A stretch of 44,461 nucleotides of DNA from Bacillota bacterium. Its GTDB lineage: Bacteria; Bacillota; Limnochordia; Limnochordales; ZCTH02-B6. The position numbers and the translations under genes were made by a program. Location: positions 1-44,461 of the forward strand of contig JACDOI010000020.1 in NCBI GenBank assembly GCA_017656145.1, written 5' to 3'. This document shows, piece after piece, positions 1-44,461 of this stretch (positions within the stretch are counted from its first letter, which is position 1; each line of letters opens with the position of its first letter). Under the pieces are notes generated by a model, which worked only from the letters and a program-made list of their open reading frames with translations, ran no database searches and was not told the origin of the DNA.

Positions 1-141
1 GGGGCGGTGGGCGGGGGCGGTGGCGGGCGCCGCCTGCCCAACCACCCCCGGGCCCCCCCCCGCGCCCCCCCGGCGGGCGCCGGCTGGGCGGGACACCCTC
101 TCGAGGGCGTCCCGCAGCCTGTCTTCAGCACCATGTTGCGC

Positions 142-190
142 AAAGGAGGAAACGGCAGGCCGCAGCGCACCCGGCGCCTGCCCCCAGCAG
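142..190 (+). promoter_or_regulatory. dnaA ribosome binding site with intervening hairpin
   Basis: A strong Shine-Dalgarno AAAGGAGG lies at 142-149, but the dnaA ATG is at 191, 41 bases downstream, far too distant for direct use. Between them GGCAGGC (154-160) and GCCTGCC (176-182) are perfect 7-bp complements around a 15-base loop. If the hairpin forms, 4 bases remain before the stem and 8 after it, so the effective spacing is about 12. Immediately before the ATG there is only a weak purine tract. That the hairpin works as a spacing device is inference. Confidence 0.45.
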
Positions 191-1618
191 ATGAGCGAGC
201 ACCTGGCACCGATTTGGTCCGCGGCCGTCCTTCGGCTTGAGCAGGACCTCGAAGACAAGAGCTTTTCCGCGTGGATCCGTCAAGCCCGGCCGGTAGGCGT
301 GCACCGGGGCCGGCTTGTCGTCCAGATGCCCGACGCCTTCAGCCGAGACTGGGTGCACTTTCGCTACGGGCCCGCGCTCCGATCGGTGCTGCGGGAACTG
401 TCAGGGATGGAGCTCGATCTTCAATTCGTCCTTCCCTCCGGGGAACCGCCCGCGGAACATCATACCCCGCCGGACCCCTCGCGCTACCCTGTTTCGTTCG
501 ATCCGGCGAACCCGGCAGCGAACCCGGCCCCTCCAGCCCCGCAACCCCGCCGGCTGCCATCGCGCCGGGCCGACCCGCTTCAGGACGATTCCATGCCCCT
601 GAACCCCCGTTACACCTTCGACAGCTTCGTTGTCGGTTCTAGCAACCGCTTTGCCCACGCGGCTTGCCTGGCGGTGGCCGAAGCGCCCGCGGAAGCCTAC
701 AACCCGCTGTTCATCTACGGCGGCGTAGGCCTTGGCAAAACCCACCTCATGCAGGCCATCGCCCAGTACACCCGCGCCCATCATCACGAGCGCCGGGTCG
801 TGTACGTTTCGTCCGAAACGTTCACCAACGAACTGATCAACGCCCTGCAGCATAAGGCGATGCCGGCATTCCGGGCCAAGTACCGCTCCGTCGACATTCT
901 GCTCATCGACGACATCCAGTTCATCGCCGGCAAGGAAAGCACCCAAGAGGAGTTTTTCCACACGTTCAATGCGTTGTTTGAGGTCAACCGTCAAATCGTC
1001 ATCTCCAGCGACCGGCCGCCCCGGGAAATTCCTCATCTTGAAGAGCGGCTGCGTTCCCGGTTCGAGTGGGGCTTAGCCGCGGACATCCAACCGCCCGACT
1101 TCGAAACCCGAACGGCCATCATCCGGAAAAAGGCGGCCGACGAGCGCCTGAACGTCCCCCAGGAAGTGCTCCTCTATATCGCCCAGCAAGCTCAGTCCAA
1201 CATCCGCGAGCTGGAGGGCGCCCTCACCCGGGTGGTGGCGTACGCGCGCGCCTCGGGACGGCCGCTGACGGTGGAACTGGCCGCGGAAGCCCTAAAGGAT
1301 CTTTTGGCCGCGCAACAGCCCCAGCCGGTGTCCATATCGGCCATCCAGCAGTGCGTCGCCCGCCATTTTGGCCTGCGCCCGGCGGACCTGGTCTCCAAGA
1401 GCCGCTCCCGCAACGTGGCCTTCCCGCGCCAGATTGCCATGTACCTCGCGCGCACGATGACCGACGCGTCTTTGCCTGCCATCGGCGAGGAGTTCGGCGG
1501 CCGGGACCATACCACGGTCCTTCACGCCTATGAGAAGATCAAGGCTCGCCTGTCCACGGACCCCGCGCTGGCCGCCACGCTGAAGGAGCTGCAGGCGCAA
1601 GTCACGAATGGTGGATAA
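191..1618 (+). CDS. dnaA: Chromosomal replication initiator DnaA
   Basis: DnaA binds DnaA boxes at oriC and melts the origin in its ATP form. The 475-residue product has the family architecture: N-terminal domain I (about 1-80, starting MSEHLAPIW), a Pro-rich linker (about 83-135), the AAA+ domain with Walker A GGVGLGKT (177-184) and Walker B ILLIDD (236-241), and the C-terminal helix-turn-helix with the GGRDHTTVLHA signature. The open frame continues upstream to base 20, but that extension is low-complexity Pro/Ala/Arg sequence, and the ATG at 191 matches the usual N-terminus. No conventional ribosome binding site sits at this ATG (see 142-190). It is followed by a DnaA-box cluster and dnaN, the usual origin arrangement. 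Confidence 0.97.
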   Translation: MSEHLAPIWSAAVLRLEQDLEDKSFSAWIRQARPVGVHRGRLVVQMPDAFSRDWVHFRYGPALRSVLRELSGMELDLQFVLPSGEPPAEHHTPPDPSRYPVSFDPANPAANPAPPAPQPRRLPSRRADPLQDDSMPLNPRYTFDSFVVGSSNRFAHAACLAVAEAPAEAYNPLFIYGGVGLGKTHLMQAIAQYTRAHHHERRVVYVSSETFTNELINALQHKAMPAFRAKYRSVDILLIDDIQFIAGKESTQEEFFHTFNALFEVNRQIVISSDRPPREIPHLEERLRSRFEWGLAADIQPPDFETRTAIIRKKAADERLNVPQEVLLYIAQQAQSNIRELEGALTRVVAYARASGRPLTVELAAEALKDLLAAQQPQPVSISAIQQCVARHFGLRPADLVSKSRSRNVAFPRQIAMYLARTMTDASLPAIGEEFGGRDHTTVLHAYEKIKARLSTDPALAATLKELQAQVTNGG

Positions 1619-1856
1619 GTTTGTCCGCCCGCTGGGGATACGCTGTGGACACCGCCGCGCGAGAGCCGCCCGGCTCCGCCCTCCGGTGGATTGCCGGGGA
1701 CATTTCGCAACCGTCATCCACAGCGCGTCCCCATGCGGGAAGGCTGTCGTCCCGGGCTCAGCAGCGGTTATCCCCAGGATGCACAGCCCCTGCTGTTGCT
1801 GCGACAACCGAATAAATCTGATGGATAGGTAAGCAGTTCGAAGGAGTGTCGGGGCA
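1610..1856. other. Candidate oriC, DnaA-box cluster between dnaA and dnaN
   Basis: The dnaA-dnaN spacer holds several near-matches to the DnaA box TTATCCACA or its complement TGTGGATAA. One-mismatch sites are GGTGGATAA (1610-1618, overlapping the dnaA stop), TCATCCACA (1714-1722) and TTATCCCCA (1768-1776). Two-mismatch sites are TGGGGATAC (1633-1641) and TGTGGACAC (1644-1652). A relatively AT-rich patch (about 1805-1835) just before dnaN could be the unwinding element. Bacillota origins commonly sit beside dnaA. Calling this the origin is inference from the boxes and gene order. Confidence 0.6.
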
Positions 1857-2966
1857 ATGCAGTTCACCTGCGAGCGGGAAGTTTTGGTCCAAGCGGTTTC
1901 GGTTGTAGAACGGGCCGTGGCCACCCGGGACGCTATGAGCATCCTGACTGGAATTCTTATCGAGGCCCGGGCCGAGCGGCTTCGTCTCGTCGGCACAGAT
2001 CTCGAGCTGGGCATAGAGTGCACCGTGGACGCCCAGGTCGGCTCCGAGGGAACGGCGGTAGTCGATGCCCGGCTGCTCTCGCAGCTCATCCGCAAGCTGC
2101 CGGGAGACGAAGTCCAGGTCGAGACGGAGTCCGGTTCAGGAACGGCCGTGATCCGGTCGGGCCGCGCCGAGTTTTCGCTGCACACGCGGCCGGCGACCGA
2201 CTTCCCGCCGCTTTCGGGCCCCGAAGCGCCGGAACGGTGGCGGGTCGAGCAGCGCCTGTTGCGGGACATGATCCGGCAGACGGCTTTTGCCGCCGCGGTC
2301 GACGAGCACCGGGCGTTTCTCAACGGCGTGCTGTTTGAAGCTGAGGGGAATGCGCTGAGGCTTGTAGCCACCGACTCCAACCGGCTCGCGTACAGGGAGG
2401 GGGTACTCGAGGAGCCGATCTCGTCCCCCCGCAAGATCCTCGTCCCTGCTAGGGCCGCCCAGGAGGCTGCCCGCATGCTTTCGCCCGACGCCTCAGAGCC
2501 CGCGGAAATCGCGGCCGGGGACAATCAGGTGACCATTTCCGCGGGGAACGCCCGGCTTGTGTCGCGCCTTTTGGAAGGGCAGTTTCCCAACTACCGGCAG
2601 GTGTTGCCTCAGGCGCAGCCCATCCGGACTCGAATCGGCCGTCAGGAATTCCACGCCGCGGTAGAGCGGGCGGCGCTCTTGTCCCGCAAAGGTCCCGCGG
2701 TCGTTGTCGTGGCCGCCCGGCAGGGACTTCTCACCTTGAGCGCCCGGGAGGCGGACGTGGGCCGCTCGGAAGAAGCCATCGAGATCGTCCACGAGGGCGA
2801 GGACGGCGAAACCGCGTACCAGGCCAGGTTTCTCTTGGATGTGCTGCGGGTCATCGACAGCGACGAGGTGCGGCTTGAGTTTACCGAAGGCGACAAGCCC
2901 GGGGTCATCAAGCCCGCGGACCGGGAAGACTATTTGTGCCTCATCATGCCCGTGCGCCTCGGCTGA
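1857..2966 (+). CDS. dnaN: DNA polymerase III beta sliding clamp
   Basis: DnaN is the ring-shaped processivity clamp that tethers DNA polymerase III to DNA. The 369-residue product has the normal family length, beginning MQFTCEREVLVQAVSVVERAV and ending with the typical C-terminal segment YLCLIMPVRLG. The three repeated clamp folds are recognisable, including the central segment with ATDSNRLAYREG. The ATG at 1857 has an AAGGAG ribosome binding site with good spacing. recF follows after 34 bases, so the two are probably cotranscribed. The small S4-domain gene (yaaA/rlbA) that often separates dnaN and recF in Bacillota is missing. Confidence 0.97.
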   Translation: MQFTCEREVLVQAVSVVERAVATRDAMSILTGILIEARAERLRLVGTDLELGIECTVDAQVGSEGTAVVDARLLSQLIRKLPGDEVQVETESGSGTAVIRSGRAEFSLHTRPATDFPPLSGPEAPERWRVEQRLLRDMIRQTAFAAAVDEHRAFLNGVLFEAEGNALRLVATDSNRLAYREGVLEEPISSPRKILVPARAAQEAARMLSPDASEPAEIAAGDNQVTISAGNARLVSRLLEGQFPNYRQVLPQAQPIRTRIGRQEFHAAVERAALLSRKGPAVVVVAARQGLLTLSAREADVGRSEEAIEIVHEGEDGETAYQARFLLDVLRVIDSDEVRLEFTEGDKPGVIKPADREDYLCLIMPVRLG

Positions 2967-3000
2967 ACAGCCGGGAGCGGAGCAGGAGCCGGGCGGTCGG

Positions 3001-4161
3001 GTGAACATTCGGCGCCTTCTGCTAAGGGATTTTCGCAATTACGCTGAGCTGCTGCTGGAGCCCGCGGGCGGCCTGAACGTCCTCGTAGGGCCCAACGCGC
3101 AGGGGAAGACGAACCTGCTCGAGAGCGTTCTCGTGTTGGCCGTCGGCCGCTCTCCTCGGGCGGCCCGAGAAGACGAACTGATCCGCTGGGGACGCCAGGC
3201 GGCCTACATCGCAGCGGACATTTCCAGGGAGAACGGCACCGGGCGGCTCGAAACGATCATCGATCGGGCCGCGCCCCGCCGGGTGATATGGAACGGAAAT
3301 CCCCTAAGGCCCGGACAGGCTTTGGGGATCGTTAACGCGGTCAGTTTTTTCCCCGATGACCTGCATCTTGTGAAGGGGGCGCCGGCCGCCCGCCGGAGAC
3401 TTTTGGACGTTTTGCTTTGCCAGGCCGACGCTGTGTACCGCCGGCACCTGTCGCGCCTTGTAAGGGTGCTGAGGCAACGCAACGGCCAGCTGAAGGCGCT
3501 GAGGGGTCAAGGCGGTGGCCCGGCACTCCTTGATCCGTGGGATGAGCAGCTGTTGGCCGAGGGAGTACCGATCATGGTCCGCCGGGCCCGGGCGGTGCGG
3601 CGGCTGGGCGAACACGCGGCCCGGCTGCATGCCAGGATTTCGGCGGGCCGGGAACATTTGCAGCTTGCATACAGGCCTTTTTTCGAGCGCTACAGCCCGG
3701 ACGGCCCGCCCGCGCAAGCGCTGGGCGAGGGCACCTCGGCGCTGGAAGACCCCGGGGCGGTGGCCGAACGCTTCCGGGCTGAGCTCCGCATGCGTCGGCA
3801 CGAGGAAATCGCGCGGGGCGTGTCCCTCATCGGGCCGCATCGGGATGATGTGGCATTTCTCATCGGCGGCGCCGACGCCCGCACGTTCGCATCCCAGGGC
3901 CAGCAGCGGACCGCGGTGCTGGCCTGCAAGCTGGCCGAGCTTGCGTATCTGCAGGAGGAAACGGGCGAGGGACCGCTGTTGCTCTTGGACGACGTCTTGT
4001 CCGAACTGGACGAGGAAAGGCGGACCCAACTGCTCGAGGTGGCCAGGGAGGAGCAGGTCCAAGCGTTCCTGACGACCACTCGCGTTCAGCCATTGCCCGG
4101 CTCGCTGGCGGAGAGCGCCCGCATTTTCCGGGTTCAGGCGGGCACGGTCAGCGGGTTTTAG
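3001..4161 (+). CDS. recF: DNA replication and repair protein RecF
   Basis: RecF is an SMC/ABC-type ATPase that helps load RecA at single-strand gaps and stalled forks. The 386-residue protein starts VNIRRLLLRDFRNY, the usual RecF N-terminus, with Walker A GPNAQGKT (about 30-37), the signature segment SQGQQRT and Walker B LLLLDDVLSELD near the C-terminus. GTG at 3001 was chosen because the open frame upstream overlaps dnaN and does not resemble RecF; a GGAGC-type ribosome binding site precedes it. It lies between dnaN and gyrB, as in many Bacillota. Confidence 0.96.
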   Translation: MNIRRLLLRDFRNYAELLLEPAGGLNVLVGPNAQGKTNLLESVLVLAVGRSPRAAREDELIRWGRQAAYIAADISRENGTGRLETIIDRAAPRRVIWNGNPLRPGQALGIVNAVSFFPDDLHLVKGAPAARRRLLDVLLCQADAVYRRHLSRLVRVLRQRNGQLKALRGQGGGPALLDPWDEQLLAEGVPIMVRRARAVRRLGEHAARLHARISAGREHLQLAYRPFFERYSPDGPPAQALGEGTSALEDPGAVAERFRAELRMRRHEEIARGVSLIGPHRDDVAFLIGGADARTFASQGQQRTAVLACKLAELAYLQEETGEGPLLLLDDVLSELDEERRTQLLEVAREEQVQAFLTTTRVQPLPGSLAESARIFRVQAGTVSGF

Positions 4162-4181
4162 AGCCGGTACCGGCCGGTTCT
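4160..4181 (+). terminator. Terminator-like hairpin after recF
   Basis: AGAGCCGG (4160-4167) and CCGGTTCT (4174-4181) form an 8-bp stem with one G-U pair and a 6-base loop, directly at the recF stop. No T-run follows, so it is at best a weak or factor-dependent terminator ahead of the gyrB promoter. Confidence 0.3.
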
Positions 4182-4183
4182 GA

Positions 4184-7204
<3,021 letters not shown>

Positions 7205-7216
7205 GGAGACTACAAG

Positions 7217-9682
<2,466 letters not shown>

Positions 9683-9697
9683 TCCCAAACGTTTTGG

Positions 9698-9724
9698 CCC
9701 GCGCGGTCAAATGGATCGCGCGGG
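9698..9724 (+). terminator. Possible gyrA transcription-end hairpin
   Basis: CCCGCGCG (9698-9705) and CGCGCGGG (9717-9724) form a perfect 8-bp stem with an 11-base loop 15 bases after the gyrA stop. There is no T-tract after it, so termination efficiency is uncertain. The tRNA-Ala -35 element starts three bases further on. Confidence 0.4.
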
Positions 9725-9726
9725 AG

Positions 9727-9755
9727 TTGACGGCCCAGGGGCCCTGTGCTATCAT
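9727..9755 (+). promoter_or_regulatory. Sigma-A promoter for tRNA-Ala
   Basis: TTGACG (9727-9732) and TATCAT (9750-9755) are separated by exactly 17 bp, and a TG one base before the -10 adds an extended -10. The mature tRNA starts 16 bases after the -10. Confidence 0.8.
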
Positions 9756-9771
9756 CAACAGGCAGCCGGGA

Positions 9772-9847
9772 GGGGCCGTAGCTCAGCTGGGAGAGCGCCT
9801 GCTTTGCACGCAGGAGGTCGGCGGTTCGAGCCCGCTCGGCTCCACCA
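9772..9847 (+). tRNA. tRNA-Ala(UGC)
   Basis: This is a complete 76-base cloverleaf including the encoded CCA. The acceptor stem GGGGCCG pairs with CGGCTCC with one G-U. The D-arm is TAGCTCAGCTGGGAGAGC, the anticodon stem-loop is CCTGC-TTTGCAC-GCAGG with anticodon TGC, and the T-arm contains GGTTCGAGCC. It stands alone rather than inside an rRNA operon. Confidence 0.97.
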
Positions 9848-9952
9848 TCACGACGCCTTCCGGGATGTCGGACCGTTCCGGAAGGCCTTATTTGTCGGCG
9901 GCCGGAAGGAACAGCGACCGGCCGGCGGCGAACTGTCCTCCGGGTGAAGCCC

Positions 9953-10363
9953 ATGCCTGCCCCAAGCCGCGGCTCGCGGAAGATGTTGCGCTGGCTAGCC
10001 ATCTTCGCTGCGGCCGCCGGGGGCACCGGTGTGCTGATGTCGGTGCCGCCCTTTTCGTTGCTCCTATACCCGATTTACCCGTTGGTTCATCGCCTCCACG
10101 GCTGGCTGGGCCTGGCGGTGGCGGCACCGTTGCTGCTGGCGATTTTGGGCCACGGCCTGCCGGCTTGGCTGGCCAAAGGCTCGCCGGTCTGGATGCGGTC
10201 GGGCATCGTGTTTGCGGCCGGGTTCGCGGCCGCGCTCGCCTCAGGGCTCTACATGGGGCGGTCAGCCGTCGCCTCCCCGGCCATTTTGCTTGTGCACGTG
10301 GGAGGAGGACTCTTGGCGCTGGCCGGCGCCCTTATCCACGGTGCCGCCAGCCGCAAGCCGTAA
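9953..10363 (+). CDS. Small four-helix membrane protein of unknown function
   Basis: The 136-residue product is almost entirely hydrophobic, with about four membrane helices. His residues sit near the helix ends (VHRLHGWLGL, ILGHGLPAW, LLVHVGGGLLAL, LIHGAA). This layout resembles small cytochrome-b-like or DUF4405-like heme-binding bundles, but I cannot assign a family. The ATG at 9953 has GGTGA six bases upstream; GTG 9944 and ATG 9983 are alternatives. It lies between tRNA-Ala and a sulfurtransferase gene on the same strand, whose ribosome binding site begins 8 bases after this stop codon. Confidence 0.7.
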   Translation: MPAPSRGSRKMLRWLAIFAAAAGGTGVLMSVPPFSLLLYPIYPLVHRLHGWLGLAVAAPLLLAILGHGLPAWLAKGSPVWMRSGIVFAAGFAAALASGLYMGRSAVASPAILLVHVGGGLLALAGALIHGAASRKP

Positions 10364-10386
10364 ACGAGCGTGGGGAGGGAGCCGTC

Positions 10387-11250
10387 ATCCGTCCGGACAT
10401 CGATCCCATCGTTTCCGTCGATTGGCTCGCGTCTCGGCTGGGGCGCGACGACATTGTAGTGGCCGATTGCCGATTTGATCTCGCGGACCCTTCCGCGGGC
10501 CGGCGCGCGTACGACCGAAACCACATTCCTGGAGCGGTTTACTTCGATCTGGAAACCGACCTGTCAGGGCCTGCCGGCCAAGGCCGGGGGAGGCACCCGC
10601 TGCCTGACCTGGAGGAATTCGGCCTCAAATTGGGCAAGGCCGGCATCGGCGAGGGAGTCTGCGTCGTCTGCTACGACGACGGGGACGGAGCGATGGCCGC
10701 CCGGCTCTGGTGGATGCTTCGGTATCTCGGCCACGACGGTGCAGCCGTTTTGGACGGCGGCTACAAGGCTTGGCTCGGCTCGGGCCTGCCGGTGACGGCG
10801 GAGGTTCCCAAACCCCTTGCCCGGTCCTTCGTCCCCCGGCCCCGGCCCGAACTGGCGGCGACGATGGAGGAAGTCCGGGCCATGTCGGCCGCAGGCCGCG
10901 GGGTGCTCATCGATTGCCGAGCGCCCGAGCGCTACCGGGGCGAGGTCGAGCCGCTGGATCCGGTCGCGGGCCACATCCCCGGCGCCCGCAATCTCCCGTG
11001 GATGGACAATCTGGACCCGTCAGGCCGATTCCGGAGCCGGGATGAGCTGGTCCGCCGGTTCGAGCAGCTGGACGGGCAAGACCCGATCGTCTTGTATTGC
11101 GGATCCGGGGTGACGGCTTGCGTCAATTTGCTGGCTATGGCCCAAGCTGGGATCCGGGCCAAACCCAAGCTCTACGTGGGCGGCTTCAGCCAGTGGTGCT
11201 CGGTGCCGGAAAACGCTGTGGCGCGCGTTGACCCCCGCCGGTCGCTGTGA
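10387..11250 (+). CDS. Sulfurtransferase with two rhodanese domains, mercaptopyruvate type
   Basis: The enzyme would transfer sulfane sulfur from 3-mercaptopyruvate or thiosulfate to an acceptor. The product has about 288 residues: an N-terminal inactive rhodanese domain (VSVDWLASRLGRDDIVVADCRFDL onward) and a C-terminal catalytic one with the active-site loop CGSGVTA (Cys about 238). CGSGVTA is typical of mercaptopyruvate sulfurtransferases, whereas thiosulfate enzymes usually have CRKGVTA. No ATG, GTG or TTG lies in frame near the expected N-terminus. GGGGAGGG at 10372-10379 is 7 bases from an ATC at 10387, which fits the family start (IRPDIDPIVSVDWL). An AUC start or a sequence error is implied. 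The ArsR gene follows. Confidence 0.85.
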   Translation: MRPDIDPIVSVDWLASRLGRDDIVVADCRFDLADPSAGRRAYDRNHIPGAVYFDLETDLSGPAGQGRGRHPLPDLEEFGLKLGKAGIGEGVCVVCYDDGDGAMAARLWWMLRYLGHDGAAVLDGGYKAWLGSGLPVTAEVPKPLARSFVPRPRPELAATMEEVRAMSAAGRGVLIDCRAPERYRGEVEPLDPVAGHIPGARNLPWMDNLDPSGRFRSRDELVRRFEQLDGQDPIVLYCGSGVTACVNLLAMAQAGIRAKPKLYVGGFSQWCSVPENAVARVDPRRSL

Positions 11251-11290
11251 TACCTTAATATCGACGACCTTCATCGACAAATGTCGATGA
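11228..11290 (+). promoter_or_regulatory. arsR-type promoter region with palindromic operator
   Basis: TTGACC (11228-11233) is followed after 17 bp by a weak -10, TACCTT (11251-11256). Downstream lies a near-perfect palindrome, CATCGA-CAAATG-TCGATG (11272-11289), extended by a T/A pair on each side. The same arms with the same 6-base spacing recur at 11764-11781 before the FmdB-type gene. The repeat makes an operator for the adjacent ArsR-family protein likely; the sigma-A promoter itself is less certain. Confidence 0.65.
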
Positions 11291-11323
11291 GACGCGGGGA
11301 AATCCCGGCGGGGCGGGAGGCGG

Positions 11324-11719
11324 ATGGCGCGGTCATTGGCAGCCAATGAAGCGAAACATGGGGCTCAGGCGCGCACCAAGGGCCTTCCGGCCTTAGGACC
11401 GGGCGGACCCTGGGGAGCCGGTCTCACCGCGGAAACCGATCAGGAGCTGGCCGCGGCCGGCCGCGCCCTGGCTCATCCGATGCGCATCTACATCTTGCGC
11501 GCCTTGGGCCGGCAAGGGTCCTACTGCGGAGACCTGGCGGTCTGGCTTGGTTTGGCCCAATCCACCGTCTCCCATCACCTGCGCATCTTGCGGGAAGCGG
11601 GCCTCATCGAAGGCGTCCAGCAGGGCTCGGCTACATGCTACCGGATCAATCGGGAGCGTTGCCGGGCCGTCTGCCGGCTCGTGCGCGACGTTTTGGGCGA
11701 GGAGTTCGTCCAAGGCTGA
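11324..11719 (+). CDS. ArsR-family winged-helix transcriptional regulator
   Basis: ArsR/SmtB proteins are small dimeric repressors released by metals, metalloids or thiol oxidation. This 131-residue protein has an N-terminal tail of about 35 residues, then the family core: AHPMRIYILRALG, the recognition helix LAQSTVSHHLRILREAGLI and the wing EGVQQGSATCYRI. Cys residues occur in YCGDL (before the recognition helix), ATCYRI and ERCRAVC, so a thiol-based or metalloid sensor is plausible. The ligand cannot be read from sequence. The ATG at 11324 follows GGGAGG. Identical palindromes upstream of this gene and the next suggest autoregulation and a two-promoter regulon. The upstream sulfurtransferase hints at sulfur or metalloid stress. 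Confidence 0.92.
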   Translation: MARSLAANEAKHGAQARTKGLPALGPGGPWGAGLTAETDQELAAAGRALAHPMRIYILRALGRQGSYCGDLAVWLGLAQSTVSHHLRILREAGLIEGVQQGSATCYRINRERCRAVCRLVRDVLGEEFVQG

Positions 11720-11763
11720 GGGGCTGGCCGGACGGTGAACCGGGTCCTTGGACGCGCGGTTAT

Positions 11764-11781
11764 CATCGAGATTCGTCGATG
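11764..11781. promoter_or_regulatory. Second copy of the CATCGA-N6-TCGATG operator
   Basis: CATCGA (11764-11769), six bases, TCGATG (11776-11781) repeats the arms and spacing of the palindrome before the ArsR gene. It overlaps TATCAT (11761-11766), a possible -10, and lies about 80 bases before the FmdB-type gene. Confidence 0.65.
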
Positions 11782-11858
11782 GACGATGAATCGTTTGGAT
11801 GAATCGTTTGGCCGTTTCCGGGCTTCCCGGACGGCCGGCAAGGGAAGGATGGTCGGTT

Positions 11859-12050
11859 GTGCCGAGCTACGTGTTCCGCTGCCGCTCATGCGGACATGAG
11901 TTCGAAGTGCAGACCTCCTGGTCGGCCAAGGGGGACACCACATGCCCCCGGTGCGGCGGCCGGGAGCTGAAGGAATTGTTCGGCCGCTACCGCATCAACA
12001 CCGGCGCCAGTCAGCCGTCGACCGGCACCGGGTCCGGCGGGTTCACCTGA
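11859..12050 (+). CDS. FmdB-type zinc-ribbon protein
   Basis: This is a 63-residue protein of the FmdB/CxxC-CxxC putative regulatory family. It starts VPSYVFRCRSCGHEFEV, has a second pair CPRCGG, and ends with a flexible Ser/Thr/Gly tail. The two CxxC pairs would hold one zinc ion. The function of the family is poorly defined. GTG at 11859 has GGAAGGA nine bases upstream; an upstream ATG at 11799 in the same frame lacks a ribosome binding site and family similarity. The operator copy 5-prime of the gene ties it to the adjacent ArsR-type regulator. Confidence 0.85.
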   Translation: MPSYVFRCRSCGHEFEVQTSWSAKGDTTCPRCGGRELKELFGRYRINTGASQPSTGTGSGGFT

Positions 12051-12082
12051 GCTGGATGTTGACGGGGACCGGGGGTTCCCGA

Positions 12083-12481
12083 TCAAAAGAGATTGCGCAA
12101 AAGGAGCCGCTCCCGCTCGGGCAGCGACCGGAGGCGCTCTGCGGCCAGCCTAAGGGCTCGAACGGCCTCGATGTTTCGGGCGGCGATGAGCGTTTCCGTC
12201 TCTAGGAGCGCCTCGGTTACAAGGTCCAGGTGCTGATGATCGGCGTGGAGCGACAGCCCGGGGCGGGCTGCTTCCCACTCCCGCCGCACGTCGACCGCAA
12301 TGGAAGCCGCGGCGGACCAGTCGCCCGCGGCCAGGGCTCCTTCGGCCCGGCGCAGCTGCATCACGAGCGTTCGGGCCAGCGACTCCTGGGCCCGGATGAT
12401 CCCGTGCGCTCCTGCGACCAGCAAAACGGTAAGGATCCATAGGATCGCCATGGTCAGGCCGCTGACGGTAGAGCGCGTCAT
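12083..12481 (-). CDS. DUF4363-like membrane-anchored protein
   Basis: The 132-residue protein has one N-terminal membrane segment (MAILWILTVLLVAGAHGII) and a helical domain rich in Ala, Arg and Glu with a conserved-looking HADHQHLDLV element. It resembles the DUF4363 proteins that accompany DUF421/YetF-type genes in Bacillota. Its ATG overlaps the stop codon of the DUF421 gene (ATGA), so translation is coupled. The function is unknown; a periplasmic or cell-surface partner of the DUF421 protein is inference. Confidence 0.8.
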   Translation of the reverse strand: MTRSTVSGLTMAILWILTVLLVAGAHGIIRAQESLARTLVMQLRRAEGALAAGDWSAAASIAVDVRREWEAARPGLSLHADHQHLDLVTEALLETETLIAARNIEAVRALRLAAERLRSLPERERLLLRNLF

Positions 12482-13323
12482 AACTGCCCCCCCTCCTCGG
12501 CCGGTTCAAGGCGCGCGTTGACTTGTCCGGTGCCTTTGTCCAGCGGCGAATCGCCGGCGAGGCCGGCGGCGCCGTTTGAGGCTGAGGCGGCGGTCCGGTC
12601 CGGGCGTCCGTTCCGGTTGCTTGCAGATCCATTGAGACGGCCCGCCGTTTTCCGTCCCTTAGGTTGGCAGAAAAACCGGCCCTGGGTGTCGAGCGCGGCG
12701 TACAGAACCGCCTCCGGGTCATCGACGCCGTGGGCTCGAATCTGGCGATGCAGCCAGTCCATGTCGAGACGAATGAGGCGGAGGTTTTCCCGGTCCACCT
12801 TCCCGTCTACGATGAGCGGGGTGGGGAGCCCTTCGTAGCTGGTGGGCACTCCCAGATCGGCGGGCATCACTGGCCGCCGCTGCGATTTGGGTATGACGCT
12901 GAGCTGGCCGTTGGTTTCCAACACGGCGAACTCCACGTCGTTTACGGCAGGATAGCCTGCCAGCCGCAGCTGCTCCAGCAAGTCATTGATCGAGTAACGC
13001 AGCTCCCGCATCGCGTCTTCGACAAGCCGCCCGTTGGCGACCACCACGGTAGGCCGGCCATTGATGGCCGACCGGAGGCGAGCGCTCTTCATCGTGAGAA
13101 ACGAGAGGGTAAACGAGGAAAGCAGCAGCGCGAACAGCCCCACCAGCCCGTTGATGAGCGGAGTTCCGGTGGTGGCCATGGGAATGGCGGCGACATCGGC
13201 CAGAAGGACGATGGTCACCAGCTCGAACGGCTGCAGCGTGGAGACTTGCTGCTTGCCCGAAAGCCGCAGGATAAAGAGCACCGCGGCATAGAGGATGATC
13301 ACGCGCGCAAATACGATAAGCAC
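12478..13323 (-). CDS. DUF421 (YetF/YrbG-type) membrane protein
   Basis: The 281-residue protein begins VLIVFARVIILYAAVLFILRLSGK and continues QPFELVTIVLLADVAAIPM, the classic DUF421 N-terminus with three membrane helices. The DUF421 soluble domain follows (INGRPTVVVANGRLVEDAMREL, then DVEFAVLETNGQLSVIPKS). The C-terminal ~70 residues are a low-complexity Ser/Asn/Arg/Gly tail beyond the family domain. GTG at 13323 has AAGGAGG 11 bases upstream and matches the family start; an upstream GTG at 13377 has no good ribosome binding site. Relatives are linked to the spore or cell envelope, but the biochemical role is unknown. It overlaps the DUF4363-like gene by four bases. Confidence 0.9.
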   Translation of the reverse strand: MLIVFARVIILYAAVLFILRLSGKQQVSTLQPFELVTIVLLADVAAIPMATTGTPLINGLVGLFALLLSSFTLSFLTMKSARLRSAINGRPTVVVANGRLVEDAMRELRYSINDLLEQLRLAGYPAVNDVEFAVLETNGQLSVIPKSQRRPVMPADLGVPTSYEGLPTPLIVDGKVDRENLRLIRLDMDWLHRQIRAHGVDDPEAVLYAALDTQGRFFCQPKGRKTAGRLNGSASNRNGRPDRTAASASNGAAGLAGDSPLDKGTGQVNARLEPAEEGGQL

Positions 13324-13386
13324 GCCGGTTCGGGCCTCCTTCGACCAGTATGAGACCCGAACCGGCCGCTTATGCACGCCCGGAGC

Positions 13387-13929
13387 TCAGTAGTACGGGG
13401 AAATGAGCACGTACACGAGCACCCCGGTGATGGAGACATACAGCCAGAGGGGCATAGCCCAGCGGGCGATGCGGCGGTGCCGGACGACCTCAAGGTTTAG
13501 GCCCGTAAACAGCGCAAACAGGGCCACCGGCACGATGATCGCCGCGAGCACGACATGGGTGATGAGAATGAAATAGTACACGGTCCGCAACACACCCTCG
13601 CCGCCGTAGGGAGTGGACGGCGCCAGGCTGTGGTAGACGATGTACGTGAGCAAAAACAGCGCCGTGGTGGCGAACGCGGCCAGAATGAATCGGCGGTGGG
13701 TGTCCCTCCGTTTGCGCCGAATGGCCGCGTATCCGGCCAGCAAAAAGACGGTCGTCAAGCTGTTGAAGACCGCATTCAAAAGCGGCAGCACCGTCAAGTC
13801 GAAGCCACCGATCTCCGGCCGCAACCGGCTGGGAAGAAAATAGAGCACGGCCACCACGACGACGATGATGGCGGAAATGCCCGCAACGGCGGGCGTGTAG
13901 TTCCGGGAACCGCGGGAAGTGGCGCGCAC
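13387..13929 (-). CDS. DUF420 membrane protein (YozB-like)
   Basis: The 180-residue polytopic protein has about five membrane helices and conserved His residues (THRRFI, VYHSLAP, ITHVVLAAI, VVRHRRIARWAMPLWLYVSITGV), typical of DUF420. Relatives often sit with cytochrome-oxidase assembly genes and may act in heme or copper insertion, but no oxidase genes are present here. GTG at 13929 has a GGAGGG ribosome binding site 11 bases upstream, immediately after the glutamate dehydrogenase stop; an in-frame GTG at 13956 lies inside that gene. It is probably cotranscribed with glutamate dehydrogenase. Confidence 0.88.
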   Translation of the reverse strand: MRATSRGSRNYTPAVAGISAIIVVVVAVLYFLPSRLRPEIGGFDLTVLPLLNAVFNSLTTVFLLAGYAAIRRKRRDTHRRFILAAFATTALFLLTYIVYHSLAPSTPYGGEGVLRTVYYFILITHVVLAAIIVPVALFALFTGLNLEVVRHRRIARWAMPLWLYVSITGVLVYVLISPYY

Positions 13930-13946
13930 GACCGAACGAACCCTCC

Positions 13947-15368
13947 TTAAGGCCACACGCCGCGCTCGATATAGGAGCGGGCGATCTTGTCGATGCCCAG
14001 CATGTACGCGGCGGTACGCATGTCATCCACGTCCGGATGCCGCTCCATGACCTCCTTGATCTCCTGGTACGCGACCCGCATGGTGTCGTCCAAGCCCGAG
14101 CGGACGAGATCCAGTTCATCCGCGGCGCGGGCCAGCGAGCGGCGCACCGATTCGGGCACGGTCCGGCCTGTCACGGTTTCCAGGGCGTTGGTCACCTGCT
14201 CGCCCCGGAGCTCCTCAAACCGCCGGTCCAGGCGCCCGAAACGAATGTGGGACAAGTTCTTGATCCATTCGAAGTAGGAGACGGTGACGCCGCCGGCGTT
14301 GGCGTAGACGTCGGGGATCAGCACCCGGCCCCGCCGCCGCAAGATCTCGTCGGCCTCCGCCGTGACCGGGCCATTGGCTGCTTCCACGATCAGGCGGGCC
14401 TGAATGCGAGGAGCGTTCTCCGCGGTGATCTGGTTTTCAACGGCCGCCGGGATCAGCATGTCGCATTCGGCTTCAAGCACCCGTGCGCCGTCTGGAACGA
14501 ACCGGGCGCCCGGGAAGCCTTCCACCCCGCCCGTCTTTTGCAAGTGGCGGTACACGGCCTCCACATCGAGCCCACGCTCGTCCACGATGGCTCCGTCGCG
14601 CTCGATGACGGCAATGATGCGGGCCCCGTCTTCTTCGGCGAGAAACCGGCTGGCGTGGTAGCCGACGTTGCCCAATCCCTGGACGATGACGGTCTTTCCT
14701 TCAAGGCCTCCGGAAAGCCCCGCTTTGGCTACGTCCTCCGGATGGCGGAAAAACTCCCGGATGGCATATTGTACGCCTCGGCCGGTAGCTTCCACCCGGC
14801 CGGCGATGCCGCTCATGCTCGGGAATTTACCGGTGACGCACGCGGTCGCGTTGATGTCGTCGGGCCGAAGAGTCTGGTAGACGTCCATCAGCCACGCCAT
14901 CACCTGGGCATTGGTACCCATGTCCGGCGCCGGCACGTCGGTGCTGGGCCCGATGCCCGCCTTGTGGATGAGCTCGGTGGCAAACCGGCGAGTGATGCGC
15001 TCCAGTTCCTCCTCCGTGTACTCCCTGGGATCGATGGCCAAAGCGCCTTTCGCCCCGCCGTAGGGGACGTCGACGATCGCGCATTTGTACGACATGAGGG
15101 CCGCCAGCGCTTCGACCTCTTCCTGGTTGACGTGGGGCGAGTATCGGATGCCGCCCTTGGCCGGAAGCCGATGCTCGCTGTGCACGGCTCGCCAGCCCCG
15201 GAAGACCCGGTACTCCCCGCGGATGCGCACAGGAAACCGGATCTGGTAGACGACGTTGCAGTCCTTGATAAGCTGCGCCAGCCCGGGGGGCAGGTCCAGC
15301 AACTTCGCCGCTCGATCGAACATGCGGTCGACGGATTGCAGGAATGTCATCTGCGTATGGACAGCCAC
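13947..15368 (-). CDS. Glutamate dehydrogenase
   Basis: It catalyses reversible oxidative deamination of glutamate to 2-oxoglutarate and ammonia with NAD(P). At 473 residues it carries the substrate-binding segment KGGIRYSPHVNQEEVEALAALM, the catalytic YKCAIVDVPYGGAKGAL, the PAPDMGTN loop and the Rossmann GLGNVGYHASRF. The C-terminal NAGGVTVSYFEWIKN is also characteristic. The length is a little above the common 410-450. GTG at 15368 has a GGAGG ribosome binding site eight bases upstream; an ATG six codons later is an alternative. Cofactor preference cannot be decided with confidence. It heads a minus-strand group with DUF420, DUF421 and DUF4363 proteins. Confidence 0.95.
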   Translation of the reverse strand: MAVHTQMTFLQSVDRMFDRAAKLLDLPPGLAQLIKDCNVVYQIRFPVRIRGEYRVFRGWRAVHSEHRLPAKGGIRYSPHVNQEEVEALAALMSYKCAIVDVPYGGAKGALAIDPREYTEEELERITRRFATELIHKAGIGPSTDVPAPDMGTNAQVMAWLMDVYQTLRPDDINATACVTGKFPSMSGIAGRVEATGRGVQYAIREFFRHPEDVAKAGLSGGLEGKTVIVQGLGNVGYHASRFLAEEDGARIIAVIERDGAIVDERGLDVEAVYRHLQKTGGVEGFPGARFVPDGARVLEAECDMLIPAAVENQITAENAPRIQARLIVEAANGPVTAEADEILRRRGRVLIPDVYANAGGVTVSYFEWIKNLSHIRFGRLDRRFEELRGEQVTNALETVTGRTVPESVRRSLARAADELDLVRSGLDDTMRVAYQEIKEVMERHPDVDDMRTAAYMLGIDKIARSYIERGVWP

Positions 15369-15522
15369 GCCTACTGCCTCCGTTCCGCACCAATGTATAG
15401 CTTCCAGTCTTGGAATTGGCCGCCGGCGGTGGGCCTCCTGCCCTAGGCTCGTTGAGCTGGACAGATGTCACCAGTTTTCCCGGTAACTGTCCCAAACTGC
15501 CTTGGCGTGGCGCGCCGGCCGG
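15369..15522. promoter_or_regulatory. Upstream region of the glutamate dehydrogenase gene
   Basis: This 154-base gap contains a small inverted repeat (TTCCA-AGAC-TGGAA on the minus strand, plus-strand bases about 15400-15413) and a TATACA element next to it, but no well-spaced -35. The promoter of the glutamate dehydrogenase group should lie here. I see no coding sequence or riboswitch. Confidence 0.35.
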
Positions 15523-15714
15523 CTAGCGTACCGCTACGACCTTTCCCCTCCCGGATTCGTCCAGCGCCAGCTTCAAAAACGCGGTGCCGGAATTCGCCTC
15601 CAACAGCTGCCGGATCCGGCATGCGATCGGCTCATCGAGATTCAGCCGGACTTCATGCACTTTGCCGTCGAGAAAGCACAGGCCCCGGCCCGGGTCCAAT
15701 ACAAGCACTTCCAC
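15523..15714 (-). CDS. Short hypothetical protein
   Basis: A 63-residue frame starts at GTG 15714 (VEVLVLDPGRGLCFLDGKVHEV) and ends FLKLALDESGRGKVVAVR. Its composition is protein-like, with alternating hydrophobic residues and balanced charges, and it would fold as a small alpha/beta domain. I do not recognise a family, and the ribosome binding site is weak (AAAGGGCGG further upstream). It follows the XdhC-like gene on the same strand. It may be a real small gene or chance; if it is not real, the gap 15369-15865 is otherwise empty. Confidence 0.35.
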   Translation of the reverse strand: MEVLVLDPGRGLCFLDGKVHEVRLNLDEPIACRIRQLLEANSGTAFLKLALDESGRGKVVAVR

Positions 15715-15865
15715 CAATCCCAATCCGCCCTTTCCCCCACGGATTCCCCGGAGCATTCGTCTCCGCGGGCCCCCGTTCCTCTGGGAGCTGTCTCCTGTCC
15801 AGGCGGGACAGTTGGCGTCTGACGGCTTCCCGCGAGCGGCAGGCCGCCCGCGTTGAGCAGGTAGA

Positions 15866-17044
15866 TCACACGGGTGTTTCGGATTCCAACGTTTCCCGGT
15901 GGAGCGGCCCGCGGCGAAACCGTAAGAATCCCCCGCTTCTCCCGTTGCGGGCGGCTAGAAGCTCCGCCACGACGGCCACCGCGATCTGCTCGGGTCCTTC
16001 CGCTCCCAAATCCAAGCCGATCGGGGCAAACAGCCGGTCCAGATGCTCCGCGACCGCAAGGCCGTCGGCCTCTAGGGCGCGAAGCAACCGTTCGGTGCGC
16101 TGCCACGGGCCCAATAGGCCCAAGTAGGCGTAGGGCCGTCCCCAGATGCGGGTCAGGATCTCCTTGTCCTGATGGAAATTGTGGGTCATCACGACGGCGT
16201 AGGTGTCCCGGTCGAAACGGACATCGCCCGGCAGCTGGTCCGGGTGGGCGCAAACAACCCTATGGGCGCCGGGAAACCGCTCGCTCCGGGCATAGGCGGG
16301 CCGGCTGTCGACCACCTCCACCTGGAAACCGGCCGAGGCGGCGCAGCGGACGAGCGGAATCGCGTCGTGGCCCGCACCGAACACCACAAGGCGAGGAGGC
16401 GGGACGACGGCTTCGACGAAAACCTGAACGCCCTCGGCCCGCCGATCGACGATCGCTTGCCGGTCCCGTACCGGCCGAACGCGGCCGTCCGGCCCGGTGA
16501 TGTACAGGAAGCTGCGGGATGCGCCCGCGGTCAGCAGCGACCGGGCGTCGGCGACGACCGCCCTATCGAGTTCGGGCGCTCCGAGCGTTCCGCAGACTTC
16601 GTCTTCGTACACATAAAGCCTCGCTCCCACCGGCGGCTGCCCGCCCGGGCTATGGACCACCGCGGCCGCGGCCAGCCGCTGCCCCGCCCGCCGGGCCTTT
16701 TGAATCCGGGCTAGGCATTGGCTGACCGGAGGCAAAAGGGGCTCGATCAGCACGTCGATGCGGCCGTTGCATCCCAGTCCCAGCCCCCAGACAACGTCAT
16801 CGTCCGCGGTCATGTCGAAATGCACAAGCCGCGGCCGCCCCGAACGGGCCGCCTCCCGGGCTGCTTCCTGCACTTCAAGCTCCAAGCAGCCGCCGCTGAT
16901 GGCACCGCTGGCGCTGCCGTCTTCCTGCATCAGCATGCGAGCCCCTTCGCGGCGGTAGGCCGATCCGACCACGTGAACGACAGTAGCCACGGCGGCGCCG
17001 GGCAACGGCCCCGCGCACATCAGAGGATCCGCGACTTCGCACAT
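15866..17044 (-). CDS. XdhC/CoxI-family protein
   Basis: XdhC-type proteins bind and sulfurate the molybdenum cofactor for xanthine-dehydrogenase-like hydroxylases. The 392-residue product has the N-terminal XdhC_CoxI domain (ATVVHVVGSAYRREGARML, then GAISGGCLELEVQ with the conserved Cys). The C-terminal Rossmann domain is VVFGAGHDAIPLVRCAASAGF, then VVMTHNFHQDKEIL and YLGLLG. ATG at 17044 places 19 residues before the first motif, as in relatives. The frame is open upstream through a Cys-rich stretch (FCTGPASACSGCVCSG) to 17188, so a longer form is possible. No molybdenum hydroxylase genes lie in the window. It is divergent from the YlbF-type gene. Confidence 0.88.
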   Translation of the reverse strand: MCEVADPLMCAGPLPGAAVATVVHVVGSAYRREGARMLMQEDGSASGAISGGCLELEVQEAAREAARSGRPRLVHFDMTADDDVVWGLGLGCNGRIDVLIEPLLPPVSQCLARIQKARRAGQRLAAAAVVHSPGGQPPVGARLYVYEDEVCGTLGAPELDRAVVADARSLLTAGASRSFLYITGPDGRVRPVRDRQAIVDRRAEGVQVFVEAVVPPPRLVVFGAGHDAIPLVRCAASAGFQVEVVDSRPAYARSERFPGAHRVVCAHPDQLPGDVRFDRDTYAVVMTHNFHQDKEILTRIWGRPYAYLGLLGPWQRTERLLRALEADGLAVAEHLDRLFAPIGLDLGAEGPEQIAVAVVAELLAARNGRSGGFLRFRRGPLHRETLESETPV

Positions 17045-17232
17045 GCCGGCTATCGCCCCCGAACAAACGCACCCCGAACACGCGGATGCGGGACCGGTGC
17101 AAAACCTGGCCCGAACTGATTGTCGTACTAGACTACGATCCGGAATACCCGTTTCCTTTCGGCCGGGAAACCGTTCTGCTTGCCGCAAGCGGCATGGTAA
17201 GATTAGTGTCGGGAAAGAGGGGGGAAAAGGCC

Positions 17233-17685
17233 GTGGACCAAAAAGTGGAGGCCGCAGTCCGGGAAGTCGTCGAGGCGCTCAAGCAGACCGAGGCGTACCG
17301 GGCGTGGGTGAAAGCCCGCGACGACTTGGCCAATCATCACGCGGCCCAGGTGATGCTGCGGGACCTTCAGGCGGTTCAGACCGATCTCGCCCGCAAGATC
17401 GAGAGCGGGGAACGTTTGTCTCCCGAGGACGAGCAGCGGTGGCAGCGAACTCTCGAAACGGTCGCCTACAATCCATACGTGCGGGCGGTTCTGGAGGCGG
17501 AAATGGCCATGGGGGAGCTTTTGGCGAAACTCCATCAAGCCATCGCCGCCGGGTTGGGCTTGCAACCCGAGGGAGCCGGGACGGCCCCGGATTCCGGACG
17601 GATCCCGGGGCAAGGTCCATCTCCGGCTGCGTCCCAGGCTCCACCGCCCCGCAAGAGCCGGCTTTGGGTGCCGGGTCAGCCGTGA
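17233..17685 (+). CDS. YlbF/YmcA-family protein
   Basis: The 150-residue protein has the YlbF-type helical core: VDQKVEAAVREVVEALKQTEAYRAWVKARDDL at the start, a central DLQAVQTDLARKIESGE, and NPYVRAVLEAEMAMGELLAKLHQAIAAGLGL. A Pro/Ser-rich tail of about 35 residues follows. In Bacillus subtilis, YlbF and YmcA form a complex that affects RNase Y and thereby competence, sporulation and biofilm; extending that role here is inference. GTG at 17233 has GAGGGGGG eight to nine bases upstream. It converges with the YqhV-like gene only seven bases away. Confidence 0.85.
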   Translation: MDQKVEAAVREVVEALKQTEAYRAWVKARDDLANHHAAQVMLRDLQAVQTDLARKIESGERLSPEDEQRWQRTLETVAYNPYVRAVLEAEMAMGELLAKLHQAIAAGLGLQPEGAGTAPDSGRIPGQGPSPAASQAPPPRKSRLWVPGQP

Positions 17686-17692
17686 CGGGGGA

Positions 17693-17962
17693 TCATCGCC
17701 GGGCGCCGAGGACGATCAGGACGACCCCGCCGGTGACGAGCAGCAGGCGGGCGACGGGAATTTGCCCCGCCAGCCCCGCGAGGCCGAGCAAGGTGACGGT
17801 TACGAGAATGAGCGGCCCCACCAGGCCCAGGGCCGCGTTGATCTGCACCGCCGGTTCGAGCCGGGCCAGCCGGAGCATCAAGAGGGCGGCGCTTAGCTCG
17901 ATCGCCGCGGAAACGACTCGTATCATCGCCATCAGCCGTACGATCTGGGTCTCACCGGGCAC
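17693..17962 (-). CDS. YqhV-like (DUF2619) small membrane protein
   Basis: The 89-residue protein begins VPGETQIVRLMAMIRVVSAAIELSAALLMLRL and has three hydrophobic helices ending VLIVLGARR. The pattern of a membrane helix with IEL/AALLM followed by NAALGLVGPLILVTVTLLGLAGL matches YqhV-type DUF2619 proteins of spore formers, whose function is unknown. GTG at 17962 has a GGGGGAAG ribosome binding site. An extended frame upstream to 18160 is Pro/Arg-rich and does not look coding. Confidence 0.75.
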   Translation of the reverse strand: MPGETQIVRLMAMIRVVSAAIELSAALLMLRLARLEPAVQINAALGLVGPLILVTVTLLGLAGLAGQIPVARLLLVTGGVVLIVLGARR

Positions 17963-18149
17963 GTTTCTTCCCCCGCTTTCCAAATTGGTATGAGGGGATG
18001 GGCCCGGCCATTTCATCTTCCTTCCCAAATCGCTCCATTCCGGCGGCCGCTCGAACGGCAACCTCGGGCAGGAGAGCTCCAGCCGGCAGGCGAAGTGTTG
18101 CCCAAATTCTTCAAGCGAGCCAGTTCGAGCTACGAGGAGCTGAGACGAG

Positions 18150-19502
18150 TTGAGAGACACAAAGCTCTTGTTGCCCGAAAGCGAGATCCCCCGTCAGTGG
18201 TACAACATCGTCGCAGACTTGCCTACACCGCCGCGACCGCCTCTTCACCCGGCCACCAAGCAGCCCCTGAAGCCCGAAGACTTGGCGGCGCTGTTTCCGA
18301 TGGCCCTCATTGAGCAGGAAGCCAGCGCCCAGCGGTGGATTGATATCCCGGAGGAGATTCTGAACGTTTATCGCCTCTGGCGGCCGACGCCTCTGTTTCG
18401 GGCGCACCGGCTGGAGCAGGCGCTGGGCACCCCGGCTAAGATCTACTACAAGTACGAGGGCACCAGTCCCGCCGGCAGCCACAAGCCCAACACGGCGGTG
18501 GTTCAGGCGTACTACAACAAGCGGGAAGGGGTGCGGCGGCTCGCGACGGAAACCGGCGCGGGCCAGTGGGGAAGCGCCTTGAGCTTGGCATGCAGCTTGT
18601 TCGGCCTGGAATGCACGGTGTACATGGTTAAGATCAGCTACGAGCAAAAGCCGTACCGCCGCTCCCTCATGCAGGTGTGGGGGGCGGAGGTCATCGCCAG
18701 CCCGAGCAACCGCACGCAGGCCGGGCGCGCCATTCTCGAACAGGATCCCGATTCCCCGGGAAGCCTCGGCATCGCGATAAGCGAGGCGGTGGAAGATGCG
18801 GCTGGCCATGAGGACACGAAGTACTCCCTGGGCAGCGTTCTGAACCACGTACTGTTGCACCAGACGGTCATCGGGCTTGAGGCCAAGAAGCAGCTGGCCC
18901 TCGCAGGGGACTATCCCGATGTGGTGATCGGTTGCCACGGTGGCGGCAGCAACTTCGGCGGTCTGGCCTTTCCGTTTATCGCCGACCGCATCGCGGGCCG
19001 CGAGCTGCGGGCGGTGGCGGTGGAGCCCGCCGCGTGCCCGACCTTGACCCGGGGGCCCGCGGCCTACGACTTCGGCGACACAGCCCAGATGACGCCCCTT
19101 TTGTACATGCACACGCTGGGTCACAGCTTCATGCCGGCGGGTATTCACGCGGGCGGACTGCGTTATCACGGCGCGGCTCCGCTGGTCAGCCACTTGGTGG
19201 AGCTTGGGCTGGTGGAGGCGAAAGCGTATCCGCAGCGGGCCGTGTTCGAGGCGGCCGTCCAGTTTGCCCGGACGGAAGGATTGTTGCCCGCACCCGAATC
19301 GGCCCACGCGGTGAAGGCGGCCATCGATGAAGCTTTGGCTGCCAAAGAGGAGGGCCGGGAGCGGACGATTCTCTTCGGCCTGAGCGGCCACGGGCATTTC
19401 GATCTGGCGGCCTACGATGCGTACTTGGCCGGCCGGCTGGAAGACTTTGAGCTGCCCGAGGAGGCCATCGCCAAAGCCCTGGCCGAAGTTCCCAAAGTCT
19501 GA
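18150..19502 (+). CDS. TrpB2-type tryptophan synthase beta subunit
   Basis: This PLP enzyme joins indole and serine to make tryptophan. The 450-residue product belongs to the TrpB2 (trpB-related) branch: a long N-terminal region ([19 protein letters not shown]) precedes [38 protein letters not shown]. The PLP lysine lies in GSHKPNTA and the phosphate loop is [13 protein letters not shown] at 18150 has GAGGAG ten bases upstream. No trpA or other trp gene is nearby. TrpB2 enzymes usually work without the alpha subunit, so an indole-salvage or serine-deaminating role is possible. The neighbouring glyA also acts on serine. Confidence 0.92.
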
Positions 19503-19573
19503 CAGGACCCGGGCCGACCGTGTGCCACCGTGTGGATGGCGCACGGCTCGGTGAAGCGGAAGGAGTCGGGGAA

Positions 19574-20821
19574 ATGCTGGATGTGCTGCGGGCCGTCGAC
19601 CCTGAGATCGCGGAGGCCATCGAAGGGGAGCGCCGGCGGCAAAACACCCACATCGAGCTCATCGCCTCGGAGAATTTCGTCAGCGAGGCGGTGCTTGCAG
19701 CGCAAGGCTCGGTGATGACCAACAAGTACGCGGAAGGCTACCCGGGCCGGCGCTATTACGGCGGCTGCCAGTTCGTCGACGTGGCGGAAAGGCTGGCGAT
19801 TGAGCGGGCCAAGGAACTGTTCGGCGCGGAACACGTCAACGTCCAGCCCCATTCGGGTTCCCAGGCGAACCAGGCCGTGTACTTCGCGGCGCTGGAACCC
19901 GGGGACACGGTGATGGGAATGGCTCTGCCGCACGGCGGGCACTTGACCCATGGCCATCCGGTGAACTTGTCCGGGCGGTGGTTCCGGTTCGTAGAGTACG
20001 GGGTCGATCCGGAAACCGAGCGGATCGACTACGACGCGCTGGCCGCGAGGGCCCGCGAGGTCAGGCCCAAAATGATCGTGGCGGGTGCCAGCGCGTACCC
20101 GCGGATCATCGACTTCGAGCGGCTTAGGGCCATCTGTGACGAGGTAGGCGCCGTGTTGTTCGTCGACATGGCCCACATTGCTGGCCTGGTAGCCGCGGGG
20201 CTCCATCCGAGTCCTATCCCGTACGCGGAGTACGTGACAACCACGACCCACAAGACGCTGCGGGGCCCCCGGGGCGGCCTGATTTTTTGCAAAGCCGAGT
20301 TGGCCAAGACGATTGACCGGGCGGTATTTCCGGGCGTCCAGGGAGGTCCGCTGATGCACGTCATCGCGGCCAAGGCGGTGGCGCTCAAGGAAGCTTTGAC
20401 GCCTGAATTCCGGGCGTATCAGGCCCAAGTTGTCAAAAACGCCAAGGCGCTGGCACAAGCGCTTGCCGAGCGAGGATACCGCCTCATTTCCGGCGGCACC
20501 GACAACCACTTGATGCTCGTCGACGTCAAGAAATCGCGCGGGCTGACCGGCAAGGATGCTGAAACCGCACTGGACGCGGTGGGCATCACGGTGAACAAGA
20601 ACACGGTGCCCTTCGACACCGAGAAGCCGGCGGTGGCGAGCGGTTTGCGGCTCGGCACGCCGGCGGTGACGACCCGGGGCATGAAAGAGCAGGAGATGGA
20701 GGAAATCGCCTCGATCATCGATCGCGTGTTGTCCAGCCCGGGCGATGAGGCGGTCATGGCGGAGAGCCGGGAGCGGGTACGGAAATTGTGCTCGGCCTAC
20801 CCATTGTATGGGGGACTGTAG
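19574..20821 (+). CDS. glyA: Serine hydroxymethyltransferase
   Basis: GlyA interconverts serine and glycine with tetrahydrofolate, supplying one-carbon units. The 415-residue product shows the family landmarks: [46 protein letters not shown], the PLP lysine in [14 protein letters not shown], and [15 protein letters not shown] near the C-terminus. The ATG at 19574 has AGGAG eight bases upstream; an in-frame ATG at 19520 has no ribosome binding site and adds non-family residues. The gene follows the TrpB2 gene by 71 bases. Confidence 0.97.
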
Positions 20822-20908
20822 CCGGCTAAGCTCACAAAGGCATCTAGTGCTTGCGGTAGCGGGCAAATCCAACCGCCGGGAACTCCCGTCGAGGCCGGGT
20901 GAGCGAAG

Positions 20909-22336
20909 TTGGCGGTCAGGCTTTCTCCCGAAGAAGCCCGGCGAGCGATGCGGGCCAGCACGCTCGAAGGCGCCTTCGCCAGCGCGAGCGACAACGCTGC
21001 CGCGCCGTTTCTCCCGTTATACGGCTTGAGCCTGGGCGCGACATCAGCCCACATCGGGCTATTGGCCGCGCTGCCCAATCTGTTGACCAACGGGCTTCAG
21101 GTGCCATGGGCGGTACTCACCGAGCGGCTGGGCCGCCGGAATCAGGTGATGCTCTGGGGCGCAGTGGGGAGCCGGGTTCTCTGGCTCCCCTTGGTGCTTT
21201 TGCCGTGGCTGGGTCTTGGGTCGCTGGCGGTTCCCGCGTTGCTGGTGGCGGTCGGCCTCCGGGCGGCGGTGGCGGGGATGGTGGGTCCCGCCTGGACGTC
21301 GCTGATGGCCGACCTGGTGCCGCGACGGTTGCGGGGGATGTACTTCGCCAACCGCAACATCGTGGCGAACGTGTCCGCTCTGTCGGCGATTGTTTTGGCC
21401 GGGATTTTGGTCGAAGCCGGCGGGGATCCAGGCGGGTACCAGCTCGTATTCGGCTTTGCGGTCTTGACCGGGCTGATCGCCGGGGCGTACATGCGGCAAA
21501 TGCCCGACCTGCCATGGGAAGGACGACCGACGACGGCGGCCCAAGGGCGTGGCTCGCGACGGACGTGGTTTGGCTGGCTAGAAGACCGCAATTTCAACCG
21601 GTACTGCTCCGCGTCGTTTCTGTGGGCGCTGGCGGTCAACTTGCCGGCGCCCTTGTTCGCCGTATACTACGTGACGCATCTTGGCGGCACTCCGGCCGGG
21701 TGGGGGCTGGTGACGGCCGCGAATGTTGCCGCTACGGTCCTTGGCCAGCGCTATTGGGGCCTGCTCAGCCAGCGCTTCGGGGAAAAGCAGGTCATGCTCG
21801 TATCGGGCGCCGGGGCGTGCCTGTTGCCTCTGCTGTGGCTCGCGGCGCCGTCGGCGCTTTGGGCTCTGGCGGTCAACGGCCTGGGCGGTTTCGTTTGGGC
21901 CGGCTATAACCTCGCCAACTTCAACCTCCTCCTCAGCCTCGCGCCGGCGGTGCGCCGCACTACGTTCGTCGCGATCTACAACACCATCATCGGCCTGGGA
22001 GCGGCCCTAGGGCCGCTCATCGGCGGTTATCTGGCCGACCTGGCAGGGATTCCGGTGGTGCTGCTCATCTCAGGGGTCTCCCGGTTCTTCGCACTTTGGG
22101 TGTTCTCCCGCCGCGTCGAGCAGCGGACCCGTCCGATGACCGCTGCGGACTTCCTCCCGCTCTGGGTGAAGATGTGGCGCCAGACTGGGACTCGGGCGGT
22201 GCTGGCCCGGGTACGGTTGTCGCTCCGGCGACCCCGTCCCCGGCGGCGGCAGCTGGACCGGTTGGCCCCCTCTCCCCGGCGGTCGCTGCCGAATGAGACC
22301 TCCCGGGATCGGCCGAACGGCAACGATGACCAGTGA
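20909..22336 (+). CDS. Major facilitator superfamily transporter
   Basis: The 475-residue protein has about 12 membrane helices and MFS signatures (TERLGRRNQVMLWG between helices 2 and 3, MADLVPRRLRGMYFANRN, and GLLSQRFGEKQVML in the second half). The C-terminal ~60 residues are an Arg/Pro-rich cytoplasmic tail. The substrate is unknown. TTG at 20909 starts the frame with only a modest ribosome binding site, and an ATG at 20948 is an alternative. It lies downstream of glyA on the same strand. Confidence 0.88.
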   Translation: MAVRLSPEEARRAMRASTLEGAFASASDNAAAPFLPLYGLSLGATSAHIGLLAALPNLLTNGLQVPWAVLTERLGRRNQVMLWGAVGSRVLWLPLVLLPWLGLGSLAVPALLVAVGLRAAVAGMVGPAWTSLMADLVPRRLRGMYFANRNIVANVSALSAIVLAGILVEAGGDPGGYQLVFGFAVLTGLIAGAYMRQMPDLPWEGRPTTAAQGRGSRRTWFGWLEDRNFNRYCSASFLWALAVNLPAPLFAVYYVTHLGGTPAGWGLVTAANVAATVLGQRYWGLLSQRFGEKQVMLVSGAGACLLPLLWLAAPSALWALAVNGLGGFVWAGYNLANFNLLLSLAPAVRRTTFVAIYNTIIGLGAALGPLIGGYLADLAGIPVVLLISGVSRFFALWVFSRRVEQRTRPMTAADFLPLWVKMWRQTGTRAVLARVRLSLRRPRPRRRQLDRLAPSPRRSLPNETSRDRPNGNDDQ

Positions 22337-23710
<1,374 letters not shown>

Positions 23711-23783
23711 TTCGGACGTGTGCCCCCGGGGGGCGGGGCATCCCCGGCCCTTCCGGGGGCCGAAGTGCGGGAAGACTTGCTAT

Positions 23784-23873
23784 TGGCGGAAGGGGTGGGA
23801 TTCGAACCCACGGAGAGCTTGCGCCCTCGGCGGTTTTCAAGACCGCTGCCGTCGGCCGCTTGGCTACCCTTCC
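23784..23873 (-). tRNA. tRNA-Ser(UGA)
   Basis: A 90-base class II tRNA with encoded CCA. The acceptor GGAAGGG pairs with CCCTTCC with discriminator G. The anticodon loop CTTGAAA gives anticodon TGA, a long variable arm is present (CGAGGGCGCAAGCTC), and the T-arm contains GGTTCGAATCC. It faces the 3-prime end of serS. Confidence 0.97.
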
Positions 23874-23909
23874 GCGCCCGCCTGCCAGCGCCCGACCGCT
23901 AGCATGGCC

Positions 23910-23939
23910 ATTGTACCGCGCTCCTGCCGTCCCTGTCCA
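23910..23939 (-). promoter_or_regulatory. Promoter for tRNA-Ser(UGA)
   Basis: On the minus strand TGGACA (plus 23934-23939) and TACAAT (plus 23910-23915) are spaced by 18 bp, 36 bases before the mature 5-prime end. Confidence 0.6.
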
Positions 23940-23969
23940 GGGAGGTGGCCGCGCCGGGCCTTGCCTGTA

Positions 23970-24362
23970 TCACTCTGCCCCAGGGAGCCGTCCTGATTGC
24001 AGCCAGCTGCCCAGGACCATCCCCGCCAGCACTGCGGCCCCAGCGACCGCCAGGCTCACGGAAGCGTAGAGCGCGGCGGCCGAAAAAGAGCGCTCTCGAA
24101 GAAGGTTAATCGTCTCCCAAGCAAACGTGGAAAATGTCGTGAAAGAACCCAGGAATCCGGTTCCCACGGCAGCCGCCCACAGCACCCGGTCTGAAAGGAC
24201 GGTCAGGAAAAACCCGAGGGCGAAAGCCCCGAGCATATTGACAATGAAGGTTCCCCAAGGGAGAACCGCATTTGGAGCCTGCTCCTGAATGAACCGCCCG
24301 AGCCAAAATCTCGACAGGGCACCCAGCGAACCTCCGATGGCGATGACGACAGCGGCTTTCAT
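23970..24362 (-). CDS. crcB: Fluoride channel CrcB/FluC
   Basis: FluC proteins are dual-topology dimers that let F- leave the cell. The 130-residue protein has four membrane helices and the family motifs GGSLGALSRFWLGR, GTFIVNMLGAFALGFF and GFLGSFTTFSTFAWE. Only one crcB gene is present, which suits a homodimer. The ATG at 24362 has GGAGGG 14 bases upstream, a long spacing. A near-consensus promoter lies upstream; no convincing fluoride riboswitch was found. Confidence 0.93.
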   Translation of the reverse strand: MKAAVVIAIGGSLGALSRFWLGRFIQEQAPNAVLPWGTFIVNMLGAFALGFFLTVLSDRVLWAAAVGTGFLGSFTTFSTFAWETINLLRERSFSAAALYASVSLAVAGAAVLAGMVLGSWLQSGRLPGAE

Positions 24363-24408
24363 GTGGCAGACTGTGTCCCTCCATTCCCGGTGTGCATCGC
24401 CCTAGACC

Positions 24409-24437
24409 ACTATAGCCCTGCGCAAAGAGCGGGTCAA
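24409..24437 (-). promoter_or_regulatory. Sigma-A promoter for crcB
   Basis: On the minus strand TTGACC (plus 24432-24437) and TATAGT (plus 24409-24414) are separated by exactly 17 bp, giving a leader of about 40 bases before the crcB ATG. Confidence 0.75.
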
Positions 24438-24558
24438 ACCTCTGCTGCCCCGGGCCGAGCCTTTCTGGGACCGGGAACTTCCGGGTGAATCCCGTTCGCC
24501 CGGAACGGCCATGCTACCGGTGCTTCTCCGATGCTGGGCCGGTTGGGACGGGAACGGG

Positions 24559-25851
24559 ATGAACAAGCGGCAGCTCGTACACATCGCCGTACTGGCAGCG
24601 GTACCGTTCGTGATGGTCTTGGGCAACTCGATGCTCATTCCCGTCTTTCCGCAGCTCAGGCAGGCCATGGATCTGACCTCGTTCCAGGTCGGCCTCCTCG
24701 TAACCGCATTCTCAGTGCCCGCGGCCATCGTCATTCCGGCGGCGGGGGTTTTGTCCGATCATATCGGGCGGCGCAAGGTCATCGGTCCGGCCCTCATCGT
24801 GTACGGCGCCGGCGGGCTCATCGCTGGCTTGGCCGCGGTGCTCGTGAGCGAGCCGTATCCGGTGGTGCTGGCTGGGCGCATCGTGCAAGGCGTCGGCGCG
24901 GGCGGCACATACTTGCTGGCCGTAGCCCTTGCCGGGGACATCTTCCGAACCGGCGGCCGCACGCAAGTACTCGGAATTTTGGAGGCGGCGAACGGGCTCG
25001 GCAAGGTGACAAGCCCCATCCTCGGCGCCCTGGTGGGCCTCATATCCTGGTGGGCACCCTTTTTCGTGTATGGGCTGCTGGCCATTCCAGCAGCGCTGGG
25101 CGTTTGGTTTCTCGTGGATGAACCGCCGCTGGAGAAAGGCCGCGGCCTGCGGGAGTACGGCCGGGCTCTGAAGCGGATCTTTCGCGAGCGCGGAGGAACC
25201 CTCTGCGCGACGTATGGGGTTGGCATGACAGTCTTGTTCGTACTGTTTGGAGCGCTGTCGTTCGTCGCCGACGAGTTGCCGCGGCGCTACGGCATCAGCG
25301 GGCTCGCAAGCGGCCTTGTACTGGCCCTGCCGGTGGGGACGATGGCGGTCACCGCCTATGTCGCGGGAACATACTTCCAGCACCGGATGGCCATGTTGAA
25401 ACCCGTTATCGTAGGCGGAACGGCGCTGGCCGCAGCTTCATTGGGAGTCTCAGCCCTTTGGGAGTCGCTGGTGCCGTTCATAGCGGCCTTGAGCGTGCTG
25501 GGTATCGGCATCGGATCGGTGTTGCCCGCAATCAACACGTTGGTCACCAGCGCCGCCGACCGGACGGAACGGGGCCTGGTCACATCCCTTTACGGCGCGG
25601 TGCGGTTTGCCGGCGTCGCCCTCGGTCCGCCGGCGTTTGCGATGGCCTTGGAGCTGGGACGGGCCGCGATGCTCGTTGGTGCGGCGGCTTTGGCCGCAGC
25701 GGCATTGGCGCTCGGGTGGTGGGCCATCAAGCCTGGCGTGTTGCTGGAAGCCCAAAAGGCCGACCGGCCGGTCGGTGAGCGGCCAGCGGGTGACGGGCAA
25801 GACCGGGAAGGGACGCGCCCGGCGTTGAGGGAACTTGAGAGAAAGGGGTGA
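24559..25851 (+). CDS. MFS drug-efflux-type transporter
   Basis: The 430-residue protein has 12 predicted helices. It carries MFS motif A (GVLSDHIGRRKVIGPALIV) and antiporter-type motif C-like glycines (EAANGLGKVTSPILGALVG), which point to a proton-coupled exporter. The substrate is unknown. The C-terminal 35 residues are charged and probably cytoplasmic. ATG at 24559 follows GGGACGGG; an upstream in-frame ATG at 24511 lacks family similarity. It is divergent from crcB and is followed after 18 bases by the DUF309 gene. Confidence 0.9.
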   Translation: MNKRQLVHIAVLAAVPFVMVLGNSMLIPVFPQLRQAMDLTSFQVGLLVTAFSVPAAIVIPAAGVLSDHIGRRKVIGPALIVYGAGGLIAGLAAVLVSEPYPVVLAGRIVQGVGAGGTYLLAVALAGDIFRTGGRTQVLGILEAANGLGKVTSPILGALVGLISWWAPFFVYGLLAIPAALGVWFLVDEPPLEKGRGLREYGRALKRIFRERGGTLCATYGVGMTVLFVLFGALSFVADELPRRYGISGLASGLVLALPVGTMAVTAYVAGTYFQHRMAMLKPVIVGGTALAAASLGVSALWESLVPFIAALSVLGIGIGSVLPAINTLVTSAADRTERGLVTSLYGAVRFAGVALGPPAFAMALELGRAAMLVGAAALAAAALALGWWAIKPGVLLEAQKADRPVGERPAGDGQDREGTRPALRELERKG

Positions 25852-25869
25852 AGGAAGGGGGAGCAGACC

Positions 25870-26235
25870 ATGTCCGGTCGCCAGCCGCCCGAGCTTGCGG
25901 AGTTTGTCAGGTTGTTCAACGCCGGCCGCTACTTCGAGAGCCATGAAGTGCTGGAGGAAGTTTGGAACCTCAACCGGAGCAACCGGTTTTACAAGGCCCT
26001 CATCCAGATGGCCGGAGCGCTCCACCACTGGGAGGAAGCTAGCTACTTTTGGGCTGAGAGCTTGTTCCGGGGTGCGGCGGACTTGCTTGAACCGTACCGG
26101 CCCCGCCATGCGGGCCTGGAGGTGGACGGGCTCATCCAGCTTTTGCGCACGTGCGCGGATATCGCTCGCGCGAAGCGCCGGGATCGGGACGGCGAGTACA
26201 AGTTGCCGCCGCTCGTCTTGACTCTCGAACGGTAA
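25870..26235 (+). CDS. DUF309 family protein
   Basis: The 121-residue protein contains the DUF309 core FNAGRYFESHEVLEEVWNL, followed by FYKALIQMAGALHHWEEAS, with the conserved Glu/His/Glu pattern of a small helical bundle. The function of the family is unknown. The ATG at 25870 has AAGGAAGGGGG upstream. It is tightly linked to the preceding MFS gene, so the two are probably cotranscribed. Confidence 0.9.
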   Translation: MSGRQPPELAEFVRLFNAGRYFESHEVLEEVWNLNRSNRFYKALIQMAGALHHWEEASYFWAESLFRGAADLLEPYRPRHAGLEVDGLIQLLRTCADIARAKRRDRDGEYKLPPLVLTLER

Positions 26236-26279
26236 ACCGCGAGCTCAGGTGGAGGGGCCTCAGCTTGGGCGAAGGGGCG

Positions 26280-26606
26280 TTAGCCCATGCGCAGGCCGAG
26301 GAAAAAGCCGACCACGAAGCTGCCGGCCACGGGAATGAGCGCGTCGAGGGAATGGGCCCATTCGGTCAAGATAGCCAGAATGCCCCCGGATTCTTCCACA
26401 GTGCGCACGTAGAGGTCTTCAAACGTATCCCAGTGGATGGTGATCAGGCCAAAGTGCTGCAAAGCCAGGGCGGTCAGCACCGCGACGCCTCCAAGGAGGA
26501 GAGCGGCCTTGAGCGCCTTCTTGAGGGTGAACCCGAGCGCCACGCCGAGCAGGGTTCCCAGGGCGAGCTGCTCGCCGAGGACGGGCCAGTCAATCTCCGC
26601 CAGCAA
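26280..26606 (-). CDS. FUN14-like small membrane protein
   Basis: The 108-residue protein has three hydrophobic segments. The pattern LGTLLGVALGFTLKKALKAALLLGGVAVL followed by LQHFGLITIHW resembles FUN14-domain proteins, and the C-terminal segment ends PVAGSFVVGFFLGLRMG. The bacterial role is unknown. TTG at 26606 has GGGAGG eight bases upstream. The frame extends to 26660 but runs into the tRNA-Ser terminator region. It is convergent with the DUF309 gene. Confidence 0.75.
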   Translation of the reverse strand: MLAEIDWPVLGEQLALGTLLGVALGFTLKKALKAALLLGGVAVLTALALQHFGLITIHWDTFEDLYVRTVEESGGILAILTEWAHSLDALIPVAGSFVVGFFLGLRMG

Positions 26607-26644
26607 ACAGGCCACCTCCCGGAGACTCGTTCCCCCAACGGTAG

Positions 26645-26670
26645 AAAAAGACCGGCGCACCGAGCGCCGG
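26645..26670 (-). terminator. Intrinsic terminator of tRNA-Ser(GCU)
   Basis: Reading the minus strand, CCGGCGC and GCGCCGG arms (plus 26664-26670 and 26652-26658) enclose a five-base loop and are followed by C and TTTTT (plus 26645-26649). It lies just downstream of the tRNA 3-prime end. Confidence 0.85.
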
Positions 26671-26677
26671 CTAAGCG

Positions 26678-26771
26678 TGGCGGAGGAGGAGGGATTCGAA
26701 CCCTCGGCAGGGGTTTTAGCCCCTGCTACGGTTTAGCAAACCGCTCTCGTAGGCCTCTTGAGTACTCCTCC
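26678..26771 (-). tRNA. tRNA-Ser(GCU)
   Basis: A 94-base class II tRNA with encoded CCA. The acceptor GGAGGAG pairs with CTCCTCC. The anticodon stem-loop GCGGT-TTGCTAA-ACCGT gives GCT. A long variable arm with AGGGGCTAAAACCCCT is present, and the T-arm holds GGTTCGAATCC. This is the second tRNA-Ser in the window and has its own promoter and terminator. Confidence 0.96.
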
Positions 26772-26792
26772 GCGGTGACTAGTTTTGTCGCC

Positions 26793-26821
26793 AGTATATC
26801 ACATCCGCTCGCCGGCGTCAA
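26793..26821 (-). promoter_or_regulatory. Sigma-A promoter for tRNA-Ser(GCU)
   Basis: On the minus strand TTGACG (plus 26816-26821) and TATACT (plus 26793-26798) are separated by exactly 17 bp, 21 bases before the tRNA. Confidence 0.85.
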
Positions 26822-26949
26822 TTTGCCGGCGCCCGGGCGCCGGGTGACCGCCGGGAACGGGAAGCCCCAGCGAAGCCCGGTCCAGAGGGCTTCTCCGGGC
26901 TGGGAAGCGGGATGCCGGCGGGAGCGGCACGAGGGAGGTTCCGGCACAC

Positions 26950-27483
26950 ATGAGGGCAGATGCTGCCATCCAAGGGGAGCGATTTCGGCTGCGCCCGCTG
27001 CGGAAAGAAGACCTGCCGCGGCGGCTGGAAATGATTAACGATCCCGGCGTGCAGCGGCTCTGGATCGGCCTGCCGGCGGACAAAAACGATTTGGATGCCC
27101 TGGAAATGTGGTTTTACATGGTAAGCGAGGACCCCTACAGCGAGCAGTGGGCTGTCGAAACGCTGGACGGGCGCTACGTCGGCGACATCGACCTGCACAG
27201 CATCGACGCGTCCCGCAGGGAGGCGTGGCTGTCGCCCATGATCGGCGATCCGATCGCCTGGGATCGGGAGTCCCGGCGAGATATCCTGGTGACCGTCCTG
27301 AGGTACGCCCTACATGACAAGGACTTGCACAAAATCAGCATTCAGATGCCCGACAGCGATCGGGAAGGTGTCGAGCTCCTGCAGGAGCTGGGGTTCCGGA
27401 TTGTGGATCAAGCGGAGCTGGACATCTTCGACGGGGTCAACGAGCTGACGCTGGAGCTTTTGGCAACGGACTTTTCTCCGTAA
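26950..27483 (+). CDS. GNAT-family N-acetyltransferase
   Basis: The 177-residue protein has a RimJ/RimL-like GNAT layout: GERFRLRPLRKEDLPRRLEMINDP at the N-terminus, YVGDIDLHSID as the beta4 strand, RRDILVTVLRYALHDKDLHKISIQMPDSDREGVELLQELGF as the acetyl-CoA-binding helix region. The expected Q/R-x-x-G-x-G/A loop is replaced by WDRESRRDILV, so cofactor binding may be altered. The substrate is unknown. The ATG at 26950 has GGGAGG upstream. Confidence 0.85.
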   Translation: MRADAAIQGERFRLRPLRKEDLPRRLEMINDPGVQRLWIGLPADKNDLDALEMWFYMVSEDPYSEQWAVETLDGRYVGDIDLHSIDASRREAWLSPMIGDPIAWDRESRRDILVTVLRYALHDKDLHKISIQMPDSDREGVELLQELGFRIVDQAELDIFDGVNELTLELLATDFSP

Positions 27484-27588
27484 CCGGGCGGTGGCCGAGG
27501 GGAGGCGCGTCCACCCGCACGATGGGGGATAAGAAGGGCTCGAGATTGCGGGCGAGTAAGATCTGGGACAAAAAAGGGGTTGGGAACC

Positions 27589-28149
27589 GTGGACTGGCGT
27601 GCCGTCTTTGAGCGGGCGTTGCCTTACGAGCAATATTTGCAGGCCCACGGCACCGCCGCCCACCGGGAACGGTGGCAGGCGGTGTACGACCGGGTGAGGT
27701 TGACCGACGCCCAGCGGGAGCTTTTGCGCGGCTTCACCCGGCGCATGAACGTCCTGGTGCTGGCCGGGACATGGTGCGGCGACTGCGTCAACCAGTGCCC
27801 CATCCTGCAACGCGTCGCGGAAGCCGCCGGCGTCATCGACCTGCGGTTTTTCGACCGGGATGCGGATGCGCACGTGACCGGACAGCTCAAGGTCAACGGC
27901 GGCTCCCGGGTGCCGGTGGCGGTCTTCTTGAGCGAGGACTTCTTCGAATGCTCCCGATACGGCGACCGGACGCTTGCATTTTATCGCAAGCTGGCTCGGG
28001 AGCAGCTGGGCCCCTCGTGCCCGGCGGGTATCGCGCCTCCCAGCGATGACGTCCTGGCGGAAGCGACCCGGGAGTGGCTGGCGGAGGTGGAGCGGGTCCA
28101 ACTCATGTTGCGCCTCTCGCCCCGGCTCCGGGAGAAATACGGAGACTAG
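27589..28149 (+). CDS. Thioredoxin-fold protein
   Basis: The 186-residue cytoplasmic protein contains a thioredoxin active site TWCGDCVNQCP (Cys63 and Cys66, with a third Cys at 70), then LRFFDRDAD and GGSRVPVAVFLSEDF with the conserved cis-Pro region. It resembles thioredoxin-family proteins of Bacillota and Deinococcus-Thermus with a helical N-terminal extension. A disulfide or bacillithiol-linked reductase role is plausible but not shown. GTG at 27589 has AAGGGG nine bases upstream; the TTG at 27580 is too close to it. Confidence 0.85.
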   Translation: MDWRAVFERALPYEQYLQAHGTAAHRERWQAVYDRVRLTDAQRELLRGFTRRMNVLVLAGTWCGDCVNQCPILQRVAEAAGVIDLRFFDRDADAHVTGQLKVNGGSRVPVAVFLSEDFFECSRYGDRTLAFYRKLAREQLGPSCPAGIAPPSDDVLAEATREWLAEVERVQLMLRLSPRLREKYGD

Positions 28150-28166
28150 CGCCGCGTCCGGCTGCC

Positions 28167-28195
28167 TTGACGAAGCCGGAAATAAAGGGTATAGT
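28167..28195 (+). promoter_or_regulatory. Strong sigma-A promoter of the mannosyl operon
   Basis: TTGACG (28167-28172) and TATAGT (28190-28195) have a 17-bp spacer. An 8-bp inverted repeat, CCGGAAAT (28176-28183) and ATTTCCGG (28225-28232), begins in the spacer and ends about 37 bases after the -10, so it could be an operator or form part of the leader RNA. Confidence 0.75.
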
Positions 28196-28457
28196 AATAG
28201 ACAACAATGGTTTTATTAGCAATCATTTCCGGTGAGTGCTAGAGGAGGCCGCGCCCGCGCCTCTGAACCGCCGGCTTGCTCCGCATCGCCATCCCGCAGG
28301 CGGAATCAAGGCCCGTGCGCGCCGTGCGGGATACGCATCGACCGTCCGTTTGCCCGTTTCTTTCATGTTTGCCTCAAGTGTTCGGTATCCCCGGCCGCGA
28401 CGCGCCGGTCCGGTCGATCGAGTTGGTTCCAGTGTTCAGTCCGGGAGGTGATGGGGA
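28196..28457 (+). other. Long structured 5-prime leader, no assigned class
   Basis: About 250 bases of transcript would precede the glycosyltransferase gene. The first 35 bases are AT-rich, unlike the surroundings. Further on are complementary pairs: AGAGG with CCTCT around 28240-28264, and ATCCCGCA (28291-28298) with TGCGGGAT (28325-28332). No c-di-GMP, SAM, TPP, cobalamin or other riboswitch core was recognised, and no T-run terminator is evident. A frame of 71 codons (28236-28451) is open but has no protein-like features. Confidence 0.4.
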
Positions 28458-30773
28458 ATGCCCCCTGCGTTCAGCGTGCTGTTTCTCGGCTCCTACCCGC
28501 CGCGGCAGTGCGGCATCGCTGCCTTTACCCACGATTTGGCGAGCGCGTTGGGGAAAGAGTCCGGCTGCAGCTTTCAGGTGGCAGCCGTCACGCCGCCCGG
28601 GCGGTCGTATGACTACCCGCCCGAAGTGGCCTTCGAGATCCGGCAGGATCAGGCCGCGGACTACCGGCACGCGGCGCTTCTGGCCAACCGATCGCCGGCC
28701 GACGTATTGTCGGTTCAGCACGAGTTCGGCCTGTTCGGGGGGCCGGCGGGAAATTACGTGTCGGAGATGCTGCGCCACGTGGAGAAGCCCGTGGTGACGA
28801 CGCTGCACACCGTCCTCGGGCGCCCGTCGCCCGAGTACCGGTCGGCGACGCTGGAACTCATCCGCTATTCGGACCGTCTGGTGGTTATGAGTGAAGTGTC
28901 CCGCCGGATATTGATCGAGCGATACGGCGCGCCTGCCGACCGGATCGTCCTCATCCCCCACGGCGTGCCGGAAATGCCCGAGGCAGATCCGGAGGCGCTC
29001 AGGCGGGAGTTGGGCCTTGAAGGGCGGTTTGTGGTTCTGACCTTCGGGTTGCTCAGCCGCAACAAGGGCATCGAACTGGTGCTCGAGGCGCTGCCGGCAG
29101 TAATCGGCCGGCATCCCGAAGTGCTTTACGTCGTGCTGGGAGCCACCCACCCGGAGGTGAGGCGGCGGGAAGGCGAAGGGTACCGGCTGTTTCTCGAAGG
29201 CAAAGTGCGCGAATTGGGGCTTTCGGATCACGTTCGGTTCATCAACCGGTTCGTCGACTCCGACGCGTTGATCCGCTACATTCAGGCCAGCGACGTGTAC
29301 GCGACGCCGTATCTCAACGAGGAGCAGGTAGTCAGCGGCACCCTGTCCTATGCGCTGGCCATGGGCAAGCCCATCGTCTCCACGCCGTACTGGTACGCCC
29401 GGGAGCTGTTGGCCGAGGGACGCGGGATGCTGGTGCCCTTCGGAGACGCCCCAGCCATGGCCCGGGCCATCGCCCGCCTGGTGGAGGACGAAGAAACGTA
29501 TGGGCAAATCGCCCTCGCTGCCAAACGCTACGGCCGGAGGATGATGTGGCCGGAGGTGGCCCGTCAATACGCCTGGATCTTCGGGGAGGTGGCCGCCGCA
29601 GCCGGCGGCCGGCGGGCGCCGGTTTGGCCGTCGGCTGAGGTGGTGTCGCCTTTGGCGCTGCCCGAGGTGCGGCTCGACCATTTGCACCGCCTGTCCGATG
29701 AGACGGGTCTCATCCAGCACGCCACCTACGGCGTGCCCGATCCGAAGTTCGGATATAGCTCCGACGACGCGGGCCGGGCGCTGGCGGTTCTGTTGTTCGT
29801 GTACGAGCGGCAAGGGGGTGCGGACGCGCTGGCGCTCGTGGCCCGGTACATGACGTTTTTGCGTTACGCCCAAACGGACGACGGCCATTTCCATAACTTC
29901 GTCGGCTACGACCGGCGGTTTTTGGACGATCGGGGAAGCGAGGATACGCTGGGGCGGGTCGTCTGGGGTCTTGGCCACGTCGTCCGGGCGGCTCCGGACG
30001 CGGGCATGCGCCGTCTGGCCCGCCAGATGATGGAGGAGGCTCGCCCGCATCTGGAGCGGCTTACGTACCCCCGGGCCAAGGCGTACGCGATCATGGGCCT
30101 TGTCGCCTTTCTCGAAGCCCATCCGGACGCCAGGCCGTGGCGGGCGCTCGTTGCGCGGCTGGGAGAGGACCTGGCAGATTTGTACGAAGAGAACGCCCGG
30201 CCCGGTTGGGAGTGGTTTGAACCGACGCTGACCTACGGCAACGCCAAGCTGTGCGAGGCGCTGTTGGCCGCCCATCAGGCCACCGGCGACGAGCGGCTGC
30301 GCCGGGTGGGCCTGTTGAGCCTGGACTTCCTCTGGGACTACCTGTGGAACGGCACGTACATCGACCTGGTGGGCAACCAAGGATGGGCGTCCCGGGACGG
30401 GAATCGCGCGGTGTTCGGCCAGCAGCCCATCGACGCAGGGTATTTGGTGGAAGCGTGCGTGAGGGCCCACGCCGTCACCGGCGACGTCCGGTACGCCCGG
30501 GCGGCCCGCCACGCCTTTGAGTGGTTTTTCGGCCGCAACCGGCTGGGACAGCCGCTTTACGAACCGGACAGCGGCGCTGTTTCCGACGGGCTGGATCCCG
30601 AAGGAAAAAGCCCCAACCAGGGCGCCGAATCAGTCATTTGTTACTTGCTGGCCAGGTTGGCGATGGACCAGCTCTCGGAGGTGCCGGCCGACGGGCCGGA
30701 GCCGGCTGTTGCCCCGGTCCACGCCGTCCGGCAAGAAGGCCCGGTGCCGGTGCAGGCCGACCAGGCGGTATAG
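28458..30773 (+). CDS. GT4 glycosyltransferase fused to a six-hairpin glycosidase-like domain
   Basis: The 771-residue protein has two parts. Residues about 1-385 form a GT-B, GT4-family glycosyltransferase: SYPPRQCGIAAFTHDLASAL (acceptor side), VQHEFGLFGG, VVTTLHTVLG, then LTFGLLSRNKGIELVLEALP and the nucleotide-sugar segment TPYLNEEQVVSGTLSYALAMGKPIVST. Residues about 400-740 look like an alpha/alpha toroid (six-hairpin glycosidase-like), with FGYSSDDAGRAL, WEWFEPTLTYGNAKLCEALL and VGNQGWASRDG. The neighbouring GDP-mannose pathway genes make mannosyl transfer likely. ATG at 28458 follows GGGAGGTGATGGGG. Whether the second domain hydrolyses or only binds glycans is not known. Confidence 0.88.
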   Translation: MPPAFSVLFLGSYPPRQCGIAAFTHDLASALGKESGCSFQVAAVTPPGRSYDYPPEVAFEIRQDQAADYRHAALLANRSPADVLSVQHEFGLFGGPAGNYVSEMLRHVEKPVVTTLHTVLGRPSPEYRSATLELIRYSDRLVVMSEVSRRILIERYGAPADRIVLIPHGVPEMPEADPEALRRELGLEGRFVVLTFGLLSRNKGIELVLEALPAVIGRHPEVLYVVLGATHPEVRRREGEGYRLFLEGKVRELGLSDHVRFINRFVDSDALIRYIQASDVYATPYLNEEQVVSGTLSYALAMGKPIVSTPYWYARELLAEGRGMLVPFGDAPAMARAIARLVEDEETYGQIALAAKRYGRRMMWPEVARQYAWIFGEVAAAAGGRRAPVWPSAEVVSPLALPEVRLDHLHRLSDETGLIQHATYGVPDPKFGYSSDDAGRALAVLLFVYERQGGADALALVARYMTFLRYAQTDDGHFHNFVGYDRRFLDDRGSEDTLGRVVWGLGHVVRAAPDAGMRRLARQMMEEARPHLERLTYPRAKAYAIMGLVAFLEAHPDARPWRALVARLGEDLADLYEENARPGWEWFEPTLTYGNAKLCEALLAAHQATGDERLRRVGLLSLDFLWDYLWNGTYIDLVGNQGWASRDGNRAVFGQQPIDAGYLVEACVRAHAVTGDVRYARAARHAFEWFFGRNRLGQPLYEPDSGAVSDGLDPEGKSPNQGAESVICYLLARLAMDQLSEVPADGPEPAVAPVHAVRQEGPVPVQADQAV

Positions 30774-30784
30774 AGGTGATGGAC

Positions 30785-31861
30785 GTGAGCCGACCTAACT
30801 TGGTCGCGGTGGTCATCGCAGGCGGCAGCGGCACGCGCTTTTGGCCGCTGAGCACGCCCGATCGTCCCAAGCAGTTCCTGCACTTGTTCGGCGATCAGAC
30901 GATGCTTGAGCATACGGTGGACCGGCTGAAGGGTCTGGTGCCGCCCGAGCGCATCTTGATCGTCACCGGCCGCCGGTTCACCAATACGGTTCGGGAGCTT
31001 TTGCCGGCCATCCCGCCGGCCAACATCATCGGGGAGCCGCAAGGCCGGGACACCGCAGCGGCGCTCGTGCTCGCAGGCCTAGTCTGCCGGCAGCGCTGGG
31101 GCGATCCGGTCATGGCCGTTTTGCCCGCCGACCACGTCATTGAGCCGACCGGAGCCTTGCATGAGGCGGTGCGTTCCGCTGCGGCGGCAGCCGGGCGGGA
31201 CCGGCTATACACGTTCGGCATTCGGCCTGATCATCCGGCCACGGGCTACGGTTATCTGCAGGCCGGGGAACCGGTCTTGGAGGACGGCCTCGTCCACCGC
31301 CGGGTAGTGCGGTTTCGGGAAAAACCGTCCCGGGAGGTGGCTGAAGAATATTTGCGGACCGGCGGGTACTTTTGGAACAGCGGGATGTTCGTCTGGTCCA
31401 CCGGAGCATTTCTGCGGGCGGTGGAGCGCCACTTGCCGGAGCATGCCCGCTTGCTCTTTCCGCTCGAACGCTGGGTGGACGAAGCCGAATGGGACGAGCG
31501 GTTGGAAGACGCCTTCGGTCGGGTGCCCCGGATCTCAGTGGATTACGGCGTCATGGAGAAGGCCGCCGAGGTGTACATGGTGGAAGCGCCGTTCCGGTGG
31601 AGCGACGTAGGAGGCTGGCCGGCCTTGGCGCCCTTTCTCACCGGCGACGGGAAGGGGAACGCGGTGCGCGGGCGGGTCCACTCGTGGAACGCCGAAAAAA
31701 ACATCGTATTTTGCGAGGACGACGCTGAAGTGGTTGCCTTGGTCGGCGTGGAAGACCTGATCGTGGTCCGGGCCGGCAAGCGGACCTTAGTGGCCCGCAA
31801 AGATCGGGCCGAGGACATCAAACGGCTGGTCGAGAGTCTGCAGCTGCGAGGCAGCCTTTGA
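30785..31861 (+). CDS. Mannose-1-phosphate guanylyltransferase
   Basis: It makes GDP-mannose from GTP and mannose 1-phosphate. The 358-residue product has the nucleotidyltransferase signature VIAGGSGTRFWPLSTPDRPKQFL, GEPQGRDTAAAL, the LPADH metal-site region and VRFREKPS, followed by FWNSGMFVWS. It is the short form, without a C-terminal isomerase cupin. GAGG at 30773-30776 is eight bases from GTG 30785; the ATG at 30779 is too close to that site but cannot be excluded. It starts 11 bases after the fused glycosyltransferase and precedes the phosphomannomutase, forming a pathway operon. Confidence 0.93.
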   Translation: MSRPNLVAVVIAGGSGTRFWPLSTPDRPKQFLHLFGDQTMLEHTVDRLKGLVPPERILIVTGRRFTNTVRELLPAIPPANIIGEPQGRDTAAALVLAGLVCRQRWGDPVMAVLPADHVIEPTGALHEAVRSAAAAAGRDRLYTFGIRPDHPATGYGYLQAGEPVLEDGLVHRRVVRFREKPSREVAEEYLRTGGYFWNSGMFVWSTGAFLRAVERHLPEHARLLFPLERWVDEAEWDERLEDAFGRVPRISVDYGVMEKAAEVYMVEAPFRWSDVGGWPALAPFLTGDGKGNAVRGRVHSWNAEKNIVFCEDDAEVVALVGVEDLIVVRAGKRTLVARKDRAEDIKRLVESLQLRGSL

Positions 31862-31945
31862 GCAGCCAATAGCGGTGCTTTTGGGCGATTCCCGGAGCCA
31901 AATCGGGGCTTCGGCGGGCGTGAGCGCAAGGCAGGAGGGCAAACC

Positions 31946-33304
31946 GTGAGCAATCGTCTGGCGTGTTTCAAGGCGTACGACGTCCGGGGCGTCGTCCCCG
32001 GCGAATTGAATGAAGATTTGGCGTACCGCATCGGTAGGGCGTATGCGGAAGTGATTTCGCCGCGCCGGGTGGCGGTGGGGCGGGACGTGCGCCCGTCCGG
32101 GGAGTTGCTTGTGGAGGCCCTGTCCCGGGGACTGGCTGACGGGGGCGTAGATGTGCTGGACATCGGCGTCGTCGGCACCGAGCAAGTGTACTTCGCCACG
32201 TTTCACTGGGGCCTTGATGGGGGGATCATGGTCACCGCCAGCCACAATCCGCCGGAGTACAACGGCATGAAGTTCGTCCGGCAGGAGGCCATTCCCATCA
32301 GCGGCGACAGCGGACTGTTCGATATCGAAGAGCGGGCCCGCCGCGGGGCGTTTCCGCCCCCCATCATCAGGGGCCGGGTGAGCCGCGCGGACGTCTCAGA
32401 CGAGTACATCGAACATTTGTTGACATATGTGGACGGCTCGCGGCTAGCGCCGTTTCGCATCGCCTGCAACCCGGGCAACGGCTGCGCCGGGCCCGTCCTT
32501 GAGCGACTCGGAGCCCGGCTGCCGTTCCGACTGGTCACCCGGTTCGCCGAGCCTGACGGGACGTTTCCTAACGGCGTGCCCAATCCCCTGTTGCCTGAAA
32601 ACCGGTCGGCGACGGCGGACCTCGTGCGGGAAAGCCAGGCCGATTTCGGCGTCGCATGGGACGGCGACTTCGACCGGTGTTTCCTGTTTGATGAGCAAGG
32701 TCAGTTCATCGAAGGGTACTACATTGTGGGGCTGCTGGCCCAGGCCATATTGCGCCGGCACCCGGGCGCGACGATCCTGCACGACCCACGTCTTGTGTGG
32801 AACACGGTGGACATCGTCCAGTCCATGGGCGGCCGACCGGTGATGAGCAAAACCGGGCACGCGTTCATCAAAGAACGGATGAGGCAAGAGGATGCGGCCT
32901 ACGGCGGCGAGATGTCCGCCCACCATTATTTCCGGGATTTTCGCTACTGCGACAGCGGCATGATCCCCTGGCTGCTCGTGGCCCAGTTGTTGTCCGAGAC
33001 TGACCGGCCCTTGTCCGCCCTGGTCGCGGAGCGCATCGAAAAGTATCCGGTCAGCGGCGAGATCAACCGGCGGCTGGCCGATCCGGACGCCGCGCTGGCG
33101 CGCCTTGAGGAAACGTACGCCAGGGGAGCGCTGGCGGTGGATCGCACCGACGGCATCAGCATGGAATTCGAGCGGTGGCGGTTCAATGTGCGCAAGTCCA
33201 ACACCGAGCCGTTGGTCCGGTTAAACGTGGAAACCCGGGGCGACCGGACGTTGCTCGCGGAAAAAACAGCCGAGCTCCTGGAAGTCCTCGGAGGTGAGGC
33301 GTGA
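31946..33304 (+). CDS. Phosphomannomutase/phosphoglucomutase
   Basis: It converts mannose 6-phosphate to mannose 1-phosphate, the substrate of the upstream guanylyltransferase. The 452-residue product starts [25 protein letters not shown]. It has the phosphoserine loop [14 protein letters not shown], the metal loop DGDFDRCF, the sugar-binding [13 protein letters not shown] and the phosphate-binding [17 protein letters not shown] at 31946 has AGGAGGG six bases upstream. The gene ends seven bases from the convergent gerAC. Confidence 0.94.
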
Positions 33305-33311
33305 AGTCGGG

Positions 33312-34535
33312 TCAGCGCGCGAGGCCGGTTCGAGAGAGCCGCATCCTCACGTCCACTTCGACTTCTGCCTGCGCGTAGAGATCGTCCCAGCGGTCGGCCA
33401 CCCGCCGCCACGCGTCGGGCGAACGGCGGTAGAGGTGCTCGGCGAACCCGAAGATGTCTGCTCTCAGTTGCTGCAGGCGGGATACGGTCCGGCGAATCTC
33501 CTGGGCGATGGCATCGGCTACGGCCTGTTCCAGTTGAGGCCAGTAGGGATCATCGGACAAGGGCGTTAGGGCGCCGGCCTCATAGATGGATCCCTCGCCT
33601 TCCACCCGGATGACGAGGCGGAGCGAATCATCACCGGGCTCGGCGTCCAGACTGGACCGGGTGTGCAATATACTGACGGTCACCGTGCGGTCGGGATCCG
33701 CCGGGTACGGTACGGAGATAAATCCTTGGGAGCCACCCCGGATCCAGGACACGCCGCGCGCGTCCGGGCCTTGGACGGCTCCGACTAACCGATCCCCGTT
33801 GAAGACGGCCATACCGATGATCTCGATCTCATTGGGCAAGGTTTCGCCCGGGGCGGAGGGCGGTTGGCCGGCAGCGGGCTGTTGCTCAAATCCGGCCGGA
33901 ACCCGAGCCGTGAGGGGATTGATGCGCCGCACGAGGGGCGCGGCCGCGTCCCGGCGCGGGGATAGAACCCACTGGACCAGCTGATAAACGTGGGCCTGAT
34001 AGGCGACGTCGATGCGCTGCACGTGCCGGATGATGCCGATTACTGCTGAACCCGGCAACGGATCCAGTACCGGCTGGCTGTCCATAAACTGTTGGGCGGG
34101 GCCTTCGCTGACGACCACCACGGTTCCCGGCCGCACTTGCGGATGGCGCAGCGCCCAAGCGAAGACGGGGCCGGCTCCGGAGCGGGCCACTTCCTCACCC
34201 ACAACGATAACCCGCATATGATCAAGGCGCGTCTGCCGCGGGACCTGGCGTCCGATCGCGCTCAAAGCCAGCTGCAGGGAGGCGGCACGAGAGCTGATCA
34301 GGTAAAACGGCGTGCCGCTCGATGGGCCCACGCCGGAACCGCTGGCCTGCGCCGACAAGTGCGCGGGCAAGGCGATCATCTGCGTGACTACCCATTGGTC
34401 CGGATCCGCGGGGTCCAAGTCCACTCCGAGCATCATCACAAACGCCGTTTCTTCGATCGGTGAATGGTCCCAACATCCCCCCGCCACAATAGCCAGTGCG
34501 GCGAGCCCCGCGACGGCCATTATCCGGAGTCTCAC
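33312..34535 (-). CDS. gerAC: Spore germination lipoprotein GerAC
   Basis: GerAC is the lipoprotein subunit of a Ger(A)-type nutrient germinant receptor in the spore inner membrane. The 407-residue protein has a lipobox IVAGGC (Cys21) followed by WDHSPIEETAFVMMLGVDLD, the typical start of the mature domain, and a C-terminal coiled-coil-like helix. GTG at 34535 overlaps the gerAA stop by four bases, so translation is coupled. It is the last gene of the B-A-C operon. Confidence 0.93.
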   Translation of the reverse strand: MRLRIMAVAGLAALAIVAGGCWDHSPIEETAFVMMLGVDLDPADPDQWVVTQMIALPAHLSAQASGSGVGPSSGTPFYLISSRAASLQLALSAIGRQVPRQTRLDHMRVIVVGEEVARSGAGPVFAWALRHPQVRPGTVVVVSEGPAQQFMDSQPVLDPLPGSAVIGIIRHVQRIDVAYQAHVYQLVQWVLSPRRDAAAPLVRRINPLTARVPAGFEQQPAAGQPPSAPGETLPNEIEIIGMAVFNGDRLVGAVQGPDARGVSWIRGGSQGFISVPYPADPDRTVTVSILHTRSSLDAEPGDDSLRLVIRVEGEGSIYEAGALTPLSDDPYWPQLEQAVADAIAQEIRRTVSRLQQLRADIFGFAEHLYRRSPDAWRRVADRWDDLYAQAEVEVDVRMRLSRTGLAR

Positions 34536-36124
34536 GGTCGCTCACCTGGCCGGGGTCCCTTGGGCTGGGGCTTTTGCCCCGGCGGCTGGCGGCGCAATTG
34601 GCCCGGCCGGGCCGTGTACCAAGGGCGCATCTGGTGCCACCACACCGGCCCCCGGAAGGTGGCGTCCTGCAACCCCTTGAACCAGACGGGAATGACGGGC
34701 GTCAGGTAAGGGACGCCGTACGACCGGGAGCTCACTAAAAGTCCCACCACCAGCATAAACCCGAAGAACACGCCGAACAGGCCAAGCACGCCGGCCAGCG
34801 CCATCATGGGAAATCGCAACAGACGGATCGCGTTGGCCAGCGGGGTGGCCGGGATGGCGAAGGTGGCGATGGCGGTCATGCCCACGACCACGATCATCAA
34901 AGGGCTGACAAGCCCCGCCCGGACCGCGGACTCACCGATGACGAGCACGCCGACGATGGACAAAGCCTGCCCGAACTGCCGGGGCATGCGCAACCCTGCT
35001 TCCCGCAACACCTCAAAGGCCATCTCCATCAAAACGGCTTCGATGATGGGCGGAAATGGGATGCCCTCCCTTGAAGCCGCAATGGTGAACAAAAGCCGCG
35101 TCGGCACAAGCTCGTGGTGGTAGGAGATGAGAGAGACGTAGATGGACGGCGCCATTAGGCCGACCGCAACCGATATCCACCGGACCATGCGCGTGAAAGA
35201 AGCGTAGAAAAATCGCTGGTGGAAGTCGTCGCTGGACTGCAGCAGCGCGGAGAACGTGCCGGGCATCACCAAAGCCAGTGGAGAACCGTCGACCAGGATC
35301 GCCACGTTGCCTTCGAGCATCATGGAGGCTACCCGGTCGGGCCGCTCCGTCGTAACCGTGCTGGGGAAAGGAGAAAGCGGGTTGTCGGACGTCAACTCGT
35401 CTACGTGGTTGATGCCCAATACCCCGTCGATGTCCACCGACCGCAGGCGATGCCGCACCTCCGCCACCAACTCGTTCCGGGCGATGCCCGCTAAGTACAA
35501 GAGTCGAACCTGGGTGCGGGTTTGCTCCCCCAGTACGAACTGCTCCGAGCGAAAGCGATGGGTGCGGAGCCGCCGGCGCACAAGGGCGAGGTTGGTGGCC
35601 AGATCCTCGGTGAACCCTTCCCGGGGTCCGACCTCCGTCGGCTCGGTTTGTACCTGCTCTACGGCCCGTTTGGCCCAGTTCCGAACGTCATACGCGGTGG
35701 CACCCTCTCTATCCCGCAACAGGACGCAGTGTCCCAGCAACAACGCGCTGGCCGCGCCATCCAGCGTCTCAAGGCGCGATTGCTGGGCGGGAAACGGTTC
35801 TCGGGCCTTCGCGGACGGTTCCCGGGTCAACGGAGCGATGATATGTTCTGCCACCTGGTTCTGGTCGACGAGGCCGTCGATGTAAACGAGGATGGCTTGA
35901 CTTTCGGCCCCATCGATGGGGCGGATTACGAGCTCCGGTGGCTCGCCCAACAGGCGGCGAATGTGCTCAGCGTCGCGGCGCGCGTTCCCCGACAGGCGCT
36001 CGGAGCGGCTCCCGCGGCGCTCGTCCTGTTCATCCCTCCTGCTGTCGAGCTCGGCGGACCGGCGCCGCGCGATCCTGAAGACGCGCCTTAGCCTCCGGCC
36101 CACCCAGCCGCCAAGCCCGCTCAT
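34532..36124 (-). CDS. gerAA: Spore germination receptor subunit GerAA
   Basis: GerAA-type proteins are the largest membrane subunit of germinant receptors. The 530-residue product has a long cytoplasmic N-domain (charged Arg-rich first 45 residues) and the conserved PLSPFPSTVTTERPDRVASMMLEGNVAILVDGSPLALVMPG. The membrane region carries SYHHELVPTRLLFTIAASREGIPFPPIIEAVLMEMAFEVLREAG. The C-terminus is a Pro/Gln/Arg-rich tail. The ATG at 36124 overlaps the gerAB stop. The tail beyond the last helix is longer and more basic than in Bacillus relatives. Confidence 0.95.
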   Translation of the reverse strand: MSGLGGWVGRRLRRVFRIARRRSAELDSRRDEQDERRGSRSERLSGNARRDAEHIRRLLGEPPELVIRPIDGAESQAILVYIDGLVDQNQVAEHIIAPLTREPSAKAREPFPAQQSRLETLDGAASALLLGHCVLLRDREGATAYDVRNWAKRAVEQVQTEPTEVGPREGFTEDLATNLALVRRRLRTHRFRSEQFVLGEQTRTQVRLLYLAGIARNELVAEVRHRLRSVDIDGVLGINHVDELTSDNPLSPFPSTVTTERPDRVASMMLEGNVAILVDGSPLALVMPGTFSALLQSSDDFHQRFFYASFTRMVRWISVAVGLMAPSIYVSLISYHHELVPTRLLFTIAASREGIPFPPIIEAVLMEMAFEVLREAGLRMPRQFGQALSIVGVLVIGESAVRAGLVSPLMIVVVGMTAIATFAIPATPLANAIRLLRFPMMALAGVLGLFGVFFGFMLVVGLLVSSRSYGVPYLTPVIPVWFKGLQDATFRGPVWWHQMRPWYTARPGQLRRQPPGQKPQPKGPRPGERP

Positions 36125-37218
36125 CCCTGGGTTGATTGCCCTCCCCGAAGCAAAGCGATCAACAGCAACAGCGCGGGGGCAAGTTCAAACGGCAAGGCGT
36201 AGCGCAGATACGATTCGGGGCGGAAGAAGTTCAGTACATCGGGCATGGTGGGCTGGACAATGGACGCGAGGACGAGCATGACTGCCGCCACCGGCCACGC
36301 CGCGGCCGGCACGGTCAACCGGGGCAACACGGCGCTTACGCCGAGGCACGCGCCGAAGAAAAGGACCGTCAGTCTCACCCCCAGGGTGGTGATCCAAAGA
36401 ACGAGGAGCAGCCACTCAAGGCGTTCCAGGGAAAATCCCAAGGTGACGATGCGGGCCGCGGTGAGCGCGGGCATGGCCGACAAGGCAACCCCTTCCGGCC
36501 CCAGAATGGCCACCAGCAGACCCGCGCCCGCGGCAACCAAAGCGGCGCTGAGCAGCAACGAGAACGCGAGGGCTTTGGCCGATTCGGAAGGGCGGTTTAG
36601 GTAGGGCAGGGCCAGCAGACCGACGATGGCTGTCTCGCCGAATACTCCGATGCCGGCCAATGACTGGCGGAGCAGCGGCATCCAGCCTTCGGCCAAAACA
36701 GGCCCAAGCAGCCCGAGATCCGCATTGGGCAGTGCGATGGCGTAGTACGCGCCAAGCCCGACCAAGGCCAGGAAGGCCGCCATCTCGGAGATCCGCCCGA
36801 TGAACTCAAACCCTTCGCGGGCCCCGACGAGGGCCAAAATGAGGAAACAGACCACGAACACGATCTGCGGCGTCCGGACGAACACCACGCTCACCAGAAA
36901 GAGCGAGAATCCTCTCACCGCGATAGCTGCCCACAAGACGAACATCGCCGTGAGCAGCAAGTTGAAGACGGTGCCGGCGTACCGGCCCAATACCGCCCGG
37001 GAGATTTCGTACACCGTTTGCTCGGGGAACCGCTGAGCAAGGCTGTGGACCGGGGCTACGATGATGCCCGCGGCCAAGGCGGAAATGAAGACCGCGAGCC
37101 ACGATTCCCGCACCGGAGGAAGGCTGGAGGTGAGAGCGGGCGTGAAGGTGACGAGAAACGAGATTTGTACCGCGATTATCGCCGCGGTAACTTGCCACCA
37201 CGAGATCTCGTAGCGCAC
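36121..37218 (-). CDS. gerAB: Spore germination receptor subunit GerAB
   Basis: GerAB is the amino-acid-permease-like subunit that binds the germinant. The 365-residue protein has ten hydrophobic segments beginning YEISWWQVTAAIIAVQISFLVTF, and the family pattern AVLGRYAGTVFNLLLTAMFVLWAAIAVRGF. GTG at 37218 has GGGAG nine bases upstream; the frame is open far upstream without membrane character. The gene order B-A-C differs from the A-B-C order of Bacillus subtilis gerA. The germinant cannot be read from sequence. Confidence 0.93.
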   Translation of the reverse strand: MRYEISWWQVTAAIIAVQISFLVTFTPALTSSLPPVRESWLAVFISALAAGIIVAPVHSLAQRFPEQTVYEISRAVLGRYAGTVFNLLLTAMFVLWAAIAVRGFSLFLVSVVFVRTPQIVFVVCFLILALVGAREGFEFIGRISEMAAFLALVGLGAYYAIALPNADLGLLGPVLAEGWMPLLRQSLAGIGVFGETAIVGLLALPYLNRPSESAKALAFSLLLSAALVAAGAGLLVAILGPEGVALSAMPALTAARIVTLGFSLERLEWLLLVLWITTLGVRLTVLFFGACLGVSAVLPRLTVPAAAWPVAAVMLVLASIVQPTMPDVLNFFRPESYLRYALPFELAPALLLLIALLRGGQSTQG

Positions 37219-37258
37219 CGAAAGAGGCTCCCGTCTGCATGGGATAGGCGCACGCTTC

Positions 37259-37288
37259 CAGTATGAACCCGGGCTCTCCGCGCTATGC
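37259..37288 (-). promoter_or_regulatory. Sigma-G-like promoter of the ger operon
   Basis: On the minus strand GCATA (plus 37284-37288) and CATACTG (plus 37259-37265) are spaced by 18 bp. They match the forespore sigma-G consensus (-35 gHATR, -10 CATnnTA) with one -10 mismatch, 41 bases before the gerAB start. This agrees with known forespore expression of germinant receptors. Confidence 0.5.
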
Positions 37289-37393
37289 GCCAATGGGGCG
37301 ACTCCCGCCGGGGTGGACAAGGCCCGCGGTCCGGGAGTACACTGAGGGCGACGGCTGACGGCAGCTTTCCTGCCAGGCCGCGGTGATGGGGGG

Positions 37394-38083
37394 ATGGGAA
37401 AGGCGATGTCGTGGTTGGTCCCTCTGGCGTCGTGCCTCATCGCGGCTGCGTTCGCCGTGGTGCTCCTGAACCAATACCGGCAGCGGCGGCGGACCCATCA
37501 GCTTATGTGGTCCATCGGCATGTTGCTGTTCGTCCTGGCCACATTCGGCGAAGCGTACGGGGCGATCTATGGCTGGAGTTCGTTCGTGTACAAGTTGTAC
37601 TACTTCGCCGGTGTAGCGCTGCCCGGTGTTCTGGGAGCTGGTACCGTCTACTTGATGGCCCGGGAGCGGCCCGTTATCGGCCATGTGTACGCGGCGGCCG
37701 TGGCCGCGGTGGGCGTTTTGTTTTTGCTGGCCGTCGGCCGGGCGGAACTGAACATGGCAGCGCTGGCCGGAAGCGGCATCGCCCCTGAGCACGCAGAAAT
37801 CCTTCCAGTTGCGGCCCGGCGGCCCTACAGTGTGTTGCTCTCGGCCGTCGGAGGGCTCGTCATGGTTGCCGGCGCGCTGTACTCGTGGCTCCGGCACGGG
37901 CTTACGTACAACCGACAGATTTTCCTTGGGGGCCTCGTCTTCGTCACCGGAGGCATCCTGGCTGCGCGGTTCGGGTTTCCTGCCGCGATCCCCGTCACCA
38001 ACTTGCTCGGCATCATTCTCGTCTTCTCGGGCGTCATGGCCGCCGAACGGGGACGGCGGCAGTTCACGGGCCAGGCCAGCTGA
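37394..38083 (+). CDS. Polytopic membrane protein of unknown function
   Basis: The 229-residue protein has about seven membrane helices: an N-terminal helix (MSWLVPLASCLIAAAFAVVLLNQYRQRRR), then helices in SIGMLLFVLATFGEAYGAIYGW, YYFAGVALPGVLGAGTVYL and so on, ending in the basic tail ERGRRQFTGQAS. The arrangement suggests a 7TM sensory or accessory protein, but I do not recognise a family. ATG at 37394 has GGGGGG just upstream, and ATG 37406 is an alternative. It is divergent from the ger operon and ends 21 bases from the convergent methyltransferase gene. Confidence 0.75.
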   Translation: MGKAMSWLVPLASCLIAAAFAVVLLNQYRQRRRTHQLMWSIGMLLFVLATFGEAYGAIYGWSSFVYKLYYFAGVALPGVLGAGTVYLMARERPVIGHVYAAAVAAVGVLFLLAVGRAELNMAALAGSGIAPEHAEILPVAARRPYSVLLSAVGGLVMVAGALYSWLRHGLTYNRQIFLGGLVFVTGGILAARFGFPAAIPVTNLLGIILVFSGVMAAERGRRQFTGQAS

Positions 38084-38103
38084 ACCCGGCGCGCTGGGTC
38101 TCT

Positions 38104-39048
38104 TCATTCGCTCCCCGTCGAGGAGGCGGCGCCCCCGCCGGCCAGTTGCGCGAGCCGGGTTTGGGCAAGGCGACAGTAGTCCTCAACAATGTCGTAGCCG
38201 ACGTAATGGCGCCCGGTCTGCGCGGCTGCGAGGCACGTGGAGCCCGACCCGTTGAACGGATCGAGGACGACATCACCGACGTAGCTGTACAGCCGGATGA
38301 CCCGGGTTGCGAGCTGCACGGGAAACGGGGCGGGGTGGCCCACTTTCCGGGCCGACTCGGGCGGGATCTCCCATACCGATAAGGTAGAAGCCAGAAACTC
38401 GTCCCGGGAAATGTCGCTCGTTCCCGGTTCGGGACGAGCGAACGTTTCTTTTGCAAATACGAGCAAATATTCGTGTATGTCCCTCAGGCGCGGCGCTTTG
38501 GCCGACATCCAGCTGCCCCAAGCGCAACTGCCGCTCATGCCCCTCCCCTTTTGCCAGATGACCTCACCGGCCGGCAAAAATCCGATGGCCATATGGCGGG
38601 CGTAAAAGTAGGCGTGCAACGGGATGTACGGTTTGCGGCCGAGATTGGCCACGTTGATGACGTAGCGCCCGCCTGGCTTGAGAACCCGGTACACTTCCGC
38701 ACCGACCCGGGTGATCAGGTCCAGGTACTCGCCGAGGTCGAGGTTTTCGTCGTACTCCTTACCCGCGTTGTACGGCGGCGAGGTGAACGCGAGCGCCACC
38801 GACTCGTCCGGGACGTGGTGCATGTCCTCAGAAGTATGGCAGTAAATCCGGTCAGCCCATTCGGAAAGCGGCCGGGGAGGTACAGAGCGCACCGGACGGC
38901 GGCCATCGGACTCCCCGCTCGCCGATGGCCCGCCAAAGAGCGAAAGCGGCTGCTCAACCCGGTAGAGGCTGCGGCCGTAAAACGCGGCCGCGTCGTGGGA
39001 TTCCCGTTTGGACGCCCCGAAAGCGTACGTCCGGGTGCCGCGCCTCAC
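38104..39048 (-). CDS. Solitary beta-class DNA methyltransferase, probably N4-cytosine
   Basis: The 314-residue protein has the catalytic motif TSPPYN (residues 89-94) ahead of the AdoMet-binding [13 protein letters not shown] and YVGYDI near the C-terminus. That motif order defines the beta class, and SPPY is typical of N4-cytosine enzymes whereas DPPY is typical of N6-adenine. The first ~60 residues are a poorly conserved extension. No restriction endonuclease or specificity subunit lies nearby, so it may act as an orphan or regulatory methylase. GTG at 39048 overlaps the msrA stop by four bases, with GGGAGG inside msrA as ribosome binding site. Confidence 0.9.
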
Positions 39049-39602
39049 CCGTTTTCCTCCCGCTTGAGCCGGGCCGCGAACGTCTTGCGAAACTTGGCCA
39101 CTTTCGGGGCGATGACGAGCCGGCAGTACCCCTGATCCGGGTTGCGCCGGAAATATTCCCGGTGGTATTCCTCGGCCGGATAAAACGCCTCCAACGGAAC
39201 GACCTGGGTTACCACGGGCCCGCCCCAGGCGCCGCTTTGCTCCGCTTCCCGGATGGCTTCCAAGGCCGTTTGCCGCTGGTCTTCATCGTGATAGAGAATG
39301 ATCGATCGGTACTGGGGCCCCACATCGTTTCCCTGGCGGTTGGGCGTGGTCGGATCGTGGATCGCGAAAAACACGTCCAACAGGTCGCGATACGAGATGA
39401 CCCGCGGATCGTAGTGCACCTGCACAACCTCGGCATGGCCCGTCGTTCCGGTGCACACCTGACGGTAGGTGGGATGGGACACATGCCCGCCGGCGTAACC
39501 CGGCACCACCCGGTTTACGCCTTCGAGCTGCTCAAAGACCGCTTCCAGGCACCAGAAGCACCCGCCGCCCAAGGTCGCGGTCTGTTCCGTCACACCGGCC
39601 AT
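39045..39602 (-). CDS. msrA: Peptide methionine sulfoxide reductase MsrA
   Basis: MsrA reduces the S-epimer of methionine sulfoxide in proteins. The 185-residue product has the catalytic GGGCFWC (Cys15, with Cys18 nearby), [28 protein letters not shown], and [18 protein letters not shown]-terminal [10 protein letters not shown] contains a further Cys that could act in recycling. ATG at 39602 has AAGGAG eight bases upstream; an ATG two codons earlier is too close to that site. It is the first gene of a two-gene unit with the DNA methyltransferase. Confidence 0.95.
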
Positions 39603-39713
39603 AGGCATCGCTCCTTATCGCTGTAATTTCTTTCCCGGCCGCAGTTCCCCTTTCGCCGCTGGCGGAATTGCCGGGCGTGCGGGTAATGGCCGAGGCCGGC
39701 CCGGGGGTACTGG

Positions 39714-40343
39714 TTACGGCTGGGCGGTGAAAAGCTCCCGCCAGTTGCCTTCCTCGATCAACCGGTGAATTTCTTCGGGCGTGCGGCCGGTAAGTTCCGC
39801 GATGTGCTCAAGCAACGCCGGCGGCACCCACGGCGCGATCTCGTCCCCGAGCTCGCCGATGCGTTCCTCGTACTCGTCGAGGCGGTCGAGAATCCGATCG
39901 CGGGTGCTCTCCCACTCCTTCGGCCACAGCTGGTTGGCGATCTCGAGCATTTCCCGGTTGAGAGCGCGGAGCTCCGCCAAAAGCTGCCGCCGCTCCTGCA
40001 TCAGCTCGTCCCACCGCGCAAGAAGCCGGGCCCGTTCAACATCGGCCGCGTTCGGATTCTGGATTTGATCCTGAACATCCGTCACCCCGGCAGCCAGCTC
40101 ATCGGGCTCTGCCCCTGCCTCAGCGGTACCGTTGGGCTCTTCGGCCTTGTTTCCGGCGCCCTCCTCGTCCGACGGTACCTCGGACGCCGTGCCCCACTCA
40201 GCTGGGGCATCCTCGCCAGCGGCCCGCACCTGCGCGGCCCCGGTGCTCGCGCCGCTGTTGCCGTACGCGGTTACGGCGAGCGCTCCGATGACGAACGCCA
40301 AGACGAAACCGATCGCGAGCTTCGCCCGCATGGAAGAATTCAT
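39714..40343 (-). CDS. Membrane-anchored coiled-coil protein of unknown function
   Basis: The 209-residue protein starts MNSSMRAKLAIGFVLAFVIGALAVTAYG, a signal peptide or signal anchor. An acidic low-complexity linker (EDAPAEWGTASEVPSDEEGAGNKAEE) follows, then a helical, coiled-coil-prone region (ERARLLARWDELMQERRQLLAELRALNREM) and a C-terminal TGRTPEEIHRLIEEGNWRELF. It is likely extracytoplasmic. ATG at 40343 has GGAGGAG upstream. The promoter holds a tandem 10-bp repeat. No family recognised. Confidence 0.75.
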   Translation of the reverse strand: MNSSMRAKLAIGFVLAFVIGALAVTAYGNSGASTGAAQVRAAGEDAPAEWGTASEVPSDEEGAGNKAEEPNGTAEAGAEPDELAAGVTDVQDQIQNPNAADVERARLLARWDELMQERRQLLAELRALNREMLEIANQLWPKEWESTRDRILDRLDEYEERIGELGDEIAPWVPPALLEHIAELTGRTPEEIHRLIEEGNWRELFTAQP

Positions 40344-40364
40344 TCGACCACTCCTCCCGCGAGC

Positions 40365-40394
40365 AGTATATCGTTCGATTCCGTTCGATTCCAA
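40365..40394 (-). promoter_or_regulatory. Promoter with tandem 10-bp repeats
   Basis: On the minus strand TTGGAA (plus 40389-40394) and TATACT (plus 40365-40370) are 18 bp apart. The spacer and part of the -35 contain two perfect tandem copies of GGAATCGAAC (plus 40373-40382 and 40383-40392), one helical turn apart, suggesting a regulator binding as adjacent monomers on one face. Confidence 0.55.
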
Positions 40395-40499
40395 CGTCAA
40401 AATTATGGCAAGTCCGGGTCTTGCGCCGAGAAGGCAACCGTCCCAGCCGGCAACGGGTGCGGCGAACTGCCCCGCAAAGGTGACTTGGGCCGGCCAGCC

Positions 40500-41288
40500 T
40501 TACCCTGACGATGAGGCTGAAAGTTCCAAGGCCCGGTTCCGGGCCCGACTGATTCGCTCGGAGGTGAGCGGATGCGTCCGCAGGAATTCAAGAAACGGCA
40601 CTTCGTGCCCTTCCAGCCGTTGAATGAGCTGGAAGAACCGGACCATTCCCATGGGATCGTAGCCGGCTTTTGCGGCCAGCCGTTGGCCCAGGTCGTCCGA
40701 CTCGTGCTCCTGCTCCCGGCTCCAGCCCAGCCGCATGAGCTCGGCTGCGATCCGCGCCGCGGTGTAGAGCGCGTTTTCCTTCCGGGCGGCGTCGCCGAAG
40801 ACGAGATCCAGTACGATGCTCACGCCCAGTTGCCGGGTGATAGCGTTCATCCCGTGCTTATGCTCGATGTGGGCTACCTCGTGCCCGAGGACGTTGGCCA
40901 GCGCGTCGGCGTCGTCGCCGATGTGGGAAAGAAGACCTGTCGTGACGAACACGTATCCTCCGGGGGCTGCGAAGGCGTTGACCGCGTCGGAGCGGATCAC
41001 GGTGAGCTGGTACGTGATCTCCTTCCGCCCGGCGTGGGCCACGATGTCCGCGAAAATCCCATCGATCCACCGCTGGCGGGCGGGCGGCAGCCGGGCCGGC
41101 GGTCCGTACTCTTCGATGATGCTGGCCGCCACCGACTGGCCCACCGACACCTCAAATCCCGTCAAGAGCTCATCCCAAAACGTTTGCGCCGAAGCAGGCC
41201 CGGCCGGCAGGCAGACCGCAACGACGGCGATCAGCACGGCCGTACCCAGTTGCCCCGGAAAACCCGAACGCCGCAGGTTGGCGGTCAT
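40500..41288 (-). CDS. Exported M48-family zinc metallopeptidase
   Basis: The 262-residue protein has a signal peptide (MTANLRRSGFPGQLGTAVLI through AGPASAQ) and an M48 catalytic domain: LGHEVAHIEHKHG with the HExxH zinc motif (136-140) and a downstream Glu in REQEHESDDLGQRLAAKAGYDP. It ends with THPLTSERISRA, typical of M48 peptidases. Such enzymes act in envelope protein quality control. ATG at 41288 has GGGAG nine bases upstream. It is on the same strand as the neighbouring exported-protein genes but apparently separately spaced. Confidence 0.92.
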   Translation of the reverse strand: MTANLRRSGFPGQLGTAVLIAVVAVCLPAGPASAQTFWDELLTGFEVSVGQSVAASIIEEYGPPARLPPARQRWIDGIFADIVAHAGRKEITYQLTVIRSDAVNAFAAPGGYVFVTTGLLSHIGDDADALANVLGHEVAHIEHKHGMNAITRQLGVSIVLDLVFGDAARKENALYTAARIAAELMRLGWSREQEHESDDLGQRLAAKAGYDPMGMVRFFQLIQRLEGHEVPFLEFLRTHPLTSERISRARNRALELSASSSG

Positions 41289-41444
41289 CTTCGCCATCTC
41301 CCATTCCGGAATCGGGACATCTCGAATCTGCCGGCAGGGGGTGGCCCGGTAGCGCGCTGAATCCGCTTGAAGTCGAAAGGGAGGCACGGCCCTTCCGGGC
41401 GGCGCCTCCCCCTACTGCTAGGCCCGCAATGCCGGCGTGAAAGC

Positions 41445-41957
41445 CTAGAAGCTGGTCCCCAGGCCTACCCGCACGGTGATGGGATGGTCGTTGCCCGACA
41501 CGACGGTGTCGGCGCCGATGACGGCAAAGAACGGTTCTTGGACGGGCATGTACGCCTCGCCGCCGACGGCCACTTGAAGATCCGAGGAGTCATCGAATTC
41601 GCCGGTGAGACCGATCCAGCCGGCCAGCTCCAAGCCGCTCGCGGGATTTGTGCCGCCCCACAGGCCGATCTCCCAGGTTTCCAACGAGCTGTCGTCCAAG
41701 CCGAGCTGGCCGTAATAGCCTCGCTCAGTCCCGAACCAGGCGCTGAGGGCCAGAGTTTCCATGGCGTAATCGACCCCGATGGCCAGGTCGTCACGGATGT
41801 TGAGTTCGCCGTAGACGAAGGCGGAACTGGACTCTTCTTCCTGCAAGGCCAGGCCGGCGGAGATCCAGCCTTGCTGCGCGGCTGCAGGGATAGGGACAGC
41901 CAAAAGCCCGATCCCCAAGGCCAAAGCGACGACGACAGCGATTCCGTTCAGGCGCAA
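41445..41957 (-). CDS. Exported beta-rich protein with a C-terminal Phe, unknown function
   Basis: The 170-residue protein begins with a signal peptide (RLNGIAVVVALALGIGLLAVPIPAAAQQ). The mature part is rich in alternating hydrophobic and polar residues (WISAGLALQ, AFVYGELNI, LALSAWFGTE, EIGLWGGTNP, LAGWIGLTG, LQVAVGGEAYM, ITVRVGLGTSF) and ends in Phe. That pattern is what an outer-membrane beta-barrel looks like, so it hints at a diderm envelope, although a secreted beta-sandwich is possible. TTG at 41957 has GGAGG nine bases upstream. Confidence 0.72.
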   Translation of the reverse strand: MRLNGIAVVVALALGIGLLAVPIPAAAQQGWISAGLALQEEESSSAFVYGELNIRDDLAIGVDYAMETLALSAWFGTERGYYGQLGLDDSSLETWEIGLWGGTNPASGLELAGWIGLTGEFDDSSDLQVAVGGEAYMPVQEPFFAVIGADTVVSGNDHPITVRVGLGTSF

Positions 41958-42079
41958 GGACAAACACCTCCAACAAAATTTGCCGGCTGCGGTTTCGCGA
42001 GCCCTTGATACCGGAATCGGCGGCAAGAACCATTATAACCGAATCTTGGCTCTATGGCACTATGCCGTTGACAGACATC

Positions 42080-42109
42080 TTGTCGTCGGTTGGCCTGTCA
42101 GGCTATAAT
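42080..42109 (+). promoter_or_regulatory. Promoter of the Mn2+ riboswitch/TerC transcript
   Basis: TATAAT (42104-42109) is a perfect -10, with TTGTCG (42080-42085) 18 bp upstream. Transcription would start at about 42116, directly before the aptamer. Confidence 0.7.
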
Positions 42110-42117
42110 AAAAAGCA

Positions 42118-42212
42118 CGAAGGGGAGTAGCAGGATATCCGTGTCCGTCAGTACGGCTCGACAGCCCGGACGCGGAGCGAGGCGGGCGATCGCCTCGTTT
42201 GCGAGACCTTCG
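42118..42212 (+). ncRNA. yybP-ykoY (manganese) riboswitch aptamer
   Basis: The class core is visible: GAAGGGGAGTAGC at the 5-prime side, CCGTCAGTACG in the middle, and GCGAGACCTTCGC at the 3-prime side. P1 pairs CGAAGG (42118-42123) with CCTTCG (42207-42212). yybP-ykoY RNAs sense Mn2+ and control Mn2+ exporters or TerC-family genes, and a TerC-family gene follows here. Internal stems include GGCGGGCGATCGCCTC-type sequence around 42180-42197. Confidence 0.93.
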
Positions 42213-42248
42213 CACGCCGCCCGGCCCGGCGGATGCGGAGGTCTTTTT
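42204..42248 (+). terminator. Riboswitch-controlled terminator
   Basis: AGACCTTCGCA (42204-42214) pairs over 11 bp, with one G-U, with TGCGGAGGTCT (42234-42244), followed by TTTTT (42244-42248). A nested CGCCG/CGGCG hairpin fills the loop. The 5-prime arm contains the 3-prime strand of aptamer P1, so P1 formation and termination are mutually exclusive. Mn2+ binding should therefore allow read-through. Confidence 0.85.
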
Positions 42249-42404
42249 GTATGGGCGCTCGGCGGCGGGAGCGCTCAAGGAGGATTGGAGCAGCAGTGAG
42301 GGCGGCGTGTCGCAGAAAGCCGGGCCGGGGCCGGGCCCGGCAAAGATCTCGGGACAAGGGCTGCAAAGCAACTTGTCCGGGCAAAAAGGAGGATCGAGAC
42401 AGGG

Positions 42405-43376
42405 ATGACGCAGTCGGTAGACGTGCCGCTTTGGGGATGGGTGCTTTTCAACTCGCTGCTCGTTGTAATGCTGCTTTTGGACTTGCTGGTGTTTCACCGG
42501 AATCCTCACCGGGTTTCGGTCAAGGAGGCGATCCTCACCAGCGCCGGATGGATTGCCGTCGCACTGGTATTCAATGTCTTTCTATACTGGCGGATGGGCC
42601 CGGAAGCGGGGATAACGTTCCTCACCGGATACTTGATCGAGAAAGCCCTCAGCGTCGACAACCTGTTTGTGTTCGCCGCGATCTTTGCCCACTTCCGGGT
42701 GCCGGCCGAGTCCCAGCACCGGTTGCTGTTTTGGGGCGTTGTCGGTGCGCTTCTCATGCGGGGGACGATGATCATCGCCGGCGCTGAGCTGTTGGCCCGG
42801 GCTCACTGGATCTTTTACGTCTTTGGCGCGCTTTTGATTTACACGGGCATCAAAATGGCCAGGCCGAACAAGGAGGTCGAGGTCAACCCGAGCCGAAATC
42901 CGGTGGTCCGCTGGGCTCGGCGGATCATGCGGGTGACCGACGATTACGAGGAAAGCAAGTTCTTCGTCCGCCGCAACGGGTTGCTGTACGCCACGCCGCT
43001 GTTTGTGGTGCTGTTGATGGTGGAGACGACCGACCTTGTCTTCGCGGTCGATTCCATCCCGGCCATCTTCGCTATCACCCTCGATCCGTTCATCGTCTAC
43101 ACCTCCAACGCCCTGGCCATCTTGGGCTTGCGGGCGCTGTTCTTCGTGCTGGCCCACGTCATCAACTCGTTCCGCTACTTGGGGACCGGGCTCGCGCTGG
43201 TGCTTGTGTTCATCGGAGCGAAGATGTTGCTGGTGGAGGTCGTGCACGTGCCGGTTGCGGTTTCCCTGGCGGTGGTGGCCGGGGTTCTCGCGGTAGCCGT
43301 CGGGATGTCGATTCTCTTGCCTCAACCTCAACCTCAGCCTCAGCCTCAGCCCAGTAGGCAGAGCTGGGAGGCGTAA
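42405..43376 (+). CDS. TerC-family membrane protein, candidate Mn2+ exporter
   Basis: The 323-residue protein has about nine membrane helices and the TerC/Alx signatures EKALSVDNLFVFAAIF and LYATPLFVVLLMVETTDLVFAVDSIPAIFAI, whose acidic residues are proposed to bind metal. TerC-family proteins under yybP-ykoY control export Mn2+ in characterised cases (Alx, MeeF/MeeY). The C-terminus has a PQPQPQPQPQP tail from a DNA repeat. ATG at 42405 has AAAGGAGG about ten bases upstream, followed by a strong intrinsic terminator. The upstream riboswitch gives direct evidence for Mn2+-induced expression. Confidence 0.93.
   Translation: MTQSVDVPLWGWVLFNSLLVVMLLLDLLVFHRNPHRVSVKEAILTSAGWIAVALVFNVFLYWRMGPEAGITFLTGYLIEKALSVDNLFVFAAIFAHFRVPAESQHRLLFWGVVGALLMRGTMIIAGAELLARAHWIFYVFGALLIYTGIKMARPNKEVEVNPSRNPVVRWARRIMRVTDDYEESKFFVRRNGLLYATPLFVVLLMVETTDLVFAVDSIPAIFAITLDPFIVYTSNALAILGLRALFFVLAHVINSFRYLGTGLALVLVFIGAKMLLVEVVHVPVAVSLAVVAGVLAVAVGMSILLPQPQPQPQPQPSRQSWEA
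43320..43352 (+). repeat. Hexanucleotide repeat encoding a Pro-Gln tail
   Basis: About five copies of a six-base unit (CCTCAA or CCTCAG variants) lie at the 3-prime end of the TerC-type gene and encode PQPQPQPQPQP. Such short tandem repeats can change copy number by slippage; six-base units keep the frame. Confidence 0.85.
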
Positions 43377-43386
43377 GGCGCCAGCG

Positions 43387-43420
43387 CCCGCGGCCCGAAC
43401 AATTCGGGCCGCGGGTTTTT
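43387..43420 (+). terminator. Intrinsic terminator after the TerC-type gene
   Basis: A perfect 13-bp stem, CCCGCGGCCCGAA (43387-43399) with TTCGGGCCGCGGG (43403-43415), has a three-base loop and is followed by TTTTT (43416-43420). Confidence 0.95.
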
Positions 43421-43545
43421 CCAAAGGACTCCACGGGACCGCGCAAGCATCCCCCACGGGCCCCTTGGCGAGCAGCGGGGCCGGGTGGTAAACTGGCGAT
43501 GATTCGGCGAAAATCCCGAGCCGTCCGCCCGGCGACGAAGGGGAG

Positions 43546-44256
43546 GTGGGCCCGTCGCGCCTTTACCCGATTTTGTCCGGTCTGTTTGTTGCGGTGTTGA
43601 TGATCAGCCAGGTGACGGCCGTCAAACCGGTGGAGTGGGGACGGTTCTCGTTCACCGGGGGCGACCTGATCTTTCCCCTGGGCTATTTGTTGGGCGACGT
43701 GCTCACCGAGGTGTACGGATTCGCCCGCTCGCGCCTGGCGATTTGGACGGGCCTAGCGGCCAACGTGTTGTTGAGCGCGACGGTGTACTTGGTGGGCCGC
43801 ATGCCGGGAGCGCCTGAATGGGTGGAAGCCGGGGGCCAGGCGGCGTGGGATATGCTTTTGGGTCTTACGCCCCGCATCGCGCTGGCCAGCTTCCTCGCCT
43901 ACATTGTAGGCGAGTTCGTCAACGCGTACGTTCTGGCGCGGCTCAAAGTGCGCACCCGGGGCCGCTTCTTGTGGTTGCGGACTATCGGATCCTCGCTGGC
44001 GGGTCAAGGGTTGGATACGATTATCTTTTTCCCGGTGGCCTACGCCGGCGTTTGGTCGTGGGAGCTGTTGCTTGAGATCATGGTCGTCGCGTACGCGATC
44101 AAAGTGGGCGTCGAGGTTTTGCTCACCCCGGTGACGTACGCGGTCGTCGCACTGGTCAAGCGGGTAACCGGCCTTGACGTGTACGATGAGCAGACCAGCT
44201 TCAATCCTTTCCGGATCTCGCTGGCCGATGACAGCGAACCGCCGGGCCGTTGGTAA
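43546..44256 (+). CDS. YhhQ/VUT-family transporter, probable queuosine precursor uptake
   Basis: The 236-residue protein has about six membrane helices. The VUT/YhhQ pattern is clear: GGDLIFPLGYLLGDVLTEVYGFARSR with the conserved acidic residues, SFLAYIVGEFVNAYVLARLK, LRTIGSSLAGQGLDTIIFFPVAY and YAIKVGVEVLLTPVTYAVV. Characterised YhhQ proteins import queuosine precursors (preQ0/preQ1); transport here is inferred. GTG at 43546 abuts AAGGGGAG with short spacing, so the exact start is uncertain. No preQ1 riboswitch was recognised upstream. Confidence 0.88.
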   Translation: MGPSRLYPILSGLFVAVLMISQVTAVKPVEWGRFSFTGGDLIFPLGYLLGDVLTEVYGFARSRLAIWTGLAANVLLSATVYLVGRMPGAPEWVEAGGQAAWDMLLGLTPRIALASFLAYIVGEFVNAYVLARLKVRTRGRFLWLRTIGSSLAGQGLDTIIFFPVAYAGVWSWELLLEIMVVAYAIKVGVEVLLTPVTYAVVALVKRVTGLDVYDEQTSFNPFRISLADDSEPPGRW

Positions 44257-44306
44257 GTGCAAGAGAAGATCCGGGCCGCGTTGTTCTTGCGGGTGGAAAA
44301 AACTAC

Positions 44307-44335
44307 TTGACGGCTCGAAAGTCCGGGTTTAGGAT
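44307..44335 (+). promoter_or_regulatory. Promoter of the SAM-I riboswitch transcript
   Basis: TTGACG (44307-44312) and TAGGAT (44330-44335) are 17 bp apart. The start would be about 44342, at a perfect palindrome CGCTGGCC/GGCCAGCG (44345-44360) and before the riboswitch. Confidence 0.7.
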
Positions 44336-44395
44336 TTAAAGAAACGCTGGCCGGCCAGCGAGTCGAAACAACTGAATCACGAACGATTGCCTCAA

Positions 44396-44461
44396 CTCTT
44401 ATCAAGAGCGGCGGAGGGACTGGCCCGATGAAGCCCGGCAACCGGCAGCTCATTTGCTGCA
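44396..44461 (+). ncRNA. SAM-I (S-box) riboswitch, truncated by the window end
   Basis: The 5-prime half of the S-box aptamer is present: CTCTTATCAAGAGCGGCGGAG, GGACTGGCCCGATGAAGCCCGGCAACC and the start of the next stem. SAM-I riboswitches repress methionine or SAM biosynthesis and uptake genes when SAM is abundant. The rest of the aptamer, the expression platform and the controlled gene lie beyond base 44461. Confidence 0.95.

Follow-up and report, generated by a model that had tools for sequence, protein, structure and literature searches.

Organization of the locus

The window, i.e., the whole stretch of 44,461 nucleotides that was analyzed, contains a gene for an ArsR/SmtB-family repressor that lies between a sulfurtransferase gene and a gene for an FmdB-family zinc ribbon, with an inverted repeat in front of arsR and another in front of fmdB. 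The features are given below; G003 and G004 denote two genomes from another genus of the same family.

10387 to 11250, + strand: sulfurtransferase of the 3-mercaptopyruvate type, with two rhodanese domains and a CGSGVTA loop (PF00581; NF008557 below its cut-off)
11228 to 11256, + strand: TTGACC-N17-TACCTT as the probable arsR promoter, which in part coincides with the end of the sulfurtransferase gene and aligns with TTGACA-N17-TATCTT in G003 and G004
11272 to 11289, no strand: putative operator 1 (CATCGACAAATGTCGATG), between the sulfurtransferase gene and arsR, homologous to sites that precede arsR in six further genomes
11324 to 11719, + strand: arsR, ArsR/SmtB-family winged-helix repressor of 131 aa with Cys68, Cys105, Cys113, and Cys117
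11764 to 11781, no strand: putative operator 2 (CATCGAGATTCGTCGATG), between arsR and fmdB, in a block conserved in G003 and G004
11784 to 11787, no strand: extra half-site CGAT, conserved, seven bases on from the second arm of operator 2
11859 to 12050, + strand: fmdB, FmdB-family zinc ribbon (CxxC...CxxC) of 63 aa with a GTG start (TIGR02605 and PF09723 above cut-off)

The probable arsR promoter scores below the threshold of the consensus scan, and it would place operator 1 at about +9 to +26 relative to the inferred start of the arsR transcript. No consensus promoter for fmdB was found by the same kind of scan. FmdB is a clear member of its family, scoring 47.9 with TIGR02605 (cut-off 31.3) and 48.4 with PF09723 (cut-off 34.4); its start is most likely the GTG at 11859, and the orthologs begin at the same residue. 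No ars, cad, or efflux genes lie near arsR in the window.

The mercaptopyruvate-type sulfurtransferase mentioned in the preliminary description is indeed present upstream of arsR, which it adjoins in all three genomes of the window's family that have this ArsR. Its membership in the regulon is not supported, as both operators are located downstream of the gene, which reaches with its end into the arsR promoter and was found beside arsR only in the window's family. The sulfurtransferase frame carries a good ribosome-binding-like sequence (GGGGAGGG) at window positions 10371–10390, with no ATG, GTG, or TTG close behind, and ATC or GTC would be the apparent start codon. Positions 9944–10363, between tRNA-Ala and the sulfurtransferase gene, encode a membrane-type protein of 139 residues, for which no Pfam or NCBIfam matches were obtained and which was not observed at the corresponding position in G003 or G004.

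Operators in the host genome

Two identical sites had been proposed to define a small regulon. The sequence CATCGA-N6-TCGATG occurs exactly at 11272–11289 and 11764–11781, as 18-bp inverted repeats with the same arms and spacing, and a scan of the 2.57-Mb host genome (116 contigs, 99% complete) returned these two window sites as the only exact copies, along with three copies carrying one mismatch. Under a first-order Markov model fitted to the window, 0.21 exact copies are expected per genome, and the chance of two exact copies within 500 bp is about 9e-6. Both sites are, judging from sequence, very probably operators of the neighboring ArsR. The regulon is small as claimed, and in the host genome very small, with the position and core of the operator kept in 7/7 ortholog loci.

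The shorter form ATCGA-N6-TCGAT has three copies in the host genome, the third of which lies at a locus of a different kind, downstream of galT (G000:C36:5732-5747). This copy was rejected as a regulon member, since it follows galT and a similar copy exists in G012, a genome without an ortholog, where it is located just downstream of galT and before the gene of a sugar-binding ABC protein (G012:C1:1254425-1254440). The galT-downstream copies, which thus occur in two genomes of the order, are probably the operator of another regulator, perhaps one of the LacI type. A promoter-anchored scan of the host genome for the loose core ATCG-N8-CGAT yielded no further promoter that was convincing, and a wider regulon in this genome was thus dropped. 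Immediately behind operator 2, at window positions 11785–11810, is a perfect tandem repeat of 13 bp (GATGAATCGTTTG, two units) that shares bases with the extra CGAT half-site; it is not present in G003 or G004.

Conservation of the operators

Gene order in G003 and G004 is that of the window, i.e., sulfurtransferase, arsR, and fmdB, followed by DUF4363/DUF421-type genes on the other strand, and both operator positions are retained. Their arsR promoter, TTGACA-N17-TATCTT, is followed directly by ATCGATGAC(C/T)G(A/G)CGAT, and the block before fmdB reads ATCGCG(A/G)TTCGGCGAT-RRA-CGATAAA, the window counterpart of which is ATCGAGATTCGTCGATGGACGATGAA. Across the three genomes the fmdB site follows the consensus ATCG-N8-CGAT-RRA-CGAT-RAA, extra half-site included. 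Comparison of these blocks with the window thus identifies ATCG-N8-CGAT as the kept core, to which the fmdB site adds a further half-site; the inner arm bases differ in these two nearest relatives, where only ATCG-N8-CGAT is found, and the full CATCGA arms are not kept. In most genomes the core extends to ATCGA-N6-TCGAT.

Orthologs of the regulator occur in six other genomes: G003 and G004, and, by profile search, G017, G018, and G019 of the same class and G111 of the same phylum. G111 was the sole addition from a phylum-wide search of 398 sampled genomes, and two distant ArsR proteins were the only matches in a scan of the public genome collection. With the window included, ATCG-N8-CGAT precedes the arsR gene or operon in 7/7 ortholog loci, and the fuller ATCGA-N6-TCGAT is found in five genomes, i.e., all except G003 and G004. 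Perfect copies of the fuller form stand before arsR or its operon in G018 (ATCGACGATGTTCGAT), G019 (ATCGACGATATTCGAT), and G111 (ATCGAACAACGTCGAT), and G017 has two (ATCGAAGTTCTTCGAT and ATCGAATACTTTCGAT); the eight outer core bases are the same in all 15 sites compared. In G018, G019, and G111, the operator begins 32–34 bases from where the -35 box starts, and relative to this placement the window operator is displaced about 12 bases downstream. Among 73 genomes of the class, TTGACA with an operator 32–34 bases on occurs five times, each time in a genome that has the ortholog, and the 67 genomes lacking it have no such arrangement; other TTGACA-operator spacings form a low background in genomes with and without the ortholog alike.

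The preliminary description had considered a zinc-ribbon protein an unusual output for this family. It is unusual, yet it is conserved, the pairing of arsR with fmdB being found in four genomes of two families; in one more distant genome the two genes are adjacent and share one operator. No operator was found at the second FmdB gene of G003 or at the FmdB gene of G111.

Thioredoxin and peroxiredoxin genes as further targets

A motif scan of ten genomes, blind to gene function, returned 19 copies, and the reversed control pattern returned 0. Of these copies, 11 are located at arsR, fmdB, trx, prx, or lysR promoters, including arsR, arsR-fmdB, and trx-arsR units and the fmdB of the window, and the others are inside genes or at unrelated places. 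The operator precedes a thioredoxin gene in three genomes, G018 and G019 among them, and an arsR-trx cluster is found in a fourth; trx adjoins arsR in G017 and in G111, where thioredoxin is encoded 3' of arsR on the same strand. In G017 (L055, G017:C83:6885), an operator precedes a peroxiredoxin gene, which is followed by a second AhpC/TSA gene, thioredoxin-like and containing a CHVC motif. The operators of these trx and prx targets mostly lie just downstream of a TTGACA-N17 promoter. Transporter, ars, and metallothionein genes are not among the targets. Probable control or adjacency of thioredoxin was seen for the orthologs in G017, G018, G019, and G111 but not in the window's own genome; no operator was found at the thioredoxin genes of the host genome, G003, or G004.

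In G019 (L048, G019:C98:8213), a perfect operator follows a TATAAT box and precedes a LysR gene, which is oriented divergently to the gene of a 2-oxoacid:ferredoxin oxidoreductase subunit; this LysR gene is a possible, unexpected member of the regulon.

The ArsR protein and its cysteines

The regulator scores 72 bits with NF033788 (HTH_metalloreg, cut-off 55) and 48.4 with PF01022 (HTH_5, cut-off 22). Its AlphaFold model has a winged-helix fold with a core pLDDT above 90, which matches 6j05 with Z 13.3 and 7p6f with Z 13.0; the RexT structure 7txm (Z 9.6) is listed among the matches, outside the best ones. Cys68, Cys105, and Cys117 are invariant in 7/7 orthologs, and Cys113 is kept in 6/7, with Ile in G017. 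In the model, a short strand comprises residues 66–67, the wing strand comprises residues 103–108 and contains Cys105, and the alpha-2 helix (52–64) has no cysteine. A cysteine in the recognition helix itself is not borne out, since the model places Cys68 at the end of beta-1, just before alpha-3.

Alignment with SmtB puts Tyr67 at the position of the metal-site Cys61 and Cys68 at that of Val62, and alignment with RexT puts Cys68 and Gly69 at the positions of Cys40 and Cys41, and Thr104, Cys105, and Tyr106 at those of His75, Ile76, and Asn77. In the RexT structure, the amide of Cys41 contacts the backbone of His75 (PMC8960804); carried over to Gly69 and Thr104, this contact would put Cys68 opposite Cys105 on neighboring strands. 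Together with the modeled strands 66–67 and 103–108, this placement makes a Cys68–Cys105 disulfide plausible by analogy.

Comparison with known systems

The nearest working analogue is RexT of Nostoc sp. PCC 7120, an H2O2-sensing ArsR-SmtB repressor of trxA2 that derepresses thioredoxin on H2O2 and relies on vicinal Cys40-Cys41, with Cys41 as the peroxidatic residue, and on Asn77 (PMC8960804). Both regulators have the ArsR-SmtB fold and carry a cysteine at the RexT Cys40 position, and the orthologs of the present one adjoin or probably control thioredoxin. However, the vicinal pair and Asn77 are not found in the present protein, which has Cys68-Gly69 and Tyr106 at those positions, together with invariant Cys105 and Cys117, and its output in the host genome is FmdB. 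Similarly, CyeR of Corynebacterium glutamicum is a redox regulator of the ArsR family that acts on an oxidoreductase gene, but its key cysteine is at the RexT Cys41 position, i.e., Gly69 here. The dithiol ArsR sensors BigR, SqrR, YgaV, and HlyU, which respond to reactive sulfur or oxidants, are cysteine-based and non-metal, as the present regulator probably is, and in the window's family a sulfur-transfer gene lies close by, whereas their cysteine positions and targets differ. The metalloregulators SmtB, CzrA, and E. coli ArsR share with it the fold, an inverted-repeat operator at the promoter, and apparent autoregulation; in contrast, the SmtB metal-site cysteine is not conserved here, and the regulon has no metal-handling genes. 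In the open-access literature searched, no description was found of control of FmdB by an ArsR protein, of a link between FmdB and thiol stress, or of the present operator; no paper treating ArsR, FmdB, and the zinc ribbon together was found, and a search for TsoR likewise gave nothing relevant.

Nature of the signal

A thiol, persulfide, or metalloid stimulus had been suggested. A thiol-type stimulus is probably correct, given the motif before trx and prx genes elsewhere, and a metal or metalloid stimulus is not supported. Since the other targets encode thioredoxin and peroxiredoxin, the signal is most likely thiol/disulfide stress and not a metal. The redox reading for the host genome rests on the orthologs, since the thioredoxin genes of the window's family have no operator.

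It is rather improbable that ArsR is instead a sensor of reactive sulfur (persulfide or polysulfide), with the persulfide produced by the mercaptopyruvate sulfurtransferase and cleared by thioredoxin. The adjacency of the sulfurtransferase gene throughout the arsR-bearing genomes of the window's family would suit such a sensor, thioredoxin is able to reduce persulfides, and BigR and SqrR show that the ArsR fold is capable of this kind of sensing. However, the alpha-2 cysteine that defines BigR and SqrR, where it pairs with a C-terminal cysteine, is absent (NF040642 score of 36 against a cut-off of 155), the sulfurtransferase gene does not lie behind the operators and, in G017, G018, G019, and G111, was not observed next to arsR, and the peroxiredoxin target points to a wider range of oxidants.

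A sensor of metals or metalloids (As(III), Cd, Zn), which would act through Cys105/Cys113/Cys117 or through Cys68 with FmdB as an output for zinc or metal handling, is unlikely. The HTH_metalloreg match, three cysteines near and in alpha-5, the four-Cys zinc ribbon of FmdB, and the As(III) repressor AfArsR as the top fold match (Z 13.3, on a par with others) are in keeping with this reading, but Cys68 is one residue past the classical position of the alpha-3 metal cysteine, which is occupied by Tyr67, and Cys113 is replaced in G017. It was rejected as the main explanation because the protein lacks the SmtB metal cysteine and redox genes make up the other targets. That the repeats are RNA hairpins, terminators, or chance occurrences and not operators is highly improbable and was likewise rejected: a good RNA fold was obtained for site 1 (z -3.4), but the folds of site 2 and of two ortholog sites are only weak or do not surpass those of shuffled sequences (z -0.4, -1.1, and -1.8), the sequence is kept and the pairing is not, a T-run is absent, and identical bases return at the thioredoxin promoters of other genomes.

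Proposed circuit and its significance

We consider it fairly probable that thiol-oxidizing stress oxidizes the ArsR cysteines and frees the operators, with arsR and fmdB as the output here and also trx and prx in relatives. The reduced ArsR dimer would occupy both operators, holding down arsR and fmdB, until peroxide, disulfide, or reactive sulfur species oxidize the invariant cysteines, most simply Cys68 with Cys105; this oxidation would distort the DNA-binding module, and the operator would be released. The result in the host genome would be more ArsR and more of the FmdB zinc-ribbon protein. In relatives, ArsR would also control thioredoxin and peroxiredoxin, and thioredoxin would re-reduce ArsR, thus closing the loop; the presence of both genes among those released fits a feedback that restores the reduced repressor. 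The operators and their conservation, the gene targets, and the invariant cysteines were established by computation; DNA binding by ArsR, repression, the oxidant signal, the Cys68–Cys105 bond, and the feedback are inferred. As thioredoxin has no operator in the window's family, the circuit may have narrowed there to arsR and fmdB, or thioredoxin may have joined it in other lineages.

The sequence comparisons indicate that this is most likely a circuit for the control of thiol and redox stress, similar to known ones, with a sensor that is built differently. The finding is real and coherent, yet it is within a known kind, the thiol-based ArsR regulators. More tentatively, the regulator might represent a separate class of ArsR redox sensors, with a cross-strand Cys68–Cys105 switch that governs trx and prx in some lineages and FmdB in others; if true, a role in thiol stress would fall to the FmdB family.

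Reuse of the ArsR fold for the sensing of oxidants and sulfur has occurred several times, and the present group has its own operator, cysteine layout, and regulon. The defined operator sequence offers a handle for finding the regulon in other genomes, and by joining thioredoxin, peroxiredoxin, and the FmdB zinc ribbon, this regulon provides a testable function for a small family that lacks a settled role.
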